A DNA stretch of 64,000 nucleotides from Streptomyces sp. NBC_01707. Its GTDB lineage: Bacteria; Actinomycetota; Actinomycetes; Streptomycetales; Streptomycetaceae. Location of the stretch: contig NZ_CP109190.1 of assembly GCF_041438805.1 (NCBI RefSeq), forward strand, positions 5,022,001 to 5,086,000, written 5' to 3'. The notes under the pieces were generated by a model. The model did no database searches and was not told the DNA's origin. It worked only from the letters and a program-made list of their open reading frames with translations. Shown here piece after piece: positions 1-64,000 of the stretch (position 1 is the first letter of the stretch; every line of letters starts with the position of its first letter). Position numbers and translations under genes: made by a program.

Positions 1-14
1 AGACTCCGGCTGCT

Positions 15-1541
15 TTGCGCGCGACGCGCCGTCCCGGGAGACGCCACGAGCCAGGTCCGGAACAGGGCTCCGCGCCACTGTCCCCATACCGGGTCGGCCT
101 ATTGCCCGCGCTACTGGCACTGCTGATGGGTCTTTGGGGGATCCGTCGCGAAAACACCATGTGGCGCGACGAGTCCGTGACGTACCAGGTCGCCCGTCGA
201 AGCCTCTCCGAGATCTGGCAGCTGCTCGGCAATGCCGATGCGGTGCACGGCCTCTACTACTTCGTCATGCACGCGCTGTTCGCCGTGGGGGGCGACGGTC
301 TCGTGACACTCCGGCTCCCGTCGGTGCTCGCGACTTCCGTCTCCGCCTTTCTGGTGGCGGCGACCGGGAACCGCCTCGTGGGCCCCCGTACCGGACTCAT
401 CGGCGGTCTTGCCTTCGCCCTCCTGCCCATGGTCCAGATGTACGCGCAGGAGGGCCGCTCCTACGCCATGGTGTGCGCGCTCATCGCCCTCTCCACCTAC
501 CTGCTCGTCGGCGCCGTCGACCGTTCCTCCCGCCGGCGCTGGACCGCGTACGCACTCACCGTCGTCGCCGCCGGATGGCTCCACGAATTCGCGGTCCTCG
601 CCCTGCCCGCCCACGGCCTGACGCTGTACCTCTCGCGGCTGCCCCGGGCGCCGACGCGGTCCTGGGCGGTCGCCGCGGCGCTGTCCGTGGCCGCGGTCGC
701 CCCCCTCGCCCTGCGGTCCACGGGCCAGTCGGGGCAGGTCTCCTGGATCGGGTGGCCGCATCCGGGCGAATGGCTCGTCATCGCGGCCGTCACCCTCGTC
801 GGCGTGCTCTGCGCCGGGTACGCGACGAAGGCGGCGGAACCGGCCATGGGTACGAGGGCTCGGGCGGGCGTGCTCCGTCTGGTCAGGCTGGCCCTGCCGC
901 TGCTGATCGCGCCCACGGCCACGCTCCTCCTCGCCTCCCTCCACGAGCCGATGTACCTGGACCGCTACGTCCTCTACTCCCAGCTCGCCCTGGCCCTGCT
1001 CATCGGGGCGGCCGTGGACCGGCTGTGGGACGCCGCGGGACGGACCGTCCGGCCGGCGGTGTCCCGGTCGCGGGCCGTGTTGTTCGGCGGCGCGGCGGCC
1101 GGCGTGGTCGTCGCGCTCCTCCCGGTGACGCTCCAGATGCGCACCCCGGACAGCCGCAAGGACGATGTCACCGCCATCGCCGCCCAGGTGCGGACCATGG
1201 CGTCGGACGACGCCGGTGTGCTCTTCATGCCGGCGCGACGGAGGGAATGGGCCCTCTCCTACCCGGACGACTTCCGGGGCCTGACCGATCTGGCCCTGCG
1301 GCGGGGCCCGAGGGCCGGCAACACCCTGGAAGGCACCGAGTTCTCCGCCGACCGCATCCGGGTCCGGCTGCGTGCGTTCGACCGGATCGTGGCGCTCACC
1401 GATCCGCCGGGGCAGCCGGAGGACACGTTTCCCGAGGAGGCGGTCAAGAGGGACGTCCTGCGGCAGGAATTCGTCGTCTGCCGCCGGGTGCAGGTCAAGG
1501 GTGGCCAGGTCACGCTGTACGCGCGGCCGGGCAGGTGCTGA
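15..1541 (+). CDS. GT-C (family 39-like) membrane glycosyltransferase
   Basis: A 508-residue polytopic membrane protein, probably transferring a sugar from a polyprenyl-phosphate donor to an extracytoplasmic acceptor. The N-terminal helix (about residues 27-45) is followed by an acidic loop reading MWRDESVT, the position of the catalytic Asp/Glu loop in GT-C enzymes of the PMT/ArnT type. About nine more hydrophobic segments follow up to residue 375. The last 130 residues are soluble and would form the external C-terminal domain. A TTG opens the frame here, but the frame is still open at the window edge, so the true start may lie upstream. No donor or acceptor can be read from sequence. It is followed by a 222-nt gap and the crcB operon, with no obvious functional link. 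Confident in the fold class, not in the substrate. Confidence 0.72.
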   Translation: MRATRRPGRRHEPGPEQGSAPLSPYRVGLLPALLALLMGLWGIRRENTMWRDESVTYQVARRSLSEIWQLLGNADAVHGLYYFVMHALFAVGGDGLVTLRLPSVLATSVSAFLVAATGNRLVGPRTGLIGGLAFALLPMVQMYAQEGRSYAMVCALIALSTYLLVGAVDRSSRRRWTAYALTVVAAGWLHEFAVLALPAHGLTLYLSRLPRAPTRSWAVAAALSVAAVAPLALRSTGQSGQVSWIGWPHPGEWLVIAAVTLVGVLCAGYATKAAEPAMGTRARAGVLRLVRLALPLLIAPTATLLLASLHEPMYLDRYVLYSQLALALLIGAAVDRLWDAAGRTVRPAVSRSRAVLFGGAAAGVVVALLPVTLQMRTPDSRKDDVTAIAAQVRTMASDDAGVLFMPARRREWALSYPDDFRGLTDLALRRGPRAGNTLEGTEFSADRIRVRLRAFDRIVALTDPPGQPEDTFPEEAVKRDVLRQEFVVCRRVQVKGGQVTLYARPGRC

Positions 1542-1620
1542 CCCGGCCGAGTCCCGGCCACGCGCCGGTCATCCGTCGCCGCTGCGCCGGGCGGGGCGCA
1601 CTCACGGGCGATACTCTGGT

Positions 1621-1757
1621 GCGAGCAGGGACTGTGATGGTGACTGACGGTTGCTGCGCGGCGGTGGGGCCCGCCGTACCCGAACCGCGGCAGCAGTGCC
1701 GCCAACGGTCCCTACTTGCGCAGGAGTGTGCCCGCGTGCGGGCACTCAGCAGGTAGG
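1621..1757 (+). promoter_or_regulatory. Structured leader RNA candidate upstream of crcB
   Basis: The leader of the crcB operon folds strongly. An outer helix pairs 1621-1625 and 1627-1632 with 1715-1719 and 1708-1713 (GCGAG-AGGGAC against GTCCCT-CTTGC, one G-U). Inside it lie TGCTGC (1652-1657) pairing GCAGCA (1690-1695), and GGCGG (1660-1664) pairing CCGCC (1671-1675). Just before the ribosome-binding site sits another hairpin, GTGCCC against GGGCAC (about 1728-1743). This resembles a cis-regulatory RNA. It does not match the fluoride riboswitch consensus that I remember, so the ligand, if any, is unknown. Confidence 0.4.
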
Positions 1758-1763
1758 AGACGT

Positions 1764-2303
1764 ATGCCCATGGGAGCCCAGCAGCCCCACATGTCCCCCG
1801 TACCCCCAGGGTCCCGGGGATCCGCGGCGGATGGAACCGACGACGCCGAGGCCGCCATGTCCGTCCCCGCGCAGCGGGCCGAGCGGTCGGGCCGGAGGTG
1901 GTCCGGCAGGCAGTGGCCCGTCGTCGCCGTCGTCGCCCTCGGCGGTGTGCTCGGGGCGTGCGGCCGCTACGGGGCTTCGCTGATCTGGACGACTCCGCCG
2001 GGTGGCCTCCCCTGGACGACGCTGCTGGTGAATGTCATCGGCTGTGCGGTGATCGGCGTGTTCATGGCGGTCATCAGCGATGTCCGGTCGGTGCACCGTC
2101 TGGTGCGGCCCTTCTTCGGTACAGGGGTGCTGGGCGGGTTCACCACGTTCTCCACCTACTCGGTGGACATCGAGCGGCTCGTGGACGCCGACCGGGCCCG
2201 TACCGGTATCGCGTATCTCGGGCTGACCCTGCTGGCGGCGCTGGTCGCCGTGTGGGCTGCGGGGTGGCTGACGCGCCGCGTGCTGGCATGGAGGCAGCCA
2301 TGA
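1764..2303 (+). CDS. crcB: Fluoride ion channel CrcB/Fluc, first copy
   Basis: CrcB (Fluc) proteins are small four-helix membrane proteins that form dual-topology dimers and expel fluoride. This 179-residue copy carries a hydrophilic N-terminal extension of about 50 residues, long for the family. The family pattern follows: a [14 protein letters not shown] first helix, an LLVNVIGC second helix, and the pore signature [10 protein letters not shown] near residue 125. ATG at 1764 is chosen because AGGAG lies just upstream; an in-frame ATG at 1770 has better spacing (10 nt) and could be the real start. The stop overlaps the ATG of the DUF190 gene, and that gene overlaps a second crcB, so the three are translationally coupled. 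Two different Fluc subunits in one operon suggest a heterodimeric channel. Confidence 0.9.
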
Positions 2304-2683
2304 CGAGGAGGTCCGAGGGGACGCCCGGGTCCGAGGGGAGCGGGGTGACCGAACGGGGTCTGCGTCTGACCGTCCTCGTCGGGGAGTCCGACGGCTGGCA
2401 CCACCGGCCCCTCTACGCGGAGATCGTGCACCGGGCGCACCGGGCGGGGCTGGCGGGCGCGAGTGTGTTCCGCGGCATCGAGGGGTTCGGCGCCTCTTCG
2501 ATGATCCACACCCAGCGGCTGCTGTCGCTGAGCGAGGACCTGCCGGTGGCCGTCGTGATCGTGGACACGGAGGAGCGGATCCGCGCGTTCCTTCCGCTCG
2601 TCGACGAGGTGATCGGGGACGGCGTGGCCGTCCTGGACGCCTGCGAGGTCATCCACCACCCCGGCCGGGAGGAGAGCCGGTGA
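2300..2683 (+). CDS. DUF190 family protein
   Basis: A 127-residue soluble protein of the DUF190 family, whose genes are often found with crcB. The fold is PII-like: after a charged N-terminus, the segment [14 protein letters not shown] starts the domain, GIEGFG lies in the middle, and a [10 protein letters not shown] strand is near residue 90. Its molecular role is not established. The PII-like fold and genomic partnership suggest a regulator or sensor that acts on the Fluc channel (inference). Its ATG overlaps the upstream crcB stop (ATGA), and its stop overlaps the GTG of the next crcB (GTGA), so the three products should be made together. Confidence 0.85.
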
Positions 2684-3054
2684 ACTGGCTGTTGGTGATC
2701 GTCGGCGCGGCGATCGGCGCACCACTGCGCTATCTGACCGACCGGGCGGTCCAGTCCCGGCACGACACGGTCTTCCCGTGGGGGACGTTCACGGTCAACG
2801 TGGCCGGCTCCCTGGTGCTGGGCCTGCTCACCGGAGCGGTGTCGGCCGGCGCGGCGTCGTCGCAGGTGCAGCTCTTCGTGGGTACGGGACTGTGCGGGGC
2901 GCTGACGACGTACTCGACGTTCAGCTACGAGACGCTGCGACTGGCGGAGGGCGGAGCGAAGTTCTACGCGGCGGCCAACGTCGTGGCGAGCGTGGTGGCG
3001 GGGCTGGGGGCGGTGTTCGCGGGGGTCGCGGTCGCCGGCGCGCTGTGGGCGTAG
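2680..3054 (+). CDS. crcB: Fluoride ion channel CrcB/Fluc, second copy
   Basis: The 124-residue partner of the upstream CrcB, close to the usual family length and without an N-terminal extension. Four hydrophobic segments are visible, with the conserved TVNVAGS segment in helix 2 and the pore signature [12 protein letters not shown] near residue 80. The Tyr for Phe change in TTYST distinguishes it from the first copy (TTFST), as is seen in paired Fluc subunits. GTG at 2680 overlaps the DUF190 stop. A 17-bp terminator hairpin begins 27 nt after the stop. Function: passive export of cytoplasmic fluoride, probably as a heterodimer with the first copy. Confidence 0.9.
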
Positions 3055-3080
3055 GCCTGTTCCGGTATGCACGCGCGAAG

Positions 3081-3120
3081 GGGCCGGGGGCCGGGACATG
3101 TGCGTCCCGGCCCCCGGCCC
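3081..3120. terminator. Bidirectional terminator between crcB and the convergent gene
   Basis: A perfect 17-bp inverted repeat (3081-3097 with 3104-3120, 6-nt loop ATGTGC) sits between two convergent genes. There is no strong T run, as is usual for streptomycete terminators. Confidence 0.75.
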
Positions 3121-3143
3121 TCGTGCCTCTCACCCGACGGGCG

Positions 3144-3452
3144 TCAGACGGCCGTGGCCGATCCGAGCATCGCCGACGCCGCCTCGAGCGGTGTCGGCGC
3201 GGTCGCCGGGACGGGCAGGTCCGCGGTACGGCAGGTGAAGCCGAGACGGGTCAGCGCGCGGGTCACCTCGCCGGAGGTGAAGTCGCGGCGGTCCTGGCGG
3301 GTGATCACCTCGCCGACCTGCTTGACGGGATAGACGCGGCGGCCGATGACCACCGAATCGCCTGTGACGGGCTCCGGCTTGATGCCCTTCATCGATTCCA
3401 TGACCTCGCTCTTGAACAGGTCGAAGGGGAAGCGGGCGATGACGCAGCGCAT
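3144..3452 (-). CDS. Conserved actinobacterial protein of unknown function
   Basis: A 102-residue soluble protein that I recognise only as a conserved streptomycete family found beside DEAD-box helicase and cold-shock genes. It opens with MRCVIARFPFDL and contains a basic, polar centre (GRRVYPVKQVGEVITRQDRR) followed by a short helical segment, TSGEVTRALTRLGF. No enzyme motif, signal peptide or membrane segment is visible. It lies 60 nt downstream of the helicase on the same strand, so it may share its transcript. A role in cold or RNA metabolism is suggested only by position. Confidence 0.7.
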   Translation of the reverse strand: MRCVIARFPFDLFKSEVMESMKGIKPEPVTGDSVVIGRRVYPVKQVGEVITRQDRRDFTSGEVTRALTRLGFTCRTADLPVPATAPTPLEAASAMLGSATAV

Positions 3453-3512
3453 AGTGCCTCAACGGGGTTGAAGAGAAGGAACGGGATACGGGATCGGTGG
3501 GCCGGGTCCTGC

Positions 3513-5072
3513 TCAGGCCGCACGGTTGCCCGCGGACCTGCGCGGCGAACTGCCGCTCTCCCCGCGGGCCGAGGACTGCGACGAGGACGTGCCGGCCGAC
3601 GTGCGGCGTGCCTGTGACGGGCGGCTGCGGCGGCCACGGGACGACGACGCGCCGCTCCTGGCGCGCTCCGTCAGCGGTGCCGTGATGGTGACCGGTACAC
3701 CCGACGGGGCCTGTGCCCCGGTGATCCGGTTCAGCTCGGCCTCGCCGGAGCGGACCTGGGCGATCTGCGGGGTGATCCCCGCGTCGGCCATCAGGCGGGT
3801 CATCTCACGGCGCTGGTTGGGCAGCACCAGCGTGACGACGCTGCCGGACTCACCGGCGCGGGCCGTGCGGCCGCCGCGGTGCAGGTAGTCCTTGTGGTCG
3901 CTCGGCGGGTCGACGTTGACGACCAGGTCGAGGTTGTCGACGTGGATGCCTCGGGCCGCGACGTTCGTGGCGACCAGCACCGTGACGTGCCCGGTCTTGA
4001 ACCGGGTCAGGGTGCGGGTGCGCTGCGGCTGCGACTTGCCGCCGTGCAGCGCGGCAGCCCGTACGCCGCTGTTGAGGAGGTGGTCGGTGAGCTTGTCCAC
4101 GGCGTGCTTGGTGTCCAGGAACATGATCACCCGGCCGTCGCGCGCCGCGATCTCCGTCGTGGTGGCGTACTTGTCGGCGCCGTGGACGTACAGCACGTGG
4201 TGCTCCATCGTCGTGACCGCACCGGCCGCCGGGTCGACGGAGTGGACCACCGGGTCGTTCAGGTAACGGCGGACCAGCAGGTCGACGTTACGGTCCAGGG
4301 TGGCCGAGAACAGCATCCGCTGGCCCTCGGGCGCCACCTGGTCGAGCAGCTCGGTGACCTGCGGCATGAAGCCCATGTCGGCCATCTGGTCGGCCTCGTC
4401 GAGGACGGTGATGGTGACCTGGTCGAGGCGGGCGTCGCCGCGCTCGATGAGGTCCTTGAGCCGGCCGGGCGTGGCGACGACGACTTCGGCGCCACCGCGC
4501 AGCGCGCCGGCCTGGCGGCCGATCGACATCCCGCCGACGACGGTCGCCAGGCGCAGTCTCAGCGACTTGGCGTACGGCGTGAGCGCGTCGGTGACCTGCT
4601 GGGCCAGCTCCCGGGTGGGGACGAGGACCAGGGCCAGCGGGGAGCGGGGCTCGGCGCGCCGGCCTGCGGTACGGGCCAGCAGGGCGAGGCCGAAGGCGAG
4701 CGTCTTGCCCGAGCCGGTGCGGCCGCGGCCGAGGACGTCACGCCCGGCGAGCGAGTTGGGCAGCGTGGCCGCCTGGATCGGGAACGGCGTGGTCACGCCC
4801 TCGGCGGCGAGCGCCGCCAGCAGGGGCGCGGGCAGGTCCAGATCGGCGAACGCCTCGGCGGCGGGCAGCGCGGGGGTGATGGTCTTCGGCAGGGCGAACT
4901 CGCCCTGCTTGGCGGCGGGCCGACGACCGTAGCCACCGGAACCGGAACGCGAACCGGCGCCGGAGCGGCCCGGGGCGCCGTAGCGGCTCTGGCCGCCCTG
5001 GCCGCTGCCGGCCTGGGAGCGGAAGCCACCGCTGCGGGAGTAACGGTCGTTCGTACGAGCTGTGCGGTTCAT
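3513..5072 (-). CDS. DEAD-box ATP-dependent RNA helicase
   Basis: A 519-residue RNA helicase that would unwind RNA duplexes in an ATP-dependent way. After a Gly/Arg/Ser-rich N-terminal tail (residues 1-60), the Q motif region lies near 95-101 and motif I is RTGSGKT (118-124). The protein also shows PTRELA, TPGR, motif II DEAD within VLDEADQMADMGF, motif III SAT, and motif VI HRGGRTAR. The C-terminus is a basic, Ser/Arg-rich low-complexity tail typical of RNA-binding extensions. ATG at 5072 is chosen because AGGAAGG precedes it; the open frame continues upstream without family similarity. It lies downstream of a cold-shock gene on the same strand but behind a strong terminator, so its expression is probably separate. 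Such helicases often act in cold adaptation and ribosome assembly. Confidence 0.93.
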   Translation of the reverse strand: MNRTARTNDRYSRSGGFRSQAGSGQGGQSRYGAPGRSGAGSRSGSGGYGRRPAAKQGEFALPKTITPALPAAEAFADLDLPAPLLAALAAEGVTTPFPIQAATLPNSLAGRDVLGRGRTGSGKTLAFGLALLARTAGRRAEPRSPLALVLVPTRELAQQVTDALTPYAKSLRLRLATVVGGMSIGRQAGALRGGAEVVVATPGRLKDLIERGDARLDQVTITVLDEADQMADMGFMPQVTELLDQVAPEGQRMLFSATLDRNVDLLVRRYLNDPVVHSVDPAAGAVTTMEHHVLYVHGADKYATTTEIAARDGRVIMFLDTKHAVDKLTDHLLNSGVRAAALHGGKSQPQRTRTLTRFKTGHVTVLVATNVAARGIHVDNLDLVVNVDPPSDHKDYLHRGGRTARAGESGSVVTLVLPNQRREMTRLMADAGITPQIAQVRSGEAELNRITGAQAPSGVPVTITAPLTERARSGASSSRGRRSRPSQARRTSAGTSSSQSSARGESGSSPRRSAGNRAA

Positions 5073-5267
5073 GCAGAACCCTTCCTCGATATGGCGCGTA
5101 TCGAGGAATTCGCTGCGGCGGAGCGGCGCAGGAATCGCAAGAACGGGCCGATGAAATGCGTGGACGAAGCCCGGCTGCGAAGAATGAGCCGTGTCCGACA
5201 CGGATGAACCGTGTCCGTCACAGGGACTGGGGGGCGGCGCACGGTGGCGGGCCCGGAAAAAGCAACG

Positions 5268-5303
5268 AGCTGGGGCCCGCACCCCAAGGTGCGGGCCCCA
5301 GCT
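5268..5303 (-). terminator. Terminator of the cold-shock gene
   Basis: A perfect 16-bp stem (5268-5283 with 5288-5303, loop CCAA) lies 45 nt downstream of the cold-shock stop and upstream of the helicase start. Confidence 0.85.
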
Positions 5304-5347
5304 GCGCAAGTGCGTGTCAGCGCGTCAGCGCCGGAGCATTCGCAGGA

Positions 5348-5551
5348 TCACGCGGGGGTGATGTTCTCCGCCTGCGGGCCCTTCTGGCCCTGCGTGACGT
5401 CGAAGTTCACCTTCTGGCCCTCCTGCAGCTCACGGAAGCCGCTCGCGGCGATGTTCGAGTAGTGGGCGAAGACGTCAGCGCCGCCACCGTCCTGCTCGAT
5501 GAAGCCGAAGCCCTTTTCCGCGTTGAACCACTTAACGGTGCCAGTAGCCAT
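5348..5551 (-). CDS. Cold-shock protein (CspA family)
   Basis: A 67-residue single-domain OB-fold nucleic-acid-binding protein and RNA chaperone. It begins [18 protein letters not shown], containing RNP1 (KGFGFI); RNP2 follows as DVFAHYS. The length is exactly that of actinobacterial Csp proteins. ATG at 5551 is preceded by GAAGGAG, and an upstream in-frame ATG lacks a ribosome-binding site. The gene is monocistronic, with a strong terminator downstream and a comparatively A/T-rich leader of over 150 nt upstream. Post-transcriptional control by that leader is likely by analogy with other csp genes, but not shown here. Confidence 0.96.
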
Positions 5552-5856
5552 GTTTTTCTCCTTCTGGGGCAGTGCCCGGGGATTCCGCACTGTGCGGAGC
5601 CCGCGTCGCCGCGATGATTACCCCGTCCGGAATAAGAATGCCGGAAATACAAAAGCGCGCCCACCGGCACATTACGTCGGCGAGAGCACTTGGAGTTTTG
5701 GGAACCACAACTGCAACTGAGATCCACACTAGCACGGTGGAGGCGTACGGGCGCGGCAAGTAATTACGCTCCGCCCGGTGTGTCATAAACCCTCATCGCG
5801 CATTGGATAAAATTCTGCGCTTGCGACAGCAGATATTCTGTCCCGTGGACCCGGTC
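5552..5856. promoter_or_regulatory. Leader and promoter region of the cold-shock gene
   Basis: This 305-nt gap between the csp start and the MerR stop holds no convincing gene. On the minus strand it supplies the promoter and probably a long 5' untranslated leader of csp. It is noticeably richer in A/T than its surroundings around 5640-5830, as expected of a promoter. I cannot place the transcription start. Confidence 0.5.
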
Positions 5857-6210
5857 TCAGGACCCCGCACCCGCCCCACCGGCCGAACCCGCCGTGGGCC
5901 GGCGCAGCTCCGCGTTGAGTCGCAGCGCCTCCTCCAGCTGATCCTCCAGGATGACGATGCGACAGGCCGCCTCGATCGGCGTGCCGCCGTCGACGAGCTC
6001 ACGGGCGCGGGCCGCGATACGCAACTGGTAGCGGGAGTAGCGGCGGTGGCCGCCCTCGGACCGCAGGGGCGTGATCAGGCGGGCCTCACCGATCGCCCGG
6101 AGGAAGCCCGGCGTGGCGCCGATCATCTCTGCGGCGCGCCCCATGGTGTAGGCGGGGTAGTCGTCGTCATCGAGTCGGTCGGCGGCATGCGGAGGGGTAT
6201 CTGCGGGCAT
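5857..6210 (-). CDS. MerR family transcriptional regulator
   Basis: A 117-residue regulator with one MerR-type winged helix-turn-helix: YTMGRAAEMIGAT (helix-turn-helix), LRAIGEARLI, then RRYSRYQLRI in the wing. A helical segment follows (GGTPIEAACRIVILEDQLEEAL) that would form the dimer coiled coil. There is almost no C-terminal effector domain, so it resembles the short MerR proteins encoded next to csp and helicase genes in streptomycetes. ATG at 6210 is chosen because GAAGAGG lies 5-6 nt upstream; ATG at 6243 has no visible ribosome-binding site. A small dyad, TTTCG-ttgac-CGAAA (6259-6273), lies just upstream and could be an autoregulatory site (weak). Confidence 0.85.
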   Translation of the reverse strand: MPADTPPHAADRLDDDDYPAYTMGRAAEMIGATPGFLRAIGEARLITPLRSEGGHRRYSRYQLRIAARARELVDGGTPIEAACRIVILEDQLEEALRLNAELRRPTAGSAGGAGAGS

Positions 6211-6448
6211 TTGCACCTCTTCCGGGCCCGCGGGGAGAGACATCGGAAGTGTCTCTGATTTCGTTGACCGAAAAAGAAACTCTCATGGTGCGAGCCATCA
6301 TCTCTAGCATAGCCGCGACAGATTTCCCGGGCCTGTCAGGTGAAATTATCTGCCTGCCGGACCGGGGCTGCGCCCCGGAGTGCGCCGGACCCCACACGCC
6401 CGCCCGCCCGCGTCGCCGTACGCCCGTCCGCACACCCGGTCGGACACA

Positions 6449-6493
6449 CTGACCGGACGGTCAGTTGATGACGGCCCGACCGGCGGCCATAAT
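6449..6493 (+). promoter_or_regulatory. Promoter of the putative small RNA with an abutting palindromic operator
   Basis: TTGATG (6465-6470) and CATAAT (6488-6493), spaced by exactly 17 nt, form a good primary-sigma promoter, rare in such GC-rich DNA. Directly upstream, ACTGACCG-GA-CGGTCAGT is a perfect 8-2-8 palindrome (6448-6465) whose last base is the first base of the -35 hexamer. Its size and form resemble TetR-family operators. Confidence 0.6.
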
Positions 6494-6499
6494 GAAGCC

Positions 6500-6615
6500 G
6501 TAGCCCTTCACGCATCCCCCGTCGTGAAGGGCTACGACTCGTTGCGGGCCCGCGCGGAGGTACGACGACTTCATGGGCAAGGGACTCCCCTCGTGGTCCC
6601 TTGCCCATGTTTTTT
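6500..6615 (+). ncRNA. Putative intergenic small RNA of about 115 nt
   Basis: Transcription from the promoter at 6465-6493 should start near 6500. The transcript would open with a perfect 14-bp hairpin (6499-6512 with 6523-6536) and continue through a short GC-rich linker. It would end in a perfect 13-bp hairpin (6573-6585 with 6596-6608) followed by TTTTTT at 6610-6615, a canonical intrinsic terminator and the only one with a real U-tract that I noticed in this window. The XRE gene starts 109 nt later, beyond the terminator, so this is either a free small RNA or a terminated leader of that operon. I cannot match it to a named streptomycete RNA. Confidence 0.6.
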
Positions 6616-6723
6616 CGAGTTAACAGTGACGTAGAGTGTTTGCGCAAGCCCGCTCCTGGCACCGGAGCAGGATGTTCCGCTCGGACGGACGCGCGTGCGG
6701 CGGACGTGGACGTGGGGGCCCCG

Positions 6724-7173
6724 ATGGACAACGGCGAAGAACACCCGCCGGAGCTGCGGACGCTGCAGCAGAAGGTCGAGTACATGGTGGAGGAGACCTT
6801 CCCCGGCCAGAAGATCTCCGGGCGGGTCTTCGCGGACCTGGTCAAGGAGCGCGGCGGCTCGCTGTCGCACAGCTACTTCTCGAACATCCTCGCCGGGAAG
6901 GTCACCCAGCCGTCCGAGGAGATCCTCAAGGCCCTCGGGCTGGGCTTCGGTGTCGACTGGCGCTTCTTCAAGGAGGAGTCCGAGGTCGTCGACGATGTCG
7001 TCGCGGGTCTGCGGTTCCTCGCGAAGCGTCGTACCGGGGAGATCAGCGGGCTGGCCGGCCGTGGCCTCGATGACGACGGTCTCCCGCCGGAGCTGCTGCA
7101 GTTCGCGCTCTCGCTCCTGGAGGACGCGAAGGACCGCCGGGGCGACGCGGCCGACGGCCGGGCGGAGCAGTAG
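6724..7173 (+). CDS. XRE-like helix-turn-helix regulator
   Basis: A 149-residue regulator. Residues about 10-75 form a helix-turn-helix domain: KISGRVFADLVKERG, SHSYFSNILAGK (recognition region) and PSEEILKALGLGFGVDWRFF. The helical C-terminal half ends in a polar tail. ATG at 6724 is chosen because protein-like sequence begins here; the frame upstream overlaps the small-RNA terminator. The gene heads a compact operon with an ImmA/IrrE-type protease five nt downstream, the usual arrangement in which the protease inactivates the repressor. A TTGCGCAA palindrome at 6640-6647 is a candidate operator. Homologous gene sets recur in streptomycete genomes, to my memory. Confidence 0.85.
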   Translation: MDNGEEHPPELRTLQQKVEYMVEETFPGQKISGRVFADLVKERGGSLSHSYFSNILAGKVTQPSEEILKALGLGFGVDWRFFKEESEVVDDVVAGLRFLAKRRTGEISGLAGRGLDDDGLPPELLQFALSLLEDAKDRRGDAADGRAEQ

Positions 7174-7178
7174 ACCTC

Positions 7179-7748
7179 ATGTCCCTGCGTGCGCTGCGGA
7201 AAGAGTGCGAGGCCGGTCTGGCCGACCTGCCCATCCCCGCGCCGTTCTCCGTCGACGGCCTGGTGGCGAACATGGAGGCGGCCCGCGGGCGCACCATCGT
7301 GCTGCACGAGATGCCCGACCGGCTGGCGCGGGTCAACGCCGCCTGCGGACTGCGCCTGGCCTCCGGCCCGACCAGTTTCGTGCTCTACCGGCGGCGCCCC
7401 ACCGCGTACCAGACGCAGCACGTCATCCTGCACGAGCTGTGCCACGAGTGGTTCGACCACGGCACCTCGCTCGACGCGGAGCAGCTCCAGCGCCTGCTGC
7501 CCGTCTTCGACACGTCCCTGATCTCCCGGGTCCTCGACTCCGGGGTCGCCGGCGCACTACGGGCGGGCGACGGCACGGTGCAGGCACGCGCCCAGTACGA
7601 CACCCATGACGAGCGGGTCGCCGAGTTCGGGGCCTCGCTCATCCCCCGCATGGCCAGGGACGTGACCAGCGACGACATGATGGGGCGCCTCGCCAACTCG
7701 CTCTCCCGCCCCGTCGCGCACCGCCGCGGCCGGTTCCGCCGGACCTGA
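7179..7748 (+). CDS. ImmA/IrrE-type metallopeptidase
   Basis: A 189-residue soluble protein with a zinc-protease signature HELCHEW (His85, Glu86, His89) preceded by a hydrophobic strand, HVIL. The N-terminal part (RTIVLHEMPDRLARVNAACG) resembles the domain preceding the HExxH helix in toxin-side proteins paired with XRE regulators. A second acidic motif, DERVAEFGASL, near residue 150 probably supplies the third zinc ligand (Glu). The ATG lies 5 nt after the XRE stop. Expected role: cleavage of its partner repressor upon a signal, releasing downstream genes (inferred from the ImmA-ImmR and IrrE-DdrO pairs). The signal is unknown. Confidence 0.82.
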   Translation: MSLRALRKECEAGLADLPIPAPFSVDGLVANMEAARGRTIVLHEMPDRLARVNAACGLRLASGPTSFVLYRRRPTAYQTQHVILHELCHEWFDHGTSLDAEQLQRLLPVFDTSLISRVLDSGVAGALRAGDGTVQARAQYDTHDERVAEFGASLIPRMARDVTSDDMMGRLANSLSRPVAHRRGRFRRT

Positions 7749-7792
7749 CCACCCGCCCCGTCCAGCTGCCCCCCACCCAGAGGAATTTCGCC

Positions 7793-9049
7793 GTGACCCC
7801 GCTCGACCTCGCCGGCTATCTCATAGCCGGTCTGATGACGGCCGTCGCCGTGTGGCGCATGCCGGCCGCCCTGTGGGGCGACGAGGAGGACAAGCGCCGC
7901 CGGGCCCTGTGGGGCTGCTACGCCGGATTCGCCGCCGCCCTGTGGACCAAGACCCGGGTCGTCCGGATCGGCCTCAACGACAGCCCGGTCACCGACCTTT
8001 CGGTCCTGATCAAGCACTACACCGCCACCGTCGCGATCCTGGCGATCCTCAGCTACATCGTCGCCATCTACGGCCGGTACCCCGATGCCGGTGACATCCC
8101 GCGGCACGTACGGTTCGCCCGGACGATCCAGCAGGTGGCGGCGAAGGCGTCGGTCGCCACGCTGGTCCTGCTGACGGTGCTCTTCTTCACCGTCGTCGAC
8201 CGTTCCGTACCGTCGGACCGTTTCGTCTCCGACCACGCGGGCCAGTGGGGCGCCACGCTGTACATGAGCGTGTTCTACCTCTACCTGGGTGCCGCGTCCG
8301 CGGTCTGCGCGTACCAGTGGGCGCTGGCCACCGCCGGCGCCCGGCTGCGCCATCTGCGGGTGGGGCTCGGCATGATGACGTTCGCGATGTTCATCGGGGT
8401 CGGATACACCGTCAGCCGCACGCTGTTCCTGTGGGTCAGCGTCATCGACCGGCCGAGCCCGGCCTTCGCCCTGGAGTTCGACGAGGTCACCGAGGCCGCG
8501 CAGCTCGTGCTGTTCGCGTTCTTCGCGGTGGGCGCGTCCATCCCCGCCTTCAGCACAGGCGGGCGCCGGGTGAAGCTGTGGCGGGCCCAGAGCCGGCTGC
8601 ACGCCCTCTGGTACGAGCTGATGACCGCGTTTCCCGACCAGCCGTTCGAGCCGCCGCGGTCCCTGCGCCGCGAGCTGACCCGGTTCGACACCCCCGCCGA
8701 TCTGCGGATCGACCGGTGGGCCGCCGACATCGCGGACGCGGTCGAGAAGCTGCGCCACTACGTACCGGACGGCCTGCTGCCGGCGGCCGAGGCCGCGGCA
8801 GCGGCCGATACGCCGGACCCCGCGAAGTCCGGACCGCTCGCCGACGCCTACTGGATCAAGGCCGCCCTGACGGCCAGGAACGCGGGCGCGGCCGCGGGGC
8901 CGGCCGGGGCGGTCGGCACGCAGCACGCCACCGACCAGGACGGCGAAGTGGCGTGGCTGGTGCAGGTGGCGGCCGCGTACCGAACGATCACCGACGACCG
9001 GGCCCGGCACGTCCTGGCGTCCCTCACCGACCGGGAGAAGACAGCGTGA
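7793..9049 (+). CDS. MAB_1171c family membrane protein with DUF6545-like tail
   Basis: A 418-residue protein with about seven transmembrane segments in residues 5-260, then a soluble helical C-terminal domain of about 150 residues. This matches the family annotated as MAB_1171c putative transporter, DUF6545 at the C-terminus; no member has a proven function as far as I know. The soluble domain contains RAQSRLHALWYELMTAFPD near residue 265 and several conserved Arg and Trp residues. The ATP- or substrate-binding motifs of known transporters are absent. It follows the protease gene by 44 nt and its stop overlaps the GTG of the PAP2 gene, so it is the third gene of the XRE operon. Confidence 0.8.
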   Translation: MTPLDLAGYLIAGLMTAVAVWRMPAALWGDEEDKRRRALWGCYAGFAAALWTKTRVVRIGLNDSPVTDLSVLIKHYTATVAILAILSYIVAIYGRYPDAGDIPRHVRFARTIQQVAAKASVATLVLLTVLFFTVVDRSVPSDRFVSDHAGQWGATLYMSVFYLYLGAASAVCAYQWALATAGARLRHLRVGLGMMTFAMFIGVGYTVSRTLFLWVSVIDRPSPAFALEFDEVTEAAQLVLFAFFAVGASIPAFSTGGRRVKLWRAQSRLHALWYELMTAFPDQPFEPPRSLRRELTRFDTPADLRIDRWAADIADAVEKLRHYVPDGLLPAAEAAAAADTPDPAKSGPLADAYWIKAALTARNAGAAAGPAGAVGTQHATDQDGEVAWLVQVAAAYRTITDDRARHVLASLTDREKTA

Positions 9050-9657
9050 CGTCCACCATCGACCCCACCCCCGACTCCACCGTCGGCGCCCGGGTGCCGG
9101 CCGCCCGCAGGGTCACGGACGTGCTCCAGCCCCGCAACGTCCTGCTGGTCGGCATGCTCGCCATCGGCCTGGCCGCCGCGGGCCACTGGACCGGTCTGCT
9201 GTGGGGCCTGCTCGGCGCCCTGTGCGCGGGGCTCGTCCCGGCCGGCTACATCGAGTGGGAGCGGGGGCGCGGCACCTGGGGCGACCGGCATGTCGTCGAC
9301 CGTACGAAGCGAGCGCCGATCTTCTTCGTCATCCTGGGCTCGATCGGTGCCGGGTCCGTCGTCATGGTCCTCGGGCACGCGCCGACCGGGATCCTGGTGG
9401 CGATGCTGGCGCTGTGGGCGATGACGGTCGTCCTGCTCGCCGTCAACACCGTCTGGAAGATCTCGGTGGACGCCTCGGTCGCCTCGGCGGTCGTCGCGCT
9501 GCTCGCCGCCGTCCATTCCCCGTGGTGGCTCCTGGGGTACGCGATGACGGCCGCCGTGTGCTGGTCGCGGGTGGCGCTCGGGTACCACACCGCCGCACAG
9601 GTGGTGGCGGGAGCGTCGCTCGGCGCGGCGACGGCGGGCGCGTTCCTGCTCGTCTGA
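9046..9657 (+). CDS. PAP2-superfamily membrane protein, catalytically degenerate
   Basis: A 203-residue membrane protein with five to six hydrophobic segments. The third PAP2 signature is present (SRVALGYHTAAQV, with Arg and His). The region where the central PSGH motif should be reads KISVDASVASAV, so the catalytic histidine is replaced by Asp. The first motif survives only as RTKRAP. It may therefore be a lipid-binding or inactive homologue rather than a phosphatase. GTG at 9046 overlaps the preceding stop. Its position as last gene of an XRE/protease/MAB_1171c operon suggests a job in the membrane with the transporter-like protein. Confidence 0.78.
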   Translation: MTSTIDPTPDSTVGARVPAARRVTDVLQPRNVLLVGMLAIGLAAAGHWTGLLWGLLGALCAGLVPAGYIEWERGRGTWGDRHVVDRTKRAPIFFVILGSIGAGSVVMVLGHAPTGILVAMLALWAMTVVLLAVNTVWKISVDASVASAVVALLAAVHSPWWLLGYAMTAAVCWSRVALGYHTAAQVVAGASLGAATAGAFLLV

Positions 9658-9878
9658 CGGCCGTCCGGTCACCGGTGCTTCTCCCGGCGCATCCCCGGTT
9701 GCGTAACGTCAGGCCTGCCCAAATAGTCGTGTACCGACGGACTTTTACGGACTGAAGCGTCCTGCGGGTACGGGGCCGGGACGGCGCTTCACGTGCCCCG
9801 GGAGGGATTCGTGGGCGACGCCATCGGCCAGATGCCCAGCTCGGGGGCTGGTATCGCCATCGGCCCCAGGAGATCAGC

Positions 9879-11765
9879 ATGACCACAGCCGCCGCATCGG
9901 GCAGACCCGCCGCTCCGGTCACGCCGGACTTCGCGGACCGCACCGACTTCGAGAACGCCGACCGGGGCTTCGTGGCCGGCCCGTCGTCCACGACCATCAC
10001 CACCGACGACGGGCGCATGGTGTGGGACTTCACCGACACCGCTTTCCTGGAAGGGGACTGCCCGGACAGCGTCAACCCGAGCCTGTGGCGGCAGTCCCAG
10101 CTGTGCGCCCGCGCCGGCCTGTACCGGGTGACCGACGGCATCTACCAGATCCGCGGCTTCGACATGGCGAACATGACCCTCGTCGAGGGCGACAGCGGTG
10201 TGATCGTCGTCGACCCGCTCGCCTCCGCCGAGACCGCCGCGGCCGGCCTCGCGCTCTACCGCGAGCAGCGCGGCGACCGCCCGGTCACCGGCGTGCTCTT
10301 CACCCATTCGCACCTCGACCACTTCGGTGGCGTCCACGGCGTCATCGGCCGGGCCGAGCAGGTCGGCGGCGTACCGCTCCTCGCCCCGCAGGGCTTCACG
10401 GAGCACTTGGTCACCGCGAACGTGTCCGCCGGTACGGCCGTGCTGCGGCGCGGCGCCTACTGCTCGGGCACGAACCTCGACCGCGGCCCCGACGGCCTGG
10501 TCGGGACGGGCCTCGGCTTCACCACCTCCACCGGAACCCACGGTCTGCTCCCGGTCACCATCGAGATCACCGGCACCGGGCAGGTCGAGACGGTCGACGG
10601 CGTGGTGTTCCACTTCCAGCTGACGCCCGGCACCGAGGCACCCTCGGAGATGAACTTCCATCTGCCCGAACACCGCGCCCTGTGCATGGCCGAGAACGCC
10701 ACCCACACGCTGCACAACATCCTGTCGCTGCGCGGCGCCGTGGTCCGCGACGCCCGGACGTGGTCCCGCTGCCTCGACGAGGCCGTCCAGCTCTTCGGCT
10801 CCGAGAGCGACGTCCTCTTCGCCTCCCACCACTGGCCCACCTGGGGCACGGAGCGGCTCACCGCGTTCCTGTCCGAGCAGTGCGACCTGTACGCCTATCT
10901 GCACGACCAGACCCTGCGCCTGGCCAACCAGGGCCGCACCGCCACCGAGATCGCCGAGGTGTTCGAACTGCCGCCCGGCCTCGCCCGCTCCTGGCACGCC
11001 CGCGGCTACTACGGCTCCGTCAGCCACAACGTGAAGGCGATCTACCAGCGCTACCTGGGCTGGTACGACGGCCACCCCTCCTCGCTGTGGGAGCACCCGC
11101 CGACCGAGTCCGCCCGCCGGTACGTCGACTGCATGGGCGGCGTCGACGCGGTGGTCGCCCGCGCCGGGGAGTACGTCTCCGACGGCGATCTGCGCTTCGC
11201 GGCCCAATTGCTCAAGCACGCGGTCTTCGCGCAGCCCGACCACACCGGGGCCAAGGAACTGCTCGCCCGGACGTTCGAGCAGCTCGCCCACGGGGCCGAG
11301 AACGCGATCTGGCGCAACTGCTACCTCATGGGCGCCCTCGAACTGCGCCAGGGCGTCACCAGGACCTCCCCCTCCGCCGGTGGCGTGCCCGCCGCGCTGA
11401 GTGTCGAGCAGATCTTCGACTCGCTCGCCATCCGCATCAACGGCCCCGAGGCGTGGGATCACCGAGCCATTCTGGACTGGCACTTCACCGATCCGGACGA
11501 GCAGTACCGCACCAGCCTGCGCAACGGCGTCCTCGTGCCGACGAGAATGGATCCGGCGGAGGCCGCCGTCGGCTTCGAGGGTGCCCCCGGCTTCGAAGGC
11601 ACACCCGCCGACGTGACGTTCACCCTGACCCGCTCGCAACTGCTGGACCTGCTGGCCGGGAAAGGGCTCGACACCATCGAGCACACCGGGGACATCGACG
11701 CGCTCCGGACCCTGGTCTCGGTCCTGGACTCCACCGATCCGGACTTCCCCATCGTGACGCGCTGA
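9879..11765 (+). CDS. Alkyl/aryl sulfatase of the metallo-beta-lactamase fold (SdsA1-like)
   Basis: A 628-residue enzyme expected to hydrolyse alkyl sulfates such as dodecyl sulfate to the alcohol and sulfate. The metal-binding motif is THSHLDHFGG (His143, His145, Asp147, His148). Further ligand regions are PSEMNFHLPEHRALCMAENATHT and FASHHWPTWG. A helical dimerisation domain follows (about residues 370-500), then a C-terminal SCP2-like domain ending in DLLAGKGLDTIEHTGD. This is the domain order of type III alkylsulfatases. No signal peptide is visible, so the enzyme is probably cytoplasmic, unlike secreted SdsA1. ATG at 9879 is preceded by AGGAG. It stands alone: a 221-nt promoter region upstream, and an epimerase with its own start 91 nt downstream. 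Confidence 0.93.
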   Translation: MTTAAASGRPAAPVTPDFADRTDFENADRGFVAGPSSTTITTDDGRMVWDFTDTAFLEGDCPDSVNPSLWRQSQLCARAGLYRVTDGIYQIRGFDMANMTLVEGDSGVIVVDPLASAETAAAGLALYREQRGDRPVTGVLFTHSHLDHFGGVHGVIGRAEQVGGVPLLAPQGFTEHLVTANVSAGTAVLRRGAYCSGTNLDRGPDGLVGTGLGFTTSTGTHGLLPVTIEITGTGQVETVDGVVFHFQLTPGTEAPSEMNFHLPEHRALCMAENATHTLHNILSLRGAVVRDARTWSRCLDEAVQLFGSESDVLFASHHWPTWGTERLTAFLSEQCDLYAYLHDQTLRLANQGRTATEIAEVFELPPGLARSWHARGYYGSVSHNVKAIYQRYLGWYDGHPSSLWEHPPTESARRYVDCMGGVDAVVARAGEYVSDGDLRFAAQLLKHAVFAQPDHTGAKELLARTFEQLAHGAENAIWRNCYLMGALELRQGVTRTSPSAGGVPAALSVEQIFDSLAIRINGPEAWDHRAILDWHFTDPDEQYRTSLRNGVLVPTRMDPAEAAVGFEGAPGFEGTPADVTFTLTRSQLLDLLAGKGLDTIEHTGDIDALRTLVSVLDSTDPDFPIVTR

Positions 11766-11856
11766 CCGCGCGACCCGGCGTTCCTGCTTCTTACGCTCCG
11801 GTGACGTGCCCGTACGGCGGCGGGGCGGAACGCGTCCGGCGATCTAACGTGGCGTC

Positions 11857-12939
11857 ATGCGCGTACTTCTCACCGGCGGAGCCGGGTTCATCGGGGGACA
11901 CATCGCCGAGGCGCTGGTGGCGCGCGGCCATGAAGTGGTCGTGTTCGACGCGCTGCTGGAGTCGGCGCACGGTGCGGGTGCCCGTGGCGGCCGGGAGGGA
12001 ATGATCGTCGCGGATGTACGGGACCGGGACGCCGTGGCCGATGCGTTGCGCGGTGTCGACGCGGTGTGCCACCAGGCCGCGATGGTCGGCCTGGGCAAGG
12101 ACTTCGCGGACGCCCCGGAGTACGTCGGCTGCAACGACCTGGGGACGGCTGTGCTGCTGGCGGAGGCGGCCGGTGCAGGGGTGCGCGATCTGGTGCTCGC
12201 CGGGTCGATGGTCGTGTACGGCGAGGGGCGGTACGACTGTCCCCGGCACGGGCAGGTCCGGCCCGGTCCGCGAGCCGTGGACGATCTGGCGGCGGGCCGG
12301 TTCGAACCACGCTGCCCGCGCTGCGGGGACGAGTTGACCCCGGGCCTGGTCACCGAGGACGCGCCGGCCGACCCGCGCAATGTGTACGCGGCGACGAAGC
12401 TCGCCCAGGAACATCTCGCCGCCGCGTGGGCTCGGGCGACGGGCGGCCGGGCGACGGCCCTGCGGTACCACAACGTGTACGGGCCGGGGATGCCGCGCGA
12501 CACCCCGTACGCGGGTGTCGCGTCCTTCTTCCGCTCGTCGCTGGCCCGGGGCGAGGCACCGCAGGTCTTCGAGGACGGCTGCCAGCGGCGGGACTTCGTC
12601 CACGTACGCGACGTGGCGGCCGCCAACGCGGTGGCGCTGGAGGCCGTCCGGGAACGACCGGCCGGCAGCTTCACCGCGTACAACACGGGCAGCGGCGAAC
12701 CGCACACGATCGGCGAGATGGCCACGGAACTGGCCGCCGCGCACGGCGGCCCGGCGCCGGAGATCACCGGTGGGTACCGGCTCGGCGACGTACGCCATGT
12801 GACGGCGGACTCGCGCCGGCTGCGCGAGGAGCTGGGCTGGCGGCCGGAGGTGGGGTTCGCGGAGGGGATGAAGGAGTTCGCGGGAGCGGAGCTGAGGTCG
12901 GGCCCGACGGGCGGTCGAGGACGGCCCGCTCACGCCTGA
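11857..12939 (+). CDS. NAD-dependent epimerase/dehydratase (SDR) with a Cys/His insertion
   Basis: A 360-residue extended SDR enzyme acting on a nucleotide sugar. The Rossmann motif is GGAGFIGG (residues 7-14); the active site has Ser117 and YAATK (Tyr177, Lys181). Between them is an unusual insertion with CPRH (128-131) and CPRC (153-156), a likely zinc-ribbon knuckle absent from ordinary GalE- or RmlB-type enzymes. RRDFVHVRDVA and the Arg-rich C-terminus fit sugar-nucleotide binding. TAACGT lies 6 nt before the ATG with no Shine-Dalgarno sequence, so the mRNA may be leaderless. The 3' end overlaps the convergent histidine kinase by 10 nt. Product sugar unknown. Confidence 0.9.
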   Translation: MRVLLTGGAGFIGGHIAEALVARGHEVVVFDALLESAHGAGARGGREGMIVADVRDRDAVADALRGVDAVCHQAAMVGLGKDFADAPEYVGCNDLGTAVLLAEAAGAGVRDLVLAGSMVVYGEGRYDCPRHGQVRPGPRAVDDLAAGRFEPRCPRCGDELTPGLVTEDAPADPRNVYAATKLAQEHLAAAWARATGGRATALRYHNVYGPGMPRDTPYAGVASFFRSSLARGEAPQVFEDGCQRRDFVHVRDVAAANAVALEAVRERPAGSFTAYNTGSGEPHTIGEMATELAAAHGGPAPEITGGYRLGDVRHVTADSRRLREELGWRPEVGFAEGMKEFAGAELRSGPTGGRGRPAHA

Positions 12940-14045
12940 GCGGCCGCCGGGAGGGTGACCTCGAAGCAGCAGCCGCCCGTGACGTTACGGACCTCCGCCC
13001 GCCCGTCGTGCGCCTCCACGATGCCGCGGACGATCGCCAGCCCGAGTCCCGCACCGGCCGGCGGCGTACGGGCGTGGCTGCCGCGCCAGCCCGTGTCGAA
13101 GACCCTCGGCAGGTCCTCCTCGGGAATGCCACCGCAGCCGTCCGTCACCGACAGCACCACCCCGCCGTCGGCGCGGCGAGCGGCCACCGCGACCGTGCCG
13201 TCGGCCGGGGTACGACGGATCGCGTTGATCAGGAGGTTGCCCAGGACCCGGCTCATCTCCTTGCTGTCGACCTCCACCGGCACGGCGTCGATACGGTCGC
13301 CGACGAGCCGCACCCCGTGCTCGCGCGCCAGCGGGTCCGCGCCCGCGAGGGCGTCGCCGACCAGGTCGTACGCGGAGACGCGGGTGGGGGTCAGGGTGAG
13401 CGATCCGGCGTGGATCCGGGAGAGTTCGAAGAGGTCGCCGACCATGTCGTTCATGCGTTCCACCTCGGTCCGTATCTGCCGCAGGTAGCGGCCGGAGTCG
13501 GCGGCCATGCCGTCCTCCAGCGCCTCCGACATGGCCCGCAGCCCGGCGAGCGGGGTCCGCAGATCGTGCGAGATCCATGCGACGAGCTCACGGCGCGACG
13601 TCTCCAGTGCGCGTTCGCGCTCCCGGGAACTGTCCAGCTTGGCACTGGTGGCCGCCAGTTCCGCCGCCAGGTAGGAGAGTTCGGCCGTCGCCTGCTCCTC
13701 GGGGGCGGCGAACGTACCGCCGTCGCCGAACGAACGGGCCGCGAGCGCCAGGTCCCGGCTCCTGGCCGCGACCCAGCGGCCCAGCAGCATCGCGGTGGCG
13801 AGGGACACCACGGCGGCCATGGCGACGACGGTCGTGACGACGGTCAGATCGTGCGCCGACAGGAACATCGCCCAGGCGACCGCGAGGGTCCCGGCGAGCA
13901 TCGCGGTCACGGCGACGGCGGCGACGACGGCCAGCGACACGACGAGCGAACGGTGCCGGAAGGCGCGCAGGACCAGTGCACCGAGCAGCCCGGCCGCCGC
14001 GGCGCCCAGGAACGCGAGGAGCGCGATGAGGAGGAGGTCGGTCAT
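12930..14045 (-). CDS. Sensor histidine kinase
   Basis: A 371-residue membrane kinase. Three helices occupy about residues 3-26, 35-62 and 68-92 with almost no extracytoplasmic loop, so it probably senses the membrane or an intramembrane partner. A HAMP-like linker leads to the H box WISHDLRTPL (His160), N box NLLINAIRRTP, and G boxes DGCGGIP and GAGLGLAIVRG. The N box has Ile-Arg where Asn-Ala-x-Lys/Arg-(Y/H/F) is usual, but the catalytic Asn is present. Its ATG overlaps the stop of the response regulator, so the pair is translationally coupled. Confidence 0.94.
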   Translation of the reverse strand: MTDLLLIALLAFLGAAAAGLLGALVLRAFRHRSLVVSLAVVAAVAVTAMLAGTLAVAWAMFLSAHDLTVVTTVVAMAAVVSLATAMLLGRWVAARSRDLALAARSFGDGGTFAAPEEQATAELSYLAAELAATSAKLDSSRERERALETSRRELVAWISHDLRTPLAGLRAMSEALEDGMAADSGRYLRQIRTEVERMNDMVGDLFELSRIHAGSLTLTPTRVSAYDLVGDALAGADPLAREHGVRLVGDRIDAVPVEVDSKEMSRVLGNLLINAIRRTPADGTVAVAARRADGGVVLSVTDGCGGIPEEDLPRVFDTGWRGSHARTPPAGAGLGLAIVRGIVEAHDGRAEVRNVTGGCCFEVTLPAAAQA

Positions 14046-14842
14046 GAGGGGTCCGCATCAGTGGTCGGGGCGGTTCCCGTGCCGTCCGGGCGGGCCGGGA
14101 CCAGGGCCGGGTCCAGGCGGTAGCCCACGCCCCACACCGTCTGGATCAACTGCGGGCGGGCCGGATCCGTCTCGACCTTGCCGCGCAGCCGCCGTACGTG
14201 GACCGTCACCGTCGACAGGTCGCCGAAGTCCCACCCCCAGACCTCCCGCATCAGTTCCTCCCGGGTGAACACCCGGCCGGGATGGCGCAGGAAAAAGGTC
14301 AGGAGGTCGAACTCCCGGAGGGTGAGGGCGAGCTCGCGGCCGTCCCGCTCCGCACGACGGGCCGCGGGATCGAGACGGAGTCCGGCGCACTCCAGCGGGG
14401 CCGGGGCGGCGTCCGCGCCGGGCGCCGCTCCCCGGCCCCGGCGCAGCACCGCATCGACGCGCAGCACGAGCTCGCGCGGGCTGAACGGCTTGGTGACGTA
14501 GTCGTCCGCGCCCGTCTCCAGGCCCAGGATGCGATCGTCCTCGTCGCCACGCGCCGTCAGCATGATCACCGGCACGCGGCCGTGCGCCCGCATCCTGCGG
14601 CAGACCTCGAAGCCGTCCATGCCGGGCAGCATCAGATCGAGGACGACCAGGTCCGGGCGGCGCGCCGTGAAGCACTCCAGCGCCGCCGGCCCGTCGCCGG
14701 CCCGCCGGACGTCGTAACCCGCCCGGTCCAGATAGCCGACGACCACCTCGGCGACCGTCGGATCGTCGTCAACGACGAGCACATGACCACGCGGAGCGCC
14801 GGAGGCGGTGCCGGAACCCGGGGTGTCCGGGATGTTCTCCAT
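14042..14842 (-). CDS. OmpR/PhoB-type response regulator
   Basis: A 266-residue regulator. The receiver domain (about residues 19-135) carries VDDD (acidic pocket), phospho-acceptor Asp69 in VVLDLMLPG, Thr in MLTARG and Lys in YVTKPFS. The winged-helix DNA-binding domain (about 155-250) has LTLREFDLLTFF, TREELMREVWGW and TVTVHVRRLRGKVE, ending VWGVGYRL. ATG at 14842 is chosen at the start of family similarity; the open frame runs much further upstream but is noise antisense to the glycosyltransferase. It is followed by the overlapping kinase gene. It is divergent from the GT2 operon with 123 nt between starts, so it may control that operon (inference). Confidence 0.94.
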   Translation of the reverse strand: MENIPDTPGSGTASGAPRGHVLVVDDDPTVAEVVVGYLDRAGYDVRRAGDGPAALECFTARRPDLVVLDLMLPGMDGFEVCRRMRAHGRVPVIMLTARGDEDDRILGLETGADDYVTKPFSPRELVLRVDAVLRRGRGAAPGADAAPAPLECAGLRLDPAARRAERDGRELALTLREFDLLTFFLRHPGRVFTREELMREVWGWDFGDLSTVTVHVRRLRGKVETDPARPQLIQTVWGVGYRLDPALVPARPDGTGTAPTTDADPS

Positions 14843-14965
14843 ACCGCCACTCTGGCATCCCGGTTGGCGGGAAAACCGGTCGGCCGTCCGCCGAAGGGCC
14901 GACGTCCGGCTTTCGTAAGAACCTGGAGCCCGAAATGTCGGTTTCTGCTCCGTAGGGTGAGCGAG

Positions 14966-15691
14966 GTGACCGACTCCTTCCGCACTCAGTCCCCGCGCGC
15001 CGATGTGGTCCTGCCCTGTCTCGACGAGGCCGCGGCGCTGCCCCGGGTGCTGGCCGGCATCCCGTACGGCTGGCGTGCCATCGTCGTCGACAACGGCTCC
15101 ACCGACGGGTCGGCGGACCTCGCCCGCTCCCTCGGGGCGACCGTCGTGCACGAGCCGCGGCGCGGCTTCGGCGCCGCGTGCCATGCCGGTCTGCTCGCCG
15201 CCGGGGCGGAGTACGTCTGCTTCTGCGACTGCGACGGCTCCCTCGACCCCGGGCTGCTGCCCGGCTTCGTACGCCGGATCGCCGACGGGGAAACGGATCT
15301 GCTGCTGGGCCGCCGGCGCCCCGAGGGCCGCGGCGCCTGGCCCCTGCACGCCCGCGCGGGGAACCTGGCGCTCGCCCGCATGCTGCGCCGCCGGACGGGC
15401 CTGCGCCTGCACGACCTCGGCCCGATGCGGGCCGGGCGCCGGACGGACCTGCTGGCACTGGACCTCACCGACCGGCGCAGCGGCTACCCGCTGCAGATGG
15501 TGGTACGCGCGTCGGACGCCGGGCTGCGGGTCGCGGAGACGGACGTCCCCTATCTCCCGCGCACCGGCAGATCCAAGGTGACCGGCACCTGGCGGGGCAC
15601 GTGGCAGGCGGTACGCGACATGCGCGCCGTCCTGCGCGAGCCGCCGGAACGGACCCCGGCGCGGGCGGTACGCCCGGGGGCGTCCCGATGA
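14966..15691 (+). CDS. Family 2 glycosyltransferase
   Basis: A 241-residue GT-A fold enzyme using a nucleotide sugar. It begins with ADVVLPCLDEAAAL, the donor-binding strand, then VVDNGSTDGS. The acidic motif is FCDCDGSLDP (D-x-D type). LLGRRRPEGRGAWP and GYPLQMVVRASDAG match DPM-synthase-like GT2 enzymes. No C-terminal membrane helices are present. The GTG at 14966 has AGGG 8 nt upstream; a GTG at 14957 is also in frame. The stop overlaps the ATG of the DUF2064 gene, starting a three-gene coupled operon. Confidence 0.88.
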   Translation: MTDSFRTQSPRADVVLPCLDEAAALPRVLAGIPYGWRAIVVDNGSTDGSADLARSLGATVVHEPRRGFGAACHAGLLAAGAEYVCFCDCDGSLDPGLLPGFVRRIADGETDLLLGRRRPEGRGAWPLHARAGNLALARMLRRRTGLRLHDLGPMRAGRRTDLLALDLTDRRSGYPLQMVVRASDAGLRVAETDVPYLPRTGRSKVTGTWRGTWQAVRDMRAVLREPPERTPARAVRPGASR

Positions 15692-16359
15692 GCGTGGCGC
15701 CCGCCCGCCGCGGCGGCGCACCGGGCCCCACCACGCTCCTCGTGATCGCCAAGGAACCGCTGCCCGGCCTCGTCAAGACGCGGCTGACCCCGCCCTTCAC
15801 CCCTGCCGAAGCCGCGCAGCTCGCCGAGGCAGCGCTCAGCGACACGCTGCGCACGGCGCTGTCGCTGCCGGCCCGGCGGCGCGTCCTCGTACTCGACGGA
15901 CGGCCAGGTCCCTGGCTGCCGCCCGGCATCGAAGTCGTCGCGCAGTGCGCCGGCCGCCTCGACGAGCGGCTCGCTGCGGCGTTCGGCGGCTGCACCGGAC
16001 CGGCGCTGCTCATCGGCATGGACACTCCTCAGATCACCACCGCGGATCTGACGCCCGCGCTCTCCCCGAACGCCTGGGACGGGTGCGACGCATGGTTCGG
16101 GCCCGCCGACGACGGCGGCTTCTGGGCGCTGGGCCTGGCCGCACCCGACCCGGACCTGGTGCGCGGTGTGCCCATGTCCACCCCGGAGACCGGCGCCGTC
16201 CAGCGGCGCCGGCTCGTCGACGCCGGGCTGACCGTGCGCGATCTGCCGCCGCTACGGGACGTGGACACCGCGGCGGACGCCGCACAGGTCGCAGCTGCCG
16301 CACCGCACGGGCAGTTCGCCTCGACCCTCGCCCGGCTGACCGGGGCGGCAAGCCGATGA
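15688..16359 (+). CDS. DUF2064 (TIGR04282-type) nucleotidyl/glycosyltransferase-like protein
   Basis: A 223-residue protein of the DUF2064 family, a GT-A-like fold related to nucleotidyltransferases. Visible motifs are IAKEPLPGLVKTRLTPP (N-terminal Lys/Arg signature), LLIGMDTPQITTADL and GPADDGGFWALGL. Members are annotated as arsenosugar-type glycosyltransferases, but arsenic genes are absent here, so that label should not be taken literally. ATG overlaps the GT2 stop, and its own stop overlaps the methyltransferase ATG. The GT2, DUF2064 and methyltransferase trio suggests synthesis of a modified surface glycan or glycolipid (inference). Confidence 0.83.
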   Translation: MSVAPARRGGAPGPTTLLVIAKEPLPGLVKTRLTPPFTPAEAAQLAEAALSDTLRTALSLPARRRVLVLDGRPGPWLPPGIEVVAQCAGRLDERLAAAFGGCTGPALLIGMDTPQITTADLTPALSPNAWDGCDAWFGPADDGGFWALGLAAPDPDLVRGVPMSTPETGAVQRRRLVDAGLTVRDLPPLRDVDTAADAAQVAAAAPHGQFASTLARLTGAASR

Positions 16360-17222
16360 CCGGGACGGTGCCGAACCGCTCGGTGCTGACTCCCGCGCCC
16401 CAGGACACCCGGCACCCGGACACCGAACAGCCCGGCACCGCGCATCCGGACATCACCCCGTGGAGCACCGACCCGTACGCCGACGCACTGCGCAACGGCC
16501 ACGGTCCACTCTTCCTCCGCCGCACGGACGGCTGGCTGCTCCCCCTGGACGTCGAGCGCTGGTGCGGGGGTGCCGACGCCGCCGATCTGTCCGCGCTGCG
16601 CCGCTGCGAAGGGCCGGTCCTCGACATCGGCTGCGGGCCCGGCCGCCTCGTCGCGGAACTGGCCGCGCGCGGCCACCGCGCCCTCGGCATCGACGTCAGC
16701 GAGACGGCCGTCGCCCACACGCTGCGGACCGGCGGATCGGCGCTGCGCCGTTCCGTATTCGATCCGCTGCCCGGTGAGGGCCGCTGGGGCACCGTCCTGC
16801 TCATCGACGGCAACATCGGCATCGGCGGTGACCCGCGCGGGCTCCTGCTGCGCACCGCGGAGCTGCTCGCCCCCGGCGGTCTGCTCATCGCGGAGACCGT
16901 GTCGCCGGACATCGACGAGCGGGTCCGGGTCCGGTTGTACGACGGCCGCCGCCCACCCGGTGGTCCGGACCGTACGGGTGCCGGGGACGGGCATTTCCCG
17001 TGGGCCCGGATCGGTACCCCTGCCCTGCTCCGGTACGCACAGCCAGACGGCTGGCACCCGGTCGATCAGTGGGTGGCGGACGGCCGCCCCTTCGTCGCCC
17101 TGCGCCGCGACCGGAGGGTCCGGACCGTGAGCCAGAGCGCCGACACCGCGAACAGCACGGCCGTGATCAGCAGCCAGTTCCCGAGGAAGACGTCGGGGGA
17201 CAGTCCGCTCGCCGGTTCGTAG
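16356..17222 (+). CDS. Class I SAM-dependent methyltransferase
   Basis: A 288-residue methyltransferase with the SAM-binding motif LDIGCGPGRL (about residues 91-100), the acidic strand-2 end LGIDVS, and the motif IV region VLLIDGNIGIGG. The N-terminal 40 residues are Pro/Thr-rich and disordered. The domain ends near WVADGRPFVALRRDR. The last 40 or so residues are low-complexity and lie over the 3' end of the opposite-strand membrane gene (157-nt overlap), so the original stop was probably lost. ATG overlaps the DUF2064 stop. The substrate is probably the product of the two upstream transferases. Confidence 0.86.
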   Translation: MTGTVPNRSVLTPAPQDTRHPDTEQPGTAHPDITPWSTDPYADALRNGHGPLFLRRTDGWLLPLDVERWCGGADAADLSALRRCEGPVLDIGCGPGRLVAELAARGHRALGIDVSETAVAHTLRTGGSALRRSVFDPLPGEGRWGTVLLIDGNIGIGGDPRGLLLRTAELLAPGGLLIAETVSPDIDERVRVRLYDGRRPPGGPDRTGAGDGHFPWARIGTPALLRYAQPDGWHPVDQWVADGRPFVALRRDRRVRTVSQSADTANSTAVISSQFPRKTSGDSPLAGS

Positions 17223-17581
17223 TGCTTCGCCTGCCGGGTGATGAGCGGGAACCACATCAGCAGGAGCAGCCCGGACAGGAAGGCCGGTACGCGGACGAAG
17301 TTGACCAGGCCGGGGCGCGACCCGAGCGCCACGCGTACGACCCGGTCCGCCGTCGCGTACACCGGCAGCAGCACCAGATCGTGCAGCAGCGCCGACCCGA
17401 CGAACCACACCGCCACGGCGATCGTGTCCCCCTCCAGCAGCCGCACCCCCGCATAGCCCGCGAGTGCGAACGTGGCGGCCAGCAGGACGAGTTGCAGCGG
17501 CCCTTCCCCGTACCGACGCCTGAGGACCGCCCCCGGACCGGTCGCCTTCGTCCGCTTCGTCCGCTCACCGCTCCGTCTCAT
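17066..17581 (-). CDS. Four-helix integral membrane protein
   Basis: A 171-residue protein with four hydrophobic segments (about residues 28-50, 55-75, 95-115 and 135-155) and a charged N-terminus. No catalytic motif is visible. It follows the molybdopterin oxidoreductase with an ATGA overlap and is therefore probably its membrane partner. The C-terminal third is antisense to the methyltransferase gene. Third-position GC is high in the stretch upstream of the overlap, which supports it as real coding sequence. Confidence 0.75.
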   Translation of the reverse strand: MRRSGERTKRTKATGPGAVLRRRYGEGPLQLVLLAATFALAGYAGVRLLEGDTIAVAVWFVGSALLHDLVLLPVYATADRVVRVALGSRPGLVNFVRVPAFLSGLLLLMWFPLITRQAKHYEPASGLSPDVFLGNWLLITAVLFAVSALWLTVRTLRSRRRATKGRPSATH

Positions 17582-18873
17582 CACAGCTCTCCGAACGTCA
17601 GCCGGGTCACCCATTTGGTGTTCAGCACACCCGGCGCGGCCGGCACGATGATGCGTGCCGGAAATCCGTGATCCGGCGACAGCGTCTCGCCGTTGACCGC
17701 CAGTGCCAGCAACGAGCGTGGGTCGCGTACCTGGTTGTCCCGCAGTGCCGCCCTGCGGAACGGCCCACTGCGCTGCACCGACTCGACGAGCACTCCCGGC
17801 GGCCGGTCCGGGTACCCCGCGAGCGCCGCCAGGTCCCGCAGCCGCACCCCGCGCCACCACTGGTCCGAGGTCGACCAGCCCTCCACACAGGCGATCGGCA
17901 GCGCCGCGCTGTACTGGTCCATGGCCAGCAGTTGTTCCCGGGTGAACGTGTGTTCCCCGGAAGGGCCTTGGACGGTCAGCCGCCATCGTTCCCCGGTGTC
18001 GGCCGGGGTGACCCGGACGGACGCGGCCGTCTTGTTGATCTGGAACCCGTTGGGTCCCGACCCGGGGTCGGCGACCCCGCGCGGGGTGAGGAGAGCGGTG
18101 CTCCGCAGCGCGTCGAAGCTCCGTCCCACCGACGTGACCAGCAGGAGCAGCGATCCGGCGCCCACCATGGCGAACGCGCCACGCCGGGAGATGGTGGGCG
18201 CGTCGGGGGCGGGAGCGGTCAACTCATCCACTTCACCGCGCAGTTCCCCGCTGCGCAGCACCCGCACGGCCCGTGGGAGCTTCAGCCCGACATGGGCGAC
18301 GAAACCGGCGAAGAACACCCACGCTCCGTAGAAGTGCAGCGGATAGAACGACCCCGGAAACACGTACTCCAGCTGGATGTTGAGCAGCCCCGTGACGAAC
18401 TCGAACAGCGCGCCGCCGACGAGCAGCAGCAACGAGACCCGTTCCAGCGCATGCCCCACCGACCGGACCGGCGGCAACGCGAAGAGTCTCGGGATCACCG
18501 ACCACAGCTTCGCCAGCAGCACCGGCACGAGCACGATGCCGCCCGTGACATGCACTCCCTGGTCCAGCCGGTACAGCCAGTGCGGCCCGGTCGGCCAGGC
18601 GAAGAGGTAGAACCCCAGCAGCCCCTTGCCCGGCGTCTTGTCGTTGACCGCGGCGAGATCCGGGTTGTACGCGGCGTACGACAGCAGACCCGTCACGAAC
18701 ACCAGTGTCAGCCCGACGAGAAGGACGAGACCGAGCACCGCCGTGAACCGCACGCCGCGCACCGGACTGCGCCAGAACCCGGGCGCCGAAGGCAGCCGTT
18801 CCCGGACCCGGGATCGGTCCGGGAACGACGGGAACGGGAAGCGGGATGCTCTGCTGTGACGTGTGTCGCCCAT
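17581..18873 (-). CDS. Membrane-anchored molybdopterin-dependent oxidoreductase (SUOX fold)
   Basis: A 430-residue fusion. The N-terminal half has five transmembrane segments arranged like a cytochrome b561-type unit, with His residues in YRLDQGVHVTGG and PLHFYGAWVF that could bind haem. The C-terminal half (about residues 265-430) has the sulfite-oxidase/YedY fold; Cys329 in IACVEGWS is the expected molybdenum ligand, and GVRLRDL and DHGFPARIIVP are family motifs. There is no Tat signal of the YedY type, so the domain may fold on the outer face through the membrane part. Expected role: extracytoplasmic redox chemistry, such as repair of oxidised methionine or reduction of small oxides. The substrate is unknown. 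Coupled to the downstream membrane gene. Confidence 0.85.
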   Translation of the reverse strand: MGDTRHSRASRFPFPSFPDRSRVRERLPSAPGFWRSPVRGVRFTAVLGLVLLVGLTLVFVTGLLSYAAYNPDLAAVNDKTPGKGLLGFYLFAWPTGPHWLYRLDQGVHVTGGIVLVPVLLAKLWSVIPRLFALPPVRSVGHALERVSLLLLVGGALFEFVTGLLNIQLEYVFPGSFYPLHFYGAWVFFAGFVAHVGLKLPRAVRVLRSGELRGEVDELTAPAPDAPTISRRGAFAMVGAGSLLLLVTSVGRSFDALRSTALLTPRGVADPGSGPNGFQINKTAASVRVTPADTGERWRLTVQGPSGEHTFTREQLLAMDQYSAALPIACVEGWSTSDQWWRGVRLRDLAALAGYPDRPPGVLVESVQRSGPFRRAALRDNQVRDPRSLLALAVNGETLSPDHGFPARIIVPAAPGVLNTKWVTRLTFGEL

Positions 18874-19048
18874 GCCCCGAAGCTATGCCCGGGCGGCCGG
18901 ACCCGGGCCCGCACGACTCCTGACGAAACGCTGACGTCACTCCCCGCGACGGCCAACCGGGCCAAGATCTCCGGGCCGGATCTGACAGTTCGGTGACGTG
19001 GCCCGGTTGCACCGGCCGCAGCCGCGCCGACCCGCATAGCGTGCCTGC
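18874..19048. promoter_or_regulatory. Divergent promoter region
   Basis: This 175-nt gap separates the oxidoreductase (minus) from the membrane glycosyltransferase-like gene (plus). CATAGCGT lies about 10 nt before the GTG at 19049 with no Shine-Dalgarno sequence, compatible with a leaderless start. Nothing else is evident. Confidence 0.35.
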
Positions 19049-20449
19049 GTGAAGACCGAGGAACGCACCACCGGCCAGCACCCCCCGCAGCAGCGCACCA
19101 CCGGCCGCCGCGGCGATCTGGTCGCCGCCGCCGCGGGTGTCCTGCTCGTCACCGCGGCCGTCCTGATCGGGCGCGCGATCCAGGACGCCCACGGGACCCT
19201 GGTCGCCCACTGGCCGCCCCTGCTGGCGTCCTGGTATCCGCACACCGGCCCCGGCACCCCGGCCGCCGTCGTCGTAGCCGCGGCCGTCGTCGCGTACGGG
19301 CCGGGCCTCGCCGACCGGCTGCCCTGGCGGGGCCTGCTCGGCACCGCGTGGGCCGCCTCCCTGGTCTGGATCGTCTCGCTGGCGATGATCGACGGCTGGG
19401 GCCGGGGCATCGCCGACCGGCTCACCACGAAGCACGAATATCTCCAGGTCATCGGCCGATTCAGTGACATCGGGGCGGCCCTGCGCGGCTTCACCGGCCA
19501 CATCCTGATCGGCCGTCCGGACAACTGGCCCGCGCATGTCGCCGGTCATCCGCCGGGCGCCACGCTCACCTTCGTCCTGCTGGACCGGATCGGACTGGGC
19601 GGCGGCGGATGGGCCGGCGTCTGGTGCATCGTGCTCGGCGGCTCCGCGGTGGTCGCGGCGCTGATCGCGGTGCGCGCCCTGGCCGACGAACGCCTGGCGC
19701 GGGGCGCCGCGCCGTTCCTCGTCCTCGCGCCGATGGCGGTCTGGACGGGGGCCTCCGCGGACGGCTACTTCGCCGCGGTCGCCGCATGGTCGGTCGCGCT
19801 CCTCGCCGTGGCGACGACGCGCCGGCCCCACAGCCCCCGCCGGGCCGCCGCGGCCGCCCTCGGTTCCGGGCTGCTCTACGGCCTGACCTGCTACCTCTCG
19901 TACGGTCTGACGCTCATCGCGCTCCTGCTCCTCACCGTCCTCCTGCTCACCCGCACGGCCCGCCCCGTACCCCTCTTCCTTCTCGGGGCACTCGTCGTCC
20001 CCGTCGCGTTCACCCTGGCGGGCTTCAACTGGTGGGAGGGGTACCGGCTGCTGGTCGAGCGGTACTACCAGGGGGCGGGCGGGATCCGTCCGTACTCCTA
20101 CTGGGTCTGGGCGAACCTCGCGGCCACCACGGTCTCGGCCGGACTCGCCACGGTCGCCGGCCTCCGCCGGGCCGCGACCGGTGCACCGGGATCGGTTCGC
20201 GCCCTGCGCACCGGCACCACCTCCGCCCGGCACCGGCTGATCCTCCTCACCCTGGCCGCGCTCCTCGCTCTCCTCGTCGCGGATCTGTCCGGGATGAGCA
20301 AGGCGGAGACGGAACGCATCTGGCAGCCGTTCGTCCTCTGGCTCCTGCCCGCCGCCGCGCTGCTTCCCCCTGACACCCGACGCGGCTGGCTGATCGCGCA
20401 GGCCGTCGTAGCCCTTCTGGTCAACCATCTTCTCTGGACTGGGTGGTGA
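19049..20449 (+). CDS. Polytopic membrane protein, GT-C-like
   Basis: A 466-residue protein with about eleven hydrophobic helices. After the first helix (about residues 26-44) a long periplasmic-type loop occurs, and later VAGHPPGATL and ADGYFAAVAAWSV resemble the loops of streptomycete membrane glycosyltransferases. The usual acidic catalytic motif of GT-C enzymes is not clear, so I call it GT-C-like only. GTG at 19049 is used because it begins family-like sequence. It is divergent from the oxidoreductase pair and 61 nt upstream of a GNAT gene on the same strand. With the GT2, DUF2064, methyltransferase and epimerase genes it fills a region rich in surface-carbohydrate functions. Confidence 0.7.
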   Translation: MKTEERTTGQHPPQQRTTGRRGDLVAAAAGVLLVTAAVLIGRAIQDAHGTLVAHWPPLLASWYPHTGPGTPAAVVVAAAVVAYGPGLADRLPWRGLLGTAWAASLVWIVSLAMIDGWGRGIADRLTTKHEYLQVIGRFSDIGAALRGFTGHILIGRPDNWPAHVAGHPPGATLTFVLLDRIGLGGGGWAGVWCIVLGGSAVVAALIAVRALADERLARGAAPFLVLAPMAVWTGASADGYFAAVAAWSVALLAVATTRRPHSPRRAAAAALGSGLLYGLTCYLSYGLTLIALLLLTVLLLTRTARPVPLFLLGALVVPVAFTLAGFNWWEGYRLLVERYYQGAGGIRPYSYWVWANLAATTVSAGLATVAGLRRAATGAPGSVRALRTGTTSARHRLILLTLAALLALLVADLSGMSKAETERIWQPFVLWLLPAAALLPPDTRRGWLIAQAVVALLVNHLLWTGW

Positions 20450-20510
20450 CGGAATGCCACGTGGCCGAACAGGGTCCTTGAACCGATCGCGCACCGGGTA
20501 CAGGTGACCC

Positions 20511-21362
20511 GTGCCGACATTCGAGATCACCACAGCAAGCGCCGACGACATCGAGATGCTGGGAGAGTGGGCCCACGCCGAGGGCTGGAACCCGGGCCGG
20601 ACCGACGGCCAGGCCTTCTTCGCCACCGACCCGCGCGGCTTCCTCATCGGCCGGCTCGACGGTGCGCCCATCTCCTCCGTCTCCGTCGTCCGGTACGGCT
20701 CCGGCTCCGGGTTCCTGGGTTTCTATCTCACCCGCCCGGAACTTCGCGGCCAGGGTTACGGCATCCAGGTCTGGCGCGCCGGAATGGACCGGCTCGCCGG
20801 GCGCAACGTCGGGCTCGACGGCGTCGTCGCCCAGCAGGCCAACTACCGGAAGTCCGGATTCCGCCCTGCCTGGACGAACATGCGGTGGGTCGGCCGGCCG
20901 GCCGAGGACATCGGCGTACCGCCCGGCCTCACGCTCGTCGACGCCCGCTCGCTCCCCTTCGACCGGCTGGCCGTCTACGACCGGCGCTTCTTCCCCGCCG
21001 AGCGCGACAGCTTTCTCGCCCCGTGGATCGCCGCACCCGGGCGCACCGCCCTCGCCGCCGTCGGTGACGACGGGGAGTTGCGGGGGTTCGCCGTGATGCG
21101 CCCCTGTCGTACGTCGTCGCGCATCGGGCCCCTCCACGCTTCTTCGCCCGAAGTGGCCGCCGCCCTGGTGAGCGCTCTCTCGGCCACCGCAGCGGACACC
21201 GAGATCGCCGTCGACGTACCCGACATCAACCCGGCGGCGGTCACGCTCGCCGAACAGCTGGGCCTCGTACCGTCGTTCGAGACGGCCCGCATGTACACGG
21301 GCCCGATGCCGGACGTCGATCACACCGGGCTGTTCGGCATCACCAGCCTGGAACTCGGCTGA
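20511..21362 (+). CDS. GNAT N-acetyltransferase with a second C-terminal domain
   Basis: A 283-residue acetyltransferase. The N-terminal GNAT domain (residues 1-130) has the acetyl-CoA binding loop in TRPELRGQGYGIQVW (R/Q-x-x-G-x-G/A type), then GLDGVVAQQANYRKSGF. The C-terminal half (about 145-283) resembles the second GNAT-like domain of two-domain proteins, with FRGFAVMRPC-type strand GELRGFAVMRPC and LAEQLGL near the end. The acceptor substrate is unknown. It follows the membrane gene by 61 nt but probably has its own promoter. Confidence 0.88.
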   Translation: MPTFEITTASADDIEMLGEWAHAEGWNPGRTDGQAFFATDPRGFLIGRLDGAPISSVSVVRYGSGSGFLGFYLTRPELRGQGYGIQVWRAGMDRLAGRNVGLDGVVAQQANYRKSGFRPAWTNMRWVGRPAEDIGVPPGLTLVDARSLPFDRLAVYDRRFFPAERDSFLAPWIAAPGRTALAAVGDDGELRGFAVMRPCRTSSRIGPLHASSPEVAAALVSALSATAADTEIAVDVPDINPAAVTLAEQLGLVPSFETARMYTGPMPDVDHTGLFGITSLELG

Positions 21363-21469
21363 CCGCCCGGCCCGCCAGGGTCTCTCGTTCGGATCAGGCC
21401 GGATCAGGGAGCGAGGTCCGGTGCGTTCAGCTGCAAGGCGAAGGAAGGCGCCCATGCGGAGCGAATGGG

Positions 21470-21506
21470 GTCTCCCCTGCTCGAGCGAAGCCGAGAGCTC
21501 GGGGAG
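21470..21506. repeat. Streptomycete interspersed imperfect palindrome
   Basis: CTCCCC (21472-21477) and GGGGAG (21501-21506) flank an inner segment reading TCGAGCGAAGCCGAGAGCTC. I remember this element recurring in intergenic regions of many Streptomyces genomes. Here it lies between the convergent GNAT and YunG-like genes and may help termination. Confidence 0.5.
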
Positions 21507-21573
21507 AACCGACGACAACGCGGCAGGTGTGCCTGCCAGGCCCCCGAGCCCAGCACGGTCCGAACTTGAGGCC

Positions 21574-21963
21574 CTAGCGCCGGAGCTTGTCCAGCACCCG
21601 GTCACGGAGCAGTTCGTACTCCTCGCGCAGCCGTACGATCTCCGCCGGCCGGGGTATCACCGTGCCGCCCGAGACGATCTCCTCCGGCCCGAACTGCTCC
21701 CGCGTGAGGTCGATCTCCACGCCCGCGCCCAGCCGGTTCCACCAGTGGAAGTCCGTGCGCTCGCCGTGGACCCGCACCTCGCCGCGGATCAGCTCGCCGC
21801 CCAGCAGGTCGTTGAGCACCATGGCGGTGACCCCGCACTGGTCGCGGGCCGGGTTGTCGGCCGTCCAGTGCGGCCGGTGGTCAGGTGTGGCCGTGTCGGC
21901 GCCCCAACTGGCGCGGACGGCGGCTTCGATGTCGGCGAGAAGCAGCGGCTTCGAGGACTCCAT
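21574..21963 (-). CDS. YunG-like protein
   Basis: A 129-residue soluble protein of the YunG family. Features are DQCGVTAMVLNDLLGGELI (a conserved Cys in a helix), HWWNRLGAGVEIDLTREQF (His/Asp-bearing strand) and a charged C-terminal helix, EIVRLREEYELLRDRV. The Cys-His-Asp order recalls papain-like hydrolases, but activity is unproven. ATG at 21963 has GAGGA about 8 nt upstream; the ATG-less extension to 21993 is less likely. It lies 33 nt downstream of the SpoIIE-type phosphatase on the same strand. Confidence 0.8.
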   Translation of the reverse strand: MESSKPLLLADIEAAVRASWGADTATPDHRPHWTADNPARDQCGVTAMVLNDLLGGELIRGEVRVHGERTDFHWWNRLGAGVEIDLTREQFGPEEIVSGGTVIPRPAEIVRLREEYELLRDRVLDKLRR

Positions 21964-21996
21964 GGCACCGATCCTCGCAGCGACCACTGACACCCC

Positions 21997-23775
21997 CTAG
22001 AGAATGTCCTGTTCCGGGGCCGGGAGCCGGGACCGTGAAGCCAGCACCGCGATGTCGTCCTCCGCGCCATGACCGAACTTCTCCAGCGCCTCGTCCAACA
22101 GATCGTCGAGGCTCCCGCCGGCCGGCAGGGCCAGCTCCGTGAGCCGGCGCACCGATACGTCGATGTCCTCGCCCCGCCGCTCCACCAGACCGTCGGTGTA
22201 CATGAACAGCACCGTCCCCGGAGCGCACTCCACCAGCGTCGTCGCGTACCCGCCCAACCCGGTGCCGAGCGGCGGTCCCGCAGCTATGTCGCCCAACCTG
22301 GTCCCCCCGGCCACCGGGTCGATGAACACCGGCGGCAGATGCCCGGCGCTCGACACCTCGCACATCCTGCTGTACCGGTCGACGACCACCAGCAGGCAGG
22401 TCGCCGCCCGGTCCGGACCCGACCGCTCCACCATCCGGTCGAGCTGCTCCAGGATGCGGTGCGGCGGCAGCAGCTCGTCGGCGAGCAGCCGGAGCAGGGA
22501 CCGGTAGTGGCTCATCGCGACCGCCGCCTCCACGCCGTGCCCCATCACATCGCCCATCGCCTTGAGATGGCGCCCGTCCGGCAGCGGGATGACGTCGAAC
22601 CAGTCGCCGCCGACCATCACGCCGCGGTCGGCCGGCAGATAGCGGGTGGCCACCTCGATGTGCGGGTGCGGCAGACGCGGCTCGGACAGCAGGGAACGCT
22701 GCAGTTCCAGGGCGATGGTGTGCTCGTGGGCGTAACGCCGGGCGTGGTCCAGATCGACGGCGGCCCGCCCGGCGAGTTCCCGGGCGATCACCACGTCCTC
22801 GTCCGAGAACGCCGGCGAGTCCCCCGCCCGGATCAGGCCGAGGACGCCGAGCGGCCCGCCGCGCACCGAAAGCGGCACGACCACGGTCGAATGCATGCCG
22901 AGGGCGCGGTAGGCGACGACCCGTTGGGGGTTGGCGGCGGAGCAGCTGAGCCGCATGTCGTCGTTGAGGTTCTCGATGACGGGCTGATCCGTCGCCAGGC
23001 ACCGCTGGACGGCGGAGTCCTCCTGGTAGTCGATGTACTCACCGGTCAGCCCGAACTCCTCCACACCGTCCCGCAGTCCGGCGGTCGCCGAGATCGCCGC
23101 CCGGCGCAGCCGCAGCATCCCCGGCGGCGCGGGGCGTACCGGACGTGCCACGTCCGGCAGGAAGACCTCGACCGTCGCGAGGTCCGCCAGCGCCGGTACG
23201 ACGAGGTCCACGAGTTCCGCGCAGGTGGTGTCCATGTCGAGCGTCGTGCCGACGCGGTCGACCGCGCTGTCGAGAAGGGTCAGATTCCGCTTGGCCTGTT
23301 CCAGCTCGCGCCGCTCCTCGTCCGAGGCCTTCACCTCCAGCACGATCCCCGCGACGCCCACCACCTGCCCGCCCACCTCCAGCCGGTGGTACGCGCCGTG
23401 CCAGTACCGCCGGGCCGTACCGGACGCCGCGGGCGTGTATCCGCTGGAGGTGATCTCGCGGGGTTTCCCGTCGGCGAGGACCGCCCGCATCATGTCCTCC
23501 CGTGCATCGATGTGGGGCAGGACCTCGGAGACGGTACGTCCGAGGTGTTCCGCCGCCGGGATGCCGTTGAGCCGTTCGAGAGCCGGGTTGACGTACAGGA
23601 AGCGCAGCTCGGTGTCGAGGACGCCCACCCCGGCCGTGGTCCCGTCGATCAGCGTCGCCAGGGCCGCGAGGTCGAACGGTGGCCGGCTGTCGGCGTACGC
23701 ATCGGCCTGCACGAGCACCTCCTGGATCGGGGCGCGGGCCGCCCGCCGGCCCGGCCTTTCATGGTCGGCCGCCAC
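21997..23775 (-). CDS. PAS-GAF-SpoIIE serine phosphatase
   Basis: A 592-residue signalling phosphatase. A PAS domain (about residues 35-155) contains TTAGVGVLDTELRFLYVNPAL. A GAF domain (about 170-335) includes HSTVVVPLSVRGGPLGVLGL. A PP2C/SpoIIE domain (about 370-585) has VMVGGDWFDVIPL and AMGDVMGHGVEAA (metal-binding Asp and Gly-His), FMYTDGLVE and AEDDIAVLA. All metal-binding aspartates appear present. There is no kinase or anti-sigma ATPase domain, unlike some streptomycete relatives. It would dephosphorylate an anti-sigma antagonist in response to a ligand sensed by PAS or GAF. No partner sigma factor is nearby. Confidence 0.93.
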   Translation of the reverse strand: MAADHERPGRRAARAPIQEVLVQADAYADSRPPFDLAALATLIDGTTAGVGVLDTELRFLYVNPALERLNGIPAAEHLGRTVSEVLPHIDAREDMMRAVLADGKPREITSSGYTPAASGTARRYWHGAYHRLEVGGQVVGVAGIVLEVKASDEERRELEQAKRNLTLLDSAVDRVGTTLDMDTTCAELVDLVVPALADLATVEVFLPDVARPVRPAPPGMLRLRRAAISATAGLRDGVEEFGLTGEYIDYQEDSAVQRCLATDQPVIENLNDDMRLSCSAANPQRVVAYRALGMHSTVVVPLSVRGGPLGVLGLIRAGDSPAFSDEDVVIARELAGRAAVDLDHARRYAHEHTIALELQRSLLSEPRLPHPHIEVATRYLPADRGVMVGGDWFDVIPLPDGRHLKAMGDVMGHGVEAAVAMSHYRSLLRLLADELLPPHRILEQLDRMVERSGPDRAATCLLVVVDRYSRMCEVSSAGHLPPVFIDPVAGGTRLGDIAAGPPLGTGLGGYATTLVECAPGTVLFMYTDGLVERRGEDIDVSVRRLTELALPAGGSLDDLLDEALEKFGHGAEDDIAVLASRSRLPAPEQDIL

Positions 23776-23903
23776 GCCTCACCCCGCATCCGCACGGATC
23801 TGCGGTTCCGTGCCCGGCCGATCACCTCGTGAGCACCGCGAGCCTCGTCCCGGCCGCGTTCCCCGTCACCGGCCCGGTGAAGGCCGACCGGCCGCGCGTC
23901 ACG

Positions 23904-24632
23904 TCACGAGCGGCGCGTGGCCGTGCTGTCCCTGCCGCGCAGCCGGTCGTAGTCCAGCGTGCCGTCCGACGCCGGCGCGTCCAGCGGCAGCCGGAGGGCG
24001 GCGTCGACCGCCGCCGGCAGCGCCGACAGTCCCAGCAGCCCCCTCACCAGGCCGGTCGTCATCGTGTGCCACGCCCGGGCCCGACGGAGCATCGCGTGGT
24101 CGCTGGCGCGGATCGTCACCAGACAGGAGCGGGCACCCGCCCGGCGGGCCCGCGTGGCGAGGGACTGGGAGGCCTGGGGGCTCGTCACACGGTCACGGTT
24201 GCTGTGCAGCAGGACGACGTCCCGGTCGGCGAGCTGGGTGACCGGATCACCGGGCGGACACCACGGCGCAAGGCCGACCACTCCTCGCACCAGGGGGTGC
24301 CCGGCCGCGCGCAGGGCGGCCCGGGCACCCATCGAGTGCCCGACGAGCACGACCGGCACCTCGCCGAACTCGCGGCGCACGCCGTCCAGCGCACGTACGG
24401 CATCGTGCAGGGCGTCCTCCCGGGACCCGTTCCACCCGCGGTGTCCGTACCGGACCTCCTGTACCGCCACATCCACCGGTTCGTCCCGGGTCCCACGGAC
24501 CACGCCCCGCGCGAACGGCCGCATGCGCAGGGCCGGAAGGTTCAACGGCCCGGGCGGGGGAGGCCCCAGACCCGTCTCGCGCCCGCCGTGCAGAAGGAGT
24601 ACCACCGCCGACGGCGGTCGCCGATCCGCCAT
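23904..24632 (-). CDS. Alpha/beta hydrolase
   Basis: A 242-residue hydrolase. VVLLLHGG supplies the oxyanion region, VVLVGHSMGARAAL contains the nucleophile Ser in GHSMG, LLHSNRDRVTSP the acid loop, and ASDHAML the catalytic His. ATG at 24632 is preceded by AGGAGG at good spacing; the longer frame upstream runs into the divergent peroxiredoxin promoter. No signal peptide. Substrate unknown. It is divergent from the peroxiredoxin gene (97 nt between starts). Confidence 0.87.
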   Translation of the reverse strand: MADRRPPSAVVLLLHGGRETGLGPPPPGPLNLPALRMRPFARGVVRGTRDEPVDVAVQEVRYGHRGWNGSREDALHDAVRALDGVRREFGEVPVVLVGHSMGARAALRAAGHPLVRGVVGLAPWCPPGDPVTQLADRDVVLLHSNRDRVTSPQASQSLATRARRAGARSCLVTIRASDHAMLRRARAWHTMTTGLVRGLLGLSALPAAVDAALRLPLDAPASDGTLDYDRLRGRDSTATRRS

Positions 24633-24729
24633 ACGTACCTCCTGGTCGCGGAAGCCTCCACCGTACCGAGCATGCTGTACCCGGATATCGCCGAACGCCG
24701 TACATCCGTCGCACACAAGGGGACCCGCC

Positions 24730-25281
24730 ATGGGATCGTCACCACAAGTCGGCCAGCCCGTCCAGGACTTCACACTGCCGGGCGGAACGCTCACCGGAGA
24801 CACGTTCGAACGCAGCGACTACACACTCTCGGCCGCCCGCGGCCGTACCGTCGTGCTCGCCTTCTACCCCGGCGACAACACGACCGTCTGCACCAAGCAG
24901 CTCTGTTCGTACTCCTCCGGCATGGAGACCTTCACCGGTCTCGACGCGGAGGTCTGGGGAATCAGTCCACAGGGTGTGGACAGCCATGAGTCGTTCGCCC
25001 GCACATACGGTCTGCGGATGCCGCTGCTCGCGGACACCGGGCGGGAGATCGCGCGGGCGTACGGGATCACGGCGCCCGGGATCGGGGTGCGCCGAGCCGT
25101 GTTCCTGATCGGGCCGGACGGAGTGCTGCGGTGGAAGCATGTCGCGGTCCTCGGGGCCACCTTCCAGTCCCTGGACACGCTCGCCGAGCACATCGCCGGC
25201 ATCAAGGGCCCGACGGGCGGCCTTGCTTCACCCACACCCGAGCAGCCGGCCGACGACGGCGGGACCGGGACCACCGACTGA
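24730..25281 (+). CDS. BCP/AhpC-family peroxiredoxin
   Basis: A 183-residue thiol peroxidase that reduces hydrogen peroxide and organic hydroperoxides. The active site PGDNTTVCTKQLC has peroxidatic Cys54 and a Cys59 five residues later, the resolving position of BCP-type enzymes. VWGISPQGVDSHESFARTYGL is the second conserved block, and VFLIGPDGVLRW the third. The C-terminal 20 residues are a disordered Pro/Thr/Asp tail. A terminator hairpin lies 18 nt downstream, so it is monocistronic. Confidence 0.92.
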   Translation: MGSSPQVGQPVQDFTLPGGTLTGDTFERSDYTLSAARGRTVVLAFYPGDNTTVCTKQLCSYSSGMETFTGLDAEVWGISPQGVDSHESFARTYGLRMPLLADTGREIARAYGITAPGIGVRRAVFLIGPDGVLRWKHVAVLGATFQSLDTLAEHIAGIKGPTGGLASPTPEQPADDGGTGTTD

Positions 25282-25298
25282 CGGCGCCACCCACCCCA

Positions 25299-25333
25299 CG
25301 TGCCCGGCGGTGAGCAGGAGGCCGCCGGGCACG
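25299..25333 (+). terminator. Terminator of the peroxiredoxin gene
   Basis: A perfect 12-bp stem: CGTGCCCGGCGG (25299-25310) pairs with CCGCCGGGCACG (25322-25333), 11-nt loop. Confidence 0.75.
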
Positions 25334-25490
25334 GCTGTGTCCGGGCCCCGATCGGCGCGGCGTGGGCGGGTGCCGCGGGTGGTCCATGACACGTGTCCCG
25401 CAAACGGCGGAAGTCTCCGGTTAAGGTAATGGGACATTAAAGAGATCGCCAAGTGCGTCGCTGTGCCGTCGTGCGCCTCGGGAGGAAGCC

Positions 25491-25961
25491 ATGGGAACCC
25501 ACCGGACCACGCTGCCCGGAGTCGGTGTGCAGTACGACTACACCACCGAGTCGGGACAACACATTTCGGTCGTCGTCCACCACGACGGGCGGCGGTTCAT
25601 CGGCTTCTACGAGCGCGACGACCCCGATTCGTGTCAGCTCTCCGTGCCGCTGACCCCACAGGAGGCCACCGCACTCGCGCATCTCATCGACGCCGCGCCC
25701 ATCGACGCCGTACGGACCGAGGGAATCGATCTCGTCACCGAGCACATACCGCTCGGGTCGCGCTCCCCCTACGGGGGGCGGCTGCTCGGGGACACCCGGG
25801 CGCGGACGCGGACCGGGGCGTCGATCGTGGCCGTGCTGCGGACACACAGTGCCCACCCGTCGCCGGGGCCGGACTTCCGGCTGGCCATCGGGGACACGCT
25901 CGTCGTCGTCGGTACACGCGAGGGCGTCGACGCGCTCTCCGAGATCATTGCGGAGGGCTGA
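25491..25961 (+). CDS. KhtT-like cation/proton antiporter regulatory subunit
   Basis: A 156-residue soluble protein. The C-terminal part (about residues 70-155) is a TrkA-C (RCK-C) domain, with TGASIVAVLRTHSAHPSPGPDFRL split around residue 120 and LAIGDTLVVVGTREGVDAL. The N-terminal 65 residues match KhtT: GVGVQYDYTTESGQHISVVVH. Such subunits gate a CPA2 antiporter in response to nucleotides or pH. The antiporter gene starts 2 nt after this stop. The preceding A/T-rich stretch (about 25415-25445) probably holds the promoter. Confidence 0.88.
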   Translation: MGTHRTTLPGVGVQYDYTTESGQHISVVVHHDGRRFIGFYERDDPDSCQLSVPLTPQEATALAHLIDAAPIDAVRTEGIDLVTEHIPLGSRSPYGGRLLGDTRARTRTGASIVAVLRTHSAHPSPGPDFRLAIGDTLVVVGTREGVDALSEIIAEG

Positions 25962-25963
25962 CC

Positions 25964-27202
25964 GTGCACGACACGACCGCACTGCTGGTGGAGCTCGGCT
26001 CCGTCATTCTGGGGCTCGGGATCATCGGGCGGTTCGCCGGCCGGATAGGGCTCTCGCCGATTCCGCTCTATCTGCTGGCCGGCCTGGCGTTCGGGGACGG
26101 GGGGCTGCTGCCCCTCGGGGCCAGCGAGGAGTTCACCGCCGTCGGCGCCGAGATCGGCGTCATTCTGCTGCTGCTCCTGCTGGGGCTGGAGTACAGCGCG
26201 TCCGAGCTGGTGACCAGCCTGAAGACGCAATATCCGTCCGGGGTAGTCGACTTCGTGCTCAACGCGACGCCCGGCGCGGTGGCTGCGCTGCTGCTCGGGT
26301 GGGGGCCCGTCGGGGCCGTCGCACTGGCCGGGGTCACCTGGATCTCCTCGTCGGGTGTCATCGCGAAGGTGCTCACCGATCTGGGGCGGCTCGGAAACCG
26401 GGAGACGCCCGTCATTCTCGGGGTTCTCGTCATCGAGGACCTGTCGATGGCCGTCTATCTGCCACTGCTCACCGCGATGCTCGCCGGTGTCGGCCTGGCC
26501 GGCGGCAGCATCGCCCTGCTGGTCGCGCTCGGCACCGTCGGATTCGTGCTGTACCTGGCGCTGCGGCACGGTCGGCTCATCAGCCGGGCCGTGTCCTCCG
26601 ACAATCCGGAGATGCTGCTCCTCGTCGTCCTCGGGCTGACCGTCCTGGTGGCCGGGGTGGCGCAGCAGTTGCAGGTCTCCGCGGCGGTCGGGGCGTTCCT
26701 CGTCGGGATCGCGCTCTCGGGGGAGGTGGCGGAGGGCGCCCGCAAGCTGCTGACGCCGCTGCGCGATCTGTTCGCCGCCGTCTTCTTCGTGTTCTTCGGT
26801 CTCTCCACCGATCCGGCCCAGATCCCGCCCGTGCTGCTGCCGGCCCTGCTGCTGGCCGTCGTCACCGTCTTCACCAAGATCGGCACCGGGTGGTACGCGG
26901 CCCGGCGCGCCGGGATCGGGTCGCCCGGGCGGTGGCGGGCCGGTGGCACGCTCGTGGCACGCGGTGAGTTCTCCATCGTCATCGCCGGTCTTGCCGTGGC
27001 GACCGAGCCCCGCATCGGGCCCATCGCCACCGCGTACGTCCTGATCCTGGTCATCGTCGGTCCGCTCACCGCCCGCTGGACCCAGCCCGTCGCGGCCCGG
27101 ATCCGGAAGCGGCGGGCCCGTCGGGCCGGTGTATCCCAGGGCGCAGTGCCGGTCGCTCACGAGGAGATTCCGGTCGTGGAGCGCGCCTCGGCCGTCGACT
27201 GA
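25964..27202 (+). CDS. CPA2-family K+/H+ (Kef/KhtU-like) antiporter
   Basis: A 412-residue membrane protein with about thirteen helices. Features of CPA2 exchangers are visible: IGRFAGRIGLSPIPLYLLAGL (first helices), EIGVILLLLLLGLEYS, VTWISSSGVIAKVL and VIEDLSMAVYLPLL with the acidic ion-binding residue (E/D pair), and FFVFFGLSTDP. The TrkA-N domain of KefB/C is absent; regulation is supplied by the upstream KhtT-like subunit. The C-terminal 45 residues are cytoplasmic and basic. GTG at 25964 follows the KhtT-like stop by 2 nt. Role: potassium efflux in exchange for protons. Confidence 0.92.
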   Translation: MHDTTALLVELGSVILGLGIIGRFAGRIGLSPIPLYLLAGLAFGDGGLLPLGASEEFTAVGAEIGVILLLLLLGLEYSASELVTSLKTQYPSGVVDFVLNATPGAVAALLLGWGPVGAVALAGVTWISSSGVIAKVLTDLGRLGNRETPVILGVLVIEDLSMAVYLPLLTAMLAGVGLAGGSIALLVALGTVGFVLYLALRHGRLISRAVSSDNPEMLLLVVLGLTVLVAGVAQQLQVSAAVGAFLVGIALSGEVAEGARKLLTPLRDLFAAVFFVFFGLSTDPAQIPPVLLPALLLAVVTVFTKIGTGWYAARRAGIGSPGRWRAGGTLVARGEFSIVIAGLAVATEPRIGPIATAYVLILVIVGPLTARWTQPVAARIRKRRARRAGVSQGAVPVAHEEIPVVERASAVD

Positions 27203-27209
27203 GCCGTCG

Positions 27210-28142
27210 TCAGAGCGGGGTCGCCGCGTGCAGGATCCGCACCAGCGTCACCGTCGCGTTCAGCGACGACAGCGCCGACACCGTGGTTCCGGCGGTGGCC
27301 ACCAGTCCCGCGAAGGCGACATGGGCGGACGACGGCGGCCAGAGCCGGGTCGGCGGGACGGGGTCCAGGAGTGCGGCGACCCGGCGCGGGATCGGGCCGA
27401 CCGACGCGAGCGCGGGCAGGGCGTCCGGTGACCGGTGGGCGAAGAGCGCCGCCTTGCCGACCGCGCCCGCCACCGCCCGCCGGTCTCCGGTCGCCTGCGC
27501 CGCCGCCTCGTCCGCCCACCGTTCCGTGTTGTACGCCACCGCCGTACGCAGCGGCAGCAGGAACGGGTTCGCCCGCGCGGCAAGCTGGGTGGCGAGGAGG
27601 TAGCGGTGGTGGCGGGCGGTCAGGTGGGCCCGCTCATGGGCGACGAGCGCCCGGCGTTCACGCGCGGTCAGGCACTCCATCATCGCCGTCGACACGACCA
27701 CCCGACCGGGGGAACCGGGGAGCGCGTAGGCGTACGGCGCCGGGTCCGGCAGCACGGCGACCGCGGACGGCTGCTCCGGGAGGGACCGCAGGGCCCGTGC
27801 GGCGCGGACGCGTTGGCGTACGTGGTGGTGGACCGCCGACCCGCACGCCACGACCACCGCCGCCAGCACCCCGATCGCGACGATGCCCGCCTTCTCCTCG
27901 TACGGCACCGCCGCGCGCACCTCGGGGTCCGACCAGCCGTCCGGCAGCGGATTGCCGGGGAGCTGAGCCGTGCCCACCACCATCAGCAGTGCCAGGCACA
28001 CCGTGCTGCACAGGGCGAGCGTCGTACCGACGGCCGCCAGCAGGCGGGTGGCGCTGCGTGGGTGCAGATGCTGTTCGGCCAGGCGCGCGACGGGCAGCGC
28101 GGTCAGCGGCAGCACGAGAGGCAGGTAGACGAAGACGCCCAT
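27210..28142 (-). CDS. M56-family membrane metallopeptidase
   Basis: A 310-residue membrane protease of the BlaR1/MecR1 peptidase family. Helices occupy about residues 3-18, 35-60 and 85-105, and one lies near 265-285. The zinc motif is HERAH, in LVAHERAHLTARHHRYL, and TERWADEAAA supplies the downstream Glu. No penicillin-binding sensor domain follows, so the signal must be sensed by the membrane part. ATG lies 3 nt after the stop of a BlaI-type repressor, its expected substrate. The 3' end is 7 nt from the convergent antiporter stop. Confidence 0.9.
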   Translation of the reverse strand: MGVFVYLPLVLPLTALPVARLAEQHLHPRSATRLLAAVGTTLALCSTVCLALLMVVGTAQLPGNPLPDGWSDPEVRAAVPYEEKAGIVAIGVLAAVVVACGSAVHHHVRQRVRAARALRSLPEQPSAVAVLPDPAPYAYALPGSPGRVVVSTAMMECLTARERRALVAHERAHLTARHHRYLLATQLAARANPFLLPLRTAVAYNTERWADEAAAQATGDRRAVAGAVGKAALFAHRSPDALPALASVGPIPRRVAALLDPVPPTRLWPPSSAHVAFAGLVATAGTTVSALSSLNATVTLVRILHAATPL

Positions 28143-28145
28143 CGG

Positions 28146-28604
28146 TCAGCCCTCGTCCTGCTCCGTCGTCTGCGCCAGCAGCGCGCGCAGGCGTTCCTCG
28201 TCGCCCGGGGACAACGCCGAGACGAACCGGGCGAGTACGGCCTCGCGATCCCGTTCGCCGTCCAGGACGCGGCGCATCCGCAGCGCGGCGAGACCGGCCT
28301 CGTCGGAGGCGGAGGTCCAGGTGTAGGAGCGGCCCTGGCGGGCACGGGTCACGCACTTCTTCTCGTACAGGCGGGACAGGATCGTGATGACGGTGGTGTA
28401 CGCGAGGCCGCCGTCGAGGTGTTCCTGCACCCAGCCCGCCGTCGCGGGGCCGTTCGCCGAGCGCAGAACGGCGAGGACCTGGGCCTCCAGCTCGCCCTGC
28501 CCGCGCTTGCGGGGGCGCCGGCCGCCGGACGGATGGCCCGCCGGGGGCACGTTGTCGTGGGGCAGTTCGTTGTGCGGGGGGTGGCTGGCCCCGGCCGTGT
28601 CCAT
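28146..28604 (-). CDS. BlaI/MecI/CopY-family repressor
   Basis: A 152-residue winged-helix repressor. The DNA-binding domain starts around residue 35: GELEAQVLAVL, TAGWVQEHL, LAYTTVITILSRLYEK (recognition helix) and KKCVTRARQGRSYTW. The C-terminal helices (EAVLARFVSALSPGDEERL) form the dimer and hold the cleavage region. The N-terminal 34 residues are a His/Pro-rich tail not seen in classical BlaI. It is coupled to the M56 protease gene. A BlaI-like dyad stands 101-116 nt upstream of the start, within the gap shared with terB, so both directions may be repressed. Confidence 0.9.
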   Translation of the reverse strand: MDTAGASHPPHNELPHDNVPPAGHPSGGRRPRKRGQGELEAQVLAVLRSANGPATAGWVQEHLDGGLAYTTVITILSRLYEKKCVTRARQGRSYTWTSASDEAGLAALRMRRVLDGERDREAVLARFVSALSPGDEERLRALLAQTTEQDEG

Positions 28605-28704
28605 CGTGGTGACTGCCCTTCGTGCGATACCGCGTCGTCCACGGCGTCGCAGCATCGTACTGAAGGCCGGTTCCCGGACACAGCGGGCGATCATCCTGCT
28701 AACT

Positions 28705-28720
28705 TCTACACGTCTGTAGA
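28705..28720. promoter_or_regulatory. BlaI-like operator between blaI and terB
   Basis: TCTACA-cgtc-TGTAGA is a perfect 6-4-6 dyad. The TACA/TGTA halves match BlaI-family operators, though classical ones have a two-base rather than four-base spacer. It sits between divergent starts at 28604 and 28770. Confidence 0.55.
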
Positions 28721-28737
28721 GTTGGATCTCGTTCCGG

Positions 28738-28757
28738 CAACGCAACGCAACGCAACG
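28738..28757. repeat. Short tandem repeat in the terB leader
   Basis: Four exact tandem copies of CAACG end 12 nt before the terB start codon, next to the ribosome-binding site. Repeat number could vary by slippage and alter spacing. Confidence 0.8.
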
Positions 28758-28769
28758 TATGGAGACGTC

Positions 28770-29225
28770 ATGGCACTGTGGGATCGGATCAAGGAATCCG
28801 CGACGACGATGCAGTCGCAGCTCGAGGCGAAGAAGAACGACCTGAAGAGCGGTGCGTTCCGGGACGCGAGCATGGCCATGTGCGCTCTGGTCGCCGCCGC
28901 CGACGGTTCCATCGACCCGTCCGAGCGCCAGCGCGTCGCCTCGCTGATCGCCTCCAACGAGGTGCTGCAGAACTTCCCGGCGGACGACCTGCAGCGGCGC
29001 TTCAACGAGTACGTCAACAAGCTCACCGCGGACTTCGCCTTCGGCAAGGTCAGCGTGCTCCAGGAGATCGGCAAGGCGAAGAAGAAGCCGGCCGAGGCCC
29101 GCGCCGTCATCCAGATCGGCATCGTCATCGGCGGCGCCGACGGCGACTTCGACAAGTCGGAGCAGGCCGTCGTGCGCGAGGCGTGCTTCGCGCTCGACCT
29201 TCCGCCCCACGAGTTCGACCTCTAG
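28770..29225 (+). CDS. terB: TerB-family tellurite-resistance/stress protein
   Basis: A 151-residue TerB protein, an acidic all-helical fold with metal-binding sites. The family repeat is present twice: ALVAAADGSIDPSERQRV (about residues 46-63) and IVIGGADGDFDKSEQAVV (about 118-135). Both have the Asp-Gly-Asp pattern. The N-terminal helix (MALWDRIKESATTMQSQLEAKK) is typical of actinobacterial TerB. TerB binds membranes and links the TerC complex to stress responses. No terC, terD or terZ gene is adjacent. ATG has GGAG 6 nt upstream. Confidence 0.93.
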   Translation: MALWDRIKESATTMQSQLEAKKNDLKSGAFRDASMAMCALVAAADGSIDPSERQRVASLIASNEVLQNFPADDLQRRFNEYVNKLTADFAFGKVSVLQEIGKAKKKPAEARAVIQIGIVIGGADGDFDKSEQAVVREACFALDLPPHEFDL

Positions 29226-29288
29226 ACACCATCGTCGGGCATCCTCTCCGGGGCGGCCGAACAGCCCCCCGTACCGCCGGGAACACAC

Positions 29289-29360
29289 CGCGGTCCGACC
29301 GACCATCGGACCGCGCCCGGCCCGGCCGGGGACTCGCGCCCCCCGAGCGAGTTCCCGGCC
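29289..29360. terminator. Two tandem hairpins between terB and the MFS gene
   Basis: Hairpin one pairs CGCGGTCCGA (29289-29298) with TCGGACCGCG (29306-29315). Hairpin two pairs 29324-29336 with 29348-29360 (13 bp, one G-U). They probably end transcripts from both convergent genes. The rest of this 224-nt gap shows nothing else. Confidence 0.65.
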
Positions 29361-29449
29361 CACCTCCGCACGCACCGCGCCCGGCATCGCTGTCACCCCC
29401 GGCGAATCCTCGCTCGCCGAGCCGTCGACCGGTCCGGTAGGTCCGGCCG

Positions 29450-31000
29450 TCAGGCGCGGACCGGTGACGCGTCCTCGACCAACTGCGGCCGGGGCGCGCC
29501 CCTGCGGTACAGGACCAGGGTGATCAGCAGCCCGAGGGCGAAGTAGCCCGCCGACCACCAGTACGCGGTGGCGTAGCTGTGCAGCTGGGCCTGGGCCATG
29601 TTGGCGGGGGTCGGTGGGCGTCCGACCAGGTAGCTCGTGGCGGCGCCGGTGGCGAGCGTGTTCAGCAGCGCCGTACCGATGGAACCGCCCACCTGCTGGC
29701 TGGTGCTGACCATCGCCGAGGCCACACCCGCGTCGCGGACCGCCACCCCGTACGTGGCCAGGTTCATCACGGTCGCGAAGACCATGCCGAGGCCCAGACC
29801 GAGGAAGAGCAGGTTGGGCAGCACATGGGTGACGTATCCGCTGGTCAGGTCCAGGCCCGTCATCCACACCATGGCGGCCGCGGCGATGCCCATGCCGAGC
29901 GGCACGATCGGTTTCGCGCCGAACCGGGGCACCAGCACATTGGTCGTCGTCATCGACGTCGCGATCATCAGGGCGACCATCGGGATGAACGCGAGACCGG
30001 TGGCGACCGGCGAGTAGAGCAGAGTCCTCTGCAGGTAGTAGGTGAGGAACAGGAACACGCCGAACATGCCGCCACCGGCGATGAACATCGCCAGATAGGA
30101 CGCCCCTCGGTTCCGGTTCAGCACCACCCGCAACGGCAGCAACGGATGCGCGGCCCGCGTCTGCCACCAGGCGAACGCCGCCACGAGCACACCGCCCGCC
30201 ACGAGGAAGCCCCAGGTGTCCGGTGAACTCCACCGGTGGGACTCCGCGTTCGAGAAGCCGAACACGATGCAGAAGAGACCCGACGAGACCAGGACCGTGC
30301 CCGGGACATCGAGCTTCGGACGGTGGGCGGGGGCGCCGGCGCTCAGCAGCCGGGCACCGCCGACGAAGGCGATCAGGGCGAACAGCAGGTTGACGTACAG
30401 GCACCAGCGCCAGTTCAGGTACTCGGTGAGCACCCCGCCGAGCAGCAGTCCCACCGCGCCGCCCGTCCCCGCGATGGCGCCGTAGATCCCGAAGGCCTTA
30501 GCCCGCTCGTTCGGGACGTTGAACGTCGTGGTGAGGAGCGAGAGCGCGGCCGGCGCCAGCAGCGCGGCGAACAGGCCCTGGAGGGCTCGGGCGACGACGA
30601 GGACCTCGAAGCCCGGGGCGGCGCCGCCGATCGCCGACACCACCGCGAAGCCGACCAGGCCGGTCAGGAACACGATCTTCCGGCCCACCAGGTCGGCAAT
30701 CCGGCCGCCGAGCAGCAGCAACGAGCCGAAGGCCAGGGCGTACGCCGTCACGATCCACTGGCGGTTGCCGTCGGAGAAACCGAGGTCCTGCTGGGCGGAG
30801 GGCAGGGCGATGTTCACGATGGTGGCGTCCAGGACCACCATCAGCTGCGCCAGACCGATCACCCCGAGCACCCACCACCGATGCGCCGGCCCACGCTCAC
30901 GCCGGGGCGCGGGGCGAGCCGGCGAGGGGGTCCCGCTCACGCCACCCACGGAGCGTTCCTCCTCGAACGGCTCTCGTGCATGACGTGCATGACGGGCCAT
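29450..31000 (-). CDS. DHA2-family MFS drug efflux transporter
   Basis: A 516-residue proton-driven exporter with fourteen predicted helices. Motif D1 reads VVLDATIVNIALP after helix 1; motif A is LLGGRIADLVGRK between helices 2 and 3; motif C lies in GAIAGTGGAVGLLLGG. These mark the EmrB/QacA family. The N-terminal 40 residues are charged and cytoplasmic. A palindrome TGCCGG-gat-CCGGCA lies 104 nt upstream of the start and recurs in front of the adjacent PucR-type regulator, so that protein is the likely controller. Substrates are probably lipophilic toxins or an antibiotic. Confidence 0.93.
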   Translation of the reverse strand: MARHARHAREPFEEERSVGGVSGTPSPARPAPRRERGPAHRWWVLGVIGLAQLMVVLDATIVNIALPSAQQDLGFSDGNRQWIVTAYALAFGSLLLLGGRIADLVGRKIVFLTGLVGFAVVSAIGGAAPGFEVLVVARALQGLFAALLAPAALSLLTTTFNVPNERAKAFGIYGAIAGTGGAVGLLLGGVLTEYLNWRWCLYVNLLFALIAFVGGARLLSAGAPAHRPKLDVPGTVLVSSGLFCIVFGFSNAESHRWSSPDTWGFLVAGGVLVAAFAWWQTRAAHPLLPLRVVLNRNRGASYLAMFIAGGGMFGVFLFLTYYLQRTLLYSPVATGLAFIPMVALMIATSMTTTNVLVPRFGAKPIVPLGMGIAAAAMVWMTGLDLTSGYVTHVLPNLLFLGLGLGMVFATVMNLATYGVAVRDAGVASAMVSTSQQVGGSIGTALLNTLATGAATSYLVGRPPTPANMAQAQLHSYATAYWWSAGYFALGLLITLVLYRRGAPRPQLVEDASPVRA

Positions 31001-31103
31001 GGTCCTGCGTCTCCCTCGGTGCGCACCCCGAAATTCCCCCGCACTTCACGCTAAGCGCGGGGCAGGATCCCCGCATGCGGTGAGCAGCGCCCGGGTTCGG
31101 ACC

Positions 31104-31118
31104 TGCCGGGATCCGGCA
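31104..31118. promoter_or_regulatory. Candidate PucR operator in front of the MFS gene
   Basis: TGCCGG-GAT-CCGGCA, a perfect 6-3-6 palindrome located in the intergenic space between the PucR stop and the MFS start. It matches the core of the palindrome at 32320-32338. Confidence 0.6.
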
Positions 31119-31162
31119 ACCGGGCGGGTGGAACCGGGCTCCGTCGGCGGGGCGGACCGGTG

Positions 31163-32233
31163 TCAGAGCTCCCTGGCGGGCCAGTCCAGCAGCCGGGCGC
31201 CGATCACCGCCGTCTGCAGTGTGTACCGGTGCATCGGGTCCGACGGGTCCGAACCGGTCAGCTGATGGACCCGCTCCAGCCGGTACGTGAGCGCCCGCAC
31301 GCTCAGCGCCAGCCTCCGGGCCGTCTCGGCGGCGACACAGCCCGCGTCGAAGTACGCGGAGAGCGTCTTCAGCAGTGGTTCGGCGCCGCCGCGGGCCTGC
31401 TGGAGCGGGCCGAGCTGGCTGCGCACCAGATCGGCCATCGCCTGCCGGTCCCGGGCCAGCACCGGGTAGACCAGCAGGTCGGCGGCGTACAGCACCGGAT
31501 CGTCCAGGCGCATCCGCTCCGCCAGGTCGAGTGCGACGAGCGCCTCGTCGTACGACTGGACGACGCCGCCCGGGCCCCGGTGCGGGCGGCCGACCGCGAC
31601 CCGGCCGCCGTCCGTCGCCGCATGCGCCTGCTTGGCGAAGTAGCGCAGGACGTCCGGCTGGGAGCCCGGGGCTATACAGACCAGACGCCCGTCCTTGGTC
31701 GTCAGCAGGAACTCCCGGCCGTCGAAGCGGGCCAGCAGCGCCGACTCCACCTGCCGCGGCACGGTGTCCGACTCGGTGTACGCCTGGGGGCCCGCCGCCA
31801 CCGCGACCGCGTGGGCGCGGGACAGCCGCATCCCGAACCGGGTGGCCCGCTCGGCGAGCCGGCCCAGATCGCTGCGCCCGTACAGAAGGTCGTCGATGAA
31901 CTCGCGGCGCGCCGCCTCCTCCCTCCGTACGGTGAGCCGCTGGGCCCGCTCGAACCCCTCGGCGAAAGCGTCGACGCACTGCTCGACCGCGGCCAGCACG
32001 CAGTCGGTGGACGCCGGGTCGGTGGCGTCGGCACTCGGCCAGGCGGTGCGGGTCGCCGCCAGATGGAGTCCGACCAGGGCGCGCAGCTGGAATCCGGCCT
32101 CTGCGGCCTTCCGGCCCAGGGCCCGACGGTTCTCCAGCTCGTCACGGGTCAGCCGGCGGCCGGTCGCGGCGACCTCGCCCAGGATGCGGGCGTAGTCCCC
32201 CAGATACTCGTCGGGGATCTCCGGCTCCGGCAC
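31163..32233 (-). CDS. PucR/CdaR-type transcriptional regulator
   Basis: A 356-residue regulator. The C-terminal PucR helix-turn-helix (about residues 288-350) reads LKTLSAYFDAGCVAAETARRL, then LSVRALTYRLERVHQLTG. The middle region (about 125-280) is a GGDEF-like/CdaR sensor domain containing FGMRLSRAHAVAVAAG and VAVGRPHRGPGGVVQSYDEAL, a family hallmark. The N-terminal part is helical (RsbR/RsbT-like). An ATG start at 32233 is consistent. An operator-like palindrome lies about 87 nt upstream, suggesting autoregulation; the same palindrome precedes the MFS exporter downstream, its likely target. Ligand unknown. Confidence 0.9.
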   Translation of the reverse strand: MPEPEIPDEYLGDYARILGEVAATGRRLTRDELENRRALGRKAAEAGFQLRALVGLHLAATRTAWPSADATDPASTDCVLAAVEQCVDAFAEGFERAQRLTVRREEAARREFIDDLLYGRSDLGRLAERATRFGMRLSRAHAVAVAAGPQAYTESDTVPRQVESALLARFDGREFLLTTKDGRLVCIAPGSQPDVLRYFAKQAHAATDGGRVAVGRPHRGPGGVVQSYDEALVALDLAERMRLDDPVLYAADLLVYPVLARDRQAMADLVRSQLGPLQQARGGAEPLLKTLSAYFDAGCVAAETARRLALSVRALTYRLERVHQLTGSDPSDPMHRYTLQTAVIGARLLDWPAREL

Positions 32234-32533
32234 GGCCTACCTCCAGTCTTGACGCGTCACTGACACTCGCTCAACGCATCCGGGCAGGTGCTGGTGCCCG
32301 GCATCAAGGACGCAGAAAGATTGCCGGAGTCCGGCAATGCGGAACATCGGCATCGGATGTCACGATCGGGCCCAGCACCACCGGGGGGAAACACGGGGGA
32401 GCACGGGGGATACGGGGACGGGGGAAGACCCGGCTGCTGCGGCGCCGCTTTTCGGCGACGCCGCGGCACCGGGGTCACCGGCCGACGGCGCATCCACCGC
32501 ACTCCCCGCTCACACGCAGGGGGGAGTGGACCG
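32234..32533. other. Intergenic region between PucR and the flotillin operon
   Basis: This 300-nt divergent gap has no credible gene. It carries the PucR-side palindrome at 32320-32338, a G-rich stretch (about 32385-32425), and presumably the promoter of the OB-protein/flotillin operon. I could not place a clear -10 element. Confidence 0.5.
32320..32338. promoter_or_regulatory. Candidate PucR autoregulatory operator
   Basis: ATTGCCGG-AGT-CCGGCAAT, a perfect 8-3-8 palindrome upstream of the PucR gene. Its core TGCCGG-nnT-CCGGCA is shared with the site before the MFS gene. Confidence 0.62.
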
Positions 32534-33196
32534 ATGCAGGAGTTCCTGGACGCGGCGCTCTCCTTTCCGACCGCCCTCTTCGGCGCGGCCCTGGTCGTCG
32601 TCATCTGTTTCTGGCTGCTGGTCCTGGCCGGTGCGGCCGACCACCACTCCTTCGACGCCGACCTCGACACCGACCTGGCCGGGATCGGCGGTGTGCCGGT
32701 CGCCGTCTCGGTGTCCGTGATGATCGTCGTCGCCTGGTTCGCCGGCCTGACCGGCACCGTCCTGCTGCACCGCAGCTCGGTCACCGGCACTCCGCGCGCC
32801 GCGCTCGCCTGTGCCGTGCTCGCCGGGGCGCTGCTGATCTCCTGGGCCGTGGTCCGGCTGCTCGTCACCCGCTACCGCCGCCTCTTCCCGCCCGAACCCC
32901 CGCCGTCCCGCCAGGACTTCCTCGGCCGGGTCTGCACCATCCGTACCGGCTCCGTCAGCTCCGACTTCGGCCAGGCCGAGGTCGCGGCGGCCGACGGGTC
33001 CACCGCGATCGTGCAGGTCAGGCAGTTGCGGCAGACGGACGAAGCGGTCTTCACGGCGGGCAGTGCGGGGCTTCTCTACGCGTACGACGACGAGGGCGAG
33101 TTCTTCTGGGTCTCGCCCTACGACGTGACGCTCGACCCGGGACCACCGACGCCACCGCGGCAGTTGCCGCGTACCCGCCCCCGCCGCACCGGCTGA
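32534..33196 (+). CDS. YqiJ-like OB-fold membrane protein
   Basis: A 220-residue protein. Three hydrophobic segments lie near residues 10-32, 54-78 and 92-115. The C-terminal domain (about 125-205) reads as an OB-fold: DFLGRVCTIRTGSVSSDFGQAEV, then ADGSTAIVQVRQ and FFWVSPYDV. This is the arrangement of YqiJ and NfeD-like proteins, which are routinely encoded beside flotillins and are thought to chaperone or anchor them. GGGGAG lies 7 nt before the ATG. The flotillin gene starts 116 nt downstream. Confidence 0.85.
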   Translation: MQEFLDAALSFPTALFGAALVVVICFWLLVLAGAADHHSFDADLDTDLAGIGGVPVAVSVSVMIVVAWFAGLTGTVLLHRSSVTGTPRAALACAVLAGALLISWAVVRLLVTRYRRLFPPEPPPSRQDFLGRVCTIRTGSVSSDFGQAEVAAADGSTAIVQVRQLRQTDEAVFTAGSAGLLYAYDDEGEFFWVSPYDVTLDPGPPTPPRQLPRTRPRRTG

Positions 33197-33312
33197 GCCG
33201 CCGGCCGCCGCCGGACGCCGTGATCCGGCGCGCACACGGCTGCCCGCCGCCGCCCCGGCGCTCCGTCTCCTCTCACCCACCTCGCCTTCCTCACCAGCCG
33301 CCAAGGACTGTC

Positions 33313-35427
33313 ATGGATGCCATCTCCCTGGGCTTCGGTGTGCTCATCGCCGTGGTCCTGCTCATCACGATCGCTCTGCTCCTCGTCGTCAGCCGGCTCT
33401 TCCGCAAGGTCGAACAGGGCAAGGCCCTGATCATCTCCAAGACCAAGAAGGTCGACGTGACCTTCACCGGCGCCGTCGTCCTGCCGGTGCTGCACAAGGC
33501 CGAGTACATGGACATCTCGGTGAAGACGATCGAGATCCGGCGCACCGGCCGCGAGGGCCTGATCTGCCAGGACAACATCCGCGCCGACATCCACATCAAC
33601 TTCTTCGTACGGGTCAACAAGACCGTCGAGGACGTCATCAAGGTGGCCCAGGCCATCGGTACCGAGCGGGCCAGCGACAAGATCGCCATCCAGGACTTCT
33701 TCGCCGCGAAGTTCGCCGAGGCCCTCAAGACAGTCGGCAAGCAGCTGGACTTCGTCGATCTCTACACCAAGCGCGAAGAGTTCCGGGACCGCATCATCCG
33801 GGTCATCGGGACCGACCTGAACGGTTACCACCTCGACGACGCGGCGATCGACCACCTGGAACAGACGCCGATGGCGCAGCTCGACAGCGCCAACATCCTC
33901 GACGCACAGGGCATCCGCAAGATCACCGAACTGACGACGATCGAGCACGTACGCACCAACGAGTTCCAGCGCACCGAGCAGAAGGAGATCACCCGGCAGA
34001 ACGTCGACGCCCGCGAGACCATTCTGGAGCTGGAGCGCCGACAGGCCGAGGCCGAGATCAAGCAGCGGCGCGAGGTCGAGACCCTGCGGGCCCGCGAGGA
34101 GTCGGCCACCGCCCGGGTCCAGGAGGAGGAACGGCTGGGCGCGCAGACGGCGTTCATCCGTACCGAGGAACAGCTCGGCATCCAGCGCGAGAACCAGGCG
34201 CGGGAGATCGCCGTCGCACAGAAGAACCGTGAACGGGTCATCGCGGTCGAGAACGAGCGCATCGAGAAGGACCGGCTGATCGAGGTCATCGGGCGCGAAC
34301 GGCAGACCGAGCTGAATCGAATCGCCGCGACGAAGGAGGTCGAGGCGGAGCGCCGCGAGGTCGCCGATGTGATCCGGGAGCGGATCGCCGTGGACCGTAC
34401 GGTCGCCGAGCAGGAAGAGTCGATCAAGACCCTGCGGGCCGTCGAGGAGTCGGAGCGTACCCGCAAATCGGTGATCATCGCCGCCGAGGCCGAGGCCCAG
34501 GAGAAGCTGGTCAAGGACATCAAGGCGGCGGAGGCGGCCGAGGTGGCGGCCACCCACCGGGCGGCGGAGCAGCTGACGCTCGCCGAGGCCCGGCTCAAGG
34601 GCGCGGATCTCGACGCCCGGGCCAAGCTGCGACTCGCCGAAGGCGTCCAGGCGGAGTCCGCGGCGCCCGGTCTGGCCGAGGTGCAGGTGCGGGAGGCTGC
34701 GGCCGACGTCATCGAGAAGACCGGTCTCGCCGAGGCGGAGGCCACGTCCGCCCGGCTCAGGGCCGAGGCGGAGGGCGCACGGCTGAAGGCCCTGGCGACC
34801 GCCGAGGGCACCCAGGCGCAGGCGACCGCGGACGCGGCGATGATCGGCGAGAAGTTGAAGGCCGAAGCGGCCGGGCTCACGGAGAAGGCTGCGGCCATGG
34901 CCGCGCTGGACGACGCGTCGCGCGGACACGAGGAGTACCGGCTGCGGCTCGCCGCCGAGAAGGAGATCCGGCTGGCCGGCCTCGATGTGCAGCGGCAGGT
35001 CGCGGAGGCGCAGGCGACGATCGTGGCCGCCGGTCTGGAGAACGCGGACATCGACATCGTCGGCGGGGAGTCGGTCTTCTTCGACCGGCTGGTCTCGTCG
35101 ATCTCGCTCGGCAGGAGCGTGGACGGGTTCATGGAGAACTCGGACACGGCGAAGGCCCTCGCCGGGCCGTGGCTGAACGGGTCGTCGTCGTTCACGGAAG
35201 ACCTGACCCGGGTGCTCGGGTCGGTGTCCACGGGCGATGTGCAGAACCTCACGGTGTCGGCGCTGCTGACGCGGATGATGGCCGCGCCGGGAGTGGGAGC
35301 GGATGCCGGACAGGTCCGGCAGCTGCTGGAGTCGGCACGCAGGCTCGGGCTGGCGGATGTGCGGGTCGGGGTGCCGGCGGAGGCACATGACGGGGTGGCG
35401 GCGCGCAACGGGGCGCCGGTGGCGTAG
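33313..35427 (+). CDS. Flotillin (SPFH domain, YqiK-like)
   Basis: A 704-residue flotillin. One N-terminal membrane helix (about residues 5-27) is followed by an SPFH/band-7 domain (about 35-190: RKVEQGKALIISKTKKVDVTF, LPVLHKAEYMDISVKTIEI). A very long Glu/Ala-rich coiled coil follows (about 215-560, with EAEA-type repeats), then a C-terminal helical region. It is longer than Bacillus FloT (about 500 residues) and resembles YqiK. Flotillins form large membrane cages that organise microdomains. It is preceded by an OB-fold partner and followed, past a repeat-rich 248-nt gap, by a giant AAA+ ATPase. All the partners in this block are on one strand. Confidence 0.93.
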   Translation: MDAISLGFGVLIAVVLLITIALLLVVSRLFRKVEQGKALIISKTKKVDVTFTGAVVLPVLHKAEYMDISVKTIEIRRTGREGLICQDNIRADIHINFFVRVNKTVEDVIKVAQAIGTERASDKIAIQDFFAAKFAEALKTVGKQLDFVDLYTKREEFRDRIIRVIGTDLNGYHLDDAAIDHLEQTPMAQLDSANILDAQGIRKITELTTIEHVRTNEFQRTEQKEITRQNVDARETILELERRQAEAEIKQRREVETLRAREESATARVQEEERLGAQTAFIRTEEQLGIQRENQAREIAVAQKNRERVIAVENERIEKDRLIEVIGRERQTELNRIAATKEVEAERREVADVIRERIAVDRTVAEQEESIKTLRAVEESERTRKSVIIAAEAEAQEKLVKDIKAAEAAEVAATHRAAEQLTLAEARLKGADLDARAKLRLAEGVQAESAAPGLAEVQVREAAADVIEKTGLAEAEATSARLRAEAEGARLKALATAEGTQAQATADAAMIGEKLKAEAAGLTEKAAAMAALDDASRGHEEYRLRLAAEKEIRLAGLDVQRQVAEAQATIVAAGLENADIDIVGGESVFFDRLVSSISLGRSVDGFMENSDTAKALAGPWLNGSSSFTEDLTRVLGSVSTGDVQNLTVSALLTRMMAAPGVGADAGQVRQLLESARRLGLADVRVGVPAEAHDGVAARNGAPVA

Positions 35428-35430
35428 CGG

Positions 35431-35520
35431 GGCGGGCCCGTCCGGCGGCCGGTCCGTCCCAGAACGCCGGGCGGGCCCGTCCCGTCGCCGGTCCGTCCCA
35501 GAACGCCGGACGGGCCCGGG
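35431..35520. repeat. Two-copy 39-nt tandem repeat
   Basis: GGCGGGCCCGT starts at 35431 and again at 35470; both units continue through GCCGGTCCGTCCCAGAACGCC with few differences. A partial third unit begins near 35508. Related GC-rich intergenic repeats are common in Streptomyces. Confidence 0.6.
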
Positions 35521-35574
35521 TCGACCGCCCCGTGCCCGCCCACCACGCACTTCAGGCCCGACCGGGCCGCGGTT

Positions 35575-35621
35575 CCGTCCTCGATCGCCGGACAGGCTCG
35601 GCCTGCGGCGATCGAGGACGG
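35575..35621 (+). terminator. Long perfect hairpin between flotillin and the AAA+ gene
   Basis: CCGTCCTCGATCGCCG (35575-35590) pairs perfectly with CGGCGATCGAGGACGG (35606-35621), 15-nt loop, 54 nt before the next start codon. It may attenuate transcription into the ATPase gene or be a mobile palindromic repeat; either would lower coupling of the two genes. Confidence 0.55.
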
Positions 35622-35675
35622 CGTGCGGCCGGAGGCCGCGCAATCCGCAACCCACACCCGCAGGGAGCCGTACGC

Positions 35676-38600
35676 ATGGACACCGACCCCGCTCTCACCG
35701 TGGACGCGGGCACCTACGACGTGCTGCGGCGTCGCCTCGCCGCGCACGCCGCCGAACTCGCCCGCCGAGCCGAAGCCCTCAACGCCCGCCGTACCGAGGC
35801 GTTCGGTTCGACAGAGCTACGGTTGCTGGCCACCGAGCAGATCCGGACGGAGCACCCGTCGCTGCCGCGCGATCTGGTCGCCGTGGGCGGACAGTTGCTG
35901 TTCGGCTTCGAGCGCGGGCCGGGCGCGCGCGGCGAGGCCACCGTCGCCGACGTACTCGCGCCGTACGGACCGGACCTGTCCGGCAGCGGCGACACGCTCC
36001 TCGTCGACGAGGCGTTCGTACGCGAATTCACCGCCCTGCACCGCTACTACCGGAACGCCCGCCTGCTCCGCCTGCGCCGTGTCGACGGCCGGCTGCTCGC
36101 CGTGTTCCGTACCGGCGACACCGCCGACGACATCCGTGTCCTGCGCTGGGCGCTCGCCCCGGACGGCTCCCCCGGACCGTTCCTCGACGCGCGCGGCGAC
36201 CGCGACCACGTCTTCCCGCCGTCGCACGACTTCACCTGGACACCGGCGGGCCGCGAGTCGCACATCCCCGGCCGTCACCCGCACATCGCGATCGGGGACA
36301 GCGGCGCCCTCTTCGTCGACACACTCGGCGGCACCCTGACCGTGAAGACGGTCGACGACACCGACACACCCGACGGCATCTACGAGGAGCCGGTCACCGA
36401 ACCGCTTCAGTCCCTCGCCGACGCCGACGTCGAGTACGCCGAGGTCGGACCGCTGATCCTGCTGCGCATCCGCCCGTACAACGAGGACGCCTGGCGCCAC
36501 CTGGTCTTCAACAGCCTGCTCTCCACCGTGCAGCGCCTCGACGCCATCGGTCCGGCCTGCCACCGGCTCCCCGAGGACCAGGGGATCATCTTCCCCGGTG
36601 GCACCTATCTCACCACCGGCACCGCGAAGACCTTCGACCTCGCCGAGCCCCTCGCCGACCCGGTCTTCGAGGGGGCCGTCCGGTCCCCCAACGGCGAGGA
36701 CGTCCTCTACCTCTTCCGTTCCCGGGACGGCGGCCGCGGCCTTCTTCTGCCCTACAACCTGATCCGCCAGGAAGTCGCCGCCCCGCTGCTCGGCCGCGGT
36801 CACGCCCTGCTCGACGACGGCACGCTCGTCCTGCTCAAGGACACGGCGTCGGCCGAGCCCGCCCGTGTGCACGCGGTGCAGCGCTGGCGGACCCCGTACG
36901 TCTCCGACACCTACGCCGCCTCCCGCCCGGCCGGGACGGGTCCGCTCGCCCGGATCGGCAACGCCGATCTGGTCCGCGGCATCTCCGACTGTCTCGCCCT
37001 CGCGCACAGTGCCGCCGAGACCTCACCGACCGCCGCCGTGTACGGACGGCTGGTCGCCGACTGCACCCGCGCCACCGACCGCTACCACTGGCTGGCCGAC
37101 CACGAACTCGATTTTCTCGCGGCCCCGTTGACCGATCTCCGGGACACCGCGCAGCAGGTCCTCACCGAGTTCGAGACGGTGCAGGAGCTGACCCGGCAGG
37201 CCGCCGACGCGCTCGCGGAGTCGGCGGACCGGATCACCGCGCTCGTCCGCCGCATCCGCGGCGAGGCCCCGCGCTCGGCCGCCGCCTGGGTCTCCCAGCT
37301 CACCGAACTGCGTCGTGCGCACGGCCGCCTGGGGACGCTCGCCGAGATGCGGTACGCGGACACCGACCGGATCGCCGCGCTCACCGCCACCACCGCCGCC
37401 GACATCGGCTCGGCCGCCCAGCGGGCGGTCGCGTTCCTGAACCGGGCCGACGCGTTCACCGGCTACCACCAGGACATCGAGCAGCTCACGGCCGATGCCG
37501 CCGCGCTCACCACCGTCGTCGACGCCGCCGCGCTCGGCGACCGGCTGACGGAGATGACGGACGGGCTGGCGACGGTCACGGATGTCGTGACCGGGCTGGA
37601 GATCGGCGACGGAGCCGTCCGTACATCGATCCTGGAGCGGATCGCCGAGGTCCTCGGCGGTGCGAACCGGGCCCGCGCCACGCTCGACGCCCGCCGCCGG
37701 GAGCTCCTCGACCACGAGGGGCGGGCGGAGTTCGCCGCCGAGTTCGCCCTGCTCGGCCAGACGGTCACCGGCGCGCTGGCCGCCGCGGACTCCCCCGACG
37801 CATGCGACGAACAACTGGCCCGACTTCTGCTCCAGTTGGAGAACCTGGAGTCCCGGTTCGCCGAGTTCGACGACTTCCTCGCCCAGCTGTCCGAGCGGCG
37901 GACAGAGGTGTACGAGGCGTTCTCGGCCCGCAAGCAGACACTGCAGGACGCCCGCGCACGTCGCGCGGAACGACTGGCCCAGTCGGCGGCCCGGGTCCTC
38001 GAGACGGTCTCCCGGCGCCTGTCCGCCCTCCCCGACCTGGACGCGGTCCACACGTACTTCGCCTCCGACCCGATGGTCGCCAAGGTCCGCCGCACGGCGG
38101 ACGAGCTGCGCGGGCTCGGCGACCCGGTGCGGGCCGAGGAACTCGACGGACGACTGAAGGCGGCCCGCCAGGAGGCGGGGCGGGCGCTGCGCGACCGCAG
38201 CGAGCTGTACGCGGACGGCGGATCGACGATCCGGCTCGGCCGGCACCGGTTCGCGGTGAACACCCAGCCGTTCGACCTGACGCTCGTGCCCTCCGGGGAC
38301 CGGCTCGCGTTCGCCGTCACCGGAACCGACTACCGGGCTCCCGTCACCGACCCGGCGTTCGACGCGGCCCGCCCGTACTGGCAGCAGCAGCTGCCGTCGG
38401 AGTCCCCGTCGGTCTACCGCGCCGAGCACCTCGCCGCCAGCCTCCTGGACGAGCACGGCGCGGAAGCGCTGGCGGCCCTCGCACCGGCCGAACTTGCCGT
38501 GCTGGTCCGGGAGTCGGCGGCCTCCGCGTACGACGAGGGATATCAGCGCGGTGTCCATGACGAGGACGCCACCGCCATCCTGGCCACCCTGCTGCGACTG

Positions 38601-40568
38601 CACGCCGGAGCAGGTCTGCTGCGTGTCCCGCCGGCGGTGCGCGCGGCGGCTCAGCTCTTCTGGACATGGGAGGCGGACGACGGCCTGCGCACCTCCTGGA
38701 CGCGCCGGGCCGTCTCCCTGGCCCGGGCCCGCGAGACGTTCGGCCCGGCGCCCGCGATCACCGCGCTCCAGGAGGAGTGGGCGGCCAGGATCGGGACGGA
38801 CGACGCGCACGCCGCCGCCGCATACCTCTTCGAGGAGCTGACTTCCGGCCCCGCCGGGTTCGTGACGAGCGCTGCCGTCCGCACCTTCCTGGACAAGTTC
38901 CGCCGCACGACCGGAACTTCGGCATACGACGAGGACCTGTCCGCCCTCCGGGACGACCTCCCCGCACGCCGCCAGCTCGTCGAGGGCTGGCTGACCTCGT
39001 ACGCCCGCGCCGGTGGCACGGACATCACGAGCAGTGACCTCGCCGAGGCGGTCGCCGTGGAGCTCTGCCCGGAGCCGGGGACCGAGCGATACGACCGCGA
39101 GGCGCCGATCGCCGCGACCGTGGACGGCCTGCTCGGCATCCACCCCCGCATCGACCGGGGCCGGCTGACCGTGCGCCTGGACGAACTCCTCGCACGCACT
39201 GCGGAGTTCCGCACGACCACCGTCCCCGGATTCCGCGCCTACCAGCGGCAGCGCACCACCCTCGTCGGCGCCGAACGGACCCGGCTGCGGCTCGACGACC
39301 ACCGGCCCCGGGTGATGTCCACATTCGTCCGCAACCAGCTCATCGACGAGGTCTACCTGCCGATGATCGGCGACAGCCTCGCCAAGCAGCTCGGCACGGC
39401 CGATGCCGACCGGCGCACCGACTCACAGGGCCTCCTGCTGCTCGTCTCGCCACCCGGCTACGGCAAGACGACCCTCATGGAATACGTGGCCGACCGGCTC
39501 GGTCTGGTTCTCGTCAAGGTCAGCGGCCCCTCGCTGGGCCGCGAAGTGACCTCGCTCGACCCGGCACAGGCACGCAGCGCGACCGCCCGGCACGAGATCG
39601 AGAAGATCAACTTTGCGCTGGAGGCGGGCAACAACACGCTCCTGCACCTCGACGACATTCAGCACACCTCGCCCGAACTGCTCCAGAAGTTCATCCCCCT
39701 CTGCGACGCCACCCGCCGCGTCGAGGGGGTACGGGACGGCGAGCCGCGCAGCTACGACCTGCGGGGCAAGCGGTTCGCGGTGTGCATGACGGGCAATCCG
39801 TACACCGAGTCCGGAGAGCGGTTCCGGATCCCGGACATGCTGGCGAACCGGGCCGACGTGTGGAATCTGGGCGAGGTACTGAGCGGCCGCGAGGACGTCT
39901 TCGCGCTCAGCTTCGTCGAGAACGCGCTGACCGCCAACCCGGTGCTTGCACCCCTCGCCGGCCGCTCCCGGGAAGATCTCGCACTGCTCGTGCGCCTGGC
40001 CTCCGTCGCGGCCCCTTCCCCGATCGCGCACACCGACCGTCTCGACCACCCGTACCCACCCGCCGAGCTGGACCGGATCGTCTCGGTCCTGCGTCACCTG
40101 CTGACCGCCCGCTCCACCGTCCTCGCGGTGAACGCCGCATACATCGCCTCGGCCGCACAGACCGACGCGACGCGCACCGAACCCCCGTTCCGGCTGCAGG
40201 GCTCGTACCGCGACATGAACAAGATCGCCGAACGGATCGTGCCCGTGATGAACGACGCGGAGCTCGCCGCGGTCATCGACGACCACTACGCGGGCGAGGC
40301 CCGGACGCTCACCACCGGGGCCGAGTCCAACCTGCTGAAACTGGCGGCCCTGCGGGGGACGCTGACCACCGAACAGACCGACCGGTGGGCGGCGATCACC
40401 GCCTCGTACGTACGCACCCAGGCACTGGGCGGCCCGGACAGCGGTCCCATGACCCGGGCGGTCGCGGCCCTCGGTCTGCTCGCGGACCGGATCGCGGCAG
40501 TCGAGTCGGCGATCCGCCGATCCGACGGGCCGCTCACCGGCGCGAAGATCACCGACCGGTCCGAATGA
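35676..40568 (+). CDS. Giant AAA+ ATPase annotated elsewhere as DNA repair ATPase
   Basis: A 1630-residue soluble protein, one of the longest in the window. The N-terminal third (about 1-430) is a mixed alpha/beta region of unknown fold with repeated beta-rich segments (YLFRSRDGGRGLLLPYNL). The middle (about 480-900) is helical, with coiled-coil stretches rich in Arg/Glu/Ala. The AAA+ module lies near the C-terminus: Walker A PPGYGKTT (Lys1264), Walker B LLHLDDI (Asp1326-Asp1327), sensor 1 CMTGNPYTES and a helical lid. AGGGAG lies 8 nt before the ATG. Databases call such proteins DNA repair ATPase without known evidence for repair. Position after flotillin suggests a membrane-associated remodelling machine (inference). 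Confidence 0.88.
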   Translation: MDTDPALTVDAGTYDVLRRRLAAHAAELARRAEALNARRTEAFGSTELRLLATEQIRTEHPSLPRDLVAVGGQLLFGFERGPGARGEATVADVLAPYGPDLSGSGDTLLVDEAFVREFTALHRYYRNARLLRLRRVDGRLLAVFRTGDTADDIRVLRWALAPDGSPGPFLDARGDRDHVFPPSHDFTWTPAGRESHIPGRHPHIAIGDSGALFVDTLGGTLTVKTVDDTDTPDGIYEEPVTEPLQSLADADVEYAEVGPLILLRIRPYNEDAWRHLVFNSLLSTVQRLDAIGPACHRLPEDQGIIFPGGTYLTTGTAKTFDLAEPLADPVFEGAVRSPNGEDVLYLFRSRDGGRGLLLPYNLIRQEVAAPLLGRGHALLDDGTLVLLKDTASAEPARVHAVQRWRTPYVSDTYAASRPAGTGPLARIGNADLVRGISDCLALAHSAAETSPTAAVYGRLVADCTRATDRYHWLADHELDFLAAPLTDLRDTAQQVLTEFETVQELTRQAADALAESADRITALVRRIRGEAPRSAAAWVSQLTELRRAHGRLGTLAEMRYADTDRIAALTATTAADIGSAAQRAVAFLNRADAFTGYHQDIEQLTADAAALTTVVDAAALGDRLTEMTDGLATVTDVVTGLEIGDGAVRTSILERIAEVLGGANRARATLDARRRELLDHEGRAEFAAEFALLGQTVTGALAAADSPDACDEQLARLLLQLENLESRFAEFDDFLAQLSERRTEVYEAFSARKQTLQDARARRAERLAQSAARVLETVSRRLSALPDLDAVHTYFASDPMVAKVRRTADELRGLGDPVRAEELDGRLKAARQEAGRALRDRSELYADGGSTIRLGRHRFAVNTQPFDLTLVPSGDRLAFAVTGTDYRAPVTDPAFDAARPYWQQQLPSESPSVYRAEHLAASLLDEHGAEALAALAPAELAVLVRESAASAYDEGYQRGVHDEDATAILATLLRLHAGAGLLRVPPAVRAAAQLFWTWEADDGLRTSWTRRAVSLARARETFGPAPAITALQEEWAARIGTDDAHAAAAYLFEELTSGPAGFVTSAAVRTFLDKFRRTTGTSAYDEDLSALRDDLPARRQLVEGWLTSYARAGGTDITSSDLAEAVAVELCPEPGTERYDREAPIAATVDGLLGIHPRIDRGRLTVRLDELLARTAEFRTTTVPGFRAYQRQRTTLVGAERTRLRLDDHRPRVMSTFVRNQLIDEVYLPMIGDSLAKQLGTADADRRTDSQGLLLLVSPPGYGKTTLMEYVADRLGLVLVKVSGPSLGREVTSLDPAQARSATARHEIEKINFALEAGNNTLLHLDDIQHTSPELLQKFIPLCDATRRVEGVRDGEPRSYDLRGKRFAVCMTGNPYTESGERFRIPDMLANRADVWNLGEVLSGREDVFALSFVENALTANPVLAPLAGRSREDLALLVRLASVAAPSPIAHTDRLDHPYPPAELDRIVSVLRHLLTARSTVLAVNAAYIASAAQTDATRTEPPFRLQGSYRDMNKIAERIVPVMNDAELAAVIDDHYAGEARTLTTGAESNLLKLAALRGTLTTEQTDRWAAITASYVRTQALGGPDSGPMTRAVAALGLLADRIAAVESAIRRSDGPLTGAKITDRSE

Positions 40569-40593
40569 GTCGAACACCGGAGGCGGGCAAGGC

Positions 40594-42591
40594 ATGCTGG
40601 GTTCCGTGTCGACACTTCCCCAACAGCCTCAACGCTCCCCGTTCAGCGGCCACATGGTCGTCTGCGGCGACGACGCACTCGCCCAGCGGCTGGCGGTGGA
40701 GCTGCGTTACGTCTACGGGGAGCGGGTGACGCTGCTGCTCCCACCGGGGCGCGACCCGCGCCGCCCGGAGCTGCCGCTGACCCAACGCGGGCGCGCGGCC
40801 ACGCTGTTCGGCCGGATGTCGGCGGCGATGAACCGCAACCTGGGCAACGGCGGCACCGGAGGAGCCGACGGCGGCTCCGGCGGCGACACCGGCGCCGGCG
40901 TGGAGGCGGTCCGCATCCTCGAGGCCTCGGAGCCGTCCGACGAGGCGTTCGAGGAGGCCGGTGTCGACACGGCCGCCGCACTGGCGCTCGTCTACGACGA
41001 CGACGAACGCAACATCCGCGCCGCACTCACCGCCCGCCGCCTCAACCCCCGCGTCCGGCTGGTCATCCGGCTCTACAACCGCAAGCTCGGCCAATATCTG
41101 GAGACCCTCCTCGACCAGGCCGCCGCCGTCGCCGTACCGGGACTCGACCCGACCGCGCTGGACACGTCGACCACCGTCCTCTCCGACGCCGACACCGCCG
41201 CGCCCGCACTCGCCGCGACGGCGCTGACCGGCTCCAGCAAGGTCGTCCAGGCGGAGGGCCTGCTCCTGCGGGCCGTCGAACGCACCCCGCCCCGGCAGGG
41301 CGAGGTTGCCGACCCCGGCCTGTGCACGCTCGCCCTGCTCTCCTCCACCACCCATGACCCTGCGGGCGCCGAGGGTTCCGACAGCAGCGGCGCCGATGGC
41401 CCCCAACTCCTGCCCGATCAGCAGTCGGTGGCCGCCGCGACCGGTCGGGGCACGGTGGTCCTGGAGGCCATCCGGGAGGCCGTACCGGACGGGCCGGCCC
41501 CACGAATGGGCGGCAGGAGCGCACCCCTGAGCCAGATCTTCTCGCGCCGGCTGCGCAGGTCCGTGCTGGGCGTCGCGGCGGCGGTGCTGGGCCTCGCCGT
41601 CGCCTCCACGCTCACGACAGGCGAACCTCCGCTGCACGCCGCGTACTTGACGCTGCTCGACCTGTTCGCGATGGGCGACCCGGCGATCGAGGACTCGGCC
41701 GCCCGGCAGGTCATCCAGCTGCTCTCCGGCGTCGCCGGGCTGATGCTGCTGCCGCTGCTGGTGGCGGGAGTCCTCGAAGCCTTCGGTTCCCTGCGTACGG
41801 CATCGGCGCTGCGCCGGCCGCCGCGCGGGCTCTCCGGCCATGTGGTGCTGCTCGGACTCGGCAAGATCGGTACCAGGGTGCTGGTCCGGCTCCGCGAGCT
41901 CAACATTCCTGTGGTGTGCGTGGAGGACGACCCGGCCGCGCGCGGCATCCCCGTCGCCCGGCGGCTGCAGGTACCGGTCGTCCTCGGGGACGTCACCCAG
42001 GAGGGCGTCCTGGAAGCGGCGAAGATCCAGCGCTCCCGCGCCCTGCTCGCGCTGACCAGCTCCGACACCACCAACCTGGAGGCCACCCTCTACGCCCGCT
42101 CGGTCAAACCGGACCTGCAGGTGGCCCTGCGCCTCTTCGACGACGAGTTCGCCACCGCCGTCTACCGCACCTTGCGCACCGCCCACCCACAGGCCCTGAC
42201 CCGCTCCCGGTCCGTCTCCCACCTGGCTGCCCCGTCCTTCGCCGTCGCGATGATGGGGCGGCAGATCCTGGGCGCGATTCCGGTCGAGCGGAAGGTGATG
42301 CTCTTCGCGGCGATCCAGGTGGCGGGCCACCCGCAGCTGGAGGGACGGACGGTCGAGCAGGCGTTCCGGGCGGGGGCCTGGCGGGTACTGGCACTGGACG
42401 CCACGCCGCCGGAGGACCGCCACCCGGACCGGACAACGGCCGGTCCCACGTCCTCGGACCGGCCGTCGGGCCTGATCTGGGATCTGCACCCCGGTTACGT
42501 ACTCCGCGCCGAGGACCGCGTGGTGATCGCCGCTACCCGCCGCGGACTTGCGGAACTGCTGCGCAGACGGCGCTCGTTGACGCACCGCTAG
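40594..42591 (+). CDS. Two-RCK membrane protein, K+-channel-like without a TVGYG filter
   Basis: A 665-residue protein. The first RCK (TrkA-N-like) domain (about 20-300) has a degenerate nucleotide loop, VVCGDDALAQ. Two hydrophobic segments (about 323-345 and 365-392) flank a pore-like loop that reads LLDLFAMGDPAIED where a K+ channel would have TVGYGD. The second RCK (about 405-545) has an intact Rossmann motif, GLGKIG, and VEDDP. It resembles channel-like proteins of the CASTOR/POLLUX type more than a classical K+ channel. Its ATG is 25 nt after the ATPase stop, so the two are probably cotranscribed. Ion specificity cannot be inferred. Confidence 0.82.
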   Translation: MLGSVSTLPQQPQRSPFSGHMVVCGDDALAQRLAVELRYVYGERVTLLLPPGRDPRRPELPLTQRGRAATLFGRMSAAMNRNLGNGGTGGADGGSGGDTGAGVEAVRILEASEPSDEAFEEAGVDTAAALALVYDDDERNIRAALTARRLNPRVRLVIRLYNRKLGQYLETLLDQAAAVAVPGLDPTALDTSTTVLSDADTAAPALAATALTGSSKVVQAEGLLLRAVERTPPRQGEVADPGLCTLALLSSTTHDPAGAEGSDSSGADGPQLLPDQQSVAAATGRGTVVLEAIREAVPDGPAPRMGGRSAPLSQIFSRRLRRSVLGVAAAVLGLAVASTLTTGEPPLHAAYLTLLDLFAMGDPAIEDSAARQVIQLLSGVAGLMLLPLLVAGVLEAFGSLRTASALRRPPRGLSGHVVLLGLGKIGTRVLVRLRELNIPVVCVEDDPAARGIPVARRLQVPVVLGDVTQEGVLEAAKIQRSRALLALTSSDTTNLEATLYARSVKPDLQVALRLFDDEFATAVYRTLRTAHPQALTRSRSVSHLAAPSFAVAMMGRQILGAIPVERKVMLFAAIQVAGHPQLEGRTVEQAFRAGAWRVLALDATPPEDRHPDRTTAGPTSSDRPSGLIWDLHPGYVLRAEDRVVIAATRRGLAELLRRRRSLTHR

Positions 42592-42595
42592 GGCG

Positions 42596-43054
42596 TCAGG
42601 CGTCGGACGGGTCCGGGACCGCACCCACCCGGAGCGAGGAGCTCTCCGCGGGGCCCTCGACGGAGCCTGCCGTGGAGCGCTCGGTGAGCAGCATCACGGC
42701 AGTCAGCAGGACGAGCGACGCCGCCGAGACGTGCACGCCGAGCGCCGTGGTGAGCGAGCCCCCGTGGGTGAGGACCGCGAGCGCGTCACCGAGCGGGAGG
42801 ATCGCGTCGATGAGCACCACCCAGCCCAGGGTCCGGCGCTGTCCTCGCGCGAGCAGCAGGAACACCGTCGCCGCGACAGCGAGATCACGTACACCCTTGA
42901 CGGCGAAGTAGCCCGCGGCGTTCCCCTGCGGCCAGGGCTCGATGCCGAAGCCGTCGGGCGCGCCCTCGGGGTTCAGCAGGAAGTTGAGTCCGAAGAAGAG
43001 CACGGCGGCGCCGGTGATCAGGGCAAGCGCGGTAGTGAAGTGACGCTTCGTCAT
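42596..43054 (-). CDS. DUF4267 membrane protein
   Basis: A 152-residue protein with four predicted helices (about residues 8-27, 48-68, 75-95 and 100-120) and a disordered Ser/Pro/Asp tail. LITGAAVLFFGLNFLLNPEG and GYFAVKGVRDLAVA are DUF4267 features. Function unknown; such genes are often controlled by a TetR or MarR neighbour. The second of two adjacent ATG codons (43054) has GGGGA at better spacing. Two copies of the dyad TCTAGC-nnn-GCTAGA lie upstream (centres 43104 and 43155), but no regulator gene is present between here and the exonuclease gene. Confidence 0.85.
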   Translation of the reverse strand: MTKRHFTTALALITGAAVLFFGLNFLLNPEGAPDGFGIEPWPQGNAAGYFAVKGVRDLAVAATVFLLLARGQRRTLGWVVLIDAILPLGDALAVLTHGGSLTTALGVHVSAASLVLLTAVMLLTERSTAGSVEGPAESSSLRVGAVPDPSDA

Positions 43055-43095
43055 CATTTCCCCAACAAAGTCACGGAGCAGGCGAGTTCGAGCTT

Positions 43096-43112
43096 TTCTA
43101 GCAACGCTAGAA
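43096..43112. promoter_or_regulatory. Operator dyad 1 upstream of DUF4267
   Basis: TTCTAGC-aac-GCTAGAA, a perfect 7-3-7 palindrome. The second copy lies 51 nt away, centre to centre. Confidence 0.6.
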
Positions 43113-43147
43113 TTTCGACCGATGGTAGACCTAGCACTGTTCAAATG

Positions 43148-43162
43148 TCTAGCGCTGCTAGA
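43148..43162. promoter_or_regulatory. Operator dyad 2, overlapping a plus-strand -10 element
   Basis: TCTAGC-gct-GCTAGA, a perfect 6-3-6 palindrome. Its right half forms part of TAGAAT (43159-43164), a good -10 element 7 nt before an ATG at 43172. Binding here would block that promoter. Confidence 0.58.
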
Positions 43163-43171
43163 ATCTTGGTC

Positions 43172-43249
43172 ATGGTCACACACCAGCGCTGCGACGGAGC
43201 ACACCGCGCGCGGGTGGATCCGCTGATCGGCATGGCGGTGGGCACCTGA
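43172..43249 (+). CDS. Possible leaderless 25-residue peptide
   Basis: A short open frame reading MVTHQRCDGAHRARVDPLI and six more residues. TAGAAT lies 7 nt upstream, so the transcript would start at or next to the ATG. It has no family I know. It may be a genuine small peptide, an upstream peptide for the exonuclease gene, or the decayed start of the regulator expected to face DUF4267. The last option would explain the retained dyads. Low confidence that it is a functional protein. Confidence 0.3.
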   Translation: MVTHQRCDGAHRARVDPLIGMAVGT

Positions 43250-43302
43250 CGCACCGCGAAAACCGCGTGCCCTCCACACCCCCGGTCCCTACCCTCACCC
43301 CC

Positions 43303-43881
43303 ATGGACGCGCTGCGGGACCCGGCACTTCTGAACGTCATAGACATCGAGGCGACCTGCTGGGACGGACAGCCGCCGTCCGGCGCGGTCGGCGAGATCAT
43401 CGAGATCGGGCTGACCGTCGTCGACCTGAACGCCGCCGAGCGGGTCGCCCGCCACCGGATCCTGGTGCGCCCGGTCCGGTCCGCCGTCAGTGCCTTCTGC
43501 ACCGAGCTGACCGGCCTGACCCAGGCCGAGGTGGACACGGGCCTGTCCTTCGCCGACGCCTGCCGGCTTCTGGCGTCCGAGCACCGGTCAGGGCAGCGTG
43601 CCTGGGCCAGCTGGGGCGACTACGACCGCAACCAGTTCACCCGCCAGTGCCGGGCCACCGGAACTCCGTACCCGTTCGGCCGCCGTCACACCAACGCCAA
43701 GATCCCCTTCACCGCGGCCCACGGCCTGCGCAAACGCCCCGGCATGGCCCAGGCCCTGCAGGTCGCGGGTCTCCCGCTGGAAGGCCGGCACCACAGCGGC
43801 GCGGACGACGCCTGGAACATCGCGGCGCTGATCCTGGACCTGGCGGCGAGGAGTGCCTGGCCGACGGCCGAACCAGCCTGA
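43303..43881 (+). CDS. DEDD-family 3'-5' exonuclease (ERI1/KapD-like)
   Basis: A 192-residue exonuclease. Exo I is LNVIDIEATCWDG (Asp, Glu), Exo II lies in WASWGDYDRNQF (Asp), and Exo III is HHSGADDAWNIA (His, Asp, Asp), so all four acidic residues and the general-base His are present. It would trim RNA or single-stranded DNA from the 3' end. ATG at 43303 is chosen; TACCCT lies about 8 nt before it and no Shine-Dalgarno is visible, so it may be leaderless. The 3' end is 18 nt from the convergent trpS stop. Confidence 0.9.
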   Translation: MDALRDPALLNVIDIEATCWDGQPPSGAVGEIIEIGLTVVDLNAAERVARHRILVRPVRSAVSAFCTELTGLTQAEVDTGLSFADACRLLASEHRSGQRAWASWGDYDRNQFTRQCRATGTPYPFGRRHTNAKIPFTAAHGLRKRPGMAQALQVAGLPLEGRHHSGADDAWNIAALILDLAARSAWPTAEPA

Positions 43882-43898
43882 TCTGCCGACCGGGGGTA

Positions 43899-44963
43899 CT
43901 ACAGCACTCCTCCCATCACCTGTCGTACCTGCGCCAGCGTCGCCTCGGCCACCGCGTCGGCCCGCTCGTTGCCGTCCCGCAGCACCGACCGTACGTACGC
44001 CATGTCCTGCGCGTACTCCGCCCGCCGCGCCCGCACCGGTGCCAGCCGCTCGTTGACGGCGTCCGTCACGGTCCGCTTGAGCGCTGCGCCGCCGCCGTCA
44101 CCGATCTCCTCCGCGACCTCGTGCGGGTCACGGTCGAGGCAGAGCGCGGCGAGCAGCACGAGCCCCGACACCTCGGGCCGGGTCTGCGGTGCGTACGTGA
44201 TGTGCCGGTCGGCGTCCGTCCTCGCGCCGCGGATCAGCCGGGCCGTCTCGTCGGCGGTGGCGCCGAGCGCGATGGAGTTGGCCCGGCTCTTGCTCATCTT
44301 CGTGCCGTCGGTGCCGAGCAGCAGGGGTGCGGCGGAGAGCAGGGCGTCGGGTTCCGGGAAGACCGGACCGTACCGCTCGTTGAAGCGGCGGGCGACACTT
44401 CTGGTCACTTCGAGGTGCGGCAGCTGGTCCTGCCCGACGGGGACCAGGTTGCCCTTGCAGAACAGGATGTCGGCGGCCTGATGCACGGGATACGTGAACA
44501 TCAGCCCGCTGACGGCGGACTGCCGGGAGTGCGCGATCTCGTCCTTGACCGTGGGATTGCGGCTCAGCTCGGCGACGGAGACGAGGCTGAGGAACGGCAG
44601 CATCAGCTGGTTGAGCGCGGGCACGGCGCTGTGGTTGAAGATCGTGGTGCGGGCGGGGTCGATGCCGATGGCCAGATAGTCCAGCAGCATCCCCTCCATG
44701 TGCTCGCCGAGCCGCTCGGCGACATCCCGGTCGGTGAGCACCTGGTAGTCGGCGATGATCACGAAGACGTCCACACCGAGATCCTGGAGCCGGACGCGAT
44801 TGTGCAGGGTCCCGAAGTAGTGCCCCAGGTGCAGCGCCCCGGTGGGCCGGTCCCCGGTCATCACGCGGAATCGACCGGGATCCTGCTGAATCCGCTGCTC
44901 CAGCTCGGCGCTGCGACGCCGGGCGGGGGTGACGGTGGTGGCAGGTGCGGCGACGGTGGTCAT
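43899..44963 (-). CDS. trpS: Tryptophanyl-tRNA synthetase
   Basis: A 354-residue class I synthetase charging tRNA-Trp. The HIGH-type motif is GALHLGHYF and the KMSKS motif is GTDGTKMSKS; both are intact. Length matches bacterial TrpRS. ATG at 44963 follows GAGGAGAG. It is preceded by a full transcription attenuator: a leader peptide with two adjacent Trp codons, an antiterminator and a terminator. Streptomycetes can carry a second, indolmycin-resistant TrpRS controlled in just this way (established knowledge for S. coelicolor); this gene may be that auxiliary form, or the sole copy. A genome-wide search for a second trpS would decide. Confidence 0.95.
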   Translation of the reverse strand: MTTVAAPATTVTPARRRSAELEQRIQQDPGRFRVMTGDRPTGALHLGHYFGTLHNRVRLQDLGVDVFVIIADYQVLTDRDVAERLGEHMEGMLLDYLAIGIDPARTTIFNHSAVPALNQLMLPFLSLVSVAELSRNPTVKDEIAHSRQSAVSGLMFTYPVHQAADILFCKGNLVPVGQDQLPHLEVTRSVARRFNERYGPVFPEPDALLSAAPLLLGTDGTKMSKSRANSIALGATADETARLIRGARTDADRHITYAPQTRPEVSGLVLLAALCLDRDPHEVAEEIGDGGGAALKRTVTDAVNERLAPVRARRAEYAQDMAYVRSVLRDGNERADAVAEATLAQVRQVMGGVL

Positions 44964-45044
44964 GGGTCTCTCCTCGCGGGTGCTGGTTGCGTGGAGGACG
45001 GCCCGCCGGGATCGGCATCCGTACCCGTACGAGGGCAGAGAAAT

Positions 45045-45114
45045 AGGGCCGTCCATGTCGAACGGCCCTGGTTCCGTGCTGATGAGGCGGCCGCTCCTAA
45101 GTGGAGCGCCACCA
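45045..45114 (-). promoter_or_regulatory. Tryptophan attenuator of trpS
   Basis: Minus-strand order: region 1 CGCTCC (45103-45108) pairs region 2 GGAGCG (45092-45097). Region 3/4 is a terminator, ACGGCCCT/AGGGCCGT on the plus strand (45062-45069 with 45045-45052), followed by a U-rich run. Region 2 also contains CGGCC (about 45088-45093), complementary to GGCCG of region 3, giving an antiterminator. A ribosome stalled on the Trp codons covers region 1, frees region 2 and lets transcription continue. Confidence 0.75.
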
Positions 45115-45138
45115 GTTTCGGCACGGTACGGAGGTCAT
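45097..45138 (-). CDS. trpS leader peptide with tandem Trp codons
   Basis: A 13-residue peptide, MTSVPCRNWWRST, with two adjacent Trp codons at 45114-45109. TAGAAT (45146-45151) lies 7 nt before the ATG, so it is translated from a leaderless transcript. Its stop codon lies in the loop between attenuator regions 1 and 2. Confidence 0.8.
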   Translation of the reverse strand: MTSVPCRNWWRST

Positions 45139-45145
45139 GGGCCCG

Positions 45146-45151
45146 ATTCTA
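45146..45151 (-). promoter_or_regulatory. -10 element of the trpS leader transcript
   Basis: TAGAAT on the minus strand, 7 nt before the leader ATG. No good -35 hexamer is visible at 17 or 18 nt, which is common in streptomycete promoters. Confidence 0.55.
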
Positions 45152-45231
45152 ACGCGGGCCGGCCGGATCGGGCGGGGCATTCGCGCAGCGCCGCGAAGGC
45201 CCCCGGCGCCGTTCGCGTCGCACCCGTCCGC

Positions 45232-45360
45232 TCACTTGTGGGCGTGCTCGCCGACGTAGAACAACAAGTAGACGAAGCCCGCGAAGAGATGCGTGGCGAA
45301 GACGTACACGAAGACGCGCAGCGCGACGCCCCTCTCCTTCCAGCGCTCGCTCTCGCTCAC
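45232..45360 (-). CDS. DUF6126-family small membrane protein
   Basis: A 42-residue protein that is easily missed. It begins MSESERWKERGVALRV and continues through one membrane helix containing FVYVFATHLFAGF, ending GEHAHK. This matches the DUF6126 family as I remember it. The GTG start has GAGG about 8 nt upstream. In streptomycetes the family usually follows an XRE regulator gene, but none is present upstream here. The gene stands alone between the trpS leader and the flavin-oxidoreductase promoter. Function unknown. Confidence 0.75.
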   Translation of the reverse strand: MSESERWKERGVALRVFVYVFATHLFAGFVYLLFYVGEHAHK

Positions 45361-45493
45361 CGGCCCTGCCTCTCCCCACTCCCGCGTGCCCGGCGCACAC
45401 CGGGAAGTCCTGGTCCAGGGTACGTACCGCCGGCGTCTGTCCCGGGCGCCGGAATAGCGAGGACCGGTGCCCCGTTGTAGCCCGTGAAAGAAT

Positions 45494-45511
45494 TGGTTTA
45501 AGGTTCAACCA
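45494..45511. promoter_or_regulatory. Candidate operator upstream of the flavin oxidoreductase operon
   Basis: TGGTT (45494-45498) and AACCA (45507-45511) flank TAAGGTTC in an A/T-rich island 30 nt before the start codon. AAGGTTCAACC resembles MarR-family sites. No regulator gene is adjacent. Confidence 0.4.
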
Positions 45512-45540
45512 TTACTACTCACACCACGGAGGCGGGCGCC

Positions 45541-46623
45541 ATGCAGTTCGGGATCTTCACCGTCGGAGACGTCACCACCGACCCCACGACCGGTAGGACA
45601 CCGACCGAGCACGAGCGGATCAAGGCGACCCTCGCGATCGCGCTGAAGGCCGAGGAGGTGGGGCTGGACGTCTTCGCGACCGGCGAGCACCACAACCCGC
45701 CGTTCGTCCCGTCCTCGCCGACGACCACGCTCGGCTACATCGCCGCCCGCACCGAGAACCTGATCCTTTCCACGTCCACCACCCTCATCACCACCAACGA
45801 TCCGGTGAAGATCGCCGAGGACTACGCGACGCTCCAGCACCTCGCGGACGGCCGTGTCGACCTGATGATGGGTCGCGGCAACACCGGCCCGGTGTACCCG
45901 TGGTTCGGCAAGGACATCCGCCAGGGCATCCCGCTCGCCGTCGAGAACTACGCGCTGCTGCACAAGCTGTGGCGTGAGGACGTCGTCGACTGGGCGGGCA
46001 AGTTCCGCACACCGCTGCAGTCGTTCACCGCGACCCCGCGCCCGCTGGACGGTGTCCCGCCGTTCGTCTGGCACGGCTCGATCCGCTCCCCGGAGATCGC
46101 CGAGCAGGCCGCGTACTACGGCGACGGCTTCTTCCACAACAACATCTTCTGGCCCATCGAGCACACCAAGAAGATGGTGAACCTCTACCGCCAGCGGTAC
46201 GCGCACTACGGGCACGGCACCGCCGAGCAGGCCATCGTGGGCCTCGGCGGCCAGGTGTTCATGCGGAAGAACTCGCAGGACGCGGTGCGGGAGTTCCGCC
46301 CGTACTTCGACAACGCGCCGGTCTACGGACACGGCCCGTCCCTGGAGGACTTCTCGCAGCAGACACCGCTCACCGTCGGCTCCCCGCAGGAGGTCATCGA
46401 GCGGACCCTGTCGTTCCGTGACGCCGTGGGCGACTACCAGCGCCAGCTGTTCCTGATGGACCACGCGGGCCTCCCGCTGAAGACGGTCCTGGAGCAGCTC
46501 GACATCCTCGGCGAGGAGGTCGTCCCGGTACTGCGCAAGGAGTTCGCCAACCTCCGGCCGGCCGGAGTGCCGGACTCCGCACCGGTCCACCCCGCCGTCG
46601 CCGCCCGCACCAAGGAGATCTGA
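45541..46623 (+). CDS. CE1758-family LLM flavin-dependent oxidoreductase
   Basis: A 360-residue luciferase-like monooxygenase. Features are MQFGIFTVGDVTTDP, EEVGLDVFATGEHHNPPF (flavin pocket His), RTENLILSTSTTLITTND and GRVDLMMGRGNTGP. It uses reduced FMN supplied by a partner reductase, whose gene starts 4 nt downstream. The pair corresponds to CE1758/CE1759 of corynebacteria. The substrate is unknown. GGAGG precedes the ATG. Confidence 0.9.
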   Translation: MQFGIFTVGDVTTDPTTGRTPTEHERIKATLAIALKAEEVGLDVFATGEHHNPPFVPSSPTTTLGYIAARTENLILSTSTTLITTNDPVKIAEDYATLQHLADGRVDLMMGRGNTGPVYPWFGKDIRQGIPLAVENYALLHKLWREDVVDWAGKFRTPLQSFTATPRPLDGVPPFVWHGSIRSPEIAEQAAYYGDGFFHNNIFWPIEHTKKMVNLYRQRYAHYGHGTAEQAIVGLGGQVFMRKNSQDAVREFRPYFDNAPVYGHGPSLEDFSQQTPLTVGSPQEVIERTLSFRDAVGDYQRQLFLMDHAGLPLKTVLEQLDILGEEVVPVLRKEFANLRPAGVPDSAPVHPAVAARTKEI

Positions 46624-46627
46624 CCCC

Positions 46628-47278
46628 ATGCAGACCGAGGCTCTGAAGATCGTCGCCGTCTCCGCCGGGCTGAGCCAGCCGTCGTCGACCCGACTACTGG
46701 CCGACCGGCTGGCGGCGGCCGCCCGGGAGCGGCTGGCCACCGATCAGGACAGGCCGGTCGAGATCCGGGTGATCGAGTTGCGTGATCTGGCCGTCGACAT
46801 CGCGAACCACCTGGTGACGGGCTTCCCGCCGCAGGCGCTGGACGAGGCGATCGACGCGGTGGCGGCGGCGGACGGGCTGATAGCCGTGTCCCCGGTCTTC
46901 ACGGCCTCGTACAGCGGTCTGTTCAAGTCGTTCTTCGACCTGATCGACCACACGGCACTGACCGGCAAGCCCGTCCTGATCGCGGCGACCGGCGGCACCG
47001 CCCGGCACTCGCTCGTCCTGGAACACGCGATGCGGCCGCTCTTCACATACCTGCGGGCCACCGTCGTACCGACCTCCGTGTACGCGGCGTCGGAGGACTG
47101 GGGCTCGTCCGGCGACGAGTACACCGAGGGGCTGCCGTCCCGGATCCGGCGCGCGGGCGGCGAGCTCGCGCGCATGGTCTCCGGCGGCCGGGCGGCCTCC
47201 GGCGCCTCGAGGGCTCCTGGGCTCGACGACGAGGTGGTGCCGTTCGAGCAGCAGCTCGCCGATCTGCGGCTGGACTGA
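46628..47278 (+). CDS. CE1759-family NADPH-dependent FMN reductase
   Basis: A 216-residue flavodoxin-fold reductase that provides reduced FMN. The phosphate-binding loop is VSAGLSQPSSTRLLAD, and SPVFTASYSGLFKSFFDL is the isoalloxazine-binding block. GGTARHSLVLEHAMRPLF is a third family block. The ATG lies 4 nt after the LLM stop, so the two are cotranscribed and probably translationally coupled. Confidence 0.9.
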   Translation: MQTEALKIVAVSAGLSQPSSTRLLADRLAAAARERLATDQDRPVEIRVIELRDLAVDIANHLVTGFPPQALDEAIDAVAAADGLIAVSPVFTASYSGLFKSFFDLIDHTALTGKPVLIAATGGTARHSLVLEHAMRPLFTYLRATVVPTSVYAASEDWGSSGDEYTEGLPSRIRRAGGELARMVSGGRAASGASRAPGLDDEVVPFEQQLADLRLD

Positions 47279-47420
47279 ACACCGGGGCACACGGGCACCC
47301 GGACGCCCGAATGACGGCGGTCGGACCGACAGCCGAGCCAACGTCCGGTTTGATTACAGTTATCCGCAAAAATGCGCTGGTGTGTCGGCAGATGCGTGCT
47401 GAACCGAGCTGGAGGCAGAG

Positions 47421-47843
47421 ATGGGCAGGATCGTGGTGGGCGTGGACGGCTCCGAGTCGTCGATCAAGGCGCTGCACTGGGCCGTACGCCAGGCCGAGCT
47501 GACCGGTGACTCGGTGGAGGCGGTCAACAGCTGGGAGTACCCCGCGACCAGCTGGGCGTCCATGATGCCGGGCATGCCGGAGGACTTCGATCCGCAGGCC
47601 GTGGCGATCGTGTCGCTCACCGAGGCACTGGAGGAGGCCCTCGGCGCGGAGGGCGCGGCCGCGGTCAGCAAGATCGTGGTGATCGGCAACCCGGCCGAAG
47701 CCCTGCTGGACCGGGCGAAGGGCGCGAACCTGCTGGTCGTCGGGGCGCGCGGGTACAGCGGGTTCAAGGCGACCCTGCTCGGCTCGGTAAGCCTCCATGT
47801 CACCCAGCACGCGCCGTGCCCGGTGACGGTCGTCCGCGACTGA
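47421..47843 (+). CDS. Universal stress protein (UspA family)
   Basis: A 140-residue single Usp domain. It begins GRIVVGVDGSESSIKALHWA and carries the ATP-binding pattern GARGYSGFKATLLGSVS (G-x2-G-x9-G-S/T type) near residues 112-128. ATP-binding single-domain Usp proteins respond to starvation and hypoxia in actinobacteria. The ATG follows GGAGG by 6 nt. The 142-nt upstream region is A/T-richer around 47345-47375 and presumably holds the promoter. Confidence 0.92.
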   Translation: MGRIVVGVDGSESSIKALHWAVRQAELTGDSVEAVNSWEYPATSWASMMPGMPEDFDPQAVAIVSLTEALEEALGAEGAAAVSKIVVIGNPAEALLDRAKGANLLVVGARGYSGFKATLLGSVSLHVTQHAPCPVTVVRD

Positions 47844-47865
47844 GAGACCTGAGCGATCCGGTGGA

Positions 47866-47903
47866 CGGACGGGCCTCGCGCACCGGTGCGCGGGGCCCGT
47901 CCG
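47866..47903. terminator. Bidirectional terminator between usp and the MerR-PP2C gene
   Basis: A nearly perfect 19-bp self-complementary hairpin (47866-47884 with 47885-47903, one G-U) fills the 63-nt gap between the convergent genes. Confidence 0.75.
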
Positions 47904-47906
47904 CAT

Positions 47907-49037
47907 CTACAGCGCCACCACGTCCGCGACGACGCAGGCCACGTTGTCCGGGCCACCTGCCGCGTGCGCCAGGGCGACCAGTTCCCGTACGGCTGTGTCG
48001 GGGCCGTCCGCCGCGCTCAGCGCCCCGGACAGTTCCGTACCGTCGACCACCGCCGACAGGCCGTCCGAACAGAGCAGATAGCGGTCTCCGGGCCTGGCCT
48101 CCCGCAGCTGTACGTCGGCTCGCGCCGGACCGTCCTGACCGGACCCGCCCCCCAGCGCCTTGAGCAGCAGCGCGCGCTGCGGGTGCGAGGCCGCCTCCTC
48201 CTCGGTGAGCGAACCGTCGTCGATCATCGACTGGACCAGGCTGTGGTCGTGCGTGATCCGGAACAGTTCACCGCCTCGCAGCAGATACGCCCGCGAGTCC
48301 CCGATGTGCACCAGGCCCAGCTGCGAACCGGTCCACACCATCGCGGTCAGCGTCGTCCCCGATTCGTCCGGCGCACCGCTCCCCGCGACCGCGTCCCGTA
48401 CCGCCCGTGCGGCCTGGTCCGCCGCATCCTCCAGGGCGTTCAGAAGCTCCGCGGCCGGCACCGCACTCCGCGCAACCGGCTTCAGCGCATCGATCGCCGC
48501 CGTGCTCGCCCCCGCGCCGCGTTCCCCGAACCCGTCGGCGACCGCGAGCAGCCGGGCCCCGGCGAACGCCGCGTCCTGGTTGGTAGCGCGCACCGCACCC
48601 TGGTCGGACTGCGCCGCGTACCGGATTCCGAGCGTCCCCAAGCTTCCCCGGTCCATGACCTGCGACATTTCGACTTCCTCCGCTGCCAGATGGTCGACGA
48701 GGAAGGCCGCCAGGTCCCGCCGGGCCGCCGTCTCGGCCTCCACCTGCGCCCAGTACGCCCGGATCGCCGCGGCCGCCGCGCCCGCATCGAGCGCGACCAC
48801 CTCCTTGATCCCGGCCAGCGGCATCCCGATCCGGCGCAGCCAGGCCACCAGCCTGGCCGTCCCCACCTGCGTCCCGTCGTAGTACCGGTAGCCGTTCACC
48901 GGATCGACCAGGGCGGGCCGGAGCAGTCCCAGCTCGTCGTAGCGGCGCAGGGCCTTCGCGGACAGCCGTGACGACCGGGCGAACTCCCCGATCGTCACGA
49001 GCGCCGCCGTGCCCTTCGCACGCACCTCGCGTTCCAC
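47907..49037 (-). CDS. MerR helix-turn-helix fused to a PP2C phosphatase domain
   Basis: A 376-residue two-domain protein. Residues about 12-85 are a MerR DNA-binding domain (VTIGEFARSSRLSAKALRRYDELGLL, then GYRYYDGTQV). A coiled-coil linker follows (about 90-135). Residues about 145-375 form a PP2C phosphatase: YAAQSDQGAVRATNQDAAF, AVADGFG (metal Asp), VHIGDSRAYLL, LLCSDGLSAVV and GGPDNVACVV. All expected metal-binding aspartates are present. The fusion implies DNA binding governed by, or recruited to, Ser/Thr dephosphorylation. GTG at 49037 has GGAGG 6 nt upstream; GTG 49040 is also possible. No kinase is adjacent. Confidence 0.9.
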   Translation of the reverse strand: MEREVRAKGTAALVTIGEFARSSRLSAKALRRYDELGLLRPALVDPVNGYRYYDGTQVGTARLVAWLRRIGMPLAGIKEVVALDAGAAAAAIRAYWAQVEAETAARRDLAAFLVDHLAAEEVEMSQVMDRGSLGTLGIRYAAQSDQGAVRATNQDAAFAGARLLAVADGFGERGAGASTAAIDALKPVARSAVPAAELLNALEDAADQAARAVRDAVAGSGAPDESGTTLTAMVWTGSQLGLVHIGDSRAYLLRGGELFRITHDHSLVQSMIDDGSLTEEEAASHPQRALLLKALGGGSGQDGPARADVQLREARPGDRYLLCSDGLSAVVDGTELSGALSAADGPDTAVRELVALAHAAGGPDNVACVVADVVAL

Positions 49038-49131
49038 CACAGACCTCCTCGTACCGGGCGGTCCGCCCGGCCCCACCGATGCTGGGGCTTCCCCCGCGGA
49101 GAAGGTCAAGGATGACGGAGAAGCGAAGGGC

Positions 49132-49533
49132 TCAGTCCTTTGTCACGTAGAACGCGTAGAACGCGCACACCAGCATCCCGGCGCCGGTGACCAGGCCCAG
49201 GACGATGGCCGCGAGCACGCTCGTCTTGGCGGACAGGCTGTAGAGGAAGCCGACCGAACCGCCGAACAGCGTGCCGTACGCGATGGCCTTGGCCTCCACC
49301 GGCAGTCGCTTCTGCACCCGGCCGAGTCCGTAGCAGAGCGCCGCCAGCACGGCACCGGAGATCAGACCGAGCGCGAGCTGCGTGCCGGTGAGCACACCGC
49401 CGCCGCGCACGATGGACGTCGCCCACCAGCCCAGGATCACGCCCAGCGTGACGGGCATGGCCCAGCTGAGTGTGCTGGGATGCTTGGTGTGCGCCCGCGC
49501 GGCGCGGCGTGGCATCGAAGCGTGTGTGGCCAT
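49132..49533 (-). CDS. Small membrane protein
   Basis: A 133-residue protein with three or four hydrophobic segments (about residues 23-45, 52-70, 85-103 and 108-128) and a basic N-terminus (ASMPRRAARAHTKH). No known motif. ATG at 49533 has GGAAGGAG 9 nt upstream. It lies 95 nt upstream of the MerR-PP2C start on the same strand. Unrecognised beyond being membrane-embedded. Confidence 0.72.
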   Translation of the reverse strand: MATHASMPRRAARAHTKHPSTLSWAMPVTLGVILGWWATSIVRGGGVLTGTQLALGLISGAVLAALCYGLGRVQKRLPVEAKAIAYGTLFGGSVGFLYSLSAKTSVLAAIVLGLVTGAGMLVCAFYAFYVTKD

Positions 49534-49653
49534 GGCCGAGAACTCCTTCCGTGGCCCCCTGTTCACTCAAGGGCACACCCGGTTGCGCCGCCCGGCAACT
49601 CGAATGGCTCACCGCCGTGGGCGCGGCGCCGCCGTCCGGGATTCCCTTGGGAG

Positions 49654-50628
49654 ATGCGGACCAATATCTCAGCGGCTCTGTCGGCGGTGGTGCTGGTGCT
49701 GCTCGCCGTCCTCGTCCCGCTGAGCGCGCTTTCCGCCTGGGTCGATCTGGAGATCGACAACCCGGACCGGTACGTCGCGGCGATGGAGCCGCTCGCCTCC
49801 GACCCCGGCGTGCAGGACACCATGTCCACCCTGATCACCGACGAGGCGACGAAGCAGATCGACCCCGGGCTGCTCCAGGGCGCCTCGCTGGACTTCCTGC
49901 ACGGGGCGGTGCAGTCGTTCACCACCACGGACGCCTTCCGTTCCGCCTGGGTGGCCGCAAACCGCAGCGCCCACGAGGCCGTGACCGCCGCGCTGAACGG
50001 TGAGAGCGGCAAGGACGTGCGCATGGACCTGGCGCCGGTGATGCAGCAGGCCAAACAGAACCTGGTGGACAGCGGGGTGCCGTTCGCCGACGAATTCCCG
50101 GTCCGGCGGACCGACATCACCTTGCTCACCGCCGACCGCGCCGACCAGTTGCGCCAGACGTTCCGCCCGCTGCGGGCCGGCGGTATCTGGCCCGCTGTCG
50201 GCACGCTGGTGTTCGCCGGCGCCACCGTGCTCCTGGCGGCGGCGCGCGGCGGGCCCGGACGACGTGGCTCCGCCCTCACCGCACTGGCCGCCACGGCGGT
50301 CGTCGGGCTGGGCTTCGCGATCGGCGCGCTGGTGCTGCGCGGGGCGATCGCGGTCGCCCGGAACCGGGTGCTGGCCGGGGTGCCCGGCAGCGATCGCGAC
50401 GGGGCGGCGGCGGTCTACGACGCGCTGACGAGCTCGCTCCTCACGGCAGTGTGGATCGTTCTCGCCGCCGGACCGGCGGTGTCGCTGTGCGCGCTGGTCG
50501 CGCGGATGTGGGCGGGGCGCGGGTCCGCACGGCCCGAGACCGCCGCACCCGGAGGAGGATCCGGGCCTTTGACACCGCTCACCGCGAGAGGACCCGTCCC
50601 CGGGAACAGCTCCGGGCACGACCGCTGA
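49654..50628 (+). CDS. Membrane protein with an extracytoplasmic helical domain
   Basis: A 324-residue protein. A first helix (about residues 6-28) is followed by a soluble domain of about 150 residues (DPGVQDTMSTLITDEATKQI, PVMQQAKQNLVDSGVPF), then three helices (about 180-200, 212-235 and 265-290) and a disordered, Pro/Gly-rich tail. The layout fits streptomycete membrane proteins of unknown function. ATG at 49654 immediately follows GGGAG, unusually close, so the start is uncertain. Divergent from the small membrane protein. Confidence 0.72.
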   Translation: MRTNISAALSAVVLVLLAVLVPLSALSAWVDLEIDNPDRYVAAMEPLASDPGVQDTMSTLITDEATKQIDPGLLQGASLDFLHGAVQSFTTTDAFRSAWVAANRSAHEAVTAALNGESGKDVRMDLAPVMQQAKQNLVDSGVPFADEFPVRRTDITLLTADRADQLRQTFRPLRAGGIWPAVGTLVFAGATVLLAAARGGPGRRGSALTALAATAVVGLGFAIGALVLRGAIAVARNRVLAGVPGSDRDGAAAVYDALTSSLLTAVWIVLAAGPAVSLCALVARMWAGRGSARPETAAPGGGSGPLTPLTARGPVPGNSSGHDR

Positions 50629-50717
50629 CGCCGGGTTCGACGTGCGGCGACGCGCGGGCCGGGGAAGAGTGGAGCCCGAGACTGCGTCACTGTCTGGGCG
50701 ACTGAGAGGTCATCCGT

Positions 50718-51662
50718 ATGCGAGCCGTAGCCGTCAGCGCGTTCCGGGCCGAGCCGACCCTGGTCGAGGTGCCCAAGCCGATTCCCGCAGCAGGTGACGT
50801 ACGGGTGCGGATCGAGTACGCCGCACTCAACCCGTCCGACTGGCAGATCGCGGACGGTGCCCTGGGAGGGCAGGTGCCGCATGTCTTCCCCCTGGTCATC
50901 GGCGTGGACTACGCGGGCCGGGTGGACATGATCGGCACCGGCGACAACCGCTTCCGGGTCGGCGACGCGGTCTTCGGACGGGTCACCGGATCGCCGGTCG
51001 GCGCGGGCACGTACTGCGAATACGTATCCGTCCCACAGGACTCCGCGATCGCCCTGGTCCCGGACGGCCTCCCCCTGCGGATCGCCGCCGCGCTGCCGAC
51101 CGCCGGGATGACCGCCGCCCAGATCCTGGAGACGGCGGTGCTCCGCGGCCACGAGAGCCTGCTGGTCATCGGGGCCGCGGGCGGCGTCGGGAGCTGTCTG
51201 ACCCAGCTCGCGGCCGCCCGGGATCTGCGTGTCCTCGCGGCGGTGCGGGGCGACGAGGGGTGGCGGATGGGGGCGCTCGGCGCCGCCGTCACCATCGACA
51301 CGACGGCCCGTCCGCTCGAAGCGGCGGTACAGGAGGTGGCTCCGGGCGGCGTCGATGCGCTCGTAGATCTGGCCTCCACCACGCCGGAGGCGTTCGCGGC
51401 AATGGCGGCACTGGTGCGGAGCGGTGGTGTCGCCGTCACCACGCGGGGCGTCGCCGACGGGGCCGCTGTTCCCGAGGGCGTCGGGTCCATCGACTTCCGG
51501 CTCGAACCCACACCCGTTCTGCTCGACGTCCTGGCGGCGGGCGCCGCGGAGGGTGTGCTGAACGTGCTCATCGACATCGAACTCCCGCTGGAGAAGGCCC
51601 CGCAGGCCCTCGACCGGAACCGCACGGGCGGTGCCCGCGGCAAGACCCTGTTCGCGCTCTGA
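50718..51662 (+). CDS. NADP-dependent quinone-oxidoreductase-like enzyme
   Basis: A 314-residue medium-chain dehydrogenase/reductase of the quinone oxidoreductase type. The N-terminal GroES-like domain has ALNPSDWQIADG and VIGVDYAGRV; the structural zinc Cys cluster is absent. The Rossmann motif is VIGAAGGVGSCLTQLA. The C-terminus, ALDRNRTGGARGKTLF, is typical of this subgroup. It reduces quinones or enones with NADPH. Monocistronic, 70 nt before DUF2630. Confidence 0.9.
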   Translation: MRAVAVSAFRAEPTLVEVPKPIPAAGDVRVRIEYAALNPSDWQIADGALGGQVPHVFPLVIGVDYAGRVDMIGTGDNRFRVGDAVFGRVTGSPVGAGTYCEYVSVPQDSAIALVPDGLPLRIAAALPTAGMTAAQILETAVLRGHESLLVIGAAGGVGSCLTQLAAARDLRVLAAVRGDEGWRMGALGAAVTIDTTARPLEAAVQEVAPGGVDALVDLASTTPEAFAAMAALVRSGGVAVTTRGVADGAAVPEGVGSIDFRLEPTPVLLDVLAAGAAEGVLNVLIDIELPLEKAPQALDRNRTGGARGKTLFAL

Positions 51663-51731
51663 CCCGCGCCCCGGAAGAACGGCTCGCAGAGGGAGTCCGG
51701 CACAAGTCCGAACGAGGCCGAAGGAGGCGTC

Positions 51732-51980
51732 ATGGACGACCGGGAGATCATCGACAACATCGGCGGTCTGGTCTCCGAGGAGCGAGACCTGCGCGACCGC
51801 TCCACCCGGGACAGGACGGGCCTCTCCGCGGACGAGAGGTCACGCCTGCGCACGGTGGAGGCCCAACTCGAACAGTACTGGGACCTGTTGCGGCAGCGGC
51901 GCGCGCTCAGCGAGTTCGGCGAGGACCCGTCGGGAGCGAAGGTGCGCCCGGCCGGCGAGGTGGAGGGCTACCAGAACTGA
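51732..51980 (+). CDS. DUF2630 protein
   Basis: An 82-residue acidic helical protein of the DUF2630 family: DREIIDNIGGLVSEERDLRD, then LRTVEAQLEQYWDLLRQRRA, ending PAGEVEGYQN. Widely conserved in actinobacteria, function unknown. GGAGG precedes the ATG. It lies 25 nt upstream of the FUSC transporter gene, with which it is probably cotranscribed. Confidence 0.88.
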   Translation: MDDREIIDNIGGLVSEERDLRDRSTRDRTGLSADERSRLRTVEAQLEQYWDLLRQRRALSEFGEDPSGAKVRPAGEVEGYQN

Positions 51981-52005
51981 CCAACGGCACCGGAGGCTGA
52001 GCGCA

Positions 52006-53967
52006 TTGGCGGATGCCGAGGCGGATCGGAAACGGTACGCGCCACCGGCCTGGCTGCTGACGGGGCTTCGCCCACACCCGGCCCCCGTCCCGTGGGCCGC
52101 GGCCGTCCGCGCCTCCGTCGCCCTGGCCGCACCGCTCGCCGTCGGCTTTGCGCTGGACCGGCCCGTGTACGGCGCCCTGGTCTCCATGGGCGCGCTCTCC
52201 GGTGTCCTCGGCGACACCGCCGACGCGTACCGGATGCGGATCCTCAACATCGCTGTTCCGCAGCTGTTCGGCGCGCTCGGCATCATGCTCGGCTCGTTCG
52301 TGTACGGGACGGGCTGGGCGGCCGTCGGTGCGTTGACCGCCGTCGCCCTGGTGTCCGGCATGATGTCGACGATCGGCGCCGTGGCCTCGCTGTCCGGGCT
52401 GCTGCTCCTGCTCAACTCGGTTGTCGCCACCGGACTGGCGCTGCCGAAACCTTGGTGGGTGGCGCCGTTGCTGCTGCTGTTCGGCGGCCTGTTCGTGCTC
52501 GCCCTGACGCTGCTGGCGTGGCCGCTGCGGCGGAAACTGCCGGAGCGGGTCTCGGTCGCGGACACGTACCTCACGGTCGCCGATCTGCTGGCCGCGGCGG
52601 GCACCGACGCCTACGAGGAGCGACGGCGGGCGATGACCCGGTCACTGGACACCTCGTACGACCTGATCCTCGCCCGCCGGGCCCGCCACCACGGCCGCAG
52701 CAGCGCGATGGTGCGGCTGCTCGCCCAGCTCAACGTGGTCATCCCGCTCGTCGAGTCGGCGGCCGCGGTGCATGTACGGCGGTGTCCGCTGCCCGAAGCG
52801 ATCCCGGCGGCGGTACGCGAACTGGCGGAGGACGTCGAGGAGAGCCGCACCGGCGGCACCGAACCGGAGCTGCCCGCACCCGACTCACCCGCCACCCGGG
52901 CGGTGGACAGCGCGCTGCGCCACGCGGCGGCCGTCGTGCACAACACCGATGCCTACAACGTCGACGACCGGCTCGGGCGTCCCGCGGCGCTGGCGGTGAG
53001 GATCCGGCGGGCGACCCGCTCCGTACTGTTCTCCGGGACCTCCTGGCGGTACGGGCTCCGGCTGGCCCTCTGCATCGGCCTGGCGCAGGCGCTGACCTCA
53101 CTGGTCTCCGTGGAGCGCTCCTACTGGGTGGCGCTGACCGTCACGTTCGTGCTCAAGCCGGACTTCGGCTCGGTCTTCTCCCGTGCGGTGCTGCGTGCCG
53201 TGGGCACGGCGGCCGGTCTCGTCATCGCCGCGCCCGTCCTCGCCGAGGTACCGATCGGGTGGTGGGACGTACCGGTGATGGCGCTGCTGGCCCCGCTGAT
53301 CCCAGCGCTCACGGTCAAGGGGTACGCGTTCCAGACCGCGGCCATCACCCCGGTCATCCTGCTGCTGTCCGATCTGCTGAACCACCGGGGCGTCGCTCTG
53401 GTGCAGCCCCGCCTGGTGGACAGCCTGATCGGCTGTGTGATCGTGCTGGTGGCGGGCTATCTGCTGTGGCCCGAGAGCTGGCACACCCGGATCGGCCACC
53501 GGCTCGCGGACGCGGTGACGGACCTCGCCGACTATGTGGAGTCGGCATTCGGCACGGGGGACGACGGCGACGGGGCCACCCGCCCCGACCATGCGGCACG
53601 GGCGCGGGCCCGGCGCCTCATCCACCGCGACCTGTCCTCCATACGTTCCGAGTTCCAGCGCGCCCTGACGGAACCACCGCCGGTCGGCGCCCGGGCCGCT
53701 GCCTGGTTGCCGCTGGTCGTCGCGATCGAGCGGATCGTGGACGCGACGACCGCGGCCCGGGTCCGGGTGAACCACGGGGCGCCGGAACCGGCGCCCGCGG
53801 AAGTGGCCGAGATCCGCCGGCAGCTGCGGGAGCTGGCGGAACGGCTGCGGGCGACCGAGGTCCTGGTGGCAGTGCGCACCGAACTGCCGGGCGACGAGGA
53901 AGGGGTGCTGGCGCCGCTGCGCCAGGAGGTGGCGGCGGCACGCGCGATCGCCTCACCACAGCCGTAG
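52006..53967 (+). CDS. FUSC-family aromatic acid exporter-like membrane protein
   Basis: A 653-residue protein of the FUSC (fusaric acid resistance) superfamily. Two membrane blocks, residues about 25-185 and 350-490, each have five to six helices. They are separated by a helical cytoplasmic domain, and a C-terminal domain follows. The family hallmark lies in the second block: ERSYWVALTVTFVLKPDFGSVFSRAVLRAVGT read in segments. The TTG at 52006 has GGAGG 9 nt upstream and is the best-supported start. Likely exports small aromatic or organic acids. Confidence 0.87.
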   Translation: MADAEADRKRYAPPAWLLTGLRPHPAPVPWAAAVRASVALAAPLAVGFALDRPVYGALVSMGALSGVLGDTADAYRMRILNIAVPQLFGALGIMLGSFVYGTGWAAVGALTAVALVSGMMSTIGAVASLSGLLLLLNSVVATGLALPKPWWVAPLLLLFGGLFVLALTLLAWPLRRKLPERVSVADTYLTVADLLAAAGTDAYEERRRAMTRSLDTSYDLILARRARHHGRSSAMVRLLAQLNVVIPLVESAAAVHVRRCPLPEAIPAAVRELAEDVEESRTGGTEPELPAPDSPATRAVDSALRHAAAVVHNTDAYNVDDRLGRPAALAVRIRRATRSVLFSGTSWRYGLRLALCIGLAQALTSLVSVERSYWVALTVTFVLKPDFGSVFSRAVLRAVGTAAGLVIAAPVLAEVPIGWWDVPVMALLAPLIPALTVKGYAFQTAAITPVILLLSDLLNHRGVALVQPRLVDSLIGCVIVLVAGYLLWPESWHTRIGHRLADAVTDLADYVESAFGTGDDGDGATRPDHAARARARRLIHRDLSSIRSEFQRALTEPPPVGARAAAWLPLVVAIERIVDATTAARVRVNHGAPEPAPAEVAEIRRQLRELAERLRATEVLVAVRTELPGDEEGVLAPLRQEVAAARAIASPQP

Positions 53968-54055
53968 CGGGTCGCCGGAACGTGACGGGGGCAGGGTGCA
54001 TGTGTCGCGTTTCCCGCACGGCTGTGCGACCCAGGGCCGCGCACCGGTGCCCGGC

Positions 54056-54466
54056 TCAGGCCGGGTGGTCCCCGGGGCCACGGCCCTGCAGGCGCTCCAT
54101 CTCGCGGCGGTCGCGTTTGGTCGGGCGGCCCGTGCCCCGGTCGCGGACCGGCACCTGGATCACCGCTTCCCGCGGCGGCGGGGGCGGACTGTTGTCGACG
54201 AAGCACTCCGCGGCCACCGGAGGGCCGACCCGCTTCTTCACGATGCGCGACACCACGACGATCCGGTCCCGTCCGGCGTGCCGCAGCCGTACCTCGTCCC
54301 CCACGTGCAGGGTCTGCGCGGGCTTGGCCCGGTCGCCGTTGACCCTGACATGTCCGGCGCGGCAGGCGGCAGCGGCCTGCGAGCGGGTCTTGGTCAGCCG
54401 TACCGACCAGATCCAACTGTCGACGCGGACGCTTCCCTCCGCCTGCGGTGCCTCACCGGAAACCAT
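54056..54466 (-). CDS. S4-domain RNA-binding protein (Hsp15-like)
   Basis: A 136-residue protein. The S4 domain (about residues 14-75) reads VRVDSWIWSVRLTKTRSQAAAACRAGHVRVNGDRAKPAQTL in pieces, with the Arg/Lys RNA-contact positions kept. The C-terminal tail is rich in Pro, Arg and Asp. Hsp15 rescues stalled 50S subunits carrying peptidyl-tRNA. ATG at 54466 begins the family-like region. Confidence 0.88.
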   Translation of the reverse strand: MVSGEAPQAEGSVRVDSWIWSVRLTKTRSQAAAACRAGHVRVNGDRAKPAQTLHVGDEVRLRHAGRDRIVVVSRIVKKRVGPPVAAECFVDNSPPPPPREAVIQVPVRDRGTGRPTKRDRREMERLQGRGPGDHPA

Positions 54467-54696
54467 GGATCCGACTCTAGACGCCGTGCCGACGTCGCGT
54501 GACGCTCGTGGCGTCCAGGTCCACTCAGCTGTAATCACGGGACTACGATGCGGTCAGTCTTCTCGAGCGGACCGACCACTTCCGTTCGGATTTTCGAAGA
54601 TCTGTTTCTGACATGCCGCCACATGTCGTGCCGCTGAAGGATGTACGGGACTCCGGCCGGGGCACGGCACACTTCCGGAAGCAGTTGAGAACAGCG

Positions 54697-56193
54697 ATGC
54701 GCAGCACGCCCGACCGGCCCGGCCGTGGGCTCCAGCCCAATGTCCTCGGCACGTTCCACACGATCGTGATGGCCGTGGCGGGGAGCGCCCCCGCCTACTC
54801 GCTGGCCGCAACCAGTGCCGTGCTCGTCGGCACGGTCGGTCTCGGTGGTCCCGCCGCCCTGCTGTACTGCGCGATACCGATGCTCGGCATCGCCCTCGCC
54901 TACCGGCAGCTCGGCCGGATCGACGTCAACGCGGGCGCCGGCTACTCCTGGGTGGGCAGGACCCTGCACCCGTTCCTGGGCTTCCTCAGCGGCTGGGCAC
55001 TGGTCGTCGCGGCGACCCTGTTCATGGTCGCGGGATCGCTGCCCGCCGGGACGATGACGCTGACAGTGATCGACTCCCGGTTCGCCGACGACACCACGCT
55101 CGCCACCTTCATCGGGGCCGGCTGGTTCCTGGTGATGCTGCTCGTCGTACTCGGCGGAGCCCGGCTCAGCGCCCGCACCCAGCTGGTGATCTCCGGGGTC
55201 GAGCTGGTGATCCTGCTGGTCTTCGCGGTCGTCGCCCTCGTACGGGGGACCGGCCCGGGTGAAGGCACGGGCGCCGGACCCGGCGTCGCGCACTCCTTCG
55301 ACTGGTCCTGGCTCGGCTTCGAGCACTTCGACGGCGTCTCCGGCTTCGCCTCCGGTGCGCTGATCGCCGCCTTCTACTACTGGGGCTGGGATGTCACCGG
55401 CAACCTCAGCGAGGAGACCCGCAACAGCCGCCGCACCACGGGCCTGGCCGGGATCGTGGGCGTGCTCACCGTCTTCGCGCTCGTCGAGGTGTTCACCATC
55501 GCGGTGAACGTGATCCTCTCGGCCGACGACATCGAGCGGCACAGCGCCAACGTACTGACCGTGCTCGGCGAACGGGTGTGGCCCGGAGTCGGCGGGAAGC
55601 TGCTGGTGGTGGCCGTGATGCTGTCGACCGTCGCCACGTTGCAGACCACACTCGTCCAGGTCACGCGCTCGCTGTTCGCGATGGGCCGCGACCGCACGAT
55701 GCCCGCCGCGTTCGGCCGGGTGCACCGCAGCTGGAACACCCCGTGGGTGTCGGTCGCCGCGGTCGGAGGCGTCGCCCTCGCCCTGATCCTCGCCTCCCTC
55801 GCCCTCGGGCCGGTCCACCACATCCTGGGCGTGGCCGTCGAGGCCATCGGGCTACAGATCGCCGTGTACTACGGCCTCGCGGGCCTGGCCGCGGTCGTCG
55901 CGTACCGCAAACTGCTGTTCCGATCGGTCGCCGACCTCGTCCTCGGCGGGCTCTGGCCACTGGCCGGCTCGCTCTTCATGTTCTGGATCTTCTTCGAGGC
56001 GCTCGGCGACTTCAGCGCGACGGCGCTCGCGCTCGGCCTCGGCAGTCTCGCCGTGGGAGCCGTCCCGATGCTCTGGTACTGGCGGCGCGGCAGCTCGTAC
56101 TACCGGCCGGCGAAGCTCGACGCCTCGCAGACCGTACGGGCCGAGGAACCGTCCGGCTACGCCCACTCCACGACGATCGTCACCGATTACTGA
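54697..56193 (+). CDS. APC-superfamily amino-acid permease
   Basis: A 498-residue transporter with twelve predicted helices. Helix 1 carries the broken-helix motif VMAVAGSAPAYS; AGAGYSWVGRTLHPFLGF marks helix 3, and YYWGWDVTGNLSEETRNSRR lies at helix 6 and its loop. These match the amino-acid/polyamine permeases of actinobacteria. ATG at 54697 begins the conserved segment; an ATG at 54613 is in frame but lacks a ribosome-binding site. The stop overlaps the next ATG (TGATG). Substrate unknown. Confidence 0.88.
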   Translation: MRSTPDRPGRGLQPNVLGTFHTIVMAVAGSAPAYSLAATSAVLVGTVGLGGPAALLYCAIPMLGIALAYRQLGRIDVNAGAGYSWVGRTLHPFLGFLSGWALVVAATLFMVAGSLPAGTMTLTVIDSRFADDTTLATFIGAGWFLVMLLVVLGGARLSARTQLVISGVELVILLVFAVVALVRGTGPGEGTGAGPGVAHSFDWSWLGFEHFDGVSGFASGALIAAFYYWGWDVTGNLSEETRNSRRTTGLAGIVGVLTVFALVEVFTIAVNVILSADDIERHSANVLTVLGERVWPGVGGKLLVVAVMLSTVATLQTTLVQVTRSLFAMGRDRTMPAAFGRVHRSWNTPWVSVAAVGGVALALILASLALGPVHHILGVAVEAIGLQIAVYYGLAGLAAVVAYRKLLFRSVADLVLGGLWPLAGSLFMFWIFFEALGDFSATALALGLGSLAVGAVPMLWYWRRGSSYYRPAKLDASQTVRAEEPSGYAHSTTIVTDY

Positions 56194-57161
56194 TGGCCGT
56201 ACGCCGCCGGACACCCCCACCGGTGCACTTCGACCCGGATCTCGGCGACCGGCCGCTCACCGCGGCCCGCCAGGACGTCGTCATCGGCCGCTGGCAGGGC
56301 GTGCGCGATCTGCTGTACGCCACCGGCAACCGATGGGCCCTGCGGACCCACCGGATCCGGATCCTCGCCCACGCCGTCGCGGGCAGCACCACCGTGGAGA
56401 CCTGGCTGGCCGCCGAGCCGAAGAGCGCCGACGCGCAGGTGCTGAAGGCGGCGACCGAAGTGGTACGGCTGTTCGGCCGGGCCGTCGCGGCGGGGCGGGG
56501 CACAGGACTCGACCGGAACCGGGTGGACCGGGTCGTCGACTGCTGTCTGCGGGCCGCCGAGGTCTGCCCGCCCGATCCGATGCCCTGGGCGTCGCTGCTG
56601 ACAGCGGCCCGGCTGTACGAGGACGGGGCGAGGCGGCGCGTCACACAGTGGTGGGACGAGCTGCTCCGCCGCGATCCGCACCACATGGAGGGGCACACCC
56701 AGCTGCTGCGGTACTACTCGGCGCGCTGGCACGGCACCCACGGCACCATGTACGACTTCGCGCGCGACGCGGCAGGTGCGGCGCCGCCCGGTTCGCCGCT
56801 GCCGGTGCTGGTGCAGATCGCCAGGGTCGAGGAACACCGGTACGTCTCCGATGCCACGCACGGGCGCCCTGTCGTCGCGCCGCTCACCGGACAGCAGCAC
56901 TGGAACCACGAACTGGCCGTCACGGACGTGCGCCGCACCTGGGACCGGTGGCTCGGGATGCGCGAGGCGGGACCGGTGGCGGCGGAGGAGGTCGGCGAGC
57001 TGAACTACCTGGCGCACGCCGCGTGTTACGCGGGACGGCCGAAGGAGGCCGCAGACGTGTTCCGGTTGCTGGACGGCCGGGCGGTGCGGGTGCCGTGGTC
57101 GTACACCGGGGACGCGGCGGCCCAGTTCGCGCGGTGGCGCCGCCAGGTCGCCACCGCGTGA
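56193..57161 (+). CDS. TPR-like protein of unknown function
   Basis: A 322-residue soluble, helix-rich protein. It reads as a series of helical hairpins (CLRAAEVCPPDPMPWASLLTAAR; VTQWWDELLRRDPHHMEGHTQ; ELNYLAHAACYAGRPKEAADVF), consistent with a TPR-like solenoid. No catalytic motif. It is translationally coupled to the amino-acid permease (ATG overlaps the stop), so it may regulate or assist it. I do not recognise a named family. Confidence 0.78.
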   Translation: MAVRRRTPPPVHFDPDLGDRPLTAARQDVVIGRWQGVRDLLYATGNRWALRTHRIRILAHAVAGSTTVETWLAAEPKSADAQVLKAATEVVRLFGRAVAAGRGTGLDRNRVDRVVDCCLRAAEVCPPDPMPWASLLTAARLYEDGARRRVTQWWDELLRRDPHHMEGHTQLLRYYSARWHGTHGTMYDFARDAAGAAPPGSPLPVLVQIARVEEHRYVSDATHGRPVVAPLTGQQHWNHELAVTDVRRTWDRWLGMREAGPVAAEEVGELNYLAHAACYAGRPKEAADVFRLLDGRAVRVPWSYTGDAAAQFARWRRQVATA

Positions 57162-57514
57162 ACCGTGCGCGGACGGAACCCCGGCTCCGATGCCGCGACG
57201 ATCCTGCGCCGGACGGTCGGGCACCCGGAGGTGGTGGGTCGGCGGACCGCGGGTCCAGGCGCCGGTCGACACGGTCGGCAACTGCCCCGGCTCGCCGTGT
57301 CCGACGTGCCGCCGGGTGCGCATTCAGGCGGTACGAGAGACTCCAAAAGAATGCAGAGTGAAGTCCGGTCCGCCGCCGTCCGATTGACACGGAGGCGGGC
57401 CGCGCCACCGAACGGCCGGATCCGGCCGCTAACCTTACGTATCCGCCCTGGCCAGGGATCAATTCCCGCAGTACGGACATTCATCGCACTCAACTCATGC
57501 GAAAGGCCTCGCCC
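57162..57514. other. Intergenic region before the VWA gene
   Basis: A 353-nt gap without a gene. TTGACA at 57384-57389 looks like a -35 element, but no matching -10 lies 16-18 nt downstream. An A/T-richer patch at 57429-57442 may be the promoter. The best-supported start of the next gene is at 57515. Confidence 0.4.
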
Positions 57515-59146
57515 ATGGGCATTCGGAGCTTGCTGCGCAAGGTGTTCGGCCGCGACCGTACGGAGCAGGACGAGCCGACGACGGCCACGGTCCCGCCCCA
57601 GACGGAGCGCACCCGGCCCACGGAGTCGGAGTCGGTCGCGGTGGACGAGCCGGTGGCCGAGACCGCACCGGCAGTCGAAACCGCGTCGGCCGCAAAGGTC
57701 TCGGTACCCGCCCCCGCCTCGCCCCGGACCCTCTCGGGCGACAGCGGCCTGGCGACGGACCTGGTGGCGGAGGCCTTCGACAAGGCCTCCGCACCGAGCC
57801 CGAAGCCCACCCACACGGTCCCGCCCCAGGGCTCGGCCTCGAAGCGCGTCGCGGCCGAGGCTCCGGCGAAGGCGGAGCCGACCGCCGCCGAAGCCGAGGT
57901 GGAGGTGGCGCCGGTCACCGCTGCGGCCGAGGTGGAGGCCGAGATCGCACCGGCCGAGGTCAAGGCCGAAGCAGAACCGGCCACCGTCACCGAACCGAAG
58001 ACCGAGACCACACCGGCCACCGAGCCCGAGGCCAAGGCCGAGATCGCACCGGCCGAGGTCAAGGCCGAAGCAGAACCGGCCACCGTCACCGAACCGAAGA
58101 CCGAGACCACACCGGCCACCGAGCCCGAGCCCGAGGCCAAGGCCGAGATCGCACCGGCCGAGGTCAAGGCCGAAGCAGAACCGGCCACCGTCACCGAACC
58201 GAAGACCGAGACCACACCGGCCACCGAGCCCGAGGCCAAGATCGCCCAGGTCCTGGAGCCTGCTCCCACCGCCGAGGTCACCACCGAGCCCGAGCCGGTC
58301 GCCGCCGCCACCGAGCCCGAGACGGTTGCCGTGGCGGCCGACGCCGCGCCGGTAGCCGACACCCTGCCGTCCGAGCCGGACGCCGATCCCGCGCCGGCAG
58401 AGGTCGCCGAGGCCCCCGCCCCCGCGGCAACCGCACCTGCGGAGGTCACCGCGGCCCCCGCCGTCGCCCTCGCCCGGGTCGAGTCCGGCGCCCCCGCGCT
58501 CGTCGACGCCTACAAGGCGGCTCAGGCCGGGCTGGAGGCGCACGGTCTGACCGGGCTCCGGGCCACCGTGTACCTGGTGCTCGACCGCTCCGGCTCGATG
58601 CGGCCGTTCTACAAGGACGGCAGCGCCCAGCACCTGGGCGACCGCGCGCTCGCCCTCGCCGCGCACCTCGACGAGAACGCCACCGTCCCCGTCGTCTTCT
58701 TCTCGACCGACATCGACGGCACCGGCACGGTCGGCCTCACCGACCACGAGGGCCGGATCGACGAACTGCACGCGGGCCTCGGCCGTCTGGGCCGTACGAG
58801 CTACCACCGCGCCGTCGAGGAGGTCGTCGCGCACTACGAGAAGTCGGAGGCCACCGGCCCCGCCCTGGTGATCTTCCAGACGGACGGACCGCCGGACGCC
58901 AAGCAGCCCGCCAAGCAGGCGCTCGCCGAGGCGGCACGGCTGCCGCTGTTCTTCCAGTTCGTCGCGTTCGGCGACGAGGACGCGAAGGGCTTCGACTTCC
59001 TGCGGAAGCTGGACGCCCCGAACGCCGCGTTCTTCCACGCCGGCCCCGCCCCGAGCGAGGTGCCCGACGCCACGCTCTACCAGGAGATCCTCGCCGCGCT
59101 CCCCGCCTGGCTCACGGCCCGCGAGTCCGCCGCCGACAACGGCTGA
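57515..59146 (+). CDS. VWA-domain (TerF/TerY-like) protein with a repetitive acidic linker
   Basis: A 543-residue protein. A basic N-terminus ([14 protein letters not shown]) is followed by about 300 residues of Ala/Glu/Pro/Thr low complexity, including three near-identical 32-35-residue repeats. The VWA domain occupies about residues 325-535: MIDAS motif DRSGSM (Asp357), then [18 protein letters not shown] and [10 protein letters not shown] (second metal-binding Asp). [22 protein letters not shown] is characteristic of the TerF/TerY-type VWA subgroup. ATG at 57515 (AAAGG 10 nt upstream) is preferred to 57497. The long linker would act as a flexible tether. No ter neighbours here, though a terB lies 29 kb away. 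Confidence 0.87.
57941..58240 (+). repeat. Three near-identical tandem repeats inside the VWA gene
   Basis: Units start at 57941, 58040 and 58145 (99, 105 and about 96 nt), each encoding [16 protein letters not shown] then [14 protein letters not shown]. They are almost identical at DNA level; the middle unit carries an extra CCCGAG. Recent duplication or ongoing slippage is likely. Confidence 0.92.
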
Positions 59147-59151
59147 CCCGA

Positions 59152-59460
59152 CAGGCCGACCGGCAGACGTACGGTCACGGCGGTGCCCGCCCTCGGGCAG
59201 GGCATCGCCGTGACCGTGCCGCCGGGCACCAACCGCTACCGAACGCACGAATGAAAGACCGAGCCCGGTCCCGCCCCGGCCGGCGGCAGGTCCGGCTCCC
59301 ATTCGTCCCGCGACACGACGCCCCGCACCGCGTCGAGCCGCCGGGCCTCTCGGCGGGGTCTCCCGCCCGGCGCAGCCCCCGTGACGACGAGTTCCACGAG
59401 GATCTCCGCCCTCTCCCAGGACGGGTCACGGCCACCGGAAGCGGCGGCGGCGTTTATCGG
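59152..59460 (-). pseudogene. Decayed 3' end of a histidine kinase
   Basis: On the minus strand one frame reads GRGGTGLGLSFVRSVAV (59285-59227 or so), the G2 box of a histidine-kinase ATPase domain. After a single-base frame change the sequence continues GGTVTAMPCPRAGTAVTVRLP, the standard kinase C-terminus. No H box, start codon or upstream kinase sequence survives. A hairpin formed by this tail (CGGTCACGGCG against CGCCGTGACCG) spans about 59173-59217. It fills much of the 352-nt gap before metG. Confidence 0.6.
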
Positions 59461-59498
59461 TGTGAGTGGATCACCCACGGGCCGTTAGGATTTCGACC

Positions 59499-61103
59499 AT
59501 GGCGGCCACTGGATCCGAGAAGCAGGGGGCGACGGCGTACTACGTCTCGACCCCCATTTACTACGTCAACGACGCTCCTCACCTGGGCCACGCCTACACG
59601 ACCGTCGCAGGCGACGTGCTCACCCGCTGGCACCGCCAGCGTGGCGAGAAGGTGTGGTACCTCACCGGCACGGACGAGCACGGTCAGAAGATCATGCGCA
59701 CTGCCGAGGCGAACAACGTCACCCCGCAGGAATGGTGCGACAAGCTCGTCGAGGAGGCCTGGAAGCCCCTCTGGGAGCACCTGAACATCGCGAACGACGA
59801 CTTCATCCGTACGACGGAGAAGCGGCACACGGACCGTGTGCAGGAGTTCGTGCAGGACCTGTACGACAAGGGCGAGATCTACAAGGGCGGGTACGAAGGC
59901 CCGTACTGCGTGGGCTGCGAGGAGTACAAGCTCCCCGGCGACCTCATCGAGGCCGAGGACGGCACGAAGCTGTGCCCGATCCACAAGAAGCCGGTGGAGA
60001 TCCTCAAGGAGGAGAACTACTTCTTCAAGCTCAGCGAGTACGGTCCGAAGCTGCTGGAGTTCTACGCGAACAACCCCGGCTTCATCCAGCCCGAGTCGGC
60101 CCGCAACGAGGTCGTGAACTTCGTCAGGCAGGGCCTGCAGGACCTGTCGATCTCGCGCTCGACCTTCGACTGGGGTGTCCCGGTGCCGTGGGACGAGAAG
60201 CACGTCATCTACGTGTGGGTCGACGCGCTGCTCAACTACGCGACGGCGGTCGGCTACGGCGCCAACCAGGAGAAGTTCGACGCGACGTTCCCGGCCGACG
60301 TGCACCTCATCGGCAAGGACATCCTCCGCTTCCACTCGGTCATCTGGCCCGCGATGCTGATGGCGCAGGGCCTGCCGCTGCCCGGCAAGGTGGTGGCCAA
60401 TGGCTGGCTGATGGTCGGCGGCGAGAAGATGTCGAAGTCGAACCTGACCGGCATCAAGCCGCAGGACCTGACCTCGCACTTCGGCGTGGACGCGTACCGC
60501 TGGTACTTCCTGCGGGCGATCGCGTACGGCAACGACGGCTCCTTCTCCTGGGAGGACTTCACCGCCCGCTACACCTCCGAGCTCGCCAACGACTACGGCA
60601 ACCTCGCCTCGCGCGTCGCCGCCATGGTCGGCAAGTACTTCGGCGGGGCGCTCCCGGAGGCCACCGCCCCCGGTGAGGCCGAGAAGGCGGTCCAGGAGGG
60701 TCTCGCGAAGGCCGTCGCCACGGCCGACCGGAAGATCGGCGAGGAGCTGGACTTCCAGGCCGGCATCCTGGCGATCTTCGAGTTCGTGAAGCAGGTCAAC
60801 GGCTACATCACGGAGCAGGAGCCCTGGAAGGTCGCCAAGGACGAGTCGCCCGAGGGCCGGGCCCGGCTCGCGACGATCCTGTACACGGCCGCCGAGGCAC
60901 TGCGCGGTGTCGCGGTCCTGCTGAACGCGGTGATGCCGGAGACCTCGCAGAAGCTGTGGGAGTCGCTGGGCGCCGAGGAGTCCTTGGGCGCGCTGCCCGA
61001 CCAGCGTGTGCAGGACGCGGGCGGCTGGGGGCAGCTGCCGGCGGGCGCGACGGTGACGAAGGGTGCGGTGCTGTTCCCGCGCCTGGAGGAGAAGCCCGCG
61101 TAG
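59499..61103 (+). CDS. metG: Methionyl-tRNA synthetase
   Basis: A 534-residue class I synthetase charging initiator and elongator tRNA-Met. The HIGH motif is APHLGHAYT, the KMSKS motif GEKMSKSNL. The zinc-knuckle region has CVGC and a later CPIH, i.e. one knuckle, and there is no C-terminal dimerisation (Trbp111) domain; this is the shorter actinobacterial form. TTAGGATTTCGACC before the ATG provides either a Shine-Dalgarno AGGA or a -10 TAGGAT for a leaderless mRNA. A strong terminator follows 48 nt after the stop. Confidence 0.96.
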   Translation: MAATGSEKQGATAYYVSTPIYYVNDAPHLGHAYTTVAGDVLTRWHRQRGEKVWYLTGTDEHGQKIMRTAEANNVTPQEWCDKLVEEAWKPLWEHLNIANDDFIRTTEKRHTDRVQEFVQDLYDKGEIYKGGYEGPYCVGCEEYKLPGDLIEAEDGTKLCPIHKKPVEILKEENYFFKLSEYGPKLLEFYANNPGFIQPESARNEVVNFVRQGLQDLSISRSTFDWGVPVPWDEKHVIYVWVDALLNYATAVGYGANQEKFDATFPADVHLIGKDILRFHSVIWPAMLMAQGLPLPGKVVANGWLMVGGEKMSKSNLTGIKPQDLTSHFGVDAYRWYFLRAIAYGNDGSFSWEDFTARYTSELANDYGNLASRVAAMVGKYFGGALPEATAPGEAEKAVQEGLAKAVATADRKIGEELDFQAGILAIFEFVKQVNGYITEQEPWKVAKDESPEGRARLATILYTAAEALRGVAVLLNAVMPETSQKLWESLGAEESLGALPDQRVQDAGGWGQLPAGATVTKGAVLFPRLEEKPA

Positions 61104-61150
61104 GGCACGGCTCGGTACCCGGAGGCCCGCGCAGGGCTCGGTACGCAGAT

Positions 61151-61184
61151 GAGGGGCCCGGACCGGTGACGGTCCGGGCCCCTC
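61151..61184. terminator. Terminator between metG and the convergent transpeptidase gene
   Basis: A perfect 14-bp stem, GAGGGGCCCGGACC (61151-61164) with GGTCCGGGCCCCTC (61171-61184), loop GGTGAC. Confidence 0.85.
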
Positions 61185-61226
61185 TCGTATGCGTGCGCAG
61201 CGGCAACTCGTCCACGTGACGTCCGG

Positions 61227-62105
61227 TCAGCGGGCCAGCGCCGCCACGTCACCCATCACGATCACCGGAACCTTTGCCGGGTCGAGGATGCGCAGCAGCT
61301 CCTCCATCCGGTCCTCGGGAAGCGAGACGCAGCCCTGGGTCGGCCCGCCGTGGTCGACATGGAGCCAGATGCCGCCACCCCGCTCCTCGCCGAGCGGACG
61401 GGTCGGGTCCAGCGGGGAGGCACCGGGGACGCGGTTGTAATCGATGGCGATGACATAGTCGAACGACCCCTCCAGGGACTCCCCGTCGAACCCTTCGCCG
61501 CTGGCCGTGAAGGCCGGGCTCTGCACATAAGGCAGCTCGGTGCCCGGCGCTTCGAGCCGACCGCCCGCGGCCGTCAGCCCGTAGACGCCGATGGGGGTCC
61601 GGAGGTCGTTCACATAGTGCTCGTCGGTCCAGCCGTACAGGGCGTTGTGGGCGGGCCACGGGCCGGCGACCGGCTGCCAGCCCAGCGTGGGGTCGTCGCG
61701 GGTGTAGAGGACGGCTGTGGCCTCACTGGAGTCCGGGGAGTTTCCGGTGACGACGAGCGCTTGCCGGGACTCGGCCGGGATCGCGGACCTGACCACCTGC
61801 CCCAGCATCCGGATCTCGAAAGGGCCCGTCGGGGCGGCCGGCCTGCGTGCGGCAGCGGCCCCGGGGCCCGCCGCGCCCGCGTTGCCGGCGGGCGCGTTGC
61901 CGGTGGGCGCGTGGGCGGCGGGCGCGTTGCCGGCGGGTGCGTGGGCGGCGGGCGCGTGGGCGGCGGTGTGCATGGCGGTGGGTCCGGGTGCCGCACCTGG
62001 CGCAGCGCATCCGGTCAACAGGAGGAGGAGCGCCGCACAGACCGTGTACGGGGGACGTCGGGACGCGCGAGCGCCAGGACGGGGCACGGGTTCGGGAACA
62101 GGCAC
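61227..62105 (-). CDS. L,D-transpeptidase (YkuD) lipoprotein
   Basis: A 292-residue exported lipoprotein. The signal peptide ends with the lipobox LTGC (Cys33). A low-complexity Ala/Pro/His/Asn linker follows (about residues 40-90). The catalytic YkuD domain has HGGPTQGCVSLP (His252, Cys259), the active-site signature of enzymes that make 3-3 peptidoglycan cross-links. The usual SHG spacing is slightly altered. GTG at 62105 is preceded by GGAG at 6 nt. Expected location: outer face of the membrane, cross-linking or anchoring in the cell wall. Confidence 0.88.
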   Translation of the reverse strand: MPVPEPVPRPGARASRRPPYTVCAALLLLLTGCAAPGAAPGPTAMHTAAHAPAAHAPAGNAPAAHAPTGNAPAGNAGAAGPGAAAARRPAAPTGPFEIRMLGQVVRSAIPAESRQALVVTGNSPDSSEATAVLYTRDDPTLGWQPVAGPWPAHNALYGWTDEHYVNDLRTPIGVYGLTAAGGRLEAPGTELPYVQSPAFTASGEGFDGESLEGSFDYVIAIDYNRVPGASPLDPTRPLGEERGGGIWLHVDHGGPTQGCVSLPEDRMEELLRILDPAKVPVIVMGDVAALAR

Positions 62106-62297
62106 GGGGAGCTCCTAGCAGTCGGCGGCGAGGGCAACGGGGACAGAGGTCCCCGCACCGAAGTCCCCGAGCCAGTCTTTGCCGAGCCGACCGATGATTA
62201 ATCAGACAAAGCGGCCATACGGCCGCATCCGATCCGGTGCGATGCGTCGTCTCGGGTGTGTCCTGCCGTGCGAATGCGACCAGGCCCGCAAGGGAAA

Positions 62298-62336
62298 GGG
62301 CCCGGAACCGCGCCCTGTCGTGGCGGTTCCGGGCCC
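62298..62336 (-). terminator. Terminator of the dioxygenase gene
   Basis: A perfect 14-bp stem: GGGCCCGGAACCGC (62298-62311) pairs with GCGGTTCCGGGCCC (62323-62336), 11-nt loop, 25 nt after the stop. Confidence 0.8.
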
Positions 62337-62361
62337 GTCCCCTCGGCGGGGGAACGGAGCC

Positions 62362-63303
62362 TCAGAGGTCCGTGCCGTCGTGCGTCTCGTCCGGGTCCAC
62401 ACCCATCGTGATCGAACCGACGACGCCGCGCGCCATGTGGTTCTTGCGGTACGAGAGTTTCATCAGCCCGCCCGTGACACCGCTCTGGTCGTAGATGGTG
62501 TCCTCGGTGAGGGTTGTACGCGTGGTGGTGCTGGTCGAGTACGGCGCGATCTTCGCCGAGTCGAGCACCGCGGACTCCGCGAAGAAGAACTGACCGGTGT
62601 GGCAGGTGCGTCCGCCCTCGTATCCGGCGTCGGTCATCTTCCCGCCGACGTGCACCTTGGTGTGGATGTGCACGCAACGGCCCTGGTACCAGCCCGGGAA
62701 GATCGTCTTGAACTCCACATAGCCGTGCTTGTCGGTGAGCTGAGTGCCGCGCAGATAGCGCTCGTCGTCGGTGGGCTCCGAGTGTCCGCCACCGCCGCCA
62801 CCGGGCCCGCCGGACGGGGGCGTACCCGTCGGGGCGTCGGTGGGGGCGCCGGTCGGGGCATCCGTCGGGGCCCCGCTCGGCGGAGTGCCACCACCGCCGG
62901 GCCCGCCGGAACTCATCGACTCGTAACCGGAGTAGATGCCCAGCGCGTCACAGTGCCAGATGTCGACGGCCGCCCGGCTCACGGGCTTGCAGGTGTCGGA
63001 GTCGATCACCTTGAGGCGCAGGGTCATCGGGATGCCCTCCTTGTCCTCGGTGATGTCCTTCCGGATCTTGTCGGCGTCGATGTAGTACGGGCCCTCGGTG
63101 GTCTCAGAAGTCAGCCGGTAGCACTCCTCGCCCTTTCCGGCGGCGGACTTCTTCCCACTGCCACTGCTCGTGGCCTCGTCGGCCGAGGCTCCGGCGACCA
63201 CACCGGCCCCGATCCCGGCGGCCACGATCGCCGCACCTCCGGCGAACACCACCCGGCGACGCGTCATGTCTTTCTTGTGTGCAGGTCCTTGAGTCTCTGT
63301 CAT
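62362..63303 (-). CDS. Tat-exported intradiol ring-cleavage dioxygenase
   Basis: A 313-residue protein. The N-terminus has a twin-arginine signal, TRRRVVFAG, with a hydrophobic stretch (about residues 18-42). The dioxygenase fold follows: CYRLTSETTEGPYYID, LRLKVIDSDTCKP, VDIWHCDALGIYSGYE (Tyr iron ligand), GYVEFKTIFPGWYQGRCVHIH (Tyr, His, His). So the four iron(III) ligands are visible. An inserted Gly/Pro/Thr-rich loop with PTDAPTGAPTDAPTG lies near residues 135-175. Most characterised intradiol enzymes are cytoplasmic; this one is exported. Start and ribosome-binding site are weak but the twin-arginine motif supports the N-terminus. Confidence 0.88.
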   Translation of the reverse strand: MTETQGPAHKKDMTRRRVVFAGGAAIVAAGIGAGVVAGASADEATSSGSGKKSAAGKGEECYRLTSETTEGPYYIDADKIRKDITEDKEGIPMTLRLKVIDSDTCKPVSRAAVDIWHCDALGIYSGYESMSSGGPGGGGTPPSGAPTDAPTGAPTDAPTGTPPSGGPGGGGGGHSEPTDDERYLRGTQLTDKHGYVEFKTIFPGWYQGRCVHIHTKVHVGGKMTDAGYEGGRTCHTGQFFFAESAVLDSAKIAPYSTSTTTRTTLTEDTIYDQSGVTGGLMKLSYRKNHMARGVVGSITMGVDPDETHDGTDL

Positions 63304-63383
63304 GCGAAGTGAGGCTAGGCAGGGGAACTGGCAGGGGCGTGTGTGGCAGCTGTGCGTTGCTGTGGAGGGCGGCCACGACGCGG

Positions 63384-63414
63384 AACAGCCCCCGGCCGAG
63401 GACCGGGGGCTGTT
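63384..63414 (-). terminator. Terminator of aspS
   Basis: A perfect 12-bp stem: AACAGCCCCCGG (63384-63395) pairs with CCGGGGGCTGTT (63403-63414), 7-nt loop, 32 nt downstream of the aspS stop. Confidence 0.75.
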
Positions 63415-63425
63415 TCACGTGGAAC
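63412..63425. other. parS-like ParB-binding site
   Basis: GTTTCACGTGGAAC differs at one position from the streptomycete parS consensus GTTTCACGTGAAAC. parS sites in Streptomyces cluster around oriC. Confidence 0.6.
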
Positions 63426-63445
63426 TGAAGCGGAACCGCTGACGC

Positions 63446-64000
63446 CTACTTCGCGCCGGTGTCCCTCGCCACCGAGTCCTTGGCCTCGGCCTTCTCCTTC
63501 GCCGGCGCGGCGGGCTTACGGAGCTGAATGTTCAGCTCGCGCAGCCGCGCCTCGTCCAGCACGGTCGGCGCGCCCATCATCAGGTCCTGCGCGTTGCCGT
63601 TGAGCGGGAACGCGATCGTCTCGCGGATGTTCGGCTCGTCGGCCAGCAGCATCACGATGCGGTCGACACCGGGGGCGATGCCACCGTGCGGCGGGGCGCC
63701 GAGACGGAAAGCGCGGAGCATGCCCGCGAACTCGTGCTCGACGGTCTCACGGTCGTAACCGGCGATCTCGAACGCCTTGATCATCAGCTCGGGCTCGTGG
63801 TTACGGATGGCGCCGGAGGACAGCTCGATGCCGTTGCAGACGATGTCGTACTGCCAGGCGAGGATGTCCAGCGGGTCCTTCGTCTCCAGGTCCTCCAGGC
63901 CGCCCTGAGGCATGGAGAACGGGTTGTGCGAGAAGTCGATCCTGCCGGTCTCCTCGTCCTTCTCGTACATCGGGAAGTCGACGACCCAGCAGAACCGGAA
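63446..64000 (-). CDS. aspS: Aspartyl-tRNA synthetase, C-terminal part (truncated by the window)
   Basis: The last 184 residues of a bacterial-type AspRS. Motif-rich segments are [10 protein letters not shown] at the window edge, [33 protein letters not shown], and the class II motif 3 region [18 protein letters not shown]. The frame stays open to the last base, so the start lies beyond 64000. The C-terminus is a Lys/Glu/Ala-rich tail after [11 protein letters not shown]. It may charge tRNA-Asn as well if the organism uses the transamidation route, as most actinobacteria do. Confidence 0.97.

Follow-up and report, generated by a model that had tools for sequence, protein, structure and literature searches.

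The four same-strand genes at this Streptomyces locus raise the question of whether a small membrane protein, a flotillin-like protein, a very large ATPase and a membrane protein with RCK domains work together as one membrane-bound system. The window, by which we mean the whole stretch of 64,000 nt analysed, corresponds to positions 5022001-5086000 of contig 1 (a 9.58-Mb contig in a 9.9-Mb genome). The layout described in an earlier note on this DNA was confirmed, with four genes in one direction separated by gaps of 116, 248 and 25 nt (Table 1). We propose that the window carries a conserved membrane-maintenance module in its Streptomyces form, with the RCK protein and a PucR-type regulator as a putative Streptomyces-specific extension; we put the chances of this proposal at about even.

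Table 1. Features of the locus, with positions numbered from the first nucleotide of the window.
Feature	Position	Strand	Basis
PucR-type regulator (GGDEF_2 + HTH_30), 356 aa, divergent from the module	31163..32233	-	Pfam
NfeD/YqiJ/YuaF-type protein, 220 aa, three hydrophobic segments and a C-terminal part	32534..33196	+	hhalign family profile
Flotillin-like SPFH protein, 704 aa	33313..35427	+	hhalign profile; pQBR103 ortholog
Flotillin-ATPase gap with strong inverted repeats	35428..35675	no strand	Folding, z -4.58
Hairpin, arms 35575-35589 and 35607-35621	35575..35621	no strand	Folding, inverted copies
DUF3686/DUF7902 AAA+ ATPase, 1630 aa	35676..40568	+	Pfam; AAA-core residues invariant
Predicted beta-propeller inside DUF3686, residues 45-407	35808..36896	+	Model
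AAA+ core, residues 1254-1377 (PPGYGKTT, DDIQH, GNPYT)	39435..39806	+	Pfam AAA and AAA_5 above cut-off; invariant columns
RCK protein, 665 aa: an RCK part at each end and, between them, a two-helix pore-like domain lacking a K+ filter	40594..42591	+	Pfam, model
Pore-like domain within the RCK protein: two hydrophobic stretches (322-343 and 372-401) with a short helix (346-357) between them	41557..41796	+	Model, hydrophobicity

A profile of 15 diverse DUF3686 proteins, the family to which the ATPase belongs, was used to collect loci in named genomes, and the best 80 of 537 were examined; by their titles, these come from Actinomycetota, Myxococcota, several proteobacterial groups, Planctomycetota and Acidobacteriota. 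When these best 80 of 537 loci were searched with the window proteins, 73 had a flotillin homolog on the ATPase's strand, no more than 6 kb upstream of it. Of the other seven, five begin at a contig edge, one has the flotillin at an upstream distance of about 6.4 kb and one (L050) lacks it within 10 kb. An NfeD-type protein (at least 20 bits) was encoded on the flotillin's strand, upstream of or overlapping the flotillin frame, in 68/80, these neighbour calls being made on mechanical open frames between which gaps may be misjudged. In a plasmid collection, flotillin stood beside the ATPase in all 12 ATPase-bearing records, six of which are below 0.6 Mb and six above 1.6 Mb and perhaps chromosomes. 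The check proposed earlier, that flotillin and ATPase genes should be neighbours in related genomes, was thus passed well beyond the actinobacteria. Judged by gene neighbourhood, the NfeD-type protein, the SPFH protein and the ATPase with its predicted propeller (together, the trio) are kept in the same order and on the same strand across phyla, and the trio is well supported as a putative functional unit.

A module of this kind is already in print. As described in parts of Ravi et al. 2024 (PMC11237479), CesT/Tir-PspA operons encode a band-7/flotillin protein, a YqiJ/YuaF protein and a propeller AAA+ ATPase; the PspA/CesT dyad is not required in 'abbreviated' operon forms, and YqiJ-flotillin-AAA+ is presented as a predicted membrane-complex system. 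In these parts of the paper, a potassium channel is named only in a different, polyamine-type group. In 25 of the best 80 of 537 loci, two gene families lay upstream of the trio; in the single member that was tested, they proved to be DUF2170 and PspA. The gene order in Hymenobacter is Tir-PspA-DUF1449-flotillin position-'DNA repair ATPase', and that in pQBR103 is YjfI-PspA-rhomboid-DUF2491-DUF350-DUF1190-glutathionylspermidine synthase-NfeD position-SPFH-ATPase. Because of these neighbours and of the propeller-like model, we identify the ATPase of Ravi et al. as DUF3686. In Hymenobacter, pQBR103 and proteobacterial loci, this same ATPase has the PspA-type partners of the published operons beside it, whereas the window form, in which three of the four genes are alike in kind to the published ones, has no PspA in the window and adds the RCK protein and the PucR regulator. 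PspA belongs to the full published form only; the two PspA genes of this genome lie outside the window, and the PspA family found upstream of the trio in the 80-locus set (best 80 of 537) had no Streptomyces member. Hence, the earlier suggestion that no such complex had been characterised is not supported as stated for the YqiJ-flotillin-AAA+ module, and what looks new is confined to the RCK and PucR partners.

The first two proteins fit the published module, mainly by profile comparison. The 220-aa protein has three hydrophobic segments, like the 3TM YqiJ/YuaF-type protein of Ravi et al., and its family profile aligned to an E. coli-plasmid YqiJ with an hhalign probability of 88.8, which is weaker than the flotillin-YqiK alignment; a Pfam search of this protein gave no NfeD or YqiJ match, and the Hymenobacter gene in the same position is annotated DUF1449. 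The 704-aa protein has an N-terminal membrane segment followed by a long repetitive region, by inspection a coiled coil. Pfam matched neither Band_7 nor Flot in it at E<=0.1, and Flot was likewise without a match in the members from L042, L021, L164 and L166. However, the flotillin profile aligned to a YqiK-type flotillin with a probability of 99.9 over 412 columns, and the pQBR103 protein in the same position, the only one with a Band_7 match, gave an E-value of 9.3e-11. It is on this profile comparison and on the pQBR103 ortholog that we place the window protein as flotillin-like SPFH. No PDB match was obtained with the flotillin profile at E<=0.01 or with the single flotillin sequence. The gene is present in one copy in the window genome, and the earlier description 'giant flotillin' uses a word of size that fits the ATPase rather than this protein.

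In HflKC-FtsH, an SPFH protein works with an AAA+ protein at the membrane. This system appears in passing in PMC2636767 and as a reference title in PMC13086221. A small NfeD-type membrane protein encoded upstream of a flotillin-like protein is common to E. coli YqiJ-YqiK, B. subtilis YuaF-YuaG and the window, but the window SPFH protein lacks a Pfam Flot match and is followed by the ATPase. The likeness to HflKC-FtsH is one of analogy; no membrane segment is predicted in the window ATPase, and a Pfam search matched no protease domain in it.

The ATPase matched DUF3686 (PF12458, E 9e-176), DUF7902 (PF25472, E 3.4e-28) and, with 26.3 bits against a cut-off of 21.2, AAA (PF00004), and AAA_5 was also above its cut-off; the AAA-core residues are invariant across 15 diverse DUF3686 members. 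Its nearest relative among the best 120 of 3588 matches, from Streptomyces sp. NPDC000133, is 97% identical. In a structural model, a helix (residues 12-43) is followed by strands (49-405). A fold search with the DUF3686 model placed propellers at the top of the VIA list with a moderate Z of 9.7, and the propeller matches had low Foldseek TM-scores (at most 0.31 among the matches listed). The N-terminal DUF3686 region is predicted to be a beta-propeller.

Databases name this protein 'DNA repair ATPase' or 'ATPase involved in DNA repair', and it might accordingly be supposed to act on DNA while flotillin tethers it to the membrane. Besides these names, a weak RuvB-like similarity of the P-loop would speak for such a role, but it covers about 49 residues in NCBIfam, far below the curated cut-offs, and beyond the P-loop no DNA-acting family was matched. 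Moreover, among the partners that recur, those that could be identified are proteins of membrane, SPFH or PspA type. We found no support for the 'DNA repair' label and consider an action on DNA highly improbable. A literature search found no paper naming DUF3686, nor one pairing 'DNA repair ATPase' with flotillin.

The distribution of the ATPase bears on a further explanation, in which the locus would be a defence or stress-resistance cassette, partly spread by plasmids and acting when phage or toxic compounds attack the membrane. The ATPase is patchy, being found in 83 of 150 Streptomyces genomes (one by a weak 30-residue match) and in 8 of 296 genomes of an even draw across the phylum, and it occurs in two copies in two Streptomyces genomes (G128 and G182). 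The six plasmid-collection records below 0.6 Mb include pQBR103 and two Streptomyces plasmids; on a plasmid of S. globosus, the flotillin-ATPase pair has no RCK or PucR gene in 7 kb on each side. However, all PADLOC matches were weak (best E 0.0034) and fell on P-loop or coiled-coil stretches, the window copy lies on the 9.58-Mb contig, and no tested neighbouring frame was matched to defence. PHROGs also yielded only matches that were weak or of unknown function. Taken together, a defence role appears improbable.

The fourth protein has one clear TrkA_N match in Pfam (PF02254, E 1.5e-28) and two hydrophobic segments. In a weak alignment to GsuK (17.4 bits), 'LTLLDLFAMGD' faces 'ITVMTTLGFGD', and across RCK proteins this position reads TLLDLFA(M/I)xDPA; since LDLFA-type residues occupy the place of the GsuK filter, there is no GYG/GFG filter, in agreement with the earlier description of the protein as filterless. 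The model (mean pLDDT 73.2, moderate, and 64-77 over residues 321-400) shows an N-terminal RCK-like part (about 20-290), helices at 318-342, 346-357 and 369-405, which reproduce the helix-pore helix-helix arrangement of RCK K+ channels, and a second RCK part (417-656). This C-terminal half keeps GxGxxG, as G421-L-G423-K-I/V-G426, with glycines invariant in an alignment of 42 of the 65 RCK proteins (A4), and the N-terminal half reads GDDALA, without GxGxxG. Fold matches of the model were headed by TrkA, GsuK and CASTOR, and a match to MthK covers the pore-like domain and the C-terminal RCK (rmsd 11.3). The closest known systems are the gating rings of TrkA, GsuK, MthK and CASTOR/DMI1; in contrast to GsuK and MthK, where the pore precedes both RCK halves, the pore-like domain sits between them here, and the K+ filter motif is missing. 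The window protein models, with moderate quality, as a ring of the TrkA type whose two RCK halves are separated by a two-helix pore-like domain. A literature search found nothing relevant that joins TrkA, flotillin and Streptomyces, and no paper on this RCK-domain combination.

We then examined how firmly the RCK protein is tied to the trio. Among the 150 Streptomyces genomes, it was found in 132 (E<=1e-30) against 83 for the ATPase, and therefore it does not need the ATPase and the link is loose. At 84 ATPase loci, a set that excludes G393, with the weak match, and the second fragments of G193 and G432, the nearest RCK gene was adjacent in 24 (16 downstream on the same strand, 4 convergent, 3 divergent upstream and 1 upstream on the same strand), within 15 kb in a further 8, at 15-150 kb in 10 and farther in 12, distances being taken from the nominal module span. 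The remaining 30, with RCK on another contig or missing, include genomes with no match (G341, G379, G384, G401 and G422) and G296, whose matches lay outside the listed rows; other unlisted matches (second ones in G339, G308, G386, G390, G000 and G376, and those in G303, G305, G365 and G407) left the nearest-RCK classes unchanged. RCK was thus within 15 kb at 32/84 loci, in several arrangements, and beyond 15 kb, on another contig or without a match at 52/84. This proximity is far commoner than random placement would give. In all 16 adjacent same-strand cases, RCK identity was at least 79%, and 15 of these fell, in a tree of 65 RCK proteins, into one 20-row clade (SH-aLRT 100), the tree being a quick one with no bootstrap and with long branches; the other five rows are three genomes without the ATPase and two with the module some 45-48 kb away. 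Hence, the operon form belongs to a single clade, and proximity in other forms recurs outside it. The partnership between RCK protein and module suggested earlier is upheld as regards proximity in Streptomyces, and weakened by the looseness of the link and by the confinement of the same-strand form to one clade.

These data are also consistent with the trio alone being the machine, and with RCK, together with PucR, being an older neighbour at the trio's frequent chromosomal site that takes no part in it. RCK is the more widespread protein, the PucR-RCK pair is still present at sites from which flotillin and ATPase are missing (L137-L139) or stand some 45-48 kb off (L140 and L141), and outside Streptomyces no RCK homolog was detected near the trio at E<=1e-3 in the best 80 of 537 loci. 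However, at least four RCK arrangements within 15 kb of the trio occur outside the window clade, and a Streptomyces linear plasmid carries the whole set in 11.5 kb, with genes for PucR, RCK, flotillin and ATPase and a small gene at the NfeD position. We regard the old-neighbour explanation as a serious possibility that nevertheless falls short of being probable, and a role of RCK in the module as plausible.

The regulator matched both GGDEF_2 (PF17853, E 2.3e-21) and the PucR C-terminal HTH (PF13556, E 1.1e-15), and it is distinct from its paralogs, the best of which in its own genome scored 62.5 bits against 767 for the protein itself. In a survey of 37 Streptomyces loci (the window, 9 earlier and 27 new ones), a homolog of at least 300 bits stood upstream in divergent orientation in 23, mostly no more than 0.6 kb and at the farthest 5.5 kb away. 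It was upstream on the same strand in 3 and elsewhere in 6; in 5 it was not seen, some of these loci ending near its place. A PucR homolog also accompanied 10 of 32 RCK loci away from the module, and some genomes keep PucR-RCK without flotillin and ATPase.

The junction between the flotillin and ATPase genes was examined for a role of its hairpin. The 248-nt gap of the window folds better than 200/200 shuffles and contains two inverted copies of GGCGATCGAGGACGG, a sequence with exactly four occurrences in the window genome; a simple terminator scan of this gap gave no terminator-like site with a T run. Junction stretches, each running from 330 nt ahead of the ATPase start to 60 nt past it, were compared for 87 of 90 Streptomyces regions, three being unalignable. 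The best hairpin had a GGGG loop in 51/87, and this is the unselected comparison to be set against the controls, in which the same search found 9/300 random windows, 0/36 stretches upstream of flotillin and 1/34 downstream of the ATPase. The common form has a 12-18 bp stem and a nine-base loop such as CACAGGGGA, TACGGGGGT or CGCGGGGGG, and in nine genomes, eight of nine exact matches of GCCGCRCAGGGGACGGC lay at the flotillin-ATPase junction. Among 46 rows, 39 of them distinct, that were selected for pairing and loop pattern, each of the 15 pairs changed on both sides and 95.4% of cells were paired, values that this selection inflates.

A covariance model gave 42 matches at E<=0.01 in 61 Streptomyces genomes. 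The junction accounted for 15 of the best 18 and for 16 of the 42, in 16 of the 29 ATPase-bearing genomes of this draw; as 14 of these 16 were model-building rows, the result speaks for specificity rather than for independent discovery. Eight of the 26 off-junction matches were examined, and a search of about 6 kb around them gave no homolog of any of the five window proteins (E<=1e-4); a ninth off-junction stem-loop, found by pattern, stands beside unrelated frames, and two off-junction matches (L215 and L216) begin just after the end of an open frame. Since stem-loops of the same loop type occur beside unrelated genes, the GGGG-loop stem is probably a broader Streptomyces gene-end hairpin that is kept at this junction, and a strictly locus-specific riboregulator was rejected. 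The model had no match in the window gap (35428-35675), where other inverted repeats stand, so the window repeat was also rejected as an example of the conserved element, which is present in the window clade (L017, L111 and L112). Rfam searches of 20 junction stretches gave one miRNA-family match, far under the cut-off and taken as chance.

In the earlier note, the hairpin was the main argument against a single operon. However, junction hairpins recur in Streptomyces, and the genes abut in some other actinobacteria, the estimated gap being 0 in Saccharothrix (L031) and Amycolatopsis (L037), so that the hairpin is weak evidence against one unit and was rejected as proof of separate transcription. 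The junction stem-loop may instead act as an attenuator or as a stabiliser of the mRNA 3' end.

Taken as a whole, the locus would be best explained by a membrane module with a cage, a docking ATPase, an RCK sensor and PucR control, an explanation to which we attach an evenly balanced confidence. The SPFH protein and its NfeD-type partner would form a membrane-bound cage. The ATPase may dock to this cage through its propeller and coiled-coil part and, when the envelope is under stress, would spend ATP on dismantling or rebuilding assemblies bound to the membrane. The RCK protein of Streptomyces could report the ion or nucleotide state to the module or be handled by it, and the divergent promoter region may be under PucR control. 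Where a stem-loop follows the flotillin gene, it would lower ATPase output relative to flotillin, which would fit a scaffold of many copies and a machine of few. In a more specific version, control would run, in one direction or the other, between the filterless RCK sensor and a flotillin cage equipped with an AAA+ remodeller of its own, with the stem-loop setting the scaffold-to-ATPase ratio and with a dedicated PucR; this version is put forward tentatively, as less likely than not.

If the module is as proposed, flotillin would have its ATP-driven partner encoded next door in many phyla, and a family of 1600-aa ATPases that carries an unsupported DNA-repair label would gain constant, testable partners. 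For the Streptomyces version, a specific membrane sensor and a regulator can be named as candidates.

At the junction between the flotillin and ATPase genes, a stem-loop with a nine-base G-rich loop recurs in many Streptomyces (three example loci are tabulated, and similar ones occur at further loci). This nine-base G-rich-loop stem-loop is absent from the window, and an Rfam search of 20 junction stretches gave no credible match for it. Stem-loops with the same loop type also adjoin unrelated genes (loci L215-L223), and this type may represent a general class of Streptomyces gene-end hairpins. Within the window, the perfect 13-bp palindromic arms at 62299-62335 score 28.6 bits with the covariance model built from the Streptomyces junctions, and the loop differs.

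Stem-loops and neighbouring gene (locus or window coordinates)
Feature	Location	Strand	Remark
Junction stem-loop	L013 9111-9143		
Junction stem-loop	L014 9039-9071		
Junction stem-loop	L068 9922-9954		
Stem-loop by unrelated genes	L215 2266-2298		begins just past end of open frame
Stem-loop by unrelated genes	L216 6245-6283		begins just past end of open frame
Stem-loop by unrelated genes	L220 5973-6011		
Stem-loops by unrelated genes	L217-L219, L221-L223		
DHA2-family MFS efflux permease	window 29450-31000	-	upstream of PucR gene in window coordinates

The NfeD-flotillin-ATPase module is present in two copies in genomes G128 (L012/L127 and L014) and G182 (L015 and L016); the L012 ATPase is split into two frames, as is each of the G182 flotillins. 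In G377, a single open frame (L122 1522-8526, minus strand) takes both the flotillin and the ATPase matches, which is either a fusion or a frame error. On the megaplasmid pQBR103 (L161/L164), typed as non-mobilizable with MPF_I, a PspA operon of the polyamine type lies immediately before the trio.

At five loci (L137-L141), the interval between the PucR and RCK genes is devoid of flotillin and ATPase. Neither was found in the genomes of L137, L138 and L139, NfeD traces remaining in the first two, and in L140/L141 both lie about 45-48 kb away. Hence, the flotillin-ATPase pair seems to have been lost or moved as a block.
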